DNA of 49,315 bases from an uncultured Alistipes sp. (GTDB lineage Bacteria > Bacteroidota > Bacteroidia > Bacteroidales > Rikenellaceae), in assembly GCA_944320985.1 (NCBI GenBank), contig CALUJN010000090.1, forward strand, positions 1 to 49,315, written 5' to 3'. Positions 1 through 49,315 of this stretch are shown one piece after another. The notes under the pieces were generated by a model. The model did not search any database. It was not told the origin of the DNA and saw only the letters and a list, made by a program, of their open reading frames with translations. The translations under genes and the position numbers were made by a program. How positions within the stretch are numbered: position 1 is the stretch's first letter; each line of letters starts with the position of its first letter.

Positions 1-1787
1 TCGGCGAACTGGGCTACAACGTCAAGGTGTTCTGCATCCAGGACTCGCCGCGCCGCGCCCACTCGATCGCAGCCCAGGGCGGTATCAACGCCGCCAAGAA
101 CTACCAGAACGACAACGACTCGGTCTATCGCCTCTTCTACGATACGATCAAGGGTGGCGACTACCGCGCCCGCGAGGCCAACGTCTACCGTCTGGCCGAA
201 GTCTCGAATCTGATCATCGACCAGTGCGTCGCCCAGGGTGTACCCTTCGCCCGTGAATACGGCGGTCTGCTGGCCAACCGTTCGTTCGGCGGTGCGCAGG
301 TTTCGCGTACGTTCTATGCCCGCGGCCAGACCGGTCAGCAGCTGCTGCTCGGGGCCTATGCGGCTCTGAACAAGGAGATTGCCGCCGGATCGGTGAAGAG
401 CTACCCGCGTCACGAAATGCTCGACATCGTCATCGAGGACGGCGAGGCCCGCGGTATCATCGCCCGCAACCTCATCACCGGTGAGATCGAGCGCCACGGA
501 GCTCATGCCGTCGTCCTGGCTACGGGCGGTTACGGAAACGTCTTCTTCCTCTCGACCAACGCCATGGCCTCGAACGGTTCGGCCGCATTCCAGTGCTACC
601 GCAAGGGTGCCGGCTTCGCAAACCCCTGCTTCACGCAGATCCACCCCACGTGTATCCCCGTTCACGGAGACCAGCAGTCGAAACTGACGCTCATGTCGGA
701 GTCACTGCGTAACGACGGACGAATCTGGGTTCCGAAGAAGCTCGAGGATGTAAAGGCCCTGCGTGCCGGCACCAAGAAGCCGTCGGACATTGCCGAAGAG
801 GATCGCGACTACTATCTGGAGCGCCGCTATCCGGCCTTCGGAAACCTCGTGCCGCGTGACGTGGCGTCGCGTGCCGCCAAGGAGCGCTGCGATGCCGGAT
901 ACGGTGTGAACGAAACCGGTCTTGCGGTCTTCCTCGACTTCAAGACCGCCATCGACCGACTGGGTAAGGATATCATCAAACAGCGTTACGGAAACCTCTT
1001 CGACATGTACGAGGAGATCACCGACGTAAGCCCCTACGAGCAGCCGATGCAGATCTTCCCCGCCGTACACTACACCATGGGCGGTATCTGGGTCGACTAC
1101 AACCTCATGACCACGATCCCCGGCCTGTATGCCATCGGCGAGGCCAACTTCTCGGATCACGGTGCCAACCGTCTGGGCGCTTCGGCCCTGATGCAGGGTC
1201 TGGCCGACGGATACTTCGTGCTGCCCTACACCATCGGTGACTACCTCTCGCACAAGATCCAGGCCCCGAAGGTCAAGACCGACACCAAGGCCTTCGACGA
1301 AGCCGAGAAGGGCGTCCGCGAGAAGATCGCCAAACTGCTCTCGATCAACGGCAAGCAGTCGGTGGACGATATCCACAAGAAGCTGGGACACATCATGTGG
1401 GAGAACGTCGGAATGGCCCGTACGAAGGAGTCGCTCCAGAAGGCCATCACCGAGATTCAGGCCCTGCGCAAGGAGTTCTGGAAGGATGTCCGCGTCGTAG
1501 GCCGCGAGAACGACTTCAACGTCGAGCTCGAAAAGGCCCTGCGTCTGGCCGACTTCCTCGAACTGGGCGAGCTGATGGCCCGCGACGCCTTGAACCGTGA
1601 GGAGTCGTGCGGCGGTCACTTCCGCGTGGAGCACCAGACCGAAGAGGGCGAAGCCAAGCGTGACGACGAAAACTTCACCTACGCCGCCGTCTGGGAATAC
1701 AAGGGTATGGACCAGGTTCCGGAGATGACCAAGGAGCCGCTGAACTTCGAGTTCGTACATCCCGCACAGCGTAACTACAAGGACTAA
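1..1787 (+). CDS. sdhA: Succinate dehydrogenase/fumarate reductase flavoprotein subunit (5' truncated)
   Basis: Flavoprotein subunit that interconverts succinate and fumarate at the cytoplasmic face of the membrane. The gene runs in from outside the window: the frame is already open at base 3 and encodes [10 protein letters not shown] before the first internal GTG, so roughly the first 40-50 residues (the FAD dinucleotide-binding GxGxxG start) are missing. Visible signatures are the [10 protein letters not shown] segment, whose His is the usual covalent FAD attachment site, the substrate-binding HPTCIPVHG segment, and the [15 protein letters not shown]-binding segment near residue 395. The C-terminal helical domain is complete and ends at a TAA. 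It is followed 36 bases later by the iron-sulfur subunit, as in the cytochrome b-flavoprotein-Fe/S order of Bacteroidota, where the complex works as fumarate reductase in anaerobic respiration and succinate production. Direction (sdh or frd) cannot be read from sequence. Confidence 0.95.
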
Positions 1788-1823
1788 ATCCATTTTGACG
1801 TTGAACTTTAAGATCGAAAAACA

Positions 1824-2567
1824 ATGAATTTCACATTAAAGATATGGCGTCAGAAGGACGCTAAATCCAAGGGAGCGTTCGAGACCTACAAGGTGACGAA
1901 TATCTCGGAAGACACCTCGTTCCTCGAGATGCTCGACATCCTGAACAACGCCCTCATCCACCAGGGCAAGGAGCCCGTGGCTCTCGACCACGACTGCCGG
2001 GAGGGTATCTGCGGCATGTGCTCGCTGCACATCGACGGACAGGCACACGGACCCAGCCAGGGCGCCACAACCTGTCAGATCTACATGCGCAAGTTCAAGG
2101 ACGGCGCAACGATCACCATCGAGCCGTGGCGCTCGGCGGCCTTCCCCGTAATCAAGGACCTGGTGGTCAACCGTTCGGCCTACGACCAGATTCTGCAGGC
2201 CGGAGGTTTCATCTCCGTACGCACGAACTCGGTACCCGATGCCAATGCCATTCCGATTCCGAAGGCCGACGCCGACGAGTCGATGGATGCTGCCGCCTGC
2301 ATCGGCTGCGGAGCCTGTGCCGCAACCTGCAAGAACGGTTCGGCCATGCTGTTCGTGGCAGCGCGCGTCTCGTCGCTGGCCAAGTTGCCGCAGGGCCGCG
2401 TAGAGGCTGCCCGTCGTGCCAAGGCGATGGTCGCCAAGATGGACGAGCTCGGATTCGGAAACTGCACCAACACCGGTGCCTGCCAGGCCGAATGCCCGAA
2501 GCAGATCTCCATTACGCATATCGCCCGTCTGAACCGCGAGTTCCTCTCCGCCAAATTCAAGGACTAA
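1824..2567 (+). CDS. sdhB: Succinate dehydrogenase/fumarate reductase iron-sulfur subunit
   Basis: Electron-transfer subunit of 247 residues that passes electrons between the FAD of SdhA and the membrane quinone subunit. All three cluster motifs are visible in order: an N-terminal plant-ferredoxin type [2Fe-2S] motif (CREGICGMC, about residues 57-65), a [4Fe-4S] motif ([11 protein letters not shown], about 155-165), and the final motif [13 protein letters not shown] for the [3Fe-4S] cluster plus one ligand. The length is normal for the family. It starts at an ATG 36 bases after sdhA, so the two are clearly co-transcribed. The last codons plus the downstream terminator are repeated about 180 bases further on (see repeat). 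Confidence 0.95.
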
Positions 2568-2629
2568 ACCGGCGCGGAAGCGTTTCACGAAAAATCCCCG
2601 GAAAATTCCGGGGATTTTTTCTTGTCCAA
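2523..2629 (+). repeat. Direct repeat copy 1: sdhB 3' end plus terminator
   Basis: This 107-base stretch covers the last sdhB codons, its stop codon and the downstream hairpin. It recurs almost unchanged at 2705-2813, differing by a two-base insertion and a few substitutions. Seen directly by comparing the two stretches. Confidence 0.9.
2590..2620 (+). terminator. Rho-independent terminator of sdhAB (copy 1)
   Basis: Perfect hairpin AATCCCCGGAA / TTCCGGGGATT followed by a run of T, 23 bases after the sdhB stop codon. This is the natural end of the sdh operon. The flanking A and T runs make it likely to act on both strands. Confidence 0.9.
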
Positions 2630-2678
2630 CGACGGGCGATCTGCGTTTCACGCAAATGTTATTTACAATCCCTCCCGA

Positions 2679-2698
2679 CCTCCCTTTGAAAAGGGAGG
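2679..2698. repeat. Perfect short palindrome between the terminator copies
   Basis: CCTCCCTTT-GA-AAAGGGAGG is a 9-base-pair perfect inverted repeat with a two-base loop, lying in the 75 bases between the two terminator copies. It has no T-run and no neighbouring ORF. It could be a REP-like extragenic palindrome; nothing in this window repeats it exactly. Confidence 0.6.
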
Positions 2699-2704
2699 AG
2701 CCGG

Positions 2705-2813
2705 GCCCGTCTGAACCGCAAGTTCCTCTCCGCCAAGTGTTCAAAGACTAAACCGGTACGGAAGCGTTTCACGAAAAATCCCCGGAAAATTCCGGGGATT
2801 TTTTCTTGTCCAA
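2705..2813 (+). repeat. Direct repeat copy 2: duplicated sdhB tail plus second terminator
   Basis: Second copy of the sdhB 3' end: codons for RLNRKFLSAK are recognisable, then a two-base insertion, a TAA and an identical hairpin with T-run (2774-2804). No start codon or upstream sdhB body precedes it, so it is a non-coding remnant that leaves two identical terminators in tandem behind the operon. Confidence 0.9.
2774..2804 (+). terminator. Rho-independent terminator, duplicated copy
   Basis: Same hairpin and T-run as at 2590-2620. Being flanked by A and T runs it can also stop leftward transcription coming out of the DUF4252 gene that ends at 2860. Confidence 0.85.
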
Positions 2814-2859
2814 TGGCAGGCAACATGCCTGGAACAACCGGTTAGCAGCCTGCGCTCCG

Positions 2860-3366
2860 CTACCGCTCAGCCGCCGATGCTTCGTTCCGCTTCGGGCGGA
2901 TGGATGAAAGACGCGACACCTGCTTCAGATCGAATCGTCCGTAGATATTCACCGCCACCGTCTCACGAGGCCCGGATGTCAGCATCACCAGTTCCGAGTA
3001 TCCGGGTGGTACGGCACTGCGCAGGTAAAAACGGGTCATCTGACCATCAGCGCTCTCCGACATCACCAGCTGAAAACGATAGTTCGAATGGTTCACCAAC
3101 GCCTCGGCATCCTCCAGGAAACGGCTTCCGTCACCATCGTTCAATGCCACAACCCGGATGGATTCGATGCCGTTGAGCAGTTCGGACAATTTCACATCCC
3201 CCTTCTCGGCCGCCTGGCGGCTCATCATCCGCATCATCCTACGCTCCAGCTGTACGCTGGAGAAGCCATCGGACGTTGCGTACCGGTCAAAAAACCGACC
3301 CGATACGTTCTGGCCCCGCGCCAGGAAGGGCAGAACGATCAGCAGGAACAACAGAATCCGTTTCAT
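2860..3366 (-). CDS. DUF4252 domain-containing secreted protein
   Basis: Protein of 168 residues with an N-terminal signal peptide (hydrophobic stretch about 4-17, then GQ). The body resembles the DUF4252 family: small Bacteroidota envelope proteins of unknown function, often encoded next to an ECF sigma factor. The ATG at 3366 is preferred over the TTG two codons upstream because it begins the signal peptide (MKRILLFLL). It lies 10 bases after the beta-barrel gene and is the last gene of the leftward sigma-factor operon. No catalytic motif is visible. Family assignment is by recognition of the sequence and its context, not by a search. Confidence 0.75.
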   Translation of the reverse strand: MKRILLFLLIVLPFLARGQNVSGRFFDRYATSDGFSSVQLERRMMRMMSRQAAEKGDVKLSELLNGIESIRVVALNDGDGSRFLEDAEALVNHSNYRFQLVMSESADGQMTRFYLRSAVPPGYSELVMLTSGPRETVAVNIYGRFDLKQVSRLSSIRPKRNEASAAER

Positions 3367-3376
3367 GGTCAACTTT

Positions 3377-4354
3377 TTACAGATCCAGACAAAGTCCGAT
3401 CGAGAGCGGACGGACCGTCGGACCTACATTCAACTCGAAGAGTGGCGTTACGCTGTAACGTACATAAACTCCTACGGAATGATAGGCAATGGCCGCCCCC
3501 ACCCCGAAACGGAAGGTATTCACGCCATCCAGCGAATTTTTCACCTTGGGGCGCTTGTAGATGGCATTGGCTCCCATCGTAAAGTCGAAATAACCGGTCA
3601 GGGCCACCGACAAATTCCGGGCTGCATGGCACGAGAAGGTCAACGGAAGACCCAGCGACGTAATGCGGAGTTTCGATTTGTCAGCCCGCTCGTCGAGCGT
3701 GATGGGGACGATCATGCCGTTCTCGTTTCCAAGCGTGATCGAGGAGTCCGAAAGGCGGAAATTGTCGACCGTATAGCGCAATCCCGTCGAAAATCGGAAA
3801 AGACGGTTACGGCCCAGATCAACGCTCAACCCAATGAGGGTCGAGGAGAAATGAAACGACTTGCCATTGCGCAGGTCCAGAAAGCGGTCGCTGCCGGCCG
3901 GATAGGCTCCGTAATCGAATCCCGTCGGAACGTTGTAGCCATACTCCGTAGCGGCAAGCAGGGTCGGCGAAACCCTCGACCGCGGTTTTTCCGGATCGGC
4001 GGGCCGGAGCCATTCGCTCGAGGAGCCCGAAAGCGTGATGCCGAAGCCCGCCACCTCGAGAACCACATCACCCTCCTCGGTCGAACGCCGCAACGATGCG
4101 AGATCGGTATCAACCAGATCGAGACGTCCGAGGCTGTCGGCCGACATCGGTTCAGAGTCGGAGGTTTTCCACTCCATTGTGTCGTTTGCCGCCGGAGCCC
4201 GTTGCGGAACATCGGTCTCAGCTGTCGGCTGCGGAGCCGCCGGAGACTCCGCCGTTTCGGGAGTCTGGCTCCAGGCCGTGCAAATTACGAACAGAGGCAA
4301 CAAAAGGGTTGCGGCTCGCAGGGGTAAAAGTCTCTTGTCCATTTTGGTATTCAT
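3377..4354 (-). CDS. Predicted outer-membrane beta-barrel protein
   Basis: Protein of 325 residues with a signal peptide (hydrophobic about 11-25, cut near AWSQ), then a Pro/Ala/Thr/Glu-rich linker to about residue 60. The C-terminal two thirds consist of alternating hydrophobic strands separated by short polar turns, ending in a strand with a terminal Leu, as expected of a porin-like barrel. Its ATG overlaps the stop of the upstream gene in the arrangement TAATG, which implies translational coupling. Place in the operon suggests an envelope protein under control of the ECF sigma factor. The specific family is not recognised with certainty. Confidence 0.7.
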   Translation of the reverse strand: MNTKMDKRLLPLRAATLLLPLFVICTAWSQTPETAESPAAPQPTAETDVPQRAPAANDTMEWKTSDSEPMSADSLGRLDLVDTDLASLRRSTEEGDVVLEVAGFGITLSGSSSEWLRPADPEKPRSRVSPTLLAATEYGYNVPTGFDYGAYPAGSDRFLDLRNGKSFHFSSTLIGLSVDLGRNRLFRFSTGLRYTVDNFRLSDSSITLGNENGMIVPITLDERADKSKLRITSLGLPLTFSCHAARNLSVALTGYFDFTMGANAIYKRPKVKNSLDGVNTFRFGVGAAIAYHSVGVYVRYSVTPLFELNVGPTVRPLSIGLCLDL

Positions 4355-4845
4355 TAATTTTGATTATCAATCAATTCTTCGAGCAGTTGATCCGGGGTCT
4401 CGAGCAATGCAAAGGATTCGAAATAGGCGAGTGTCTGCATGGCCTCCTCCCGGTCGTAGACAGGACGCCCGTCGATGTAACAGTAGGGATCACGCAGCAG
4501 TTCGATCCCGAGAAAAAGCCCCAAAGCCACCACAGCTGCAGCGGCAATCGTCCAAAGAAGTCCGCGCCGCCGCGGCTGCTGCATCCGGATCCTTCCCCGG
4601 GCAACCCTCCCGGCCGCAGATTCGGAGGTCGTTTCTCCCGACGGGCGGATTGCCGACAGCTCCCCCGGCATCCGTTCGGCCCCAAGGGCCTCAAGCCCCT
4701 CGAAAAGCAGGGCCAGATCCTGCAGCGAATCGGGCAGATCGTCCTCCCGGAGCGCTTCGCGCAGTTCCTGTTCTTCGGCATTCGTGGTCCGGGCCTCGGT
4801 CCAACGTTCCGCCAACTGTTCAATCCGTTCTTGTCTTTCGTTCAT
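4354..4845 (-). CDS. Putative membrane-anchored anti-sigma factor
   Basis: Protein of 163 residues: an acidic, charged cytoplasmic N-terminal region (about 1-75), a basic stretch (RMQQPRRR), one membrane helix (about 95-117) and a short extracytoplasmic tail of about 45 residues. It starts inside the end of the ECF sigma factor gene (26-base overlap) and ends overlapping the start of the barrel gene. Topology, size and position directly after an ECF sigma factor are those of an anti-sigma factor. No zinc-binding ZAS motif (HxxxCxxC) is present, so the call rests on context and topology. Confidence 0.6.
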   Translation of the reverse strand: MNERQERIEQLAERWTEARTTNAEEQELREALREDDLPDSLQDLALLFEGLEALGAERMPGELSAIRPSGETTSESAAGRVARGRIRMQQPRRRGLLWTIAAAAVVALGLFLGIELLRDPYCYIDGRPVYDREEAMQTLAYFESFALLETPDQLLEELIDNQN

Positions 4846-5338
4846 CGTTCATCATTTTTTGCAGCATTCCACGAAGGGCCGTCCGGCCTCTTGAAAGGAT
4901 CACCCGCACCTGGGCTTCGTCGCAACCGATCATCGCGGCGATCTCGCGCGTCGGATACCCCTCGATCTCCTTCAGATGCAGCACCTCGCGCTGTCGCTCC
5001 GGCAGAGAGGCCATCGCCCGCCGCACCAGTTCCCGCGCCTCCCAGCGACGGATATCGGCTTCGGTCGAACGCTCGGACGAGACCTTCACCGCATCACGCC
5101 GCCGTTCGTCGGCCTGACGCCGGCGCAACAGATCATAACACCGGTTGCGCAGAGCCGTCATCACGAACGAATCGACCCGATGGAGCCTCTCTATCCGATC
5201 GTTCTCACGCCACATCCTCTCCAGCAGATCATGCACCACGTCCTCTGCCTCGGCCGACGAGAGCAACAGACTCTGCGCATAACGGAACATGCGGTCGCGC
5301 AACGGCATGAACAAGCGGGTGAATTCGGATTCCTTCAT
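4820..5338 (-). CDS. ECF-type RNA polymerase sigma factor (sigma-70 family)
   Basis: Protein of 172 residues with region 2 at about residues 10-75 (including DVVHDLLERMWREN and ALRNRCYDLLRRR) and region 4 at about 110-165 (LPERQREVLHLKEIEGYPTREIAAMIG, then VRVILSRGRTALR as recognition helix). The ATG at 5338 gives the usual short N-terminus MKESEFTRLF. The frame stays open upstream to a TTG, but that extension is not family-like. First gene of a leftward operon with an anti-sigma-like protein, a barrel and a DUF4252 protein. It directs RNA polymerase to a small regulon, presumably including its own operon. No TAnnTTTG element was found in front of it, compatible with autoregulation from a different promoter. 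Confidence 0.92.
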   Translation of the reverse strand: MKESEFTRLFMPLRDRMFRYAQSLLLSSAEAEDVVHDLLERMWRENDRIERLHRVDSFVMTALRNRCYDLLRRRQADERRRDAVKVSSERSTEADIRRWEARELVRRAMASLPERQREVLHLKEIEGYPTREIAAMIGCDEAQVRVILSRGRTALRGMLQKMMNDERKTRTD

Positions 5339-5469
5339 GGTATCTGTAAGACGATCTCGGCTAGCAAAACGCAACATCGAAACATTAAATATAGCATTTT
5401 TCCGCTCCAAATGAGACAATCAAACAGAAAAACGGAGGAATTTTTCAAAAAACAGGTACTTTGTATTGC

Positions 5470-5491
5470 ATAATACTTGAAAACGTATTAT
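5470..5491. promoter_or_regulatory. Inverted repeat overlapping the pspC promoter (candidate PadR operator)
   Basis: ATAATAC-N8-GTATTAT, a perfect 7-base inverted repeat with an 8-base spacer. It overlaps the -7 element at 5489-5496 by three bases. PadR-family repressors are known to bind short inverted repeats with an 8-base spacer, and the operon downstream encodes a PadR protein. That PadR binds here is inference. Confidence 0.6.
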
Positions 5492-5496
5492 ATTTG
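5489..5496 (+). promoter_or_regulatory. -7 promoter element of the pspC-padR operon
   Basis: TATATTTG matches the Bacteroidota -7 consensus TAnnTTTG, 55 bases upstream of the first ATG. An imperfect -33 element (ATTG at 5465-5468) is 20 bases upstream. Confidence 0.65.
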
Positions 5497-5551
5497 TACG
5501 GTCAAAATAGTTGAACCCGGAACCAAACATCCGGCGCAAGCCGCTCCGAAC

Positions 5552-6085
5552 ATGAAAGAGACCATAAACGTAAACATCGCCTCCGTAGCATTCGTCCTCG
5601 ACGAGGATGCCTACCGACTTTTGAGTTGCTATTTCGATGACATTCGCACACGGCTGCCCGAGGGTGATACCGAAACGATGAGCGACATCGAAGCCCGCGT
5701 GGCAGAGATCTTCCGCGAACGGGTGACATCTCCCATGCGTGTCATCTCCATCGAGGTAGTCCGCGCTACAATGGCCCAGATGGGCTCTCCGGCCGATTTC
5801 GGGGAACCCCGCCGTCCGAAAACAGACCCTAACACATCCGAAAGTGCAAACGGTCACCCGGAAAAGGGTCCCCGACGCCTCCGCCGTCCGCGTTCCAAGC
5901 GGTCGATAGCCGGCGTCTGCGGAGGTCTGGCCGAATTCTTCGATGCCGATCCCACGATGATCCGGCTGCTCGCACTGCTGCTGGTTCTCTTCGGCGGACT
6001 CTCCGTCTGGGCCTACATCATCCTCTGGATCGTCATTCCCGAAGAACCGGCCCGGAAATTCAACCCGTTCCGCAAAAAATCCTGA
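5552..6085 (+). CDS. PspC domain-containing protein with N-terminal regulatory-like module
   Basis: Protein of 177 residues. Residues 1-85 form a soluble module (FVLDEDAYRLLSCYFDDI, then DIEARVAEIF and MAQMGSPADFG) that recurs in the third PspC protein of this operon. A basic linker (RRLRRPRSKRS) precedes a PspC domain at about 120-170 with its GVCGGLAEFFDADPTMIRL signature and one hydrophobic helix pair. The ATG at 5552 is chosen because the shared module starts there; the 25 upstream in-frame codons are not conserved-looking and contain the promoter. PspC domains are inner-membrane proteins of phage-shock responses. In Bacteroidota, such genes commonly sit with a PadR regulator, as here. 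Confidence 0.85.
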   Translation: MKETINVNIASVAFVLDEDAYRLLSCYFDDIRTRLPEGDTETMSDIEARVAEIFRERVTSPMRVISIEVVRATMAQMGSPADFGEPRRPKTDPNTSESANGHPEKGPRRLRRPRSKRSIAGVCGGLAEFFDADPTMIRLLALLLVLFGGLSVWAYIILWIVIPEEPARKFNPFRKKS

Positions 6086-6091
6086 AACACA

Positions 6092-6295
6092 ATGACTGCA
6101 AACAACAACCGACACCTCTACCGCTCCCGTGAAGAGTGCATCATCGCCGGAGTCTGCGGGGGCCTGGCCGACTTTTTCGGACTCAACGTCTCCCGCGTAC
6201 GCCTCATCCTGCTGTTGCTGATTCTCTTCGCCGGACTCTCCGTCTGGGTCTACATCGTCCTGTGGCTGGTCGTCCCCCTGGAGCCTCAACGGTAA
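6092..6295 (+). CDS. Small PspC domain protein
   Basis: Protein of 67 residues that is essentially a bare PspC domain: a charged N-terminus (YRSREECIIAGVCGGLADFFG), then one or two hydrophobic segments (about 30-62) ending LWLVVPLEPQR. It starts 6 bases after the preceding PspC gene and 12 bases before padR, so it is translated from the same transcript. Inner-membrane location is expected. Function is inferred from family only (phage-shock-like membrane stress response). Confidence 0.85.
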   Translation: MTANNNRHLYRSREECIIAGVCGGLADFFGLNVSRVRLILLLLILFAGLSVWVYIVLWLVVPLEPQR

Positions 6296-6307
6296 AAACC
6301 GAAACCC

Positions 6308-6649
6308 ATGGCTGAAGACAACATCAAGGCGCAAATGCGCAAAGGAATTCTGGAGTATTGTATCCTCGCCATCCTCTCCCGCGGGGATTCGTATGCTCCG
6401 AAGATCATCGCCGAACTCAAGGAGGCCGAGATGATCGTCGTCGAGGGTACCCTCTACCCGATCCTCACCCGGCAAAAGAATGCCGGACTGCTCACCTACC
6501 GCTGGGAGGAGTCTCCCCAGGGACCGCCCCGCAAATACTACTCGCTCACGGAGAAAGGACGGGAGTATCTCGCCACGCTCGATACGGCATGGGAGGAACT
6601 CGTCGGACAGATCCGCAGAATCCGCCACGGCAAAACCGACAACGATTGA
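6308..6649 (+). CDS. PadR family transcriptional regulator
   Basis: Winged-helix regulator of 113 residues. The PadR fold is clear: GILEYCILAILSRGDSYAPKIIAEL, then the recognition region with TLYPILTRQKNAGLL, the wing with PPRKYYSLTEKGREYL and a C-terminal dimerisation helix. PadR proteins are mostly repressors released by small molecules or stress. It sits in the middle of the pspC operon, which has an inverted repeat with 8-base spacing over its promoter, so autoregulation is the simplest reading. Short PadR proteins of this type with PspC partners are common in Bacteroidota. Confidence 0.92.
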   Translation: MAEDNIKAQMRKGILEYCILAILSRGDSYAPKIIAELKEAEMIVVEGTLYPILTRQKNAGLLTYRWEESPQGPPRKYYSLTEKGREYLATLDTAWEELVGQIRRIRHGKTDND

Positions 6650-6669
6650 CCTTCAAACGACGCCCCACC

Positions 6670-7527
6670 ATGAAAAAGCTCCTGTGGATTATCCTTCCGC
6701 TCGCCGCATTCATCACCGCAGGCTGTCTCTACACGATCCTCCTGACTACGCCTCTGTTCGGCGAGGTTCTCAAGGACAGCGGCCCCCTCGCCACGAAAAG
6801 CATCCCGGTGCCGGAATTCAACGCCATCCAGGCTTCGCGCGGGGTCCGGGTCATACTCTCGGAGCAGGCCTCGAAAATCCACATCGAAGCCAACGAGAGG
6901 CTGCTGAAGCACGTGATCGCCGAAGTCTCGGAGTGCGAGCTCCGGATCTCGATCGATCCGGCCATCAAAAACACCCGGGATATGGAGGCTGTCGTAACCG
7001 TTCCGATCAGCAACCGGGAGATCCGACAGCTCTCCGCCTCAAGCGCCGCACACATCGAAGGAGATCTTCCCCTCCCAAGCCACGAAATACGCCTCGAAGC
7101 CTCAAGTGCCGCATCTGTCAGGACCGCCATACAGGCCGATGAATGCCACGTAAAGGCCTCGAGCGCCGCACGCATCGAACTTGCAGCCGTTGCCCCGACA
7201 TGCCGGATCGAAGCCTCGAGTGCCGCCAAGATATTGGCCAGCATCCAGTCGGAGAGTTGCCGGGCAGACGCCTCGAGTGCCTCACGAATCGAGCTGTCGG
7301 GCAGCTCGAAAAACTTCGAGGCTAAAACGAACTCCGCCGCCAAGATCCGGGCCGGTGCCCTCGACACGCAATGTGCCACAGCCGACGCCTCGAGCGGCTC
7401 CTCCTTCGAGATTGCCGCCACGGAACATCTCGCGGCAGCCGCTTCAAGCGGAAGCTCGGTCCGCTACAAGGGCAACTGCCGCCTCGAGGCCTCGGAATCC
7501 AGCGGCGGACGCATCCGCAAAATCTAA
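6670..7527 (+). CDS. GIN-domain (DUF2807) lipoprotein with 19-residue repeats
   Basis: Protein of 285 residues. N-terminal hydrophobic segment ends in TAGC with Cys19 as likely lipid-attachment residue. Residues about 47-125 start the head-GIN (DUF2807) fold (FNAIQASRGVRVILSEQ). From about 120 to 280 the chain is a regular series of roughly 19-residue repeats, each with an ASSAA-like turn (near 123, 144, 163, 182, 201, 220, 240, 258) and a Cys at many equivalent positions (159, 178, 197, 235, 270), as expected of a beta-solenoid. Encoded 20 bases after padR. It is probably an envelope protein facing the periplasm; function is unknown. Confidence 0.85.
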   Translation: MKKLLWIILPLAAFITAGCLYTILLTTPLFGEVLKDSGPLATKSIPVPEFNAIQASRGVRVILSEQASKIHIEANERLLKHVIAEVSECELRISIDPAIKNTRDMEAVVTVPISNREIRQLSASSAAHIEGDLPLPSHEIRLEASSAASVRTAIQADECHVKASSAARIELAAVAPTCRIEASSAAKILASIQSESCRADASSASRIELSGSSKNFEAKTNSAAKIRAGALDTQCATADASSGSSFEIAATEHLAAAASSGSSVRYKGNCRLEASESSGGRIRKI

Positions 7528-7557
7528 TTTCATCCGCAACGCACACAACCCAACACC

Positions 7558-8889
7558 ATGAAAGAAGTCAAGAAATGCAGCATCTCGGGCGTGGCATTCA
7601 CAATGGACATCGACGCCTACGAAGTTCTCGACGCCTATCTCGAGAGTCTGAAGAAAACCTATAAGGATACGCCGGACGGCGGGGAGATCGTCGCCGACAT
7701 CGAAGCCCGTATCGCCGAACTGATCCTCTCCGCACAGGACAACACCCGCGTCGTGGAGAAACCGCTTCTGCTGAACATCATCGCACAGATGGGATCCGCC
7801 GAGGACATCTCCGACGAGAGTTCCGACCGCGACCTGCAGTATGAAACGCCGCGCATCCCCCGCCGCCTCTATCGCGACACCGAAAATGCAAAACTCGGCG
7901 GCGTCTGTGCCGGCATCGGCAAATATTTCGACATCGACCCCGTATGGGTTCGTCTGGGACTCTTTCTGCCCATGCTGCTGAGTTGCTTCGGAGGCATTCC
8001 GTATCTCTTCTGGTTCGGACCCCTCTTCGGGAACCTCTTCGGCATCTTTCTGATCTGCTACTTCATCATGTGGTTTGCCGTTCCGGCTGCCCGTACGGCA
8101 CGTCAGAAGCTCGAAATGAACGGTGAACGGATTACCGCACACTCCATCAGCGAAGTCACCGCAGCCTCGAGCAACGATCCCGATTCAAAAGCCAAACCCA
8201 TCGTGGCCGAAGCCGTCTCGCTCTTCGGAAAGATCATCCTCATCCTGCTCAAGATCTTCGCCGGCATTCTCGTCTTCGGGCTCATCATGGGCGCCTTCAT
8301 TCTGGTCATCGGACTCTTTGCCGTCGTCATCGGAGGCCCCGAACAGATCCATCTGGGACGTCTTGCCGACTTTTCGCTCTGGGTGCCGATCCTCGGCATC
8401 TTCATGGTGCTGATCCCCGTCATCCTGATGATTTACGTCCTGATGTGTCTGATCGCCTCGCGCAAACCCGGCGGGAAAACCGTCCTGGCCATCTTCCTGC
8501 TGTGGATCGCCTCGATCATCGGTTGCTCGGTAATCGCCATCCGCGAGGATGTCAGCGACAAGCTCCATAAGAAAAAGGTCATCATGGAGCGGATCTTCCG
8601 CAGTGAGTTCATCATCGACGGAGATACCACGACGCTCGAACGTCTGCTCGAGGATTACGACCAGGAAAGCATCATCGAAGAGGGACGCCACACCGTACAC
8701 ATCACCGTCCCTTCGAAGTCGATCGACATCACCGTGAACAAAGGGGAAGGAGAACTGAAGGTCAATGCCGACGGCAAGGAGGTATCGATCCACGCTCAGA
8801 CCGACACCTCTGCGGAGTGTCTTCCCGACAGCAAAGCCGATACGACGGCTCAGACACAAAAGGCACTCCCGGCATCATCCGGAGAATAA
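7558..8889 (+). CDS. Large PspC domain-containing membrane protein
   Basis: Protein of 443 residues and the last gene of the PadR operon. Residues 1-90 repeat the soluble module of the first PspC protein (FTMDIDAYEVLDAYLESL, DIEARIAELI, MGSAEDISDE). A PspC domain follows at about 100-185 (KLGGVCAGIGKYFDIDPVWVRL plus two membrane helices). Three further hydrophobic segments lie between about 220 and 330. The C-terminal 110 residues are soluble and acidic with beta-strand character (ITVPSKSIDITVNKGEGEL). Function unknown beyond phage-shock-like membrane homeostasis. It is followed by a terminator. Confidence 0.85.
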   Translation: MKEVKKCSISGVAFTMDIDAYEVLDAYLESLKKTYKDTPDGGEIVADIEARIAELILSAQDNTRVVEKPLLLNIIAQMGSAEDISDESSDRDLQYETPRIPRRLYRDTENAKLGGVCAGIGKYFDIDPVWVRLGLFLPMLLSCFGGIPYLFWFGPLFGNLFGIFLICYFIMWFAVPAARTARQKLEMNGERITAHSISEVTAASSNDPDSKAKPIVAEAVSLFGKIILILLKIFAGILVFGLIMGAFILVIGLFAVVIGGPEQIHLGRLADFSLWVPILGIFMVLIPVILMIYVLMCLIASRKPGGKTVLAIFLLWIASIIGCSVIAIREDVSDKLHKKKVIMERIFRSEFIIDGDTTTLERLLEDYDQESIIEEGRHTVHITVPSKSIDITVNKGEGELKVNADGKEVSIHAQTDTSAECLPDSKADTTAQTQKALPASSGE

Positions 8890-8913
8890 TTCCGAAGCAA
8901 CAAGCTCCCACAG

Positions 8914-8951
8914 ACCGGAGGAGATCTCATGACAGAATCTCCTCCGGTTTC
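8914..8951 (+). terminator. Terminator of the PspC/PadR operon
   Basis: 12-base-pair hairpin (8914-8925 with 8937-8948, core CCGGAGGAGAT / ATCTCCTCCGG) 24 bases after the stop codon, followed by only a short T-run. Confidence 0.75.
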
Positions 8952-8974
8952 GTATGATCATATTTGGCCCTGTT

Positions 8975-9005
8975 TTTGAAAATACTGAAAAAATCACTAA
9001 CTTTG
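8975..9005 (+). promoter_or_regulatory. Promoter of pfkA (Bacteroidota -33/-7)
   Basis: TTTG at 8975-8978, 19 bases, TAACTTTG at 8998-9005. A full match to the Bacteroidota sigma-ABfr consensus, 30 bases upstream of the chosen pfkA start. Confidence 0.85.
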
Positions 9006-9035
9006 ACCGATTTTGTCGTTCAAACAAACGTGCGT

Positions 9036-10016
9036 ATGGGAGCTAACAAATGTATCGGCATTCTGACCTCCGGAGGCGATGCCCCGGGCATGAACGCCGC
9101 AATTCGGGCCGTGACGCGAAGCGCCATCTTCAACGGCTTCTCCGTCAAGGGAATCATGCGAGGATACAAGGGCCTCGTATTCAACGAGATCGTAGAATTC
9201 AAATCGCAAAGCGTCAGCAACATCATCCAGTTGGGCGGTACGATCCTCAAGACGGCCCGCTGCAAGGAGTTCCAGACACCCGAAGGGCGCAAACAGGCCT
9301 ACGACAACATGGTGGCGGCAGGAATCGACACGCTGGTCGTAATCGGAGGCGACGGCTCGCTGACCGGAGCCGGGATCTTCGCCCAGGAGTACAACGTCCC
9401 GATCGTGGGACTGGCCGGGACGATCGACAACGACCTGGGCGGTACGGATTCGACGATCGGCTACGACACGGCACTCAACACCATCATGGAGGCTGTCGAC
9501 AAACTCCGCGACACGGCCTCAAGCCACGAGCGGCTCTTCTTCGTCGAGGTAATGGGCCACACGGCCGGTTATCTGGCCCTGAACAGTGCCATCGCCACGG
9601 GATCCGAAGCGGCGATCATCCCGGAGATGGAGACGGAGGTCGACCAGCTGGCCGAGCTCATCAACCACGGATTCCGCAAAAGCAAGAACTCGGCGATCGT
9701 CATCGTCGCCGAAAACCCCAAGACGGGAGGCGCCACGGCCCTGGCCGAACGCGTAAAGAAGGAGTTCCCGCAATACGATGCCCGAGTGACGATCCTCGGA
9801 CACATCCAGCGCGGCGGCTCGCCGACGGCCGTGGACCGCATCCTCGCCTCCCGTATGGGCGAAGCGGCCATCGAGGCCATTCTCGACGGACAGCGCAACG
9901 TGATGATCGGCACGATGAACGGCCAGATCGTCTACGTACCCTTCGCCAAGGCGATCAAACACAACAAGGGCATCGACCGCGGCGATCTGGAACTGGTAAA
10001 AATTCTTTCGATCTAA
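9036..10016 (+). CDS. pfkA: ATP-dependent 6-phosphofructokinase
   Basis: Phosphorylates fructose 6-phosphate to fructose 1,6-bisphosphate, the committed step of glycolysis, in the cytoplasm. It has 326 residues, close to bacterial PfkA (about 320). Visible motifs are the nucleotide loop [19 protein letters not shown] at the N-terminus, GGDGSLTGA (the Gly after GGD typical of ATP-using rather than pyrophosphate-using enzymes), the catalytic [18 protein letters not shown] with its Asp, and the substrate loop [12 protein letters not shown]. The ATG at 9036 is chosen because it begins the family N-terminus and lies just after the promoter; an upstream in-frame start would include the promoter. 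Confidence 0.95.
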
Positions 10017-10053
10017 CACGGGTCGCCGACAGGCGATTCTGCCACTCAACCCC

Positions 10054-11088
10054 ATGAACTTCAACGAGAAACCAGAACACCGGCGCATCAAACGCGTCAT
10101 CGGAATCGGCAATGCCCTGACGGACATGCTGGTTAACCTGAAAACCGACTCCGTATTGGGACGGTTCAAACTGGCCAAAGGCTCCATGAGCCTCGTGGAC
10201 ACCCGGCTTCAGACCGAGATTTCGAAATCGGTAGCCGGACTCCCCTACTCGCTTTCGCTCGGAGGCTCGGCCGGAAACACGATCCGCGCCATGGCGCAAC
10301 TGGGCTGCAGCGTGGGATTCATCGGCAAGGTGGGGCCCGACACCACGGGCGATTTCTTCGTCCAGGCGCTCGACAACCTCGGCATCGAACCGATCATCTT
10401 CCGCGGGCAGGAGCGTTCGGGAAAATGCGTATCGCTGATCTCCGCGGACGGGGAGCGCACGATGATCACCCACCTCGGAGCCGCGTTGGAGCTCTCGGCC
10501 GAGGAGATCGAACCGACGATCTTCGACGGATACGACTGCCTTTATGTCGAGGGCTACCTGGTCCAGAACCACGACCTGATCCTCAAGGCCGCCCGCACGG
10601 CCAAGGAGTGCGGACTGAAGGTGGCCATCGATCTGGCCAGCTTCAACATCGTGGCGGAGAATCTCGAGTTTCTCCGCACGCTGGTCCGCGAACACGTCGA
10701 TATCGTCTTCGCCAACGAGGAGGAGGCCAAGACCTTCACCTGCGAGGCCGAGCCGCTCAATGCCCTGCAGCAGATCTCCGAGATGTGCGAACTGGCCGTC
10801 GTGAAGATCGGCACCAAGGGAGCCATGATCAAACAGGGCGACGAGGTCGTGCACGTAGGTATCATGGCCGCCGCCAAACGGGTCGACACAACGGGCGCCG
10901 GAGATTTCTATGCCGCAGGCTTCATGGCGGGGCTCTGCGACGGTCTTTCGCTGCGTCAGTGCGGAACGATCGGAGCCATCACGGCGGGCAAGGTGATCGA
11001 GGTCGTGGGCACAACCTTCGGCGAAGAGGCCTGGAAGGATATCTACCGGCTGGTCAGCAAGGTCAAGCACGAAAAGTACCTCTTCTGA
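10054..11088 (+). CDS. PfkB-family carbohydrate kinase, adenosine-kinase-like
   Basis: Ribokinase-fold kinase of 344 residues. The first PfkB signature is at about 67-92 (SLGGSAGNTIRAMAQLGCSVGFIGKVG). The second, carrying the catalytic Asp and anion hole, is DTTGAGDFYAAGFMAG near residue 277. Sequence style (GNALTDMLV start, MSLVD segment) is that of the adenosine kinase-like branch common in Bacteroidota, so the substrate is probably a nucleoside rather than a sugar phosphate; this is not certain. It lies 37 bases after pfkA with no terminator between, hence probably co-transcribed, and ends at a strong bidirectional terminator. Confidence 0.88.
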   Translation: MNFNEKPEHRRIKRVIGIGNALTDMLVNLKTDSVLGRFKLAKGSMSLVDTRLQTEISKSVAGLPYSLSLGGSAGNTIRAMAQLGCSVGFIGKVGPDTTGDFFVQALDNLGIEPIIFRGQERSGKCVSLISADGERTMITHLGAALELSAEEIEPTIFDGYDCLYVEGYLVQNHDLILKAARTAKECGLKVAIDLASFNIVAENLEFLRTLVREHVDIVFANEEEAKTFTCEAEPLNALQQISEMCELAVVKIGTKGAMIKQGDEVVHVGIMAAAKRVDTTGAGDFYAAGFMAGLCDGLSLRQCGTIGAITAGKVIEVVGTTFGEEAWKDIYRLVSKVKHEKYLF

Positions 11089-11106
11089 TGCTGATTCCAG
11101 GAAACG

Positions 11107-11138
11107 AAAAGCCGACCCTTTGCAAAGGGCCGGCTTTT
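11107..11138. terminator. Bidirectional terminator between pfkB-like gene and glycosyltransferase gene
   Basis: Hairpin AAAAGCCG-A-CCCTTT-GC-AAAGGG-C-CGGCTTTT with A/T runs on both sides. It lies between two convergent genes and can serve both. Confidence 0.9.
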
Positions 11139-11214
11139 CCGATTTTCAGAGCGGACCGCGACCGATAGGCCGACAGCCGCAGCCGCAACCACGAGCGGGA
11201 GCAGTCGCAATCAA

Positions 11215-12132
11215 TCACGCTTTGCGGTCGGTCAGTCCGAACAGCCCCCGGGAGATTCCGCAACGCATCCGCAAAAGCCACAACGACTTGCGGGGCGACA
11301 GGCGAAGGAGAAATCCCAAAGCCAGCAACAGCGTTGCCGCCCATTTGGCGATCTCGGAGACAAGCGCCTTCGGCAAGCGGTGGTCCCGCCGGGCCCGGAG
11401 CCGCTGGCTGACTCCGATGTTAAGGCTCAGACGCCGGAAATAATCAAGAGTAAGTTTCTGCGGCGGAATGATATGCCACATCACGGCATCGGGAACATAC
11501 CAAAGCGTTTCGCCGCCCCGTTGCAGGCGTTGGAAAAAGTCACTTTCCTCGCCGCCGATCAATTTGCCGTTCACTCGGCCCAACGCCGGGTCAAAGTCAC
11601 CGTACTTCGTCACGACCGCACTCCGGAATGCCATATTGCCGCCCCCCGGAATCCGCCCCGCAGGAAACGGACGCACCCGCGGTCCGAAATCCATCGGGTT
11701 GGCAATGGGTTGCTCGGTATAGTGCGACATCCAGTCCGGACGTCCCGCAGGATACTCGGCGATGATCCGGCCACCGGCCACCGCGGCCCCGGGATTCGCG
11801 TCGAAAAACGAGGCATAGGCCCGCAGAAAACCGGGATTGATACGTTCATCATCGTCGATGATGGCCACCAAGGGTGCCGAAACCTCCCGAAGCCCCCGAT
11901 TGCGGGCATGCGAGAGCCCCGGATTCGGCTCGAAGACCATGCGGAGGTTCAGATCCGGATACTGCGCGGCAAAGGCCGCAAACCGCTCCCCGGTATCGTC
12001 CACCGAGTTGTTGTTCACGACCACACACTCCCACTCCCCGGACGGAAGATCCTGTCGCACAACCGATCTCAAAGCCTCAACGAGTTGTTGCGCCCGGTTG
12101 TGCGTGGCAATTATGAGCGAAATACGAATCAT
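11215..12132 (-). CDS. Family 2 glycosyltransferase
   Basis: GT-A type transferase of 305 residues that moves a sugar from a nucleotide donor to an unknown acceptor (cell-surface glycan or lipid). It has the N-terminal SLIIATHNRA strand-loop, VVVNNNSVDDT, the donor and metal-binding DDD at 93-95 (AIIDDDERINPGF), and the acceptor-side GGEESDFFQRL motif with its ED-type pair. A hydrophobic segment near 255-275 and a basic C-terminus suggest membrane association. It is a single gene, divergent from dsbD. A near-match -7 element (reverse complement of 12137-12144, TACTTTCG) lies almost on the ATG, so the transcript may have little or no leader. Confidence 0.88.
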   Translation of the reverse strand: MIRISLIIATHNRAQQLVEALRSVVRQDLPSGEWECVVVNNNSVDDTGERFAAFAAQYPDLNLRMVFEPNPGLSHARNRGLREVSAPLVAIIDDDERINPGFLRAYASFFDANPGAAVAGGRIIAEYPAGRPDWMSHYTEQPIANPMDFGPRVRPFPAGRIPGGGNMAFRSAVVTKYGDFDPALGRVNGKLIGGEESDFFQRLQRGGETLWYVPDAVMWHIIPPQKLTLDYFRRLSLNIGVSQRLRARRDHRLPKALVSEIAKWAATLLLALGFLLRLSPRKSLWLLRMRCGISRGLFGLTDRKA

Positions 12133-12166
12133 GATGCGAAAGTAACGATTTATTCACAAAAAAGTG

Positions 12167-12174
12167 TATATTTG
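12167..12174 (+). promoter_or_regulatory. -7 promoter element of dsbD
   Basis: TATATTTG matches TAnnTTTG and lies 24 bases upstream of the dsbD ATG. No clear TTTG at the -33 distance. Confidence 0.65.
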
Positions 12175-12197
12175 CAAAAATATCAAGCAACAACACC

Positions 12198-14195
12198 ATG
12201 CAAAAATTGATTCGAAACCTTCTGCCGCTCCTGACGACCCTGCTCGCCGTAACGGCTTTTGCTCAGGGTGTTACCTGGAAAAGCACGGTCGAGGCGCTCG
12301 AAGGCGATTCGTACCGGATCGTTCTCGAGGCTTCCATTCCTTCGGGCTACCACATGTACGATATGGGACCCTACGAAGGTGCCGGCCCCAACGCCACCAT
12401 CATCACCTTCACCCCCGGAGAGGGAGCCACGCTCGACGGCGCCGTTGAACCGCTCGTCGCCCCCCACCGTTATTTCGACCCCACCTACAACATGGAGATC
12501 GGAACCTACGAAGGCAAGGCGCAGTTCGCACAGCGCGTGCGGCTCTCCGTTCCACAGACCGAAATCAAGGCTCAAATCGAGTGGATGATCTGCGACGATA
12601 CGAGCTGCATGCCTCCCGAGGATCTGGAGTTGACGATTGCCATCCCCGAGGGCGCCGCCACGTCGGAGGCCGTCGCCGAGGTTGCCCCGACGCCCGAAGC
12701 CGCTCCCGTCGCCAAGGATGCCGCAGGCAGCAAAAGCATCTGGGGACTGATCATCGAGGCGATTCTCTGGGGATTTGCCGCGCTGCTGACCCCCTGCGTC
12801 TTCCCGATGGTTCCGATGACCGTTTCGTACTTCCTCAAAGGCGAAGGCGGGCCCGCCATGGGCCGACTCCGCGCCGCTTTGTACGGACTCTTCATCGTCC
12901 TGCTCTATACGGTGCCCATCGCCGCCATCATCCTCATCACGCGTATCGTCGGAGGCGACGCCGTGACGGCCGACATTTTCAACTGGCTCGCCACGCACTG
13001 GCTCCCGAACATCCTCTTCTTCCTCGTCTTCATGGTCTTCGCCGCCTCGTTCTTCGGGGCCTTTGAGATCACCATGCCCTCGTGGATGGTCAACAAGACC
13101 GATTCGAAGGCCGACACCAAGGGACTTGGAGGCATCTTCTTCCTGGCTCTGACGCTCGTCCTCGTCTCGTTCTCCTGCACGGGCCCCATCGTCGGGTCGG
13201 TGCTCATCAAGTCCACCTCCGGGGAGTTCTGGACCCCGATCATCACCATGCTGGCCTTCTCCGTGGCCTTCGCCCTCCCGTTCACCCTCTTCGCCCTCTT
13301 CCCGTCGGTATTGAAGAAGATGCCCAAAAGCGGCGGATGGTTGAACTCCGTAAAGGTTGTGCTGGGATTCATCGAGGTCGCGCTCGGCATGAAGTTCCTC
13401 TCGGTGGCCGACCAGACCTACCACTGGGGACTGCTCGACCGTGAGATCTACCTCGCCATCTGGATCGTCGTCTTCTCGCTGCTGGGGCTCTACCTGCTGG
13501 GCAAGCTCCGTTTTGCACACGATGACGAAGTGAAACATCTCGGCGTGGGACGGCTCGCACTGGCCATCATCGTACTGTCGTTCGTCGTCTACATGATCCC
13601 CGGCATGTGGGGTGCTCCGTTGAAGGGTCTTTCGGGATACCTCCCGCCCATCACCTCGCAGGACTTCGTACTCGGAGCCAACACCGTCTCCGCAGCACCT
13701 GCCGCCACGGCCGACGGCATCGACGGCAAACGCAAATACAGCGACTTCCTCCACCTCCCGCACGGACTCGAAGGCTTCTTCGATTTGAAGGAGGCCGAGG
13801 CATACGCCGCCAAAGTCGGCAAACCGATCTTCATCGACTTCACCGGCCACGGATGCGTCAACTGCCGCGAAATGGAGGCCCGCGTATGGTCCGATCCGCA
13901 GGTGCTGGAGATCCTGCGCAACGACTACGTGATCTGCGCCCTCTATTCGGACGACAAGAAGGTCCTGCCCGAAGAGGAGTGGGTGACGACCGATGCCGGA
14001 AAGGTGTTGAAAAGCCTCGGAAAGATCAACTCCTACTATGCGTTGAAGACCTACGGCGTCAATGCACAGCCCTACTACGTCCTGCAGGACAATCAGGGAA
14101 AGATCCTCACCGAACCTCGCGGATATGACCTCGACATCCAGGGTTTCGTCGACTTCCTCCAAAAGGGGATCGAGGCCTACCGGGCCAACCGCTAA
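12198..14195 (+). CDS. dsbD: Thiol:disulfide interchange protein DsbD
   Basis: Transfers reducing power from cytoplasmic thioredoxin across the inner membrane to periplasmic proteins. It has 665 residues in the full three-domain arrangement: signal peptide (1-23, AFAQ cut), N-terminal immunoglobulin-like DsbD-alpha domain with the Cys pair CDDTSC (about 132-137), a CcdA-like membrane domain of about eight helices (residues about 180-470), and a C-terminal thioredoxin domain with CVNC in GHGCVNCREMEARVW (about 552-566). Single gene with its own promoter and terminator. The separate thioredoxin lipoprotein at 24136 could be a downstream partner, but that is inference. Confidence 0.93.
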   Translation: MQKLIRNLLPLLTTLLAVTAFAQGVTWKSTVEALEGDSYRIVLEASIPSGYHMYDMGPYEGAGPNATIITFTPGEGATLDGAVEPLVAPHRYFDPTYNMEIGTYEGKAQFAQRVRLSVPQTEIKAQIEWMICDDTSCMPPEDLELTIAIPEGAATSEAVAEVAPTPEAAPVAKDAAGSKSIWGLIIEAILWGFAALLTPCVFPMVPMTVSYFLKGEGGPAMGRLRAALYGLFIVLLYTVPIAAIILITRIVGGDAVTADIFNWLATHWLPNILFFLVFMVFAASFFGAFEITMPSWMVNKTDSKADTKGLGGIFFLALTLVLVSFSCTGPIVGSVLIKSTSGEFWTPIITMLAFSVAFALPFTLFALFPSVLKKMPKSGGWLNSVKVVLGFIEVALGMKFLSVADQTYHWGLLDREIYLAIWIVVFSLLGLYLLGKLRFAHDDEVKHLGVGRLALAIIVLSFVVYMIPGMWGAPLKGLSGYLPPITSQDFVLGANTVSAAPAATADGIDGKRKYSDFLHLPHGLEGFFDLKEAEAYAAKVGKPIFIDFTGHGCVNCREMEARVWSDPQVLEILRNDYVICALYSDDKKVLPEEEWVTTDAGKVLKSLGKINSYYALKTYGVNAQPYYVLQDNQGKILTEPRGYDLDIQGFVDFLQKGIEAYRANR

Positions 14196-14217
14196 GAGAC
14201 AGACTCTCCCGAGACAG

Positions 14218-14255
14218 GAGGCCCCGACTGCCGATATGCAGTCGGGGCCTCTTTT
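14218..14255 (+). terminator. Terminator of dsbD
   Basis: Perfect hairpin GAGGCCCCGACTGC / GCAGTCGGGGCCTC (14218-14231 with 14238-14251) followed by TTTT, 22 bases after the dsbD stop. Confidence 0.9.
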
Positions 14256-14343
14256 CATCGGGCGACCGGTACCGGAATTCAAGGCCGCGCTCCAACCTTG
14301 TCCAGGCACAGGAACCCGGGACGAAAACGGCACCGCAAGCGGG

Positions 14344-14508
14344 TCATCGCTCCTTTTTCACCTCGGAGTTTTCCGAGAAGGCGGCCTTTACCTCTTCCTC
14401 CTTTGCATGGCGCTGTTTCGAGGTCGGGGCTTCGCCCTCCTTGACCAGATGATGAATGTTGCGTTCGAAATTCGCCTCACAGGGCGAGCATTTTTCCTTC
14501 TCTTTCAT
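14344..14508 (-). CDS. Small Cys-motif protein, 54 residues, unknown function
   Basis: ATG at 14508 opens a 54-codon frame to TGA. The product starts MKEKEKCSPCEANFERNIHHL, with a CxxC pair at residues 7-10 and HH at 19-20, then becomes highly charged and Lys/Glu-rich. The only small gene that fits this 490-base gap: a near-consensus -7 element (reverse strand GTAATTTGC, 14540-14548) lies about 30 bases upstream, and terminator hairpins bound it on both sides (14218-14255 and 14577-14615). CxxC plus a His pair could bind a metal. No family is recognised and the call rests on codon structure and context. Confidence 0.5.
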   Translation of the reverse strand: MKEKEKCSPCEANFERNIHHLVKEGEAPTSKQRHAKEEEVKAAFSENSEVKKER

Positions 14509-14576
14509 AATATGGATATTTAGTTACGATTCGTGCGTTGCAAATTACGGGCCGCAACCTCTCCCGGAAAAAGGAA

Positions 14577-14615
14577 GAGCCGCCCGGAAGATTCGATTCC
14601 GGACGGCTCGCTTTT
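14577..14615. terminator. Terminator after the beta-galactosidase gene
   Basis: Hairpin GAGCCGCCCGGA / TCCGGACGGCTC with one mismatch. Leftward transcripts from the GH2 gene, which ends at 14685, meet the hairpin and then a T-rich stretch. Confidence 0.75.
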
Positions 14616-14684
14616 CGGTTTCAGCCAATCGGAGAAGATCGGAAATAGCGTCTCCGACACCCTCCGACATCGCGCTCAACGGCC

Positions 14685-17924
<3,240 letters not shown>

Positions 17925-18036
17925 TTATAGACAGTCGGCAGTTTTTCCATCGCCGGAGGCCGATCCACAACGGTGGGGACACCGCCCGGACGCATAAAAA
18001 CAGAAAACTTTATTCGGTTTTTTGGGTACAAAATCG

Positions 18037-18044
18037 TATCTTTG
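18037..18044 (+). promoter_or_regulatory. -7 promoter element of the RND efflux operon
   Basis: TATCTTTG matches TAnnTTTG, 36 bases upstream of the adaptor gene ATG. No TTTG at ideal -33 distance. No regulator gene or clear operator adjoins it. Confidence 0.65.
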
Positions 18045-18080
18045 TCAACAATCATCAAATCCAAAAGCTCACTCTCGGCA

Positions 18081-19160
18081 ATGAACAAAAAGAAGAAATG
18101 GATCATTACGGCCATTATTCTGGCTCTATTCTGTGCGGCACTCGGCATCTATAACTACTACGGCAATCGCTCGACAGCCGAAGAGGAGGAGAGGCCCGTT
18201 GTTTCGTCCCGCTCCCGAAGCATACTCAACGTCAACGGAGTCATCATCCGCCCCCAGGCCCTGACCGACGGAATCACCACGGTCGGCAACCTGCTCCCCG
18301 ACGAAGAGGTCGACCTCTCGTTCGAAACCTCCGGCAAGATCGTGGCCATCAATTTCCAGGAGGGTTCCACGGTCCGCAAGGGCGAACTCCTGGCCAAGGT
18401 GAACGACAAACCGCTGCTGGCCCAGCTCTCGCGCTACGAAGCGCAGGTCAAACTGGCCGAAGACCGTGTTTACCGCCAGAGCGCCCTGCTCGAACGCGAC
18501 GCCGTGAGTCAGGAGGCCTACGAACAGGCCCGGACGGAATTGGCCATGCTCAATGCCGATATCGACATCGTGAAATCCAATATCGCCCTGACCGAACTCC
18601 GCGCACCGTTCGACGGAATCATCGGTCTGCGCAACGTCAGCGAAGGGGCCTACGCTTCGCCGTCGGTCGTCGTGGCCAAGCTCACGAAGATCTCCCCGCT
18701 GAAGATCGACTTCTTCGTCCCGGAGCGCTATGCCAGCCAGATCCATCCCGGGACACGCCTCTCGTTCACCATCGAAGGCCGTCAGGAGCGATTCGAGGCC
18801 ACGGTCTACGCCACCGAATCGCAGGTCGACGTGACGACCCGTACACTGGCCGTCCGGGCCCGTTATCCGAATGCCCGGGGACGGCTGCTGCCCGGACGTT
18901 TCGCCACGGTACAGATCCGCATGCACGAAATTCCCGATGCCATCGCCGTGCCGACCGAAGCCATCGTCCCCGAAATGGGAGTCGACAAGGTCTTCCTCTA
19001 CCGCAACGGAAAGGCCCATGCCGTCGAGGTGACAACCGGACTGCGCACCGAATCACAGATTCAGATCATCAACGGCCTGAGTGTCGGCGACACGCTCCTC
19101 ACCTCCGGTACGCTCCAGCTGCGCGAGGGGCTGCCCGTCAAACTCGACCACGTCGAATAA
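18081..19160 (+). CDS. RND efflux periplasmic adaptor (membrane fusion) protein
   Basis: Adaptor of 359 residues that links the inner-membrane pump to the outer-membrane channel. A membrane anchor or signal helix (about 6-24) is followed by a lipoyl/beta-barrel segment (EVDLSFETSGKIVAINFQEGSTVRKGELLAKV), a helical hairpin (about 115-175, KLAEDRVYRQSALLERDAVSQ), the return lipoyl half (LTELRAPFDGIIGLRNVSEGAYASP), a beta-barrel domain and a membrane-proximal domain (AVPTEAIVPEMGVDKVFL). The ATG at 18081 places the anchor at the N-terminus; the upstream in-frame extension contains the promoter. First gene of a complete tripartite efflux operon. Confidence 0.93.
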   Translation: MNKKKKWIITAIILALFCAALGIYNYYGNRSTAEEEERPVVSSRSRSILNVNGVIIRPQALTDGITTVGNLLPDEEVDLSFETSGKIVAINFQEGSTVRKGELLAKVNDKPLLAQLSRYEAQVKLAEDRVYRQSALLERDAVSQEAYEQARTELAMLNADIDIVKSNIALTELRAPFDGIIGLRNVSEGAYASPSVVVAKLTKISPLKIDFFVPERYASQIHPGTRLSFTIEGRQERFEATVYATESQVDVTTRTLAVRARYPNARGRLLPGRFATVQIRMHEIPDAIAVPTEAIVPEMGVDKVFLYRNGKAHAVEVTTGLRTESQIQIINGLSVGDTLLTSGTLQLREGLPVKLDHVE

Positions 19161-19172
19161 ACTCCACGCCGC

Positions 19173-22100
19173 ATGAACATCTCCGAACTCAGCATCCGGC
19201 GGCCCGTGCTGGCATCCGTGATGACGATCATCATCCTTCTGTTCGGCTTCATCGGGTACAGCGCCCTCGGCGTGCGTGAATACCCGAGCGTCGACAACCC
19301 GATCATCTCCGTGCAGTGCTCCTACCCGGGAGCCAATGCCGACGTGATCGAGAACCAGATCACCGAGCCCCTCGAACAGAACATCAACGGAATCCCGGGC
19401 ATCCGCTCGCTGTCGAGTACCAGCCAACAGGGACAGAGCCGCATCACCGTGGAGTTCGAGCTCTCGGTCGACCTCGAAACCGCAGCCAACGACGTGCGCG
19501 ACAAGGTATCACGCGCCCAGCGATACCTGCCGCGCGACTGCGACCCGCCCACCGTTTCGAAGGCCGATGCCGATGCCACGCCGATCCTGATGGTGACGAT
19601 CCAGAGCGACAAGCGCTCGCTGCTCGAACTGAGCGAGATCGCCGACCTGACGGTCAAGGAGCAGCTGCAGACGATCAGCGACGTGAGCGGCGTGCAGATC
19701 TGGGGCGAAAAACGATACTCGATGCGTCTGTGGCTCGACCCGGCGAAGATGGCCGGATACGGCATCACCCCTTCGGACATCAAGGAGGCCCTCGACCGCG
19801 AAAACGTCGAACTCCCTTCGGGCAGCATCGAGGGAAATACCACCGAGCTGACGATCCGTACGCTCGGACTCATGCACACCACGCAGGAGTTCAACGACCT
19901 GGTGATCCGTGAAGAGGATGACCGCATCATCCGCCTGAGCGACGTCGGGCGCGCCGAACTCGGCCCGCAGGACACGCGCAGCTACATGAAGATGAACGGC
20001 ATTCCGATGGTGGGTGTCGTCGTCGTGCCGCAGCCCGGCGCCAACCACATCGAGATTGCCGATGCCGTCTACGAGCGTATGGAGACGATGAAGAAGGATC
20101 TGCCGGACGACGTCATCACCTCCTACGGATTCGATAACACGCGCTTCATCCGCGCCTCGATCGACGAAGTGAAGCAGACTGTCTACGAGGCCTTCGTGCT
20201 GGTGATCATCATCATCTTCCTCTTCCTGAGAAACTGGCGCGTGACGCTCATCCCCTGCATCGTGATCCCCGTATCGCTCATCGGTACCTTCTTCATCATG
20301 TATGTCGCCGGCTTCTCGATCAACGTCCTCTCGATGCTGGCCGTGGTGCTGTCGGTCGGTCTGGTCGTCGACGACGCCATCGTGATGACCGAAAACATCT
20401 ACATCCGCATCGAACGCGGCATGTCACCCCGCGACGCCGGAATCGAAGGGGCCAAGGAGATCTTCTTCGCCGTGATCTCGACCTCCGTGACGCTCATCGC
20501 CGTCTTCTTCCCGATCGTCTTCATGGAGGGTACGACGGGACGGCTCTTCCGGGAGTTCAGCATGGTGATCTCCGGCGCCGTCGTCATCTCGACCTTCGCG
20601 GCGCTGACCATCACGCCGATGCTGGCCACGAAACTCCTCGTGCGACAGGAGCGCAAAAGCTGGTTCTACACCGTCACGGAGCCCTTCTTCGTCTGGCTCA
20701 ACCGATTCTACAGTTCGACGCTGGCATCCTTTCTGCGGCGCCGCTGGCTGGCGCTGCCCTTCGTGGCGCTGACGCTCGGCCTGATCGGCTGGCTGTGGAG
20801 CGCCATTCCGGAGGAAATGGCGCCGCTCGAGGACCGTTCGCAGATCACGATCTACACGCGCGGTTCGGAGGGTGCCACCTACGAATACATCCGCGACTAC
20901 ACCGAAGAGATCAACCTGCTGGTCGACTCGCTCGTTCCCGAGGCCGAATCGGTCATGGCCCGCGTCTCGAGCGGATCGGGATACGTCCGCCTCTCGCTCA
21001 CGGACATCGCAACACGCAAACGTTCGCAGATGGAGATCGCCGAAGAGGTATCGGCCGCCGTGCGCTCGAAGACCAAGGCACGGTCGTTCGTACAGCAGCA
21101 GAGCACTTTCGGCGGGCGCCGCGGCAACATGCCCGTACAATACGTATTGCAGGCCACGAGTCTCGAACGCCTTCAGGAGGTGCTGCCCGAGTTCATGCGC
21201 AAGGTCTACGAAAGCCCCGTCTTCCAGATGGCCGACGTCGACCTGAAGTTCAGCAAACCCGAGGTGCGCATCGAGGTCAACCGCGACAAGGCCAACCTGT
21301 TGGGCGTCTCGACGCGCAACATCGCCCAAACGCTCCAGTACGGATTGAGCGGGCAGCGCCTCGGCTACTTCTACATGAACGGCAAACAGTATGAGATTCT
21401 GGCCGAGATCAACCGCCAGCAACGCAACAAACCGGCCGACCTGAGGTCGATCTACGTGCGCAGCGACAAGGGTGAGATGATCCAGATGGACAACCTCATT
21501 TCACTGGTGGAGAATGTCGCACCGCCGAAACTCTACCACTACAACCGCTTCCTCTCGGCCACCGTCTCGGCGGGTCTGGCCAAGGGCAAGACCATCGGGC
21601 AGGGGCTCGACGAGATGGACCGCATTGCGGCCGAGACGCTCGGCGACGACTTCCGCACGGCACTGGCCGGCGATTCGAAGGAGTTCCGTGAGAGTTCGTC
21701 AAGTCTGATGTTCGCCTTCATCCTGGCCATTGCGCTCATCTATCTGATCCTCGCGGCGCAGTTCGAAAGCTTCAAGGACCCGCTGGTCATCATGCTTACC
21801 GTGCCGCTGGCCATTGCCGGAGCGCTGGTCTTCATGTGGAACACTGATCAGACGATGAACATCTTCAGCCAGATCGGCATCATCATGCTCATCGGTCTGG
21901 TAGCCAAAAACGGTATCCTGATCGTCGAGTTCGCCAACCAGAAACAGGAGGCCGGCATCGACAAGCTGCACGCCATCGAGGAGGCGGCACAGCAGCGTCT
22001 GCGACCGATTCTGATGACCAGCGCCTCGACCATTCTGGGCATGCTGCCGCTGGCCGTCGCCTCGGGCGAGGGCGCCGCCGGACGTGTCGCCATGGGTGTG

Positions 22101-22214
22101 GCCGTCGTGGGTGGCATGGTGGTCTCGACACTGCTGACGCTCTACATCGTCCCGGCCATCTACAGCTACGTCTCGACCGACCGGATCCGCAAATCGAAAA
22201 AGCAAAAGGCATGA
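19173..22214 (+). CDS. RND multidrug efflux transporter (AcrB/HAE1 family)
   Basis: Inner-membrane proton/drug antiporter of 1013 residues, the normal length. The N-terminus (ISELSIRRPVLASVMTIIILLFG) is typical. Two large periplasmic loops lie after helices 1 and 7. The helix-4 proton relay has the Asp pair in SVGLVVDDAIVMTENI (near residues 405), and the GLVAKNGILIVEFAN segment near residue 910 is the matching helix of the second half. It starts 12 bases after the adaptor gene and its stop overlaps the tolC-like start (ATGA), so the three are translated from one message. Substrate cannot be predicted. Confidence 0.95.
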   Translation: MNISELSIRRPVLASVMTIIILLFGFIGYSALGVREYPSVDNPIISVQCSYPGANADVIENQITEPLEQNINGIPGIRSLSSTSQQGQSRITVEFELSVDLETAANDVRDKVSRAQRYLPRDCDPPTVSKADADATPILMVTIQSDKRSLLELSEIADLTVKEQLQTISDVSGVQIWGEKRYSMRLWLDPAKMAGYGITPSDIKEALDRENVELPSGSIEGNTTELTIRTLGLMHTTQEFNDLVIREEDDRIIRLSDVGRAELGPQDTRSYMKMNGIPMVGVVVVPQPGANHIEIADAVYERMETMKKDLPDDVITSYGFDNTRFIRASIDEVKQTVYEAFVLVIIIIFLFLRNWRVTLIPCIVIPVSLIGTFFIMYVAGFSINVLSMLAVVLSVGLVVDDAIVMTENIYIRIERGMSPRDAGIEGAKEIFFAVISTSVTLIAVFFPIVFMEGTTGRLFREFSMVISGAVVISTFAALTITPMLATKLLVRQERKSWFYTVTEPFFVWLNRFYSSTLASFLRRRWLALPFVALTLGLIGWLWSAIPEEMAPLEDRSQITIYTRGSEGATYEYIRDYTEEINLLVDSLVPEAESVMARVSSGSGYVRLSLTDIATRKRSQMEIAEEVSAAVRSKTKARSFVQQQSTFGGRRGNMPVQYVLQATSLERLQEVLPEFMRKVYESPVFQMADVDLKFSKPEVRIEVNRDKANLLGVSTRNIAQTLQYGLSGQRLGYFYMNGKQYEILAEINRQQRNKPADLRSIYVRSDKGEMIQMDNLISLVENVAPPKLYHYNRFLSATVSAGLAKGKTIGQGLDEMDRIAAETLGDDFRTALAGDSKEFRESSSSLMFAFILAIALIYLILAAQFESFKDPLVIMLTVPLAIAGALVFMWNTDQTMNIFSQIGIIMLIGLVAKNGILIVEFANQKQEAGIDKLHAIEEAAQQRLRPILMTSASTILGMLPLAVASGEGAAGRVAMGVAVVGGMVVSTLLTLYIVPAIYSYVSTDRIRKSKKQKA

Positions 22215-23575
22215 AACGCATCCTTCTGACCATAGGAGTATTGGGTGTCTGGGTCTGCGCAATGGCCCAGGGACATCCGGCCACGAGTTCCGATTCGGCT
22301 CCGGACTTTCCCGAGAGCGAACCGCTGACGCTGCGCCGCTGTCTGGAGATCGGGCTGGAGCGCAACTACGACGTGCGCATCGTCCGCAACGACGAGCGCA
22401 TCAGCGACAACAACGCCACGGCGGCCAACGCCGGCATGCTGCCCACGGTGGATCTCCAGGCCGGCTATGCCGGGACGTTCGACAACAGCCGCCGCACAAC
22501 CCTCCGCGCCGGAGGCTCCGAGAGCGAAAGCAGCGTCTACGACCAGTCGGCCGATGTCGGCGTGGCGGTCAACTGGACGCTCTTCGACGGGTTCCGCATC
22601 CGCACCGAGTACAGGAAACTCCGCGAGCTGCAGCAGCGCGGTGCCCTCAACACGCGCCTGACGATCGAGGACTTCGTGGCGACCTTCACCGCCGAATACT
22701 ACAACTTCGTGCAGCAGACGCTGCGCCTGGCCAACTTCCGCTACGCCATGGACCTCTCGCGCGAGCGCATGCGCATCGCCGAGGAGTGGTACCGCGTGGG
22801 AAGCTCGGCGCGTCTGGAGATCCTTCAGGCCCGTGTGGACTTCAATGCCGACAGTTCGCAGTACATGTCGCAGATCGAGCTGGTGACCGCCTCGAGGATC
22901 CGCATCAACGAACTGCTGGCCCACCCCGATCTGGGACGCGAATTCGTCGTCCACGATACGCTGATCGTCATCAACGACCGCCTGCGCTGGGACGACCTCG
23001 TCGGCAAGACCTGCGAGACGAATGCCGAGCTGCTGATCGCCGACCGCGACAATGCCATCTCGGAGCTGGATCTGAAGAGCATCCGCTCGCGTAACTACCC
23101 CTACGTGCGCCTCTCGACCGGATACGGATACAACTACAACCGCTACGGGAGCGGCACGAACCTCGCACGCGGGACGCTGGGGCTGAACGCCGGGGTGCAG
23201 GTGGGGTTCACGCTCTTCGACGGCAACCGCCGCCGCGAGCAGCGCAACGCCCGGATCACGGTCGAGAACACGCAGCTCACGCGTCAGCGCCTCGAGCAGT
23301 CGATCCCGGCCGACCTGTCGAATCTCTGGCAGGCCTACCGCAACAACCTCGAGGTCATCCAGCTCGAAAAGGAGAACCTCATCGCCGCGCGCGAGAACTA
23401 CCGCATCGCCATGCTGCGCTACCAGAAGGGCGATCTCTCGGGCATCGAGGTACGCGAGGCCCAGAAGAGCCTGCTCGACGCCGAGGAGCGCATCCTCACG
23501 GCGCAGTACAACACGAAGCTCTGCGAGATCTCGCTCCAGCAGATCAGCGGGAACGTATTGGTCTATCTGGAATAA
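22211..23575 (+). CDS. TolC family outer-membrane efflux protein
   Basis: Outer-membrane channel component of 454 residues with signal peptide (1-20, CAMAQ cut). The two-fold repeated TolC architecture is recognisable: ETLTL-type start (EPLTLRRCLEIGLERNYDVRI), long amphipathic helices, a strand segment (TVDLQAGYAGTF), and the second repeat with YPYVRLSTGYGYNYNRYG and GVQVGFTLFDGNRRREQRNAR. The four-base ATGA overlap with the pump gene indicates translational coupling. Last gene of the operon, followed by a terminator. Confidence 0.93.
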   Translation: MKRILLTIGVLGVWVCAMAQGHPATSSDSAPDFPESEPLTLRRCLEIGLERNYDVRIVRNDERISDNNATAANAGMLPTVDLQAGYAGTFDNSRRTTLRAGGSESESSVYDQSADVGVAVNWTLFDGFRIRTEYRKLRELQQRGALNTRLTIEDFVATFTAEYYNFVQQTLRLANFRYAMDLSRERMRIAEEWYRVGSSARLEILQARVDFNADSSQYMSQIELVTASRIRINELLAHPDLGREFVVHDTLIVINDRLRWDDLVGKTCETNAELLIADRDNAISELDLKSIRSRNYPYVRLSTGYGYNYNRYGSGTNLARGTLGLNAGVQVGFTLFDGNRRREQRNARITVENTQLTRQRLEQSIPADLSNLWQAYRNNLEVIQLEKENLIAARENYRIAMLRYQKGDLSGIEVREAQKSLLDAEERILTAQYNTKLCEISLQQISGNVLVYLE

Positions 23576-23623
23576 AAGACGGTACGGAATTCCGGTTGCC
23601 AACCTCACGCTCTGCACCTTCCG

Positions 23624-23653
23624 CCCCCGATTTCCAGCGATCGGGGCAGTTTT
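23624..23653 (+). terminator. Terminator of the RND operon
   Basis: Hairpin CCCCGAT / ATCGGGG with a short loop followed by AGTTTTCT, about 50 bases after the TolC stop and directly before the repeat array. Confidence 0.7.
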
Positions 23654-23660
23654 CTGTGTC

Positions 23661-23985
23661 GGTCCGATCCTCGTCGCAGTCAGCCTGCACCCTGCCGTCG
23701 GCGCGGGATTCTGCGACCGGTTCCGTTCCTTGCATCGGTCCGATCTACGTCGCAGTCAGCCTGCACCCTGCCGTTGGCCCGGTATTCTGCGACCGGTTCA
23801 GTTCCTTGCACCGGTCCGATCTACGTCGCAGTCAGTCTGCGCCCTGCTGTCGGCCCGGTATTCTGCGACCGATTCTGTTCCTTGTGTCGGTCCCATCCAC
23901 GTCGCAGTCAGCCTGCACCCTGCCGTCGGCGCGGGATTCTGCGATCGGTTCTGTTCCTTGTGTCGGTCCGATCCCCATCGGTTGG
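23661..23985. repeat. 76-bp tandem repeat, four full copies and a partial fifth
   Basis: Units begin at 23661, 23737, 23813 and 23889 with exact 76-base spacing, and a partial unit starts at 23965. Each unit starts GGTCCGATC (GGTCCCATC in copy 4), contains GTCGCAGTCAG and TCTGCGAC and ends in CCGTTCCTTG-like sequence. Because 76 is not a multiple of three, the same words fall in all three frames, so the repeat is not coding. GTCGCAG and CTGCGAC within each unit are complementary (perfect in three of four copies), so each unit can fold as a hairpin. The rest of 23576-24135 holds no gene; it includes the trx promoter. Confidence 0.9.
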
Positions 23986-24057
23986 TCCTCTCTTACCGCG
24001 CCGAGCTCCCTTTCCTGAGAAAAATTTCATGCCTTCGAAAATATTTTCCATTGGAAA

Positions 24058-24089
24058 TTTGTTTTATCGGAAAATAAATACCATCTTTG
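24058..24089 (+). promoter_or_regulatory. Promoter of the thioredoxin-ferredoxin-MarR operon
   Basis: TTTG at 24058-24061, 20 bases, CATCTTTG at 24082-24089 (one mismatch to TAnnTTTG), 46 bases upstream of the first ATG. Confidence 0.65.
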
Positions 24090-24135
24090 CATCGTTCTTG
24101 ATACGAAGATGAATAATGACACATAAAAGAGACCA

Positions 24136-24600
24136 ATGAAAAAGCTGCTGCTGGGTATCGCCGCCCTCACGCTTTTCACAAGCGGATGTGGCGCCCAAAA
24201 CAACCAAAAAAGAGAAAACACGAAAACACAAAAAGAGATGAACACGATTGCACTGACCAAAGCCGACTTTCTGAAGAAGGTCGCCGATTACGAAAAGAAT
24301 CCTACGGAATGGAAATACCTGGGCGACAAACCGGCCCTGATCGATTTCTACGCCTCGTGGTGTGGTCCCTGCAAGGCCCTGGCTCCGGTACTCGAGGAGC
24401 TGGCCGCCGAATACGGCGATCAGATCTACATCTACAAGATCGACACCGAGGCCGAGCAGGAACTGGCCGCCGCCTTCGGGATCCGGTCGATTCCGACACT
24501 GCTCTTCGTTCCGATGGAGGGCCAGCCCCGAATGGCACAGGGGGCTCTGCCCAAAGCTACGCTCAAGAAGGCCATTGACGAAATTATGCTCACAAAATAG
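24136..24600 (+). CDS. Thioredoxin-fold lipoprotein
   Basis: Protein of 154 residues. A lipoprotein signal ends in FTSGC (Cys18), followed by a short Asn/Lys/Glu/Thr-rich linker and a classical thioredoxin domain (about 38-154) with the active site WCGPC at 75-79 and the cis-Pro loop IRSIPTLLF. It probably sits in the periplasm attached to a membrane and reduces or isomerises disulfides. An internal ATG at codon 36 (MNTIALTKADF) could start a cytoplasmic form without signal; nothing proves it is used. First gene of an operon with a ferredoxin and a MarR regulator. Confidence 0.92.
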   Translation: MKKLLLGIAALTLFTSGCGAQNNQKRENTKTQKEMNTIALTKADFLKKVADYEKNPTEWKYLGDKPALIDFYASWCGPCKALAPVLEELAAEYGDQIYIYKIDTEAEQELAAAFGIRSIPTLLFVPMEGQPRMAQGALPKATLKKAIDEIMLTK

Positions 24601-24606
24601 AGAGCC

Positions 24607-24801
24607 ATGGCATACACCGTCGATGCGCGGCTCTGTCCGCAAAACCACCGCTGCCCGCTGCTTGCAATCTGCCCCGTAGAGGCCATCTCACAAGAGGGTT
24701 TCTCGCTGCCGGCGATTGATCCCGAACGCTGCATCGAATGCGGTCAATGCATGCGTCACTGCGGAAAACATGCCGTCCATAAAGTCGAGCACGATGGATA
24801 A
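24607..24801 (+). CDS. Small ferredoxin-like 4Fe-4S protein with an atypical first cluster motif
   Basis: Protein of 64 residues with seven Cys. The second motif is canonical in spacing, C42-x2-C45-x2-C48-x3-C52. The first is unusual: C10-x5-C16-x5-C22-P instead of CxxCxxCxxxCP. By the bacterial ferredoxin wiring rule, C42, C45, C48 and C22 can hold one [4Fe-4S] cluster, while the other site keeps only C10, C16 and C52. It lies 6 bases after the thioredoxin gene and its end overlaps the MarR start by 8 bases. Cytoplasmic electron carrier or redox sensor is the likely role; no signal peptide is present. Confidence 0.85.
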   Translation: MAYTVDARLCPQNHRCPLLAICPVEAISQEGFSLPAIDPERCIECGQCMRHCGKHAVHKVEHDG

Positions 24802-25150
24802 ACTCTGTCGTATTCGCGATCTGCAACGGGCCGTGATGCGTTTCGAAGCGACATTCGAGGCGCATTACGGCATCTCGTTGAACGAGGGAATGACCCTCTG
24901 CACGCTCTCCAAGGTAGAGCGAATGTGTCCGGGCGAGTTGGGCGAAGCCCTCGGGCTGACCCCCTCGAACATGTCGAAGGTCCTCCGTACGGCCGAATCG
25001 AAAGGGCTGGTTGCACGTGAAATGTGCTGCAAGGACCGGCGTCAGATCTACTACTCCATCACGCCGCAGGGAGGCCGGTTGCTCGGATCGCTGGACTGCA
25101 ACGCCCTGGAGCTGCCCGCTCCGCTGCGCGAATGGATCGAGGCCGAATAG
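24794..25150 (+). CDS. Cys-rich MarR family transcriptional regulator
   Basis: Winged-helix regulator of 118 residues. The MarR/winged-helix core is seen in MTLCTLSKVERMCPGELGEALG, recognition helix LTPSNMSKVLRTAESKGLV and wing KDRRQIYYSITPQGGRLL. Six Cys (5, 36, 45, 78, 79, 102) is high for 118 residues; 78-79 form a pair at the base of the wing and 45 precedes the recognition unit. The ATG at 24794 overlaps the ferredoxin gene by 8 bases, so the two are coupled. Operon with a thioredoxin and a ferredoxin suggests redox or electrophile sensing, which is inference. It is short compared with typical MarR (about 140), lacking part of the C-terminal dimer helix. Confidence 0.82.
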   Translation: MDKLCRIRDLQRAVMRFEATFEAHYGISLNEGMTLCTLSKVERMCPGELGEALGLTPSNMSKVLRTAESKGLVAREMCCKDRRQIYYSITPQGGRLLGSLDCNALELPAPLREWIEAE

Positions 25151-25171
25151 CTCACCCCCAGTCTAAAAAGA

Positions 25172-25192
25172 AACGGCCTCCGTGAGGCCGTT
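25172..25192. terminator. Hairpin after the MarR gene (bidirectional terminator)
   Basis: AACGGCCT / AGGCCGTT hairpin 22 bases after the MarR stop. On the reverse strand it is followed by TTTCTTTTT, so it is best placed to end leftward transcription from the FadR-type gene. Confidence 0.7.
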
Positions 25193-25252
25193 CGAACCGA
25201 GCAGACAGAATTGGCTCTATCAACCAATTCCCGTGCTACCCCTACTATCATG

Positions 25253-25284
25253 GATTACGAAGAGAACCTTCGTAATCTTTTTTT
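25253..25284 (+). terminator. Strong rho-independent terminator
   Basis: Perfect 10-base-pair stem GATTACGAAG / CTTCGTAATC with a five-base loop followed by TTTTTTT. Works on the plus strand only. It ends whatever rightward transcript reaches it from the MarR gene. Between it and the FadR-type gene end at 25406 nothing else is seen. Confidence 0.88.
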
Positions 25285-25405
25285 ATGTCCTCAAAAGAGT
25301 AAAATTCCGCTTCTGCTTCCAGAAACGGCACACGCCCCCCAGCAAAGTTCCGGTTGTCTTCGTCGGGTTCCATCGAATTCCGAAAGACTGGTCCCGATCT
25401 TTCGG

Positions 25406-26110
25406 CTATTCAAGAAAATGGTTCTGGTCGTTGTTCGTGGCAGCGAATTCCCGCAGCGACTTCAAATGCCGGCGCAGCATCGCGGCAGCTTCCTCCTCAT
25501 CCTGCTCCCGTACACAGCGCAACAACTCGCGGTGTTCGGCAAAAACCTCCTCGGAAGGAACCGTGCAAACCCGGTAACGCTGGTAATAACGCAAGACGTC
25601 GGGCGTGATCACAAGCAGCAGCGAGGCAATCACGGGATTGTGTGCCCCACGGGCCAGCGCCTGGTGGTATGCGAAATCCTTCGAGACGCGCTCGTCGGTA
25701 TAGAACTTCTCCTCACACTCCTTCAGAGCCTGCTCGATCGCCGCCAGATCCTCCTCCGTACGGTTGCGGGCACAGAGTTTCACCGCCTCCACCTCGAGTA
25801 ATTCCCGTACGTAGACCAACGACGCAAAATCGTATTGTTCGATCTGCAGGGCATCGGTAATCATTCGTTCCAGCACCTGCATCTTCTCCTGTGCCACGAC
25901 CGTACCGCTCTGCGGGAAGGTCTGCACTATGCCGTAAAACTCGAGTTTCTGCAACGCGGCCCGCACATGGGCACGACCTACTCCGAGCTGTTCGGCCAGA
26001 CGCCGCTCAGCCGGAAGGCGGCCTCCCGGCTGGAGACGTCCCGAATAGAGCTCCTCCTTGATGTATTTGAGGACCGTTTCAACCTGTTTGATATTGGGCG
26101 AATAGTTCAT
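25406..26110 (-). CDS. FadR/GntR family transcriptional regulator
   Basis: Regulator of 234 residues. The N-terminal GntR winged helix (about 8-75) shows the hallmark LPAERRLAEQLGVGRAHVRAALQKLEFYGIVQ. The C-terminal helical FCD effector domain (about 85-225) has a metal- or ligand-site pattern, with Asp145 and His149 in KDFAYHQALA and a further His near 192 (FAEHRELL). FCD regulators sense carboxylic acids and their derivatives. The gene is divergent from the iorAB operon across 346 bases, so it most likely controls that operon in response to an aryl- or oxo-acid; effector and sign are inferred. Confidence 0.9.
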   Translation of the reverse strand: MNYSPNIKQVETVLKYIKEELYSGRLQPGGRLPAERRLAEQLGVGRAHVRAALQKLEFYGIVQTFPQSGTVVAQEKMQVLERMITDALQIEQYDFASLVYVRELLEVEAVKLCARNRTEEDLAAIEQALKECEEKFYTDERVSKDFAYHQALARGAHNPVIASLLLVITPDVLRYYQRYRVCTVPSEEVFAEHRELLRCVREQDEEEAAAMLRRHLKSLREFAATNNDQNHFLE

Positions 26111-26163
26111 GCGCAGTCAAAATGGGAATTACGCTGCAAAGGTCGAAAAAAAACCAATCAAAC

Positions 26164-26171
26164 CAAAATTA
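26164..26171 (-). promoter_or_regulatory. -7 promoter element of the FadR-type gene
   Basis: Reverse strand TAATTTTG matches TAnnTTTG, 54 bases upstream of the regulator ATG. Confidence 0.5.
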
Positions 26172-26250
26172 TCCGCGCCTCATTTCTTGCAGAAACGCGA
26201 TAAATGGCGCATCGATACAAGAATCGTATCCGGAAGGTTTCAAGCCTCGC

Positions 26251-26269
26251 TGGAGAGGGGCTCTCTCCA
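26251..26269. repeat. Perfect hairpin in the fadR-iorA intergenic region
   Basis: TGGAGAG-GGGCT-CTCTCCA, 7 base pairs with a five-base loop. The 346-base gap (26111-26456) also holds the two promoters and an AT-rich stretch from about 26285 onward; no gene is seen in it. Confidence 0.45.
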
Positions 26270-26392
26270 CCCTGCGAAGAGGAAACATAAAAAATGCAGA
26301 GATTCTTCATTTTACATATTTGAACAAAATCGATCAATTTGAGAAATATTTTCACATATAAAGGCGACATGTATAATAATTTAATTTGAAAA

Positions 26393-26423
26393 CTTGCCTT
26401 TTTGCTGAAAATTTGTAACTTTG
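26393..26423 (+). promoter_or_regulatory. Promoter of the iorAB operon
   Basis: CTTG at 26393-26396 (one mismatch), 19 bases, TAACTTTG at 26416-26423 (full match to TAnnTTTG), 33 bases upstream of iorA. Preceded by an AT-rich region. Confidence 0.78.
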
Positions 26424-26456
26424 TAAAAAACCAGAAAAACCAACTGACCGCAAGTT

Positions 26457-28055
26457 ATGCCAAAACGAGAACTCTTACTCGGAGACGAAGCCCTCGCGCT
26501 GGGGGCCCTCCATGCGGGACTGTCGGGCGTCTTTGCCTATCCGGGCACGCCGTCCACCGAAATCACGGAATACATCCAAAGCCATCCGCTGGCTGCCGAA
26601 CGCAACATCCACCGCTCGTGGTCGTCGAACGAAAAGACGGCCATGGAAGAGGCCCTCGGCATGTCGTTCGTCGGCAAACGCGCCATGGTCTGCATGAAAC
26701 ACGTCGGACTGAACGTCGCCGCCGACGCCTTTGTCAACTCCGGCATGACCGGAGCCCACGGCGGGCTGGTCGTGGTCGTAGCCGACGACCCCTCGATGCA
26801 CTCGTCGCAAAACGAGCAGGACTCCCGCTTCTACGGAGAGTTCGCCTTCATCCCGACCTTCGAACCCGCGACACAGCAGGAGGCCTATGACATGGTACAG
26901 CACGCATTCGAATTGTCCGAGCGGTTTCAGATTCCCGTGCTGATGCGTTTGACGACCCGCATGGCCCACTCCCGGGCCGTGGTCGAGATCGGAGAGGCGC
27001 GGAAGGAGAATCCGCTGAGTTATCCGCAGTCGGCACGGCAATGGGTGCTCATGCCCGGCAATTCACGCGTACGCTACCGATCGCTCATCGAAGACCGTGC
27101 CCGTCTGGAGCAGGAGGCCGTCGAAAGTCCCTTCAACCGTTACGACGAAGGCCCGGACAAACGCCTGGGTATCATTGCCAGCGGCATTGCCTACAACTAT
27201 CTGATGGAAAACTACCCCGAAGGGTGTCCCTATCCGGTACTGAAAATCTCGCAATATCCACTGCCGAAGGAACTCGTACGCCACTTGGCCGAAACGTGCG
27301 GCGAGCTGCTCATCATCGAGGAGGGGCAGCCCTTCATCGAGCAGGCCGTGCGGGGCGTGCTGCCCGCACTGATGAAGATCCGCGGGCGGCTGACCGGCGA
27401 ACTCCCGCGCACCGGGGAGCTGACGCCCGACAGCGTCCGGACCGCCCTGGGGCTCGCGCCGCACCGGGCCCATGCGGCCAGTCAGATCGTCGTACCGCGT
27501 CCGCCCGCCCTGTGTCAGGGCTGCGGCCACCGGGACATGTACACGGCCCTGACCGAAGTCGTACGCGAATTCCCCGACGGCAAGGTCTTCAGCGACATCG
27601 GCTGCTACACGCTGGGATGGCTGGCCCCGTTCCACGCCATCGACACCTGCGTCGACATGGGCGCCTCGATCACCATGGCCATCGGAGCAGCCCATGCCGG
27701 GCAGCATCCGGCTCTGGCCGTCATCGGGGACTCGACCTTCACCCATTCGGGCATGACGGGACTGCTGGACGCCGTCAACGAGGGGGCCAACATCACGGTG
27801 GTGATCTCCGACAACCTCACAACGGGCATGACCGGCGGTCAGGATTCAGCCGGAACGGGACGTCTCGAGCAGATCTGCGCCGGCATCGGCGTCGATCCGG
27901 CCCACATCCGCGTTGTGGTGCCGCTGCCAAAAAACCGCGAAGAGATGAAACGCATTCTCCGCGAAGAGATCGCCTATCACGGAGTTTCGGTGATCATTCC
28001 GCGTCGCGAGTGCATCCAGACGGCCAAGCGTCACGCCGCCGCCAAAAACCGATAA
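26457..28055 (+). CDS. iorA: Indolepyruvate:ferredoxin oxidoreductase alpha subunit (no ferredoxin domain)
   Basis: Large subunit, 532 residues, of the thiamine-diphosphate enzyme that oxidatively decarboxylates aryl-pyruvates (indolepyruvate, phenylpyruvate, hydroxyphenylpyruvate) to aryl-acetyl-CoA and reduces ferredoxin. The N-terminal pyrimidine-binding domain shows GALHAGLSGVFAYPGTPSTEI and WSSNEKTAMEEALG. The C-terminal pyrophosphate domain (about 345-510) has CQGCGHRDMY, DIGCYTLG and the GDSTFTHSGMTG metal motif. Archaeal IorA proteins are over 600 residues and end in two [4Fe-4S] motifs; this one stops after PRRECIQTAKRH without them, so clusters must come from elsewhere. First gene of a four-gene operon. 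Confidence 0.92.
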   Translation: MPKRELLLGDEALALGALHAGLSGVFAYPGTPSTEITEYIQSHPLAAERNIHRSWSSNEKTAMEEALGMSFVGKRAMVCMKHVGLNVAADAFVNSGMTGAHGGLVVVVADDPSMHSSQNEQDSRFYGEFAFIPTFEPATQQEAYDMVQHAFELSERFQIPVLMRLTTRMAHSRAVVEIGEARKENPLSYPQSARQWVLMPGNSRVRYRSLIEDRARLEQEAVESPFNRYDEGPDKRLGIIASGIAYNYLMENYPEGCPYPVLKISQYPLPKELVRHLAETCGELLIIEEGQPFIEQAVRGVLPALMKIRGRLTGELPRTGELTPDSVRTALGLAPHRAHAASQIVVPRPPALCQGCGHRDMYTALTEVVREFPDGKVFSDIGCYTLGWLAPFHAIDTCVDMGASITMAIGAAHAGQHPALAVIGDSTFTHSGMTGLLDAVNEGANITVVISDNLTTGMTGGQDSAGTGRLEQICAGIGVDPAHIRVVVPLPKNREEMKRILREEIAYHGVSVIIPRRECIQTAKRHAAAKNR

Positions 28056-28068
28056 ATCCGCAAACGCC

Positions 28069-28656
28069 ATGAAAAAAGACATCATACTTTCGGGCGTGGG
28101 AGGACAGGGAATCCTCTCCATCGCCACGGTGATCGGCCGTGCGGCCCTGGCCGAGGGGCTGCAGATCAAACAGGCCGAAGTTCACGGCATGAGCCAGCGC
28201 GGCGGCGACGTACAGTCGCACCTGAGAATCTCCTCCTCGGAGATCCATTCAGACCTTATTCCGCGCGGTGCGGCCGATCTGATCATCTCGCTCGAGCCCA
28301 TGGAGTCGCTGCGCTATCTGGAGTGGCTATCGGCCGAAGGGTGGATCGTTACCAGCACCGTACCGGTGATCAACATCCCGAACTACCCCGACGAAGAGAC
28401 CCTCACGAAGGAGCTCGAAGCCCAGCCGCATGTCATCGCACTCGATGCCGACGCCCTGGCCCGCGAAGCCGCCTCGCCGCGTTCGGCCAACATGGCGTTG
28501 CTGGGGGCCGCAGCTCCGCTGCTGGACCTCGATGCCGGACTGCTTGAAGAGGGCATTCGGGCCATTTTCGCCCGAAAGGGAGAAGCCGTAGTCGAGGCCA
28601 ACCTCGCGGCCTTCCGCGCCGGGTATGAAACCGCCAAAAAACAGACCGCACGATGA
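28069..28656 (+). CDS. iorB: Indolepyruvate:ferredoxin oxidoreductase beta subunit
   Basis: Small subunit of 195 residues (gamma-type domain of 2-oxoacid oxidoreductases, probably helping bind coenzyme A). Recognisable by the glycine-rich start DIILSGVGGQGILSIATVIGRAA and the conserved QAEVHGMSQRGGDVQSHLRIS segment. It starts 13 bases after iorA and its stop overlaps the aminotransferase start (ATGA), so it is coupled to both neighbours. Together with IorA it forms the two-subunit enzyme. Confidence 0.93.
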   Translation: MKKDIILSGVGGQGILSIATVIGRAALAEGLQIKQAEVHGMSQRGGDVQSHLRISSSEIHSDLIPRGAADLIISLEPMESLRYLEWLSAEGWIVTSTVPVINIPNYPDEETLTKELEAQPHVIALDADALAREAASPRSANMALLGAAAPLLDLDAGLLEEGIRAIFARKGEAVVEANLAAFRAGYETAKKQTAR

Positions 28657-29966
28657 AAGTACCCTTCGACCGTTCGTATCTGGAATCTGCCCTGAAGCAG
28701 ATGGATATCGCGGACATCGCCCGGGCGACGATCCGCCAGTCGGGTGACATCGCCCGCATCATGGAGCGTTCGACGGGCCAGGAGTTCATCCACCTGGAGA
28801 TGGGCGTTCCGGGACTTCCGCCCCAAGAGGCCGGAGTCGAAGCCGAACGCCGGGCCCTGGCCGAAGGCGTCGCCTCGCAATACCCCAACATGTACGGCAT
28901 TCCGGAGTTGAAGACCCAGGCCGCACGCTTCATCAAGGCCTATCTCGACGTAGAGATCGACCCGCAGGGCTGTATCCCCACCGTGGGATCGATGCAAGGC
29001 AGCTTCACGACGTTCCTGATGTGTTCGCAACTGGATCCTGTCCGACGCAAGATCCTCTTCATCGACCCGGGCTTTCCCGTACAGCGGAGCCAGGTGCGCA
29101 TCCTCGGCATCCCGAACGATTCCTTCGACATCTACGACTACCGCGGCGAAAAATTAGGCCCGAAACTCGAAAGCTACCTCTCCAAGGGCGACGTGGCTGC
29201 CATCGTCTACTCGAACCCGAACAACCCCTCGTGGGTCTGCCTCACCGAAGAGGAGCTGCACACGATCGGAGAATTGGCCACCCGTTACGACGCCATCGTC
29301 ATCGAGGATCTGGCCTACCTCTGCATGGACTTCCGCAAACCCCTCGGACGCCCCTTCGAGGCTCCGTACCAAGCGACGGTGGCCCGCTACACGAAGAACT
29401 GGATCCTGCTGATCTCCGGTTCGAAGATCTTCAGCTATGCCGGGCAGCGGATCGCCGTGGCAGCCATCTCCGATGCGCTCTTCCGGCGCGAATACCCCGC
29501 TCTGCGCGAACGCTACGGCATCGGGCATCTGGGCGATGCCTACGTCCTGACGTTCCTCTATGCCGCCTCGTCGGGTACGAGCCACTCGGCACAGTACGCT
29601 CTGGCGGCGATGTTCCGCGCAGCGGCCGACGGAGCGCTCGATTTCGTGGGCGAAACCGCCGAATACGGCCGTCGGGCCCGACTGACGAAGGAGATCTTCC
29701 TGCGCCACGGCTTCCGCATCGTTTATGACAAGGACCGCAAAGAGCAGATCGGCGACGGATTCTTCTATACGATCGGTTACGGGACGATGACCAGCGCCGA
29801 GCTGCTCAGCGAGCTGTTGCTGTGCGGCGTCTGTGCCATCTCGCTCTCCTCGACCGGCAGCCGCCAGCACGGTATCCGCGTCTGCGTCTCGCAGATGAAC
29901 CGTCCCGAACAGTTCGAACTGCTTGACAACCGCCTCAGGGCCTTTGCCGAAAACCACCGCCCGTAA
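28653..29966 (+). CDS. PLP-dependent class I/II aminotransferase
   Basis: Fold-type I aminotransferase of 437 residues. The Schiff-base Lys is K258 in SGSKIFSYAGQRIAV. SNPNNPSWVCLTEEEL near 188 holds the Asn of the NPNNP motif, VIEDLAYLCMDF carries the Asp-Tyr pair of the cofactor site, and RVCVSQMN near the C-terminus holds the carboxylate-binding Arg. Translationally coupled to iorB. In this operon its obvious job is to convert an aromatic amino acid to the aryl-pyruvate used by IorAB; substrate preference is inferred from context, not from residues. Confidence 0.9.
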   Translation: MKVPFDRSYLESALKQMDIADIARATIRQSGDIARIMERSTGQEFIHLEMGVPGLPPQEAGVEAERRALAEGVASQYPNMYGIPELKTQAARFIKAYLDVEIDPQGCIPTVGSMQGSFTTFLMCSQLDPVRRKILFIDPGFPVQRSQVRILGIPNDSFDIYDYRGEKLGPKLESYLSKGDVAAIVYSNPNNPSWVCLTEEELHTIGELATRYDAIVIEDLAYLCMDFRKPLGRPFEAPYQATVARYTKNWILLISGSKIFSYAGQRIAVAAISDALFRREYPALRERYGIGHLGDAYVLTFLYAASSGTSHSAQYALAAMFRAAADGALDFVGETAEYGRRARLTKEIFLRHGFRIVYDKDRKEQIGDGFFYTIGYGTMTSAELLSELLLCGVCAISLSSTGSRQHGIRVCVSQMNRPEQFELLDNRLRAFAENHRP

Positions 29967-29980
29967 GAAAAACTTCTGCC

Positions 29981-31273
29981 ATGCGATACACGACAGCCGC
30001 GGAGGCGGTAAAACTCATCCATTCGAACCAAAGCGTCTACATTCAGGGAAGTACGTCGATCCCCGAGGTGCTCGTTGCCGCCCTGGCCGACCGCGGTCCG
30101 GAGCTCCGGGGCGTGAAGATCTATTCGGCCTTCGCCGTAGGGGCTCACGAGGCCCCCTACTGCCGGCCCGAATACCGCGAATCGTTTCTGGTGAACAGCC
30201 TCTTCGTGGCCAACAATATCCGCCGCTGGCTGGCCGACGGATACGGACAATCGATCCCGGCCTTCCTGGGTGAGATTCCGGGGCTCTTCCGCGACGGCAC
30301 CCTGCCGCTCGACGTGGCGCTCATCAACGTCTCACCGCCCGATGCCGAGGGCTACTGCTCGTTCGGCGTCTCGGCCGACCTGGCCGTCTCGGCCGTGGAG
30401 TGTGCCCGGGTGATCATTGCACAGGTCAACCGCGCCATGCCCTTCTCGTACGGCGACGCCGTCATCCACTCGTCGCGCTTCGCCGCGGCCGTGGAGGTCG
30501 ACTCGCCGCTGGTGGAGGTTCCGACAGCCGTGCCCACGGAGACCGAACTGCGCATCGGACGCGCCATCGCCGAGTTGATCCCCGACGGCGCCACGCTGCA
30601 GATCGGCGTCGGCGGCATCCCGAATGCCGTGCTGGGGGCGCTGAAGGACCACAAGCACCTCGGCCTGCATACCGAAGCGATGACCGACGGCGTGCTGCCG
30701 CTGCTCGAAAGCGGCGTAATCGACAATTCGCAGAAGGTCGTCCTGGCCGGCGTCTCGGTGGCCTCGCTGGCGCTGGGTTCGCGCCGGCTGTACGACTGCA
30801 GGGACTACCGCAAGGATCTGGTGATGAAGGATGTGGCCTGGACCAACGATCCGTTCCGCATCCGACAGAACCCGAAGGTCATGGCCATCAATTCGGCCGT
30901 GGAGGTCGATCTGACGGGACAGGTCTGCGCCGATTCGGTCGGCGTGCGCATCATCTCGGGGGTCGGCGGACAGCACGACTTCATGTACGGAGGAGCGCTC
31001 TCCGAAGGGGGCAAGACCTTCATCGCCATGCCGTCGATGACCCCCAAGGGTGAATCGAAAATCAAGGCCCTGCTGACCGCCGGAGCCGGCGTCGTCACTA
31101 CCCGCCACATGATCCAGCACGTCGTCACGGAGTACGGTGTGGCGCACCTGCGGGGCAAGAATCTCGCAGAGCGGGCCCGGGCTCTGATCTCGATCGCCCA
31201 TCCGTCGGTCCGTGAGGAGTTGGAACGCGCCGCGGCCGAACGCTACGGCTACTCGTTCCTCCACCTGCGATAA
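29981..31273 (+). CDS. Acetyl-CoA hydrolase/CoA-transferase family protein
   Basis: Family I CoA-transferase-type protein of 430 residues (acetyl-CoA hydrolase, succinyl-CoA:acetate or 4-hydroxybutyrate CoA-transferase group). Two Rossmann-like halves are visible. The CoA-binding GVGGIPNAVLG loop lies near residue 208, and the likely catalytic Glu that forms the enzyme-CoA thioester is E232 in HTEAMTDG. The C-terminal half has GVGGQHDFMYGA and the family end segment AVAHLRGK-like (GVAHLRGKNLAERA). It lies 14 bases after the aminotransferase and closes the operon. It would move CoA from an aryl-acetyl-CoA to acetate or another acid, releasing the aryl-acetate; this role is inferred. Confidence 0.88.
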   Translation: MRYTTAAEAVKLIHSNQSVYIQGSTSIPEVLVAALADRGPELRGVKIYSAFAVGAHEAPYCRPEYRESFLVNSLFVANNIRRWLADGYGQSIPAFLGEIPGLFRDGTLPLDVALINVSPPDAEGYCSFGVSADLAVSAVECARVIIAQVNRAMPFSYGDAVIHSSRFAAAVEVDSPLVEVPTAVPTETELRIGRAIAELIPDGATLQIGVGGIPNAVLGALKDHKHLGLHTEAMTDGVLPLLESGVIDNSQKVVLAGVSVASLALGSRRLYDCRDYRKDLVMKDVAWTNDPFRIRQNPKVMAINSAVEVDLTGQVCADSVGVRIISGVGGQHDFMYGGALSEGGKTFIAMPSMTPKGESKIKALLTAGAGVVTTRHMIQHVVTEYGVAHLRGKNLAERARALISIAHPSVREELERAAAERYGYSFLHLR

Positions 31274-31278
31274 AACCA

Positions 31279-31287
31279 GGGGGGGGG
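31279..31287. repeat. G9 homopolymer tract
   Basis: Nine consecutive G directly after the operon stop codon. Similar nine-base G or C runs occur at 37250-37258 and 44248-44256. Such runs are prone to slippage. Confidence 0.8.
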
Positions 31288-31319
31288 CAGAAAAAAGCAG
31301 TCTGCCCGTCTGAAAAAAT

Positions 31320-31349
31320 CCGGTTCCGGAAAATGGAACCGGGTTTTTC
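31320..31349 (+). terminator. Terminator of the iorAB operon
   Basis: Hairpin CCGGTTCC / GGAACCGG (31320-31327 with 31335-31342) followed by GTTTTTCT, about 45 bases after the last stop codon. Confidence 0.85.
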
Positions 31350-31351
31350 TC

Positions 31352-31359
31352 TATTTTTG
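31352..31359 (+). promoter_or_regulatory. -7 promoter element of the HAD phosphatase gene
   Basis: TATTTTTG matches TAnnTTTG, 27 bases before the ATG and immediately after the terminator; the -33 region would fall inside that hairpin. Confidence 0.6.
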
Positions 31360-31386
31360 CCGAAAGAAAACCGAGACGTTTTACCC

Positions 31387-32031
31387 ATGCTCCGAAAATA
31401 CCTCTTCTTCGACCTTGACGGCACGCTGACCGACCCCATGGAGGGGATTACCCGTTCCGTACAGTACGCCCTGCGCCACTTCGGCATCGAAGTGAACGAT
31501 CTGAAAGAACTCTGCCCCTTCATCGGGCCTCCGCTGGCCGAATCATTCCGGGACCGTTACGGCATGAACGAAGCCGAGACGGCTACGGCTATCGCCCGCA
31601 TGCGCGAATATTTCGCACCGAAGGGAATCTTCGAGAACAAACTCTACCCGGGAATTCCGGAGTTGCTGGCAGCGACCGCCGCCGCGGGGTGCGTGAATGT
31701 GATGGCCACCTCGAAACCGGAGCCCTTCGCCCGGCGGATCGCCGAACACTTCGACATCGCGCGCCACTTCCGTCTGATCGCCGGAAGCGGCCTCGACGGT
31801 TCGCGCACGACCAAGGTCGAGGTGATCCGCCATGCCCTCACGCAGTTGGGGATCGCCCCGGAGGAGGCCGTAATGATCGGCGACCGCCGCCACGACATAG
31901 AAGGCGCCAGGGCCGCAGGCCTCGATTCCATCGCCGTGAGCTGGGGTTACGCCGCACCCGGCGAGCTGGAGGCTGCACAGCCCGGCCACATCGTCGCGGA
32001 TGTCGACGCCCTGCGCCGTCTGCTGCTCTGA
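31387..32031 (+). CDS. HAD family hydrolase, phosphoglycolate-phosphatase-like
   Basis: Phosphatase of 214 residues. Motif I is FFDLDGTLTDP with the nucleophile Asp at residue 8 (general-acid Asp two residues on), followed by a helical cap (ITRSVQYALRHFGI to about 75). Motif II is ATSKPE, with a Lys near 145 (TTKVEVI), and motif III/IV is MIGDRRHDIEGARAAGLDSIAVSWGY. It belongs to the Gph/PGMB-like group that dephosphorylates small phosphoesters; substrate is open. The ATG at 31387 is selected because motif I follows at the usual distance; the upstream in-frame region carries the terminator and promoter. Confidence 0.88.
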   Translation: MLRKYLFFDLDGTLTDPMEGITRSVQYALRHFGIEVNDLKELCPFIGPPLAESFRDRYGMNEAETATAIARMREYFAPKGIFENKLYPGIPELLAATAAAGCVNVMATSKPEPFARRIAEHFDIARHFRLIAGSGLDGSRTTKVEVIRHALTQLGIAPEEAVMIGDRRHDIEGARAAGLDSIAVSWGYAAPGELEAAQPGHIVADVDALRRLLL

Positions 32032-32183
32032 ATGCTCCCAATAGCATCTTGTCGGCTCGGAACGCCGAAAGCCGTTCATCCGTCGGTGCGAGAACCGGTC
32101 GTTATGCACGTCGTATGCCATCCGGAAAACGTCGCAAGTTGTACTTTTTCTTCCGAAAAGGTGGCAAAACAAAAAATTTGACC

Positions 32184-32191
32184 TACTTTTG
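32184..32191 (+). promoter_or_regulatory. -7 promoter element of the AspT-like transporter gene
   Basis: TACTTTTG matches TAnnTTTG, 38 bases upstream of the ATG. The 198-base gap 32032-32229 shows no gene. Confidence 0.6.
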
Positions 32192-32229
32192 CACCGTTTC
32201 AAACCCACTCATCAAGATCCGCACCAGGC

Positions 32230-33891
32230 ATGGAATGGCTCAAAGACCTGCTTCTCGAACCCTCGGCCCTGCAGGCCGTCGTGGTGATCTCACTGATCTC
32301 CGCAATCGGCATCGGTCTGGGTAAGATCCGCATCCTCGGAATCTCGCTCGGCACGGCCTTCATCTTCTTCGTGGGGATCCTGGCCGGGCACTTCGGCATC
32401 AAACTCGATCCGGCCATGCTGATCTATGCCGAAAGTTTCGGGTTGATCATCTTTGTATACGCCCTGGGACTGCAGGTCGGTCCGGGTTTCTTCAGCTCGA
32501 TGCGGGCCGACGGATTGCGCCTGCTCTCTCCGGCCGTGGGTCTGGTGATCGTCGGGACACTTTTGGCAGCCGGAATGAGCTACCTGCTGGGCATCGGAAT
32601 GACCGACATGTCAGGCATTCTGTGCGGCGCCACGACCAACACGCCGGCACTGGGAGCCGCCCAACAGGTGCTCAAGCAACTGGGACTCGATGACAGCGGC
32701 GCCGCACTGAGTTGTGCCGTAACCTATCCGCTGGGGGTCGTCGGAGTAATCCTGGCCATCGCCTTTCTGCGCAAACTCTTCGTACGGCCGTCGGATCTGC
32801 CGGGGCCCGATGCCGAACACCGCAAAAACGTCTTTATCGCCAGCTACCACATCACCAATCCGGCGCTCTTCGGCAAGAGCGTTCACGATATTGCCGTGCA
32901 GAGCCACCACCACTTCGTCATCTCGCGCCTCTGGCGCAACGGACAGGTCTCGATCCCCACGTCGGACAAAACCCTCCAGCAGAATGACGTAATTCTGGTC
33001 ATCACCACCCCCGGCGAGGCCGAAGCCCTGCGAATGATCTTCGGCGAGCAGGAGCAGAAGGACTGGAACAAGGAGAATATCGACTGGAACGCCGTCGACA
33101 GCCAGCTCATCTCGCAACGCATCCTCGTCACACGCCCCGAAATCAACGGGAAAAGGCTCTCGCAACTGCGCCTGCGCAACAACTACGGCATCAACATCAG
33201 CCGCGTCTACCGTTCGGGCGTACAGCTGCTCGCAACGCCCGATCTGCGGTTGCAACTGGGCGACCGGCTTACGGTCGTGGGCGAAGCCCAGGCCATCCGC
33301 AACGTGGAGAAGATCCTCGGTAATGCCGTAAAGAGTCTCAACGAACCCAACCTCGTTTCGGTATTCATCGGGTTGATCCTCGGACTGACACTCGGGAGCA
33401 TTCCCGTGGCCATTCCGGGTATCTCGATCCCCGTCAAACTGGGACTGGCCGGCGGTCCGATCATCGTCGGCATCCTGATCGGCACGTTCGGACCCCGGCT
33501 GCACATGATCACCTACACCACGCAGAGCGCCAATCTCATGCTGCGAGCCCTGGGCCTCTCGATGTATCTGGCCTGTCTGGGGCTCGATGCCGGCACGCAC
33601 TTCTTCGAGACGGTCATGCGCCCGGAGGGGGCACTGTGGCTCGGTGCGGGTTTTCTGCTGACGTTCGTTCCGGTGATTTTGGTCGGGCTCTTTGCCCTGC
33701 GGATTATGAAGGTCGATTTCGGATCTGTCGCGGGGCTGCTCTGCGGAAGCATGGCCAACCCCATGGCGCTGAACTACGCCAACGATACGATCGAAGGCGA
33801 CAATCCGTCGGTCTCCTACGCCACGGTATATCCCGTCTGCATGTTTCTGCGGGTGATCATCATTCAGGTGTTGCTGATGCTGACTCTTTAG
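32230..33891 (+). CDS. AspT/YidE-type putative transporter with RCK_C domains
   Basis: Inner-membrane protein of 553 residues. Layout is characteristic of the aspartate:alanine exchanger family: five N-terminal helices (about 10-185) with GATTNTPALGAAQQ, two soluble TrkA-C (RCK_C) domains (about 205-275 and 290-365), then a second membrane half (about 370-550) with GLAGGPIIVGILIGTFGP and GSMANPMALNYAND. The substrate is unknown; relatives include YidE/YbjL of Escherichia coli. Its 3' end overlaps the convergent mscS gene by 32 bases. Confidence 0.88.
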   Translation: MEWLKDLLLEPSALQAVVVISLISAIGIGLGKIRILGISLGTAFIFFVGILAGHFGIKLDPAMLIYAESFGLIIFVYALGLQVGPGFFSSMRADGLRLLSPAVGLVIVGTLLAAGMSYLLGIGMTDMSGILCGATTNTPALGAAQQVLKQLGLDDSGAALSCAVTYPLGVVGVILAIAFLRKLFVRPSDLPGPDAEHRKNVFIASYHITNPALFGKSVHDIAVQSHHHFVISRLWRNGQVSIPTSDKTLQQNDVILVITTPGEAEALRMIFGEQEQKDWNKENIDWNAVDSQLISQRILVTRPEINGKRLSQLRLRNNYGINISRVYRSGVQLLATPDLRLQLGDRLTVVGEAQAIRNVEKILGNAVKSLNEPNLVSVFIGLILGLTLGSIPVAIPGISIPVKLGLAGGPIIVGILIGTFGPRLHMITYTTQSANLMLRALGLSMYLACLGLDAGTHFFETVMRPEGALWLGAGFLLTFVPVILVGLFALRIMKVDFGSVAGLLCGSMANPMALNYANDTIEGDNPSVSYATVYPVCMFLRVIIIQVLLMLTL

Positions 33892-35206
33892 CATCCGGGC
33901 TCTCGGAGGACGACGCGTCCCCGGAATCCGATTCATCGCCCTGCAGAAAGTCGCCCAGAGCGGCGACATCCGAACCCGCGGGACTCTGGAAGACCCGCAA
34001 TCCGAATTCGGGAATCACGGCCAGCACATGGTCAAAGACATCCGACTGAATCCCCTCGTATTCGGTCCATACCACCGTATCGGTAAAGAAATAGAGTTGA
34101 ATCGGGATTCCGGTCTCTGTGGGCTGCAGCTGACGGACCATCAACGTCATCGACCTGTTCACGGGAACTTCGTTTTCAAGATAGCGTACCAGATAGGCCC
34201 GGAAAACACCCAGATTGGTCTGATGCAGACCGTTGATCTTCCGTTCGCCCGGAGCAATGCCATGCGCCGCATTGTAGGCCGCGACACGCTGCTCCGTGCG
34301 ATCGATGTAGTCGCGCAAAAGATCGATCCGACGGAAGCGGGCCAGCATCTCGGGTGTACAGAAATGCACGCTCGTCATATCGATCGACACCGACCGCATG
34401 ACGCGCCGTCCGCCCGAGAGCTGCATGGCATGCCAGTTCGTAAAGGAGTCGGTCGTCAGCAGGTAGGGAGGCAGCATGGCCAGCGTATTGTCCCAGTTGC
34501 GGATCTTGACCGTCGTAAGCGACACCTCCTCGACCGTACCGTCGGCTCCGTACTTCGGGACCGAAATCCAGTCGCCGACCTGCAGCATGTTGTTGGCCGA
34601 GAGCTGGATGCCCGAGACAAAGCCCATGATGCTGTCGCGAAAAATCAACATCAGCACCGCTGCCGAGGCGCCGAGCCCCGTGAGGAGTTTGACGGGAGAT
34701 TTGTCGATCAGAATGGCAACGATCAGAATGACGGCAACGATCGAAAAAAATCCCTGAGCCGTTTGCCGCAGCCCCTTGATGGGTTTGTTCTGCCAGTCGG
34801 GACGCAGCGAGACGATGTGAAAGGCCGCACAGAGCAGCGCATTGATCAGTCGCAGGAAGGTAAAGACGATGAAGATCTGCATGAGCCGCAGCACGATGAT
34901 TCGACCTGCGGACTGCTCGTCGAAAATCACCGGAAGAACCACCGTCAGAAGAATCGCAACCAGGACGTGACAAGCCCGTTTAAGCACCGATACGCTGAAG
35001 AGTTTGTCGTCCCACTTTATGCGTGTGCGTTCGACCAGACGCCGGATACCGCGCACGACGACCAGCTCCAGAAACAGATCGAACACGGCGACGACCAACA
35101 CGACGAGCGCAAAAGCCACCCAGCGATCCGTCGTATCGCTGGTGGATGACGTGACGCCCAGCCACTCGAGCAGGGCATGCGTCCAATGTTTCAGAAGAGT
35201 TTGCAT
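33860..35206 (-). CDS. Mechanosensitive ion channel, MscS family (YbdG-like)
   Basis: Protein of 448 residues with about five membrane helices in the first 190 residues and the MscS core after that: pore-lining helix near GLGASAAVLMLIFRDSIMGFVSGIQ, then the beta domain GDWISVPKYGADGTVEEVSLTTVKIRNWDN and an alpha/beta C-terminal domain. The long N-terminus and total length resemble the YbdG/MscM branch. It protects against hypo-osmotic shock. Last gene of a possible leftward operon MFS-Nudix-mscS; it lies 40 bases after the Nudix gene, a gap holding a TTCCGG/CCGGAA hairpin. The acidic Ser/Asp-rich C-terminus overlaps the neighbour's coding end. Confidence 0.9.
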   Translation of the reverse strand: MQTLLKHWTHALLEWLGVTSSTSDTTDRWVAFALVVLVVAVFDLFLELVVVRGIRRLVERTRIKWDDKLFSVSVLKRACHVLVAILLTVVLPVIFDEQSAGRIIVLRLMQIFIVFTFLRLINALLCAAFHIVSLRPDWQNKPIKGLRQTAQGFFSIVAVILIVAILIDKSPVKLLTGLGASAAVLMLIFRDSIMGFVSGIQLSANNMLQVGDWISVPKYGADGTVEEVSLTTVKIRNWDNTLAMLPPYLLTTDSFTNWHAMQLSGGRRVMRSVSIDMTSVHFCTPEMLARFRRIDLLRDYIDRTEQRVAAYNAAHGIAPGERKINGLHQTNLGVFRAYLVRYLENEVPVNRSMTLMVRQLQPTETGIPIQLYFFTDTVVWTEYEGIQSDVFDHVLAVIPEFGLRVFQSPAGSDVAALGDFLQGDESDSGDASSSESPDAKESASATPE

Positions 35207-35246
35207 ACAACTCCTCCGACCCGCAATTTCCGGGCCGGAAGAGCGT

Positions 35247-35747
35247 CTATTTCAGAATCCGCCCCACTTCGCCCTCGAAATTGGGGGTAAAAACGCCCTT
35301 GCCGAGATTTTCCAGGATCTCCGCCCGGGACCAGAAACGTCCGCCGTCAAGCTCCTCGCTCGGGCGCACCTCTCCGTCGTAGACCGTACGATATACGTGG
35401 ACCAGTTCGCGTTCGCGCTCCGAACGGAATTCATAGACAACGACCTGTTCGGGACGGAAGTCGACGATGCCCAACTCCTCGCGCACCTCACGCCGAAGAG
35501 CCTCTTCGACCGTCTCGCCGTAATCGACATGTCCGCCGACGGCCGTATCCCAACGTCCGGGCTGGATGTCCTTCCACAAGGGACGATGTTGCAGGTAAAG
35601 CTCCCCGCGGGAGTTGAAGACGTGGAGGTGCACCACCGGATGCAGGAGCATCGCCCCGCCGTGGCACTCGCCGCGCGTGGCCCGTCCGACGACCCGGCCC
35701 GAAGCATCGACCACGGGAAAGAGTTCCGATTGATTATCGTGCTGCAT
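35247..35747 (-). CDS. Nudix hydrolase, isopentenyl-diphosphate-isomerase-like subgroup
   Basis: Protein of 166 residues with a complete Nudix box at about residues 79-101 (GHVDYGETVEEALRREVREEL), the metal-binding motif of enzymes that hydrolyse nucleoside diphosphates linked to another moiety. The N-terminal segment LFPVVDASGRVVGRATRGECH and VVHLHVFNSRGELYLQHR are typical of the YfcD/IDI-like group. The ATG at 35747 is preferred over an earlier in-frame start because it begins the family N-terminus. It overlaps the end of the MFS gene by 14 bases, so the two are co-translated. Substrate unknown. Confidence 0.9.
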   Translation of the reverse strand: MQHDNQSELFPVVDASGRVVGRATRGECHGGAMLLHPVVHLHVFNSRGELYLQHRPLWKDIQPGRWDTAVGGHVDYGETVEEALRREVREELGIVDFRPEQVVVYEFRSERERELVHVYRTVYDGEVRPSEELDGGRFWSRAEILENLGKGVFTPNFEGEVGRILK

Positions 35748-36891
35748 GACGAGGGTATTTATGGATGTAAATGGCAATGGTTATCATGCCCAGCAGCGTG
35801 AAGAGAGCACCGGGCAATGTCGTATATTCGTATCCCAGGCCGCGGTCAATCGGCACGCCGCCGATGTAGGCTCCCAAGGCATTTCCGAGGTTGAAGGCCA
35901 CCTGCACGAGGGCGGCGCCGAGCATTTCGCCGCCGCGCGAGTTTTCGAGGATCAGCAGCTGCTGAGGCGACGAGACGCAGAAGAGACACCCCGTCGTCGT
36001 GCACATCAGCGCCACGGCCAGCATCGGCGTACGGGCCCCGAAGAAGATCCCCACCAGGGTCAGCGTTGCGACGGCCAGCGTACAGCGCACGACCTTCTCG
36101 GGCGAGAAGCGGTCGGCGTAGTGGCCGCCGATCAGATTGCCGGCAAACATACCGAAGCCAGCCAGCATGATGAGCAACGTCAGCGATCCGGCCTCGAATC
36201 CCGCCGTATGGGTCAGCAACGGGCTGACATAACTGTACCAGCAGAAGATGCCGCCGTTGCCAAGCATTACCGAAGCGAGAACCAGCCACGGTCCGGCATG
36301 TTTCAGGAAGCGGAACTGCCCCTTGAGGCCCGTATCGGGGAGCGGCGGAAGCTTCGGAACCCAAATGCGGACGAGCAACGTGGCTACGGCCCCCCAAACG
36401 GCCACGATGGCGAAGGTAGCCCGCCAAGTGACCGCCCCGCTGATGAAGGTTCCGATCGGCACGCCGAAGAGGTTGGCGATGGTCATGCCGACAACCATGA
36501 TCGAAACGGCCTCGGCCCGACGACCTTCGTCGGCGACCCGCTCTGCGACGATCGACCCCACGCCGAAGAAGGCGCCGTGAGGAAGTCCCGAGACGAAGCG
36601 CATCAGCAGCAGCGTCCAGTAGTTCGGAGCCAGGGCTGCGCAGAGATTGCCCAGAATGATCAAGGTCGTCAAGGCCAGCAGGATCTGTTTCAAAGGACGT
36701 TTGCGGGCTACAAGTACCATGAGCGGAGCTCCGAAGCAGACTCCCAGCGCATAGGCCGAAATCAGATGACCCGCTTCGGGAATCGAAACCCCGAGGCTGC
36801 GGGCAATATCGGGCAGGATGCCCATCATGACGAATTCCGACATTCCGAGCGCCAACGTACCGAATGCCAGCGCAACAAGACTCTTTTTCAT
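35734..36891 (-). CDS. MFS transporter, AraJ/arabinose-efflux-like
   Basis: Twelve-helix major facilitator protein of 385 residues. It starts MKKSLVALAFGTLALGMSEFVMMGILPDIA, the usual start of the sugar-efflux/AraJ (DHA1) branch. The loop between helices 2 and 3 has GAPLMVLVARKRPLK, and SGLPHGAFFGVGSIVAERV and GNLIGGHYADRF are further family segments. It probably exports a sugar or drug-like compound. The ATG at 36891 follows the promoter; upstream in-frame codons overlap it. First gene of the leftward group with Nudix and mscS. Confidence 0.9.
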   Translation of the reverse strand: MKKSLVALAFGTLALGMSEFVMMGILPDIARSLGVSIPEAGHLISAYALGVCFGAPLMVLVARKRPLKQILLALTTLIILGNLCAALAPNYWTLLLMRFVSGLPHGAFFGVGSIVAERVADEGRRAEAVSIMVVGMTIANLFGVPIGTFISGAVTWRATFAIVAVWGAVATLLVRIWVPKLPPLPDTGLKGQFRFLKHAGPWLVLASVMLGNGGIFCWYSYVSPLLTHTAGFEAGSLTLLIMLAGFGMFAGNLIGGHYADRFSPEKVVRCTLAVATLTLVGIFFGARTPMLAVALMCTTTGCLFCVSSPQQLLILENSRGGEMLGAALVQVAFNLGNALGAYIGGVPIDRGLGYEYTTLPGALFTLLGMITIAIYIHKYPRHAAR

Positions 36892-36918
36892 CGTATCAAC
36901 AAACTCACTAACCGGGCG

Positions 36919-36926
36919 CAAAAGTA
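36919..36926 (-). promoter_or_regulatory. -7 promoter element of the MFS gene
   Basis: Reverse strand TACTTTTG matches TAnnTTTG, 27 bases upstream of the ATG. Confidence 0.65.
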
Positions 36927-36929
36927 ACG

Positions 36930-36967
36930 AAAAAAGGGAGAAAGCGTCTTCGCCTACTCCCTTTTTT
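36930..36967. terminator. Terminator upstream of the MFS gene (end of the OstA operon)
   Basis: Stem AAAAAAGGGA / TCCCTTTTTT separated by 18 bases. Read leftward it ends with TCCCTTTTTT, so it can stop transcripts from the OstA-like gene, about 400 bases downstream of its stop codon. Confidence 0.65.
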
Positions 36968-36979
36968 CAAATTTTTCAC

Positions 36980-37368
36980 AAACTCAAAGACCTCTCCCGG
37001 CCGGGATTGCTCCGTGTCACACGGTCTCCGGTCTTTACAGCCCCGGCTCCAGATCCCAATTCCGGTCCCGGCTTTTGGCTTTCGATTCCTTGCTTCTGAC
37101 TCCCGACTGTTCGTTCTCGATTCCTTGCTTCCGGTTGCCGGTCCCGGTTACTGTCAGCGGTTAACGGCCATGTGGGCCCTTGCCTCCCTGCTTCCGGTTA
37201 TCGGTTCCTCGGCTGCTGTTCCTCGATTATTGGCTTTCCCGGTTACTGTCCCCCCCCCGATTGCTGGCTCCTCCGGTTTGCCGTCCCCGAGTTACTGGTC
37301 CCCCGGTTGCTGGTTCCTCCAGTTTGCCGTCCCCGAGTTACTGGTCCCTCCCGGTTACTGGCCCCCGG
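36980..37368. repeat. Pyrimidine-rich degenerate repeat region
   Basis: About 390 non-coding bases built from variants of words such as CGGTTACTGG, TTGCTGGTTCCTCC and CCGTCCCCGAGTTACTGG. The clearest unit is a 46-base tandem pair (37261-37306 and 37307-37352). A nine-C run lies at 37250-37258. Frames open across it carry no protein-like sequence. Confidence 0.75.
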
Positions 37369-39846
37369 TCAAAGTTCGGGCCCCGACTCACGCGGCTGCC
37401 CCACCTCGAATCCCAGAGAATGCATCCATTCCACGGTTGCGGGATCAACCAGATCGTTGCGATCGGTCCAACGACGCTCCTCGATATAACGGGCCTTACG
37501 CTGTTCCAGCGCCTGTTGCAGGGGGAATGTGGGATGCGGCAGCTGCGATTTCTCGCGTCGCTGCGACGGACGGATCGTCCGATCAAAGACATCCTGCTGC
37601 GTCGGACGACGAGCTCCCTCCCATTTGAACCCCTTCAGATAGAGATCCTGATCCGCCGGAATCTTCTCCAACGGGTAGATATTCCAGACCGGATCCTTGC
37701 GATAAACGATCGAAACGACCTGTTTGTCCTCGATAAAGAACGAACAGTCGCCGCTCTCGATCACGCCCATCCCGGTAATCACGGGCGGTTCACCGTCCTG
37801 CATGTAATAGATCGTCTGCGCATTGCCGTTCACGTCGTCGCGATAGATCTCGTTGTCGCGGAACCAGGCCGTCATCTGTTTTCCGGCCACCTGGTTGTAA
37901 TGCGTCGTATCGAGCTGGGCCACCATCATCGGACTGCCGACGAACTCCGCATGGGTGATCTGCTGGTTGGCCGTATAGATATCCATCACGTCGGAGGTGA
38001 TCTGATTCGACTGGTTCCAAAGCACGGGGTTGATATAGAGATGAATCGTCGAATCGGTGCTGATGGCCGTCATCGAGTCGCACACGGCCTGGAAATCCGA
38101 CCGGAACATCCGCACGTTCCGGAAGCCCTTCATCAGTCGGTAGATCGAATCCCGCGGCACCGAGAGCGAATCGACCGTATCTGCGACAATCAGACCCGCC
38201 AGCGAATCAGCCCTCGCCAACGAATCCGACAGAAGGCCCATCAGCGAATCCTGCTCCTGAATGTTGCGTTCGATCGCCGTCTGAAGCTCCTGCAGCGCTG
38301 CCAGATCCTCCGGATCAATCGGTCTCTGTTTGCCCTTCCGGGCCGCGCGGAGCTGGCGGGCCTTGAGTTTCGATTCGGCTTTCAGCCGCTGGGCCTTGAG
38401 TCGCTGCTCTTCGCGCTCCTTCTGCGCTTTGAGTTTGGCCGTAGCCTTCTCCTGCCGTTTGGCCGCGATCTGTGCCAGCAGCTCCTTCTTGGCTTTGGCC
38501 TTGGCGGCCTTCTCCTCGTCCCGGGCCTTGCGGGCCTGCTCCTTGAGGTACTCTTTGCGGGCCTTTCCAACCAGCGTATCCAACGGATTCACGGGCTGCG
38601 CCGCGAGCGAGTCTGTCCCGGCCGTCCGCAATGAATCGCTCCCTTCGGCAAGACCCGTCGTATCGCGCCGTTCCGTCATCCCGTCCCCACGCCGCGTCGG
38701 CGGGAGGGGTCGTCCGAGCGAATCCACCTGCGGAAGGCGTCGTCCCCGCAACGAATCGTCTCCGACAACCTCCGTCAACAACGAATCGGGACGAAGTCGG
38801 GCCAGGGAATCGGCCCGCAGCTGCGCCAGCGAATCGGCCAGAGCCGCAGCGGCTGCCGCTGCGGCCTTCCGCTGCTCCTCCTTTTCGTTGATCGTAAACA
38901 GGTACATCGAATCGGCCCGCATGAAGAGCGAATCTCCCTGCGACAGGTCATAACTCACCACCGCCGGACGCCGCGTCAGAAAGGCATTGCCCGGATCCTT
39001 CCAATACTCGCCGTAATCGCCAAATCCGATCGCCTTGTGTTCGGTATCGTCCAGCTGCAGGTCATGGCGCATGATCACGTGGTCTTTCACCCGGTAGTAA
39101 TCGATACTGTCACTCCAGATCTCCTGTTTCTCGGTCAGAATGTAGCCGTTGCGCGTGATGATGTAGAGCGTGTCGAGCTTTTCGTAGGAGCCCCGATCGG
39201 CATAAAGGTAGTCGCCGTCGCGGTTCCAGATATTCGTATGCTCAAAGAAATAGGCGTTGTCCGTGGCCATGTTGTAGACCACCGAGTCCCCCTTGAGTTC
39301 ATACTCGTCGTTGCGCATCTCGACCTGATCCACGGCTATCAGCTCCTTCGTATCGGCATAGTAGTATCCGCGAACCGCCTCGAGCAGGTTCTCGCGGTTG
39401 GTCAGCACGCCGCCGTCGGCAAATTCGCCCACATTGGTCTTCGTATTGAAGAGGAACTGATAGGTATAGAGCGTGGCGTCGCCGTCGACCACCTTCACGA
39501 TGTCCGAATAGACCCGGGCTTCATTCACATTGCCGTCGTATTCGGCACGGTCGCCATAGATGTAGGTCGTATTCTTGTTGATGAGCACGTTGCCGAAGAA
39601 CTCGATGCGCATGTCCGAATAACGCACCGCGGAGTCGCACGTGATGACGGCCCCGTTGTGCTGCGCGGCGAAGTTACCCACCAGAAAGACCACCGAATCG
39701 CCCGGAGCCACGGGTCCCATCAGATCCGACTTCAGATCGATGAGCTTCTTTTCACCTTCGGGCTGCTCGGGAGCCTGCATGCCGCTGCGCGCCGTCACGG
39801 CAACGACGGCCAACACCACGGCAGCTATGGATACGAGCTTGCGCAC
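37369..39846 (-). CDS. OstA-like (LptA/LptD N-terminal-like) protein with a basic Ala/Lys/Arg-rich insertion
   Basis: Protein of 825 residues with a signal peptide (about 1-20). Residues about 33-300 form an OstA/LptA-type beta-jellyroll with the repeating pattern seen in ITCDSAVRYSDMRIEFFGNV and TYIYGDRAEYDGNVNEARVY; a second OstA segment occupies about 570-770 (ISTDSTIHLYINPVLW). Between them (about 324-568) lies a low-complexity insertion with repeated DSL words and a Lys/Arg/Ala-rich coiled-coil-like stretch. OstA proteins handle lipopolysaccharide transport across the periplasm. GTG start at 39846 is forced: an in-frame TAG (the upstream gene's stop) is only two codons before. Coupled to the SurA-like gene. 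Confidence 0.82.
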   Translation of the reverse strand: MRKLVSIAAVVLAVVAVTARSGMQAPEQPEGEKKLIDLKSDLMGPVAPGDSVVFLVGNFAAQHNGAVITCDSAVRYSDMRIEFFGNVLINKNTTYIYGDRAEYDGNVNEARVYSDIVKVVDGDATLYTYQFLFNTKTNVGEFADGGVLTNRENLLEAVRGYYYADTKELIAVDQVEMRNDEYELKGDSVVYNMATDNAYFFEHTNIWNRDGDYLYADRGSYEKLDTLYIITRNGYILTEKQEIWSDSIDYYRVKDHVIMRHDLQLDDTEHKAIGFGDYGEYWKDPGNAFLTRRPAVVSYDLSQGDSLFMRADSMYLFTINEKEEQRKAAAAAAAALADSLAQLRADSLARLRPDSLLTEVVGDDSLRGRRLPQVDSLGRPLPPTRRGDGMTERRDTTGLAEGSDSLRTAGTDSLAAQPVNPLDTLVGKARKEYLKEQARKARDEEKAAKAKAKKELLAQIAAKRQEKATAKLKAQKEREEQRLKAQRLKAESKLKARQLRAARKGKQRPIDPEDLAALQELQTAIERNIQEQDSLMGLLSDSLARADSLAGLIVADTVDSLSVPRDSIYRLMKGFRNVRMFRSDFQAVCDSMTAISTDSTIHLYINPVLWNQSNQITSDVMDIYTANQQITHAEFVGSPMMVAQLDTTHYNQVAGKQMTAWFRDNEIYRDDVNGNAQTIYYMQDGEPPVITGMGVIESGDCSFFIEDKQVVSIVYRKDPVWNIYPLEKIPADQDLYLKGFKWEGARRPTQQDVFDRTIRPSQRREKSQLPHPTFPLQQALEQRKARYIEERRWTDRNDLVDPATVEWMHSLGFEVGQPRESGPEL

Positions 39847-39849
39847 GGT

Positions 39850-41253
39850 CTATTTTACCCAATGTTTGTTCTCGAACTCCCCGTTGCGGAATTCCGGATC
39901 GATATAGACATACATGGCATCGATCTTCTTCGAGAGCCACTCCTTGAAGACCCGGTTCTGCTTGTCCTGCAGGGCCATCTCTTCGAGTCGGAGGTAGTCC
40001 TCATTGAGCGACGCCGTATGGGTCGGAATCACCTCCACCAGTTTGACGATCTTGGCCATCTGGTTGCCGAGCATGTCCTCCGTAAGGTAGGCCTCGGAGA
40101 CTTCGCCGGGCTTGAGCTGCCGCAGCGCATTGTAGTCGTCGAGACTCTTGAACCGGCCGAAATCCTCCTTGAGGAACTTCGTGACCGTCAGTTTGGCATC
40201 GAAGGCGTTGAAACGCTCCAGGATGTCATGGTTCGAGACGATACCGCCGTTCATCTTCGACGACGCATCGTCGGAATACTTCAGGGCGGCCTGCTCGAAG
40301 GTGATCGAATCCTTGTGGATCAGATCGGCGATGCTGTCCAGCAGGTTCAGCGACTCGCCCAGCTCCTCCGACGTATAGACCGGTCGCAGCAGGATATGGC
40401 GGAAATGGTAGAGCTGCCCGCGCTTGTCGAGCATCTGGATGATATGGAACCCGAACTGCGACTCCACGACCTCGGAGATCTGGCCGGGTTTCAGGTTCTC
40501 GAGGGCTGCGGCGAACGACTGGTCGAGACTGGCCAGCGGCGAGGGGTCCATCTCTCCGCCCCGCATGGCCGTACCGTCCTGCGAATACATCCGGGCGAGA
40601 TTCTCGAACTTCGCATTCCCCGTAATGACGCGCTCACGCATGTCGAGCAACCGTTCCCGGGTCCGCTGCTTGGCCGCAGTCATCGACTTGGGGAACTTGG
40701 TGATCTGCGCATAGACATACTGATCGGCGATAGTCGGCAGACTGTCCTTGGAGATCGACTTGTAGAAGCGCTCCACCTCACCGGGGATCACCGAAACTTT
40801 GCTGACCACCTCATTCTGCATCGACTGCGCATAGGCCTGCTCCTCGTAGCGCTGACGCATGATCTCGCGGATATTGAAGATCGGCATGTGGTGTTTGGCC
40901 TCCAGGGCGGGGATCGAGCCCTCCATGTCGATCATCTGCTGCACCTGATCCTCGACGCGCGACATGATGTCCGCCTCGCTGACGGCTACCGAGTCGATCT
41001 GCCCCTGATTATAGAGGAGTTTCTGCGTCAGAAGCGCTTCGAGCGCCTCGTTCATCGGGTCACGGTCCGAGGTATATCCCTCCTGACGGCGTTGCTCGAC
41101 CAGTTGACGGGCGTATTCGTCCACTTCGGAGTAGAGAATCGACGAGCCGCCGACCACGGCGACCACCTTGTCGAGCATCACCTCGCGTTTCTGGGCCAGG
41201 GCGCCTGCGAACAGCAGCGCCAAAGCCACGGCCAATATCCCTTTCTTCAACAT
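39850..41253 (-). CDS. SurA-like periplasmic peptidyl-prolyl isomerase/chaperone
   Basis: Protein of 467 residues with a signal peptide (about 3-20, ALAQ cut). The N-terminal SurA-type chaperone domain (DKVVAVVGGSSILYSEVDEYARQL) runs to about 170. A parvulin rotamase domain follows at about 175-275 (YVYAQITKFPKS to SQFGFHIIQMLDKRG), with a second parvulin-like region at about 280-385 (FRHILLRPVYTSEE to a GGIVSN segment). SurA helps outer-membrane proteins fold in the periplasm. The ATG at 41253 starts the signal peptide. Its TAG is two codons from the OstA start, and it follows a related lipoprotein gene by 22 bases. Confidence 0.88.
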   Translation of the reverse strand: MLKKGILAVALALLFAGALAQKREVMLDKVVAVVGGSSILYSEVDEYARQLVEQRRQEGYTSDRDPMNEALEALLTQKLLYNQGQIDSVAVSEADIMSRVEDQVQQMIDMEGSIPALEAKHHMPIFNIREIMRQRYEEQAYAQSMQNEVVSKVSVIPGEVERFYKSISKDSLPTIADQYVYAQITKFPKSMTAAKQRTRERLLDMRERVITGNAKFENLARMYSQDGTAMRGGEMDPSPLASLDQSFAAALENLKPGQISEVVESQFGFHIIQMLDKRGQLYHFRHILLRPVYTSEELGESLNLLDSIADLIHKDSITFEQAALKYSDDASSKMNGGIVSNHDILERFNAFDAKLTVTKFLKEDFGRFKSLDDYNALRQLKPGEVSEAYLTEDMLGNQMAKIVKLVEVIPTHTASLNEDYLRLEEMALQDKQNRVFKEWLSKKIDAMYVYIDPEFRNGEFENKHWVK

Positions 41254-41275
41254 CTTGTCTTGGTTTCTTATTATC

Positions 41276-42202
41276 TTATCGTTTTGCTTCGTTTTCGTCG
41301 TTTGTACCGGCCATCGGAACACGCTCCGGGGCATTGTGCTTTCCGCCGAAGATCTTCACCTCGCCATTCTCCTCGGCCCGTTGGAGCAACTCCTCTTCGT
41401 GCTGACGGATGATATCGCCCTTACGCTGATTGAAGAGGATGCGGCGTATGTTTCGCCGCAGGCGTTCCAGAGGGATCGGCTCCCCCTCCCGCATCACGGC
41501 CTCAATCTGGAAATAGTAACGCGAATGGCTGTCGCGCATCTCCTGCACGGCCGTCGAGGACAATACCGAGTCGTAGTTCTGCGAGCGCAACGTAGGCAGA
41601 TAACTCAGGAACTCGGGAAAATCGATCCATTGCTCCCGGAAATCATTGACCGTAAAGTTGTTCTTCTCACAGATATCGCTGAAATCCTGCTGCTGGGCCT
41701 TCGATTTCGAAGCCATCAGCGTCTTGAGCTGCGCGGCCTGCCGGTATCCGGATCCGAACTGCACGATACGACCCTTGACGATCGTTCGGTCCAGTTTGAA
41801 ATCGGACTTGTGAGCATTGTAGTAGGCGGCAATCTCCTCTTCGGTAAAAAGCGTATCGATCGAACGGTCGACATAGTGCTGATCGAGCTGGCGGATCAAC
41901 AGCGCCTGCCGATACTCTTCGACCATCTTGTCGATATCGCCCGCCGAGGAGGAGAAGAGCGTCTCGGCCTCCTCGAGTTTGAGCTGTTTGACGATCCACC
42001 GATCGACATAGAGGTTCATAAAGGCCATGCTGTCCTCGCCCGAGAGCCCTTTCGGGACCACCGAACGGACATCCTTCATGCGCAACTCCTTGCCTCCAGC
42101 CCGAGCGATGGTCGTATCGCTGGCAAAATAACGCGGCAGCTCCCGGCAACCTGCCAGGAGCAAGACGCTCGCCGCGACCGTTATTTTCGCTCGCCAATTC
42201 AT
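41276..42202 (-). CDS. SurA-N-like lipoprotein (peptidyl-prolyl isomerase family)
   Basis: Protein of 308 residues with a clear lipoprotein signal (VLLLAGC, Cys at about residue 18). The body resembles the N-terminal chaperone part of SurA/PpiD proteins (DTTIARAGGKELRMKDVRSVVP, long helices), with LFTEEEIAAYYNAHKSDFKLDRTIVKGRIVQF as the usual link into the next domain. The canonical parvulin motifs are not obvious, so it may be a chaperone without isomerase activity. It starts at the ATG of MNWRAKI, 12 bases after its -7 element. First gene of the leftward operon with the SurA-like and OstA-like genes. Confidence 0.8.
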   Translation of the reverse strand: MNWRAKITVAASVLLLAGCRELPRYFASDTTIARAGGKELRMKDVRSVVPKGLSGEDSMAFMNLYVDRWIVKQLKLEEAETLFSSSAGDIDKMVEEYRQALLIRQLDQHYVDRSIDTLFTEEEIAAYYNAHKSDFKLDRTIVKGRIVQFGSGYRQAAQLKTLMASKSKAQQQDFSDICEKNNFTVNDFREQWIDFPEFLSYLPTLRSQNYDSVLSSTAVQEMRDSHSRYYFQIEAVMREGEPIPLERLRRNIRRILFNQRKGDIIRQHEEELLQRAEENGEVKIFGGKHNAPERVPMAGTNDENEAKR

Positions 42203-42213
42203 TATCCAGAGGG

Positions 42214-42221
42214 CAAAGATA
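42214..42221 (-). promoter_or_regulatory. -7 promoter element of the SurA/OstA operon
   Basis: Reverse strand TATCTTTG matches TAnnTTTG, 12 bases upstream of the ATG, implying a very short leader. Confidence 0.65.
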
Positions 42222-42261
42222 GGCTTTTTACTCGTAAGTAACGCACTTTCCGGGTGGAATA

Positions 42262-43182
42262 TTACACCCCGGCCGGATTTTTCTCTGCCGGTTTCATGCG
42301 GCGCAGCGTCCGGAACATCATCCAGCCCGAGAGGCCGGAGAGGACCACGGCGACGGCGTAGATCACGCCATAAAGGGTCCGGCTCTCCACCAGATCGATC
42401 AGCAGGGTGGAAGACTCCTCGCCGGGCGTCACGAAGAGGATCATGAGCAGATAGGCCGCAGCGTTGTTCAGGGCATGAAGGATCATCGAGGGCCAGAGTG
42501 AATCGGTGGCCAGGTAGACATATCCGAGAATCAACCCCACGACCGTCGCGCTGACGACCTGTACGGGCTGTACGTGCAGCACCCCGAAGAAGAGCGACGA
42601 GACGAGCCACGCCACCGTGACACCGTATCGCTCGCGCAGACTCCCCAGCACGACGCCGCGACAGAGCAACTCCTCAAAAACAGGCGCGAGAACGATCAGC
42701 GAGAGCATGGTCCAGAAACCGCGGCCGACATCGAGCGTAAGGTCGGGCAATACCCGCAAGAGGGGTTCGAGAACGATTCCCACGGCAAAGATCAGCACAA
42801 AGGCCCACAGCAGCAGCGTCGGGTTGAGCCCTCGGATCGAGAAGCGGGCCCAGACGCCGCGCCCTCCGCGCACATGACGATACCAGAGGACGGCGGCCAA
42901 CGTCACCGACATTGAAACCAGATAGAGTACGGCCATCATCTTGCCCACGACATTGGGAGCCATCTCCGCGCCGGAGTCTGCAGGTCCTGCGACCGCCAGA
43001 AAGATCCGGCCCAGAATTCCCACCAGAATCTGGGCCACAAAGGCGATTCCCAACATGGCCAACAGATCACCGAAGGAGGGGAAACGACTCCCTGTAGATT
43101 GGGACACCGTCTCCGGTGCAGGATCCTGCACGGGATTTTCCCGTACGGAAGGCTCTTGAGAGGGTTCTTTTCTGTCACTCAT
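42262..43182 (-). CDS. CPBP family intramembrane glutamic endopeptidase (CAAX protease/Abi-like)
   Basis: Membrane protein of 306 residues with a hydrophilic Pro/Glu/Ser-rich N-terminus (1-38) and about eight helices. The three CPBP active-site motifs are present: E170-E171 in FEELLCRGVVLG, H203 in FFGVLHV, and H236 with N240 in HALNN. Members cleave membrane-linked or prenylated peptides; in bacteria roles include bacteriocin immunity and signalling, and none can be assigned here. It stands alone, with a long hairpin-rich leader. Confidence 0.9.
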   Translation of the reverse strand: MSDRKEPSQEPSVRENPVQDPAPETVSQSTGSRFPSFGDLLAMLGIAFVAQILVGILGRIFLAVAGPADSGAEMAPNVVGKMMAVLYLVSMSVTLAAVLWYRHVRGGRGVWARFSIRGLNPTLLLWAFVLIFAVGIVLEPLLRVLPDLTLDVGRGFWTMLSLIVLAPVFEELLCRGVVLGSLRERYGVTVAWLVSSLFFGVLHVQPVQVVSATVVGLILGYVYLATDSLWPSMILHALNNAAAYLLMILFVTPGEESSTLLIDLVESRTLYGVIYAVAVVLSGLSGWMMFRTLRRMKPAEKNPAGV

Positions 43183-43214
43183 AATAAATTGCGCATCGGG
43201 GTTTTACCCGTTTC

Positions 43215-43260
43215 GGGCGGCATGCCGCCCACCCTGTCGCCACTCCGCCGAAAAGGCGGA
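43215..43260. promoter_or_regulatory. Hairpin-rich leader of the CPBP gene
   Basis: Between the -7 element and the ATG lie a perfect 16-base palindrome GGGCGGCATGCCGCCC (43215-43230) and a TCCGCC/GGCGGA hairpin (43244-43260). They fall in the predicted leader of the leftward transcript. Not a match to any riboswitch I recognise. Confidence 0.5.
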
Positions 43261-43293
43261 AGACCGGATTCCGGGCCCCGGCATAACAGCCTC

Positions 43294-43301
43294 CAAAGAT
43301 A
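43294..43301 (-). promoter_or_regulatory. -7 promoter element of the CPBP gene
   Basis: Reverse strand TATCTTTG matches TAnnTTTG, about 111 bases upstream of the ATG. Reverse-strand TTTG at 43325-43328 is 23 bases away, slightly long. Confidence 0.55.
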
Positions 43302-43410
43302 CGAAAAATTCGTTTAACGCCCCCCAAAGGATCGAAAATCTTCCCTTGCAGAACCGAAACGGCACCACACCCCGCTGCAGGGGTCATTTTGCGAAAAGCT
43401 CCTCCCGGGA

Positions 43411-43442
43411 TTTGCACGGGCCATATTATTTGCGTAAATTTG
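43411..43442 (+). promoter_or_regulatory. Promoter of the parAB operon
   Basis: TTTG at 43411-43414, 20 bases, TAAATTTG at 43435-43442. Full match to both elements, 25 bases before the parA ATG. Confidence 0.85.
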
Positions 43443-43467
43443 CCTGCTTATAAACCGAATCTGAAAA

Positions 43468-44238
43468 ATGGGAAAGGTAATCGCTTTGGCCAACCAGAAG
43501 GGAGGCGTGGGAAAGACCACCACGGCCATCAACCTGGCGGCGTCGCTGGCCCTGCTGGGCAAAAAAGTGTTGCTGTTGGATGCCGATCCACAGGCCAACG
43601 CCACATCGGGTCTGGGTTTCGACATCAACCTCGAAGGCATCTATGAATGCCTTTCGGGCCAGAAACAGGCCGAAGAGGTGATCCTCCGCAGCCCCGACGT
43701 CAAGAACCTCTGGCTCCTGCCTTCGTCGATCGATCTGGTGGCTGCCGACACCGAACTGCCCAAGATGGAGAACGCACACTTCATCATGAAACGCATCGTC
43801 GACTCCGTACGCGAACGTTTCGACTACATCTTCATCGACTGCTCGCCGTCACTGGGCTACACCACGGTCAACATCCTCACGGCTGCCGACACGGTGCTGA
43901 TCCCCGTGCAGTGCGAATACCTCGCCCTGGAAGGGCTCTCCAAGCTGCTCAACACGATCCGCAAGGTCAAGTCGAGCCTCAACCCGTCGCTCGACATCGA
44001 GGGATTCCTTCTGACGATGTACATGCGCAACCGGCTCAACAACCAGGTCGTTACCGAGGTCCGCGAGCACTTCGGAGAGCTGGCCTACGACACAATAATC
44101 CAGCGCAATATCCGTTTGGGTGAGGCCCCCTCGCATGGAAAACCCGTCATGCTCTACGACGCCGGCGCCGTCGGTTCGGAGAATTACCTGAACCTGGCCC
44201 GCGAATTTTTGAAGCGCAACCGCAAAAAACGCAACTGA
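43468..44238 (+). CDS. parA: Chromosome partitioning ATPase ParA/Soj
   Basis: ATPase of 256 residues that moves ParB-bound origin regions during chromosome segregation. The deviant Walker A KGGVGKTT is at residues 11-18 with both Lys. Other segments are [16 protein letters not shown] (Walker A' and switch), [16 protein letters not shown] (Walker B) and the C-terminal [17 protein letters not shown], all typical of chromosomal Soj. No N-terminal DNA-binding extension, as in chromosomal rather than plasmid type Ia ParA. First gene of parA-parB-DUF5683-transglycosylase-mnmE. Confidence 0.95.
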
Positions 44239-44247
44239 CAACTCCGC

Positions 44248-44256
44248 GGGGGGGGG
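44248..44256. repeat. G9 homopolymer between parA and parB
   Basis: Nine consecutive G ten bases after the parA stop, in the 66-base gap before parB. Slippage would alter the spacing but not a reading frame. Confidence 0.8.
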
Positions 44257-44304
44257 CATGGACATGTGCGCTCCTGCGGCACCATATATTAAAGAGGAAC
44301 AGTC

Positions 44305-45177
44305 ATGAAACCACAGAAGGGATTAGGCCGGGGGCTCGACGCGATTTTCGGCAGCGAGGCCCTCGGCGTGAAGCTCAAGCCGATGAGCCAAATGGCCGAG
44401 ATCGAGATCGCCGACATCATCCCCAACCCCACCCAACCGCGAACCCAGTTCGATGAGGAGGCCCTCGACGAGCTGGCCGATTCGATCCGACAGCTGGGGG
44501 TCATCCAGCCCGTGACGGTAAAGAAGACCGCCGAAGGGAAATATATCATCATCAGCGGCGAACGCCGCTGGCGCGCGGCGCAACGCGCCGATCTGAAGAC
44601 CCTCCCGGCCTATATCCGTGAGGTCGACGACGAGAACCTCCACGCCATGGCTCTTGTGGAGAACATCCAGCGTCAGGACCTCAACGCCATCGAAATCGCC
44701 CTGGGCATGCAGCGTCTGATCGACGAATGCCACCTCACGCAGGACGCCCTTTCAGAGAAGGTGGGCAAGAAACGCTCGTCGGTGTCGAACTACCTGCGCC
44801 TGCTCAAGCTACCCGACGAGGTGCAGCTCGCACTCAAGGAGGGGCTGATCTCCATGGGCCACGCCAAGGCCATCGCCGGGGCCTCCGCCGAACAGCAGCT
44901 GCGCGTGCTGAAACGCTGCATCAGGAAGGGACTTTCGGTGCGTCAGGTCGAGGAGCTGGTGCGCACGCTCACCGAAGCGCCGGCCAAAGAGGCACAGAAT
45001 GTGGAGGACGAAGAGTATCCCGAGAGCTACTCGCGACTGGTCGAACAGCTCGAGAACTACTTCTCGGAGGATATCTCGATCAAACGCTCGAAGAACGGCG
45101 GCGGCAAGATCGTCATCGGTTTCAACGACGACCGGGACATCGAGCGGTTCATCGAGCGATTCAGCAAACGCCCCTAA
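44305..45177 (+). CDS. parB: Chromosome partitioning protein ParB/Spo0J
   Basis: DNA-binding CTPase of 290 residues that loads at parS and spreads. Start KGLGRGLDAIFG is typical. The ParB/Srx nuclease-like CTP domain has PNPTQPRTQFDEEALDELADSI and GERRWRAA at 85-92. A helix-turn-helix follows (LSEKVGKKRSSVSNYLRLLKLP, about 150-172), and the C-terminal dimerisation part carries the family end segment KIVIGFNDDRDIERFIERF. No parS-like palindrome (TGTTnCACGTGnAACA type) was noticed in the window. Encoded 66 bases after parA. Confidence 0.95.
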   Translation: MKPQKGLGRGLDAIFGSEALGVKLKPMSQMAEIEIADIIPNPTQPRTQFDEEALDELADSIRQLGVIQPVTVKKTAEGKYIIISGERRWRAAQRADLKTLPAYIREVDDENLHAMALVENIQRQDLNAIEIALGMQRLIDECHLTQDALSEKVGKKRSSVSNYLRLLKLPDEVQLALKEGLISMGHAKAIAGASAEQQLRVLKRCIRKGLSVRQVEELVRTLTEAPAKEAQNVEDEEYPESYSRLVEQLENYFSEDISIKRSKNGGGKIVIGFNDDRDIERFIERFSKRP

Positions 45178-45191
45178 ATTCGGCAGACAAG

Positions 45192-46361
45192 ATGGCGAAG
45201 ATCCGGTTTTTCCTGTTGCTCGTTGCGGCGGTCGTGTCGGGAATGCACACCGTCCGGGCTCAGTTGCCGCGCAGTGCCCGCAGCATTGTGCGGGGCGGCA
45301 TGTTCCAGAAACCGGATTCGCTCAGGGCTCAGCGCGACTCGATCCGCTTTGCGGAGCTCGCGTTGCGAATCGACTCGGCACAACAGATCGACTACGCGGC
45401 AGACTCGGCCGCCGTCGCAGCCCTGCGCACGGACGATCTGCGAAGCCTCGATTCCGTTGCCTTGGCCCGCTATAACGCCGCCTTGCAGGGCATCGACACC
45501 ACAACCAAACGCAAGGTCTACAAAAAAGGCTGGCTGATGAGCGATTCAATGTCGCTCTCGAAGGTGTGCTGGATCTCGACGGTGCTGCCCGGATACGGAC
45601 AGGTCTACAATAAACAGTACTGGAAACTGCCGATTCTCTACGGACTGGTCGGCACGGGACTGGGCCTCTACATCCACGAAAACAAAACCTACAAGCCCCT
45701 TCGGCGCCAGTACGACTCCTATACGAACGTCAGCCTCTCGCGGACACCCGAACTCGACGCCCTGCAGACGAAGATGATCCGCAGCAACACCCGCCGGCAG
45801 GTCTATCTGGGAATTACCATCGCCTCATACATCTATTTCATCGGAGATGCCGCCGTGAGCTACAAGACCAACGAGGTATCGTCGGTCAAGAAGGCCACGA
45901 CGCTGGCCTGCATCTTCCCCGGGGCGGGACAGATCTACAACCGCAGTTATTGGAAGGTGCCGTTCGTGGTGGGAGGCTTCGCCTCGATGATCTACTGCAT
46001 CGACTGGAACAACCGGGGATTCCAACGCTTCAAGAAGGCCTACAACCTGCTCTCCGACTACGAGCAGCACCCCGAAAACTACCCGAACGGCCCGACGGAT
46101 GAGTTCCGCGGACGTTACTCGGCCGACTTCATCAAGAACCTCCGGGACAACTACCGCCGCAACCGCGACCTGTGTATCATTCTCTCGGGAGCGCTCTACG
46201 TTCTGCAGATTATCGACGCACACGTCGACGCACACTTGAAGGACTACGACATTTCGGACGATCTGTCGATGAACCTCGAGCCGCTGGTCAACTACACGTA
46301 TGTTCCGACACTGCAGGGCAACCGTCCGGTCTTCGGATTCAACCTGAGCCTCAACTTTTAG
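45192..46361 (+). CDS. DUF5683 domain-containing membrane protein
   Basis: Protein of 389 residues: signal peptide (about 1-23, VRAQ cut), a charged DSxxF/DSL-rich linker to about 115, then the DUF5683 region. That region holds an internal duplication, LPGYGQVYNKQYWKLP near 133 and FPGAGQIYNRSYWKVP near 241, each followed by hydrophobic helices. Bacteroidota genomes commonly carry this gene between parB and a lytic transglycosylase; the function is unknown. The start at 45192 gives the signal peptide and sits 14 bases after parB. Envelope location is inferred. Confidence 0.85.
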   Translation: MAKIRFFLLLVAAVVSGMHTVRAQLPRSARSIVRGGMFQKPDSLRAQRDSIRFAELALRIDSAQQIDYAADSAAVAALRTDDLRSLDSVALARYNAALQGIDTTTKRKVYKKGWLMSDSMSLSKVCWISTVLPGYGQVYNKQYWKLPILYGLVGTGLGLYIHENKTYKPLRRQYDSYTNVSLSRTPELDALQTKMIRSNTRRQVYLGITIASYIYFIGDAAVSYKTNEVSSVKKATTLACIFPGAGQIYNRSYWKVPFVVGGFASMIYCIDWNNRGFQRFKKAYNLLSDYEQHPENYPNGPTDEFRGRYSADFIKNLRDNYRRNRDLCIILSGALYVLQIIDAHVDAHLKDYDISDDLSMNLEPLVNYTYVPTLQGNRPVFGFNLSLNF

Positions 46362-46364
46362 ACG

Positions 46365-47738
46365 ATGAAAAAACTCCTGATATGCACCCTGCTACTGGCT
46401 ATTGCCGTTCCGGTATCGGCTCTGGACCGCAGCCCCCGAAAGAAAAAACGCTCGAAAAAGAACGACACGGAACAGGTGGAAGCAGTCCCGGCTCAGGATA
46501 CAACCCGTACGATCTGTCCGGAGCCGGTGGACATGGCGACTCCCGAGCCCCCTGCAGAGCCCGAAGTGAACGACATCACATTGGGTCTGACAGCCGAACA
46601 GGCCGATTCGCTGCTGGCCGAGTGGCGGGAGCGGCAACGACAGGATGCCTTCAACGAATTTTTCCGGCACTACATTCTGGAAGACTCGACGGTCATGGCC
46701 GACCAGACTCCCGATTCGGTCTATGCACGCCGGTTGCTGGATCTCGCCTCCCCGATCCAGTTACCGTTCAACTCGATCGTCAAAGGGTATATCAACCGCT
46801 ATGTCGATCCGCGCTCGGGGACGATCAGCCGGATTCTGGGCATGTCGCAATACTACTTCCCGATCATCGAGGAGGAGCTGCTCCGGGCGGGACTTCCGGT
46901 GGAACTGCGCGCCCTTCCGATCATCGAATCGGCCCTCTCGCCGACGGCCGTCTCACCGATGGGGGCCGTGGGTTTATGGCAGTTCATGCCGACAACGGGC
47001 AAGAGCTACGGTCTGGAGATCAACTCGCTGGTCGATGAACGGCGGGATCCACACCGCGCCACGGAAGCCGCCTGCCGTTTCCTGAAGGACCTCTATTCGA
47101 TCTACAACGACTGGACGCTGGCTATCGCGGCCTACAACTGCGGGCCGGGGAATGTCAACAAGGCGCTGGCGCGTTCGGGCGGCAAGACCTTCTGGGAGAT
47201 CTACGACTATCTGCCGCGCGAGACCCGCGGTTATGTTCCGGCCTTCATCGGAGCAACCTACGCCTATGCCTACCACCAACTCCATGACATCGAACCGACC
47301 GAGGCGCCGATTCCCCTTTCGGTGGATACGCTGCACATCAATCGGTTGATGCATCTGAACCAGATCTCCTCGACGATCGACCTGCCGCTGGAGACCTTGC
47401 GGCAGCTCAATCCGCAGTACAAACTGGATATCGTCCCGGCTACGACGAAGTGCTACACGCTGGTGCTGCCGCAACGCAACATTTCGGAGTACATTGCACA
47501 CGAAACCGAGATCCAGGCCAAGGATTCAATGTACCTGAAGGAGTACATCAACCCGGCGAACATCGACAAGAAGAAGAAGGAGCCGAGCGGTACGATCTAC
47601 ATTGTCAAAAAGGGCGACACGCTGGGAGCCATTGCCCGCCGTTATCGCGTGACAACTTCGCAGTTGATGCGGTGGAACAACATCAAAAGCGCCAACAGGC
47701 TTCAGATCGGCCAACGCCTGCGAATCGAAGGACGATAA
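46365..47738 (+). CDS. MltD-like lytic transglycosylase with LysM domain
   Basis: Protein of 457 residues that cleaves peptidoglycan glycan strands. It has a signal peptide (1-20, VSAL), an SLT catalytic domain at about 165-320 with the likely catalytic Glu188 in IIESALSPTAVSPMGAVGLWQFMPTTG, and AIAAYNCGPGNVNKAL as second signature. A C-terminal LysM peptidoglycan-binding repeat follows (about 407-455, YIVKKGDTLGAIARRYRVT). It begins 3 bases after the DUF5683 stop, and its TAA shares a base with the mnmE ATG (TAATG). Confidence 0.92.
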   Translation: MKKLLICTLLLAIAVPVSALDRSPRKKKRSKKNDTEQVEAVPAQDTTRTICPEPVDMATPEPPAEPEVNDITLGLTAEQADSLLAEWRERQRQDAFNEFFRHYILEDSTVMADQTPDSVYARRLLDLASPIQLPFNSIVKGYINRYVDPRSGTISRILGMSQYYFPIIEEELLRAGLPVELRALPIIESALSPTAVSPMGAVGLWQFMPTTGKSYGLEINSLVDERRDPHRATEAACRFLKDLYSIYNDWTLAIAAYNCGPGNVNKALARSGGKTFWEIYDYLPRETRGYVPAFIGATYAYAYHQLHDIEPTEAPIPLSVDTLHINRLMHLNQISSTIDLPLETLRQLNPQYKLDIVPATTKCYTLVLPQRNISEYIAHETEIQAKDSMYLKEYINPANIDKKKKEPSGTIYIVKKGDTLGAIARRYRVTTSQLMRWNNIKSANRLQIGQRLRIEGR

Positions 47739-49099
47739 TGATCCCGGATCACGATACCATCGTCGCGCCGGCCACGGCGCCGGGCGGGGCTCTTGCCATT
47801 ATCCGTGTGAGTGGCGCGGATGCGCTGTCGCTCTGCGATCGGATCTTCCGGGGCGGGCGGCCGCTTGTACAGGCCGCGGCCAATACGGTTCATTACGGCC
47901 GCATCCTGGACGGGGAACGGGTGGTGGATGATGTTTTGGTCACGGTATTCCGGGCTCCGCACTCCTACACGGGCGAGGATTCGGTTGAAATCTCATGTCA
48001 CGGCTCCTCCTATATCGTTTCTGAAACGCTCCGTCTGCTGATCGCTGCGGGTGGTCGCATGGCCCAACCCGGGGAATATACGATCCGGGCCTATCTGAAT
48101 GGCAAACTGGACCTGTCGCAGGCCGAGGCCGTCGCCGATCTGATCGCCTCGTCAACACGGGCGGCCCATACGCTGGCCACGAACCAGATGCGGGGTGGTT
48201 ATTCCGAAGAGTTGGAGGGGCTTCGCGACCAACTGCTGAACCTTAGCTCGCTGCTGGAACTCGAACTGGACTTTTCGGAAGAGGATGTGGAGTTTGCCGA
48301 CCGACAGGCATTACGCGAGACTATGGAACGGATCGGGGCAGAGATCGGTCGACTGTGCAGCTCCTTTTCGCTGGGCAATGCCATCAAGGAGGGGGTTGCG
48401 GTAGCGATTGTCGGGGCTCCGAATGTCGGCAAATCGACGTTGCTGAACCGTTTGTTGAACGAGGAGCGGGCGATGGTCTCGGAGATTGCCGGCACGACCC
48501 GCGACGTAATCGAAGAACGGGTCAATATCGGAGGTGTGCTGTTTCGGTTTCTCGATACGGCAGGTATCCGTGCCACAGGAGATCGATTGGAGCAGATGGG
48601 TATCGAACGCACGATGGAGAGCATCCGCCGGGCACAAATTATCATCCGCTTGCTGGATGCACAGTCCATGGCGGACGGCATGGCGGGCCCGGATCCGGAA
48701 TTCGAGCTCGGCCCCGGGCAACGGATGCTGACGGTAGTGAACAAACTGGATGCAGCACCTGCGAAGTTCCAGTTGCCGGAAGGGGCGATCGGAATTTCAG
48801 CCAAACGGGGAGACGGGGTCGATGAATTGAGAGAAGCGTTGCGCGGGGCCGTGGATACGGAGGGATTATACCACGGCGATCCGGTTGTTTCGAACAGCCG
48901 TCATTACGAGGCGCTGACAGCCGCCCGCGAGTCGCTGGCCCGGGCATTGGCCGGATTGGACGAAGGGCTTCCAGCCGATCTGCTGAGCGAGGAGATCCGT
49001 CCGGTAATTCGCCATTTGGGTGAGATCACGGGACGAGGCGCCATCGCCCCGGACGAAGTTCTGAGCAATATCTTCTCAAAGTTCTGCATCGGAAAATGA
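47738..49099 (+). CDS. mnmE: tRNA modification GTPase MnmE (TrmE)
   Basis: With MnmG installs the carboxymethylaminomethyl group on uridine-34 of several tRNAs. It has 453 residues, normal length. The N-terminal folate-binding domain has DTIVAPATAPGGALAIIRVSG and GKLDLSQAEAVADLI. The GTPase domain (about 222-375) has P-loop GAPNVGKST near 226, GTTRD, DTAGIR and NKLD. The C-terminal FCIGK holds the conserved Cys. The ATG at 47738 overlaps the stop of the transglycosylase gene (TAATG), so it is coupled to it although the functions are unrelated. Confidence 0.95.
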   Translation: MIPDHDTIVAPATAPGGALAIIRVSGADALSLCDRIFRGGRPLVQAAANTVHYGRILDGERVVDDVLVTVFRAPHSYTGEDSVEISCHGSSYIVSETLRLLIAAGGRMAQPGEYTIRAYLNGKLDLSQAEAVADLIASSTRAAHTLATNQMRGGYSEELEGLRDQLLNLSSLLELELDFSEEDVEFADRQALRETMERIGAEIGRLCSSFSLGNAIKEGVAVAIVGAPNVGKSTLLNRLLNEERAMVSEIAGTTRDVIEERVNIGGVLFRFLDTAGIRATGDRLEQMGIERTMESIRRAQIIIRLLDAQSMADGMAGPDPEFELGPGQRMLTVVNKLDAAPAKFQLPEGAIGISAKRGDGVDELREALRGAVDTEGLYHGDPVVSNSRHYEALTAARESLARALAGLDEGLPADLLSEEIRPVIRHLGEITGRGAIAPDEVLSNIFSKFCIGK

Positions 49100-49127
49100 A
49101 GCTCAAAAATCAAAAGTAAAATCAGAT

Positions 49128-49227
49128 ATAAAACGGATATAATTCAAGTGAAATATCGGCTGAAACTCAATGAATTGAGAAAGGTCGAAAAGAGAGCGAA
49201 ATTTTTCATGAGTTATATCCGTTTTAT
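49128..49227. repeat. AT-rich inverted repeat downstream of mnmE
   Basis: ATAAAACGGATATAA at 49128-49142 and its exact complement at 49213-49227, extendable to about 19 bases with one mismatch, enclosing about 70 bases. The right arm is followed by CATTTTTTTG. DNA here is far more AT-rich than all preceding sequence. It could be a weak terminator for mnmE or a recombination or regulatory site. Confidence 0.7.
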
Positions 49228-49243
49228 CATTTTTTTGTTGTTA

Positions 49244-49285
49244 TTTTGTTGCTTGTAACGGAAACAGCAACAAAAGCAACAAAAA
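49244..49285. repeat. TTTTGTTGCT/AGCAACAAAA inverted repeat plus third half-site
   Basis: TTTTGTTGCT (49244-49253), 12-base spacer, AGCAACAAAA (49266-49275), then a further GCAACAAAAA (49276-49285), directly before the ATG at 49288. Looks like a protein-binding site in front of the new gene. Confidence 0.65.
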
Positions 49286-49287
49286 TC

Positions 49288-49315
49288 ATGGGACAATCAA
49301 AAGAACCGATAAGGC
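49288..49315 (+). CDS. Start of a gene running off the window; possible tyrosine recombinase
   Basis: ATG followed by nine open codons, MGQSKEPIR, to the window edge. The KEPIR start in an AT-rich, repeat-flanked setting resembles the N-terminus of Bacteroidota phage-type integrases (tyrosine recombinases), as I recall them. Nine residues cannot prove this, so it is a guess from pattern and context. Confidence 0.35.

Follow-up and report, generated by a model that had tools for sequence, protein, structure and literature searches.

A CoA-transferase version of the Bacteroidales indolepyruvate oxidoreductase operon in an uncultured Alistipes and its proposed role in aromatic amino acid fermentation

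The direction in which the indolepyruvate oxidoreductases (IORs) of Bacteroidales work is disputed in print: passages of PMC13285125 propose building, against which stands the result from a Bacteroides thetaiotaomicron mutant in passages of PMC10746243. In the latter passages, BT0430 is one of three 2-oxoacid:ferredoxin oxidoreductases tested in B. thetaiotaomicron; its deletion lowered the output of 4-hydroxyphenylacetate, with residual output remaining, and complementation brought the output back nearly to wild type. We assume that BT0430-0429 (PMC10746243) is the IOR that PMC13285125 describes in Bacteroides next to an AMP-forming arylacetate-CoA ligase. The products bear on the host: according to passages of PMC12176623 and PMC10746243, phenylacetate and 4-hydroxyphenylacetate contribute to phenylacetylglutamine and p-cresol sulfate of the host.

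Here we analyzed a stretch of 49,315 nt (the window) from an uncultured Alistipes sp. of the Rikenellaceae (GCA_944320985.1, contig CALUJN010000090.1). Its operon is the CoA-transferase version of the Bacteroidales IOR operon; in the other versions the last slot holds an AMP-forming ligase or, in rare cases, a synthetase of the ADP-forming type. On balance, we consider it somewhat probable that the operon serves to ferment aromatic amino acids, mainly Phe and Tyr, in an oxidative and energy-saving way. Because the last gene varies among natural relatives, being a ligase, a CoA-transferase or an ADP-forming synthetase gene, these relatives offer a direct comparison for the question of direction, one that would point to the gut genomes expected to be energy-saving producers.

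Gene content and control region of the locus

The locus comprises the following features.

25406..26110, minus strand: GntR-family regulator with an FCD domain, 234 aa (Pfam GntR 63.3 bits and FCD 88.1 bits, both above cut-off)
26111..26456, no strand: intergenic region, presumably with promoters both ways (window aligned with four GntR-bearing Alistipes loci)
26394..26423, plus strand: likely iorA promoter, TTG at 26394 and TAACTTTG at 26416-26423 (motif scan)
26457..28055, plus strand: iorA-like alpha subunit, TPP enzyme, 532 aa (POR_N and TPP_enzyme_C; TIGR03336, 536.6 bits)
28069..28656, plus strand: iorB, beta subunit, 195 aa (POR, PF01558; NF005324, 307 bits)
28653..29966, plus strand: class I/II PLP aminotransferase, 437 aa (Aminotran_1_2, PF00155, above cut-off; 3g0t)
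29981..31273, plus strand: class I CoA-transferase, 4-hydroxybutyrate CoA-transferase type, 430 aa (AcetylCoA_hydro, PF02550, and AcetylCoA_hyd_C, PF13336)
31314..31348, plus strand: terminator-like hairpin 3' of the operon (pattern scan)

All five open reading frames are intact at these coordinates, and the Pfam domains of all five products score above their cut-offs. The five genes listed in an earlier note, and the enzyme identities that it drew from known families, thus stand. iorA and iorB are separated by 13 nt, iorB and the aminotransferase gene overlap by 4 nt, and 14 nt lie between the aminotransferase and CoA-transferase genes. None of the five proteins matched PADLOC when a defence role was considered.

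The two oxidoreductase subunits have the domain make-up of an IOR, with POR_N and a TPP-binding domain in alpha and the POR gamma domain in beta. IorB exceeds the curated cut-off for the beta subunit of indolepyruvate oxidoreductase (NF005324, 222 bits), and IorAB is predicted to act on aryl-pyruvates. IorA falls below the curated TIGR03336 cut-off (650.9 bits); its match spans model positions 2-541 of 595, with the last 54 missing. Alignment with four forms of 601-630 aa showed that the window IorA is devoid of the C-terminal ferredoxin domain with its two [4Fe-4S] clusters. The same holds for the length of the Bacteroidales type as a whole: in a survey that used 162 of 166 loci, all 162 sequences read to a stop measure 523-553 aa and carry one to three cysteines in their last 75 residues. 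Furthermore, C353, C356, C383 and C519 are invariant in all 162 sequences of the alignment, window included (rows shorter than 450 aa were left out; 162 of 166 kept). By analogy with known OFORs, which we assume to hold here, this quartet likely ligates the TPP-proximal cluster.

The nearest solved structure of the aminotransferase is 3g0t (E 3e-136 over residues 1-430), and Lys258, which sits in SGSK, is presumably the PLP lysine. We also considered whether this protein is the usual Phe/Tyr biosynthetic enzyme, and one relative (G130) speaks against it: an aminotransferase-like ORF beside prephenate dehydratase (both names being our assignments) matches the operon enzyme over 235 residues only, at 24%. 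For the CoA-transferase, the nearest structures (9vag, 2oas and 3gk7) are named 4-hydroxybutyrate CoA-transferases, and the protein scores far below the cut-off for butyryl-CoA:acetate CoA-transferase (TIGR03948; 271 against 674.8 bits). Glu232, which we take to be the catalytic glutamate, lies in HTEAMTDG and aligns with the HSE of 3gk7; HTEAMTDG or HTEALTDG is present in 115 of 115 CoA-transferase rows, some loci appearing twice under two records.

The interpretation in the earlier note is borne out in part, and regulation is among its weaker points. The divergent GntR/FCD gene is real (nearest solved relative 2di3, of the GntR family), and its product may control the operon, but operons of this kind seldom have such a neighbour. 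A GntR gene adjoins 5 of the 53 CoA-transferase operons that have more than 900 nt upstream, all of them Alistipes-type and one a remnant, and no conserved operator palindrome was found in five intergenic regions (the window and four GntR-bearing Alistipes loci).

The Bacteroidota promoter consensus consists of TTG and TAnnTTTG. In 87 of the 92 loci with a last-slot enzyme, TTG-N18-22-TAnnTTTG occurs in 31 (0.4 expected from mononucleotide shuffles) and TAnnTTTG alone in 56 (4.8 expected from the same kind of shuffle). The likely promoter of the window lies about 33 nt 5' of iorA and no Rfam family matched within the window, which makes a riboswitch or structured leader unlikely. Terminator-like hairpins occur in the region at chance level (7 found against 6.9 expected in shuffles).

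The last gene of the operon across Bacteroidales

Matches to the window proteins were used to pick 166 distinct Bacteroidales IorA loci. The order iorA-iorB-aminotransferase-CoA-transferase is found in 64 of them, a recurrence which argues that the arrangement is not due to chance. Elsewhere the fourth gene encodes an AMP-forming ligase of the PaaK type (24-25 of 166) or an ADP-forming acyl-CoA synthetase (ACD; 3 of 166), with slot-enzyme domains checked in one PaaK and two ACD proteins; the solved structures that come closest to ACD and carry a name are those of ADP-forming CoA ligases. The logical chain of reactions put forward in the earlier note is strengthened by this exchange, as the three enzymes found in the last slot are unrelated and yet each works on an acyl-CoA and its acid. 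Across 150 genomes of the family, PaaK (42 carriers) and the operon-type CoA-transferase (34 carriers) are never found together, against 9.5 co-occurrences expected; the operon-type line was drawn at 67% identity, which excludes one genome (G141, 57%) that has no PaaK match. The three occupants and this mutual exclusion suggest that the common job of the slot is probably the aryl-acetyl-CoA/acid step.

An IorA tree was built from 97 of the 166 rows, comprising 61 of 64 CoA-transferase operons, 25 of 25 PaaK, 3 of 3 ACD and 8 hand-chosen loci with no slot enzyme. The ACD operons are nested in the CoA-transferase group (three ACD with one CoA-transferase operon, support 97, one of the ACD rows being incomplete), which makes the two enzymes look interchangeable; the node joining the CoA-transferase operons has a support of only 81. 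The slot enzyme switches only three times in the tree, and the counts across loci and genomes therefore rest on few independent events.

When a recurrent gene was sought 3' of standalone iorAB in 61 loci, no ORF apart from iorB was present in more than 6. A 136-aa ORF lies 5' of standalone iorAB in 14 of the 61. In the literature, no title or abstract opening among the matches listed describes the operon, subscription journals being mostly outside this search.

Proposed substrates and direction of the pathway

In the oxidative reading that we favour, the aminotransferase would convert an aromatic amino acid to the aryl-pyruvate, and IorAB would oxidatively decarboxylate the latter to aryl-acetyl-CoA, passing electrons to ferredoxin via a single proximal [4Fe-4S] cluster. 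Aryl-acetyl-CoA would then pass its CoA, by way of a glutamyl thioester formed on Glu232 of the CoA-transferase, to acetate or another acid of that kind; the aryl-acetate would be released, and the resulting acetyl-CoA could yield ATP. The expected products are phenylacetate and 4-hydroxyphenylacetate. As expected for a Stickland-type oxidative pathway, the operon combines an aminotransferase and an IOR with an enzyme for the step from acyl-CoA to acid. Two of the three slot occupants suit the acid-forming, energy-saving direction, which favours oxidative fermentation of Phe and Tyr, and we count the BT0430 mutant phenotype on the same side. Against it we count the negative correlation, in one cohort, between plasma phenylacetylglutamine and Alistipes species given in passages of PMC10721883. 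Indoleacetate, a further product suggested earlier, is unlikely: a passage of PMC13290082 gives 0 of 66 Bacteroidota strains with quantifiable amounts, and the same passage mentions low production for some Bacteroides.

The distribution of aromatic biosynthesis genes bears on direction. Prephenate dehydratase is found in 11 of the 34 CoA-transferase genomes against 89 of the 116 others, and the deficit holds when the comparison is confined to genomes of 90% completeness or more (8 of 25 against 56 of 74, a hand count with rounded completeness). Most CoA-transferase genomes also have no prephenate dehydrogenase (the carriers being the 98 family genomes above cut-off out of 100 reported) and keep chorismate synthase, which is present in 147 of the 150. 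This pattern is that of bacteria which import their aromatic amino acids, and it also fits rebuilding of Phe from phenylacetate. Under the latter explanation, which we consider unlikely, the CoA-transferase would activate gut aryl-acetates, with acetyl-CoA or succinyl-CoA as the CoA donor; reductive carboxylation by IorAB would give aryl-pyruvates, and their transamination would yield Phe and Tyr in place of the lost prephenate branch. The reversibility of the CoA-transferase reaction is compatible with such a route, and in passages of PMC13285125 the AMP-forming ligase is the reason for proposing this direction for the IOR of Bacteroides. However, IorA is no commoner in genomes without the dehydratase than in those that carry it (24 of 50 and 43 of 100, respectively; Fisher p 0.6), the window genome itself has prephenate dehydratase, and the ATP-forming ACD occupies the same slot in three relatives. 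The dehydratase is likewise missing from 8 of 11 CoA-transferase genomes that have no IorA, a point weaker than it looks, as a completeness of 90% or more is reached by only 4 of these 11 genomes, half of which (2 of 4) are without the enzyme.

Substrate range was approached through the aminotransferase-CoA-transferase pair, using the best 80 of 502 candidate loci. The two genes adjoin in 79 of these 80 named loci, and in 26 of the 80 the pair occurs without iorAB, 19 of them with at least 3.3 kb upstream. The corresponding genomes hold other PF01855 oxidoreductases and no full-length IorA-like match; among 20 loci searched for a conserved enzyme 5' of such pairs, the recurrent ORFs (in at most 9 loci) were not oxidoreductase-like by eye. 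Additionally, the aminotransferase family lies 5' of an oxidoreductase that we take to be VOR-like in 10 of 29 order-level loci. The 19 loci suggest that the aminotransferase and CoA-transferase may not be aryl-specific, and both arrangements count against the oxidative aryl reading. They are consistent with a broader oxidation, in which the two enzymes serve several 2-oxoacid oxidoreductases and mainly branched-chain acids are made, as are the nearest CoA-transferase structures with their 4-hydroxybutyrate names. We regard this as quite improbable for the window, where we infer aryl specificity for both enzymes: its oxidoreductase is of the IOR kind, the other slot enzyme is a PaaK-type ligase, and the IOR-linked ligase of Bacteroides was assayed as an arylacetate-CoA ligase, according to passages of PMC13285125.

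A further idea could well be right, although we would not yet call it probable: IOR-aminotransferase operons of Bacteroidales would end in an exchangeable exit slot, in which three unrelated enzymes swap. The enzyme in the slot would determine how much energy the IOR reaction yields and perhaps in which direction it runs. The CoA-transferase would then be a class I aryl-acetyl-CoA:acetate CoA-transferase, an activity of which we know no example in the class I family, and its carriers would largely have given up Phe and Tyr synthesis and depend on the gut.

Comparison with known systems

Like BT0430-0429 of B. thetaiotaomicron, the window operon has a two-subunit Bacteroidales IOR linked to an enzyme of the aryl-acetyl-CoA/aryl-acetate step; unlike it, the window has a class I CoA-transferase for the ligase and includes an aminotransferase in the operon. 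The IOR and ACS2 of Pyrococcus furiosus (PMC3942289) follow the route predicted here, from aryl-pyruvate through aryl-acetyl-CoA to aryl-acetate with reduced ferredoxin, and three window relatives carry an ADP-forming synthetase like ACS2 in the slot. The window itself differs from P. furiosus in having a CoA-transferase, not an ATP-forming synthetase, and an IorA with no C-terminal domain. The tyrosine pathway of Clostridium scatologenes (HpdDEFG-HpdJ-HpdK; PMC13285125) similarly has an oxidative branch with energy saving after the acyl-CoA, but uses a four-subunit VOR-like oxidoreductase and a phosphotransacylase plus kinase. Finally, the window CoA-transferase shares its sequence family and glutamate motif with the 4-hydroxybutyrate CoA-transferases (9vag, 2oas and 3gk7) and with butyryl-CoA:acetate CoA-transferase (TIGR03948), and is set apart by its score far below the TIGR03948 cut-off and by its place beside an aminotransferase.

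Operon structure and conservation

An earlier note had proposed a regulated operon for aryl-acetate formation, and its five genes, all intact by open reading frame and Pfam domain, are indeed closely spaced at the positions proposed, with gaps of 13, -4 and 14 nt from iorA through to the CoA-transferase gene.

Features of the operon
25406-26110, minus strand: GntR-FCD regulator gene; Pfam domains over cut-off; nearest solved relative 2di3
26394-26423: predicted iorA promoter, Bacteroidota-type, a pattern match
26457-28055, plus strand: iorA; Pfam domains over cut-off; TIGR03336 below cut-off
28069-28656, plus strand: iorB; Pfam domain over cut-off; NF005324 cut-off passed
28653-29966, plus strand: aminotransferase gene; Pfam over cut-off; nearest solved relative 3g0t
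29981-31273, plus strand: CoA-transferase gene; Pfam over cut-off; nearest solved relatives 9vag, 2oas and 3gk7

IorB scored 307 bits against a curated cut-off of 222 on NF005324 (indolepyruvate oxidoreductase beta-subunit). IorA reached 536.6 bits on TIGR03336, below the cut-off of 650.9, with the final 54 model positions absent. A Cys-rich C-terminal stretch, present in IorA-like proteins of four genomes of the order (601-630 aa), is absent from all 162 Bacteroidales-type IorA proteins read to the stop (523-553 aa, the window's included). C353, C356, C383 and C519 are invariant in 162/162, and the window protein's other five cysteines are variable. Because the stretch is missing while four cysteines are invariant, IorA probably carries a single proximal cluster and would pass electrons directly to ferredoxin.

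The operon is real, conserved and sensible, and in outline the proposal stands. Among the best 80 of 502 candidate CoA-transferase loci (named loci), the aminotransferase gene lies immediately upstream of the CoA-transferase gene in 79; the exception, L139, ends at a contig end. IorA and/or IorB is also present in 53 of these 80 (IorA in 51), and the pair stands alone in 26 (in 19 of these the upstream sequence reaches 3.3 kb or more). In this set the closest named relatives belong to Alistipes (uncultured Alistipes MAGs, Alistipes sp. An66, Candidatus Alistipes intestinigallinarum, A. montrealensis and A. muris), and on that basis we treat the window as Alistipes-type. By record title, which can err for MAGs, the CoA-transferase loci span Rikenellaceae, Bacteroidaceae, Muribaculaceae, Barnesiellaceae, Porphyromonadaceae and Prevotellaceae.

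Gene orders at 166 distinct IorA loci, a non-random sample picked through matches to window proteins (AT, aminotransferase; CoAT, CoA-transferase; PaaK, AMP-forming ligase; ACD, ADP-forming acyl-CoA synthetase)
IorA-IorB-AT-CoAT: 64 (4 with little room)
IorA-IorB-AT-PaaK: 24 (1 with little room)
IorA-IorB-AT-ACD: 3 (1 with little room)
IorA-IorB-AT, then a shikimate kinase gene: 1
IorA-IorB-PaaK: 1
IorA-IorB only: 69 (16 with little room)
IorA only: 4

In an even draw at order level (99 genomes, one per family code), 80 matched IorA with an E-value no higher than 1e-60; for two of them (G029 and G037) the sole match is to a roughly 600-aa form with 33% identity. Operon-type CoAT (at least 70% identical) was found in 2/99. 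In other families of the order, a 136-aa open reading frame lies on the same strand just upstream of standalone iorAB in 14/61 loci (e.g. L259).

An exchangeable last enzyme

What is new in the operon is that its last enzyme is exchangeable. PaaK has PF14535 and PF00501 domains (one protein scanned), and ACD has CoA_binding_2, Succ_CoA_lig and ATP-grasp_5 domains (two scanned); for one ACD, the top-ranking named structures are ADP-forming CoA ligases. Among 150 genomes of the family, 34 carry operon-type CoAT (at least 67% identical), 42 a PF14535 match (1e-10 or better) and none both, against 9.5 expected under independence, a contrast inflated by relatedness, since three changes suffice on the IorA tree to explain the slot distribution. 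In that tree the CoAT operons, the three ACD operons and one without a slot enzyme form a group (support 81), within which the ACD operons are nested in a set of three ACD and one CoAT (support 97; row L120 covers 35% of columns).

The 67 IorA-positive family genomes divide into 23 with CoAT, 38 with PaaK and six with neither. Three of the six (G180, G195 and G224) have ACD, and in G183 the contig ends at the aminotransferase start. In genome G103 there is no aminotransferase match in the roughly 2 kb between iorB and the contig end. In G145 a shikimate kinase gene (L116:7456-7995) occupies the slot position after iorA-iorB-aminotransferase. The window's own genome, a 2.66-Mb draft that is 87% complete, has a weak PF14535 match (30.8 bits; L227, G000:C54:7451-7735), far under the PaaK matches of relatives.

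A whole-genome PF01855 search covered 28 genome entries with the AT-CoAT pair without iorAB (G178 and G264, with identical matches, are one genome). Matches lay mostly in frames of about 1,030-1,230, 610-650 and 360-390 aa; none in the 28 resembled the IorA of two operon-carrying controls (frames of 562 and 573 aa), an absence made uncertain by the incompleteness of several genomes. The short matches of G194, G248 and G260 allow no assignment. By title, many such pairs (L153-L181 in part, L212) come from ruminant-gut Bacteroidales MAGs. The aminotransferase family also lies upstream of ferredoxin-like and approximately 362-aa oxidoreductase frames, presumably VOR-like, in 10/29 order-level loci. 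Given these other contexts, the aminotransferase and CoA-transferase may serve additional 2-oxoacids.

Regulation and flanking features

The proposed regulation fared less well: among the 53 operons whose upstream sequence exceeds 900 nt, five have an adjoining GntR gene (that of the window and those of L135, L137, L145 and L152, the last a C-terminal remnant). L138 also has one, cut by a contig end. Control of the operon by the GntR protein is a guess. A block of about 35 nt upstream of the regulator gene is well conserved in the window, L135, L137 and L138, and would most simply be the regulator's own promoter. The iorA promoter pattern recurs upstream of 31/87 operons (0.4 expected).

Two genes downstream of the operon lies an AspT/YidE-type transporter gene (32230-33891; NF003007, TIGR01625), which stays close to the operon in near Alistipes relatives and is several kb off in others. 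A transporter exchanging precursor for product, amino acid for acid, would suit the pathway, although the linkage is weak. A tandem array at 23659-23974 (76-bp unit, 4.2 copies, 89% matches) is flanked by genes that we take to be outer-membrane-efflux-type and thioredoxin-like, and short C-rich tandem repeats (units of 15-46 bp) lie at 37253-37369.

Slot function and direction of the pathway

Three unrelated enzymes in one slot should share a job, most likely the interconversion of aryl-acetyl-CoA and its free acid. The CoA-transferase, whose Glu232 belongs to the glutamate motif of its class (115/115 rows), would conserve the thioester energy as a new acyl-CoA; both it and ACD would fit the acid-forming direction.

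Chorismate synthase is present in 147/150 family genomes. Prephenate dehydratase occurs in 11/34 CoAT genomes against 89/116 others (8/25 against 56/74 by hand count at 90% completeness or better), and in 8/23 IorA+CoAT against 33/38 IorA+PaaK genomes, with prephenate dehydrogenase following the same trend (7/23 against 33/38), although related genomes make these counts non-independent. IorA alone is unlinked to the dehydratase (43/67 with IorA, 57/83 without). The window's draft genome has the dehydratase, and the dehydrogenase was not found in it. We read these frequencies as suggesting that most CoAT carriers take up aromatic amino acids. They are also compatible with an anabolic route, in which aryl-acetates would be activated, reductively carboxylated by IorAB and transaminated to Phe or Tyr. 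We favour oxidative fermentation of Phe and Tyr to aryl-acetates.

Of the products proposed earlier, indoleacetate is weakened, given that a published screen found it at quantifiable levels in none of 66 Bacteroidota strains (PMC13290082; the word Alistipes is absent from its main text). In one cohort, plasma phenylacetylglutamine and cresol conjugates are reported to correlate negatively with Alistipes (PMC10721883); passages on a second cohort name no Alistipes-phenylacetylglutamine link (PMC9871785).

According to PMC10746243, deletion of BT0430 in B. thetaiotaomicron lowers 4-hydroxyphenylacetate, and residual output persists even in double and triple mutants. For Bacteroides, in which the ligase is AMP-forming, the authors of PMC13285125 (2026) propose that the pathway runs anabolically; the term "CoA transferase" is absent from that paper's main text. 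The same source describes clostridial IOR and VOR genes in the vicinity of phosphotransacylase-kinase pairs or ADP-forming ligases. In Pyrococcus, as described in PMC3942289, peptide fermentation ends with ADP-forming synthetases, of which ACS2 accepts phenylacetyl-CoA and indoleacetyl-CoA.
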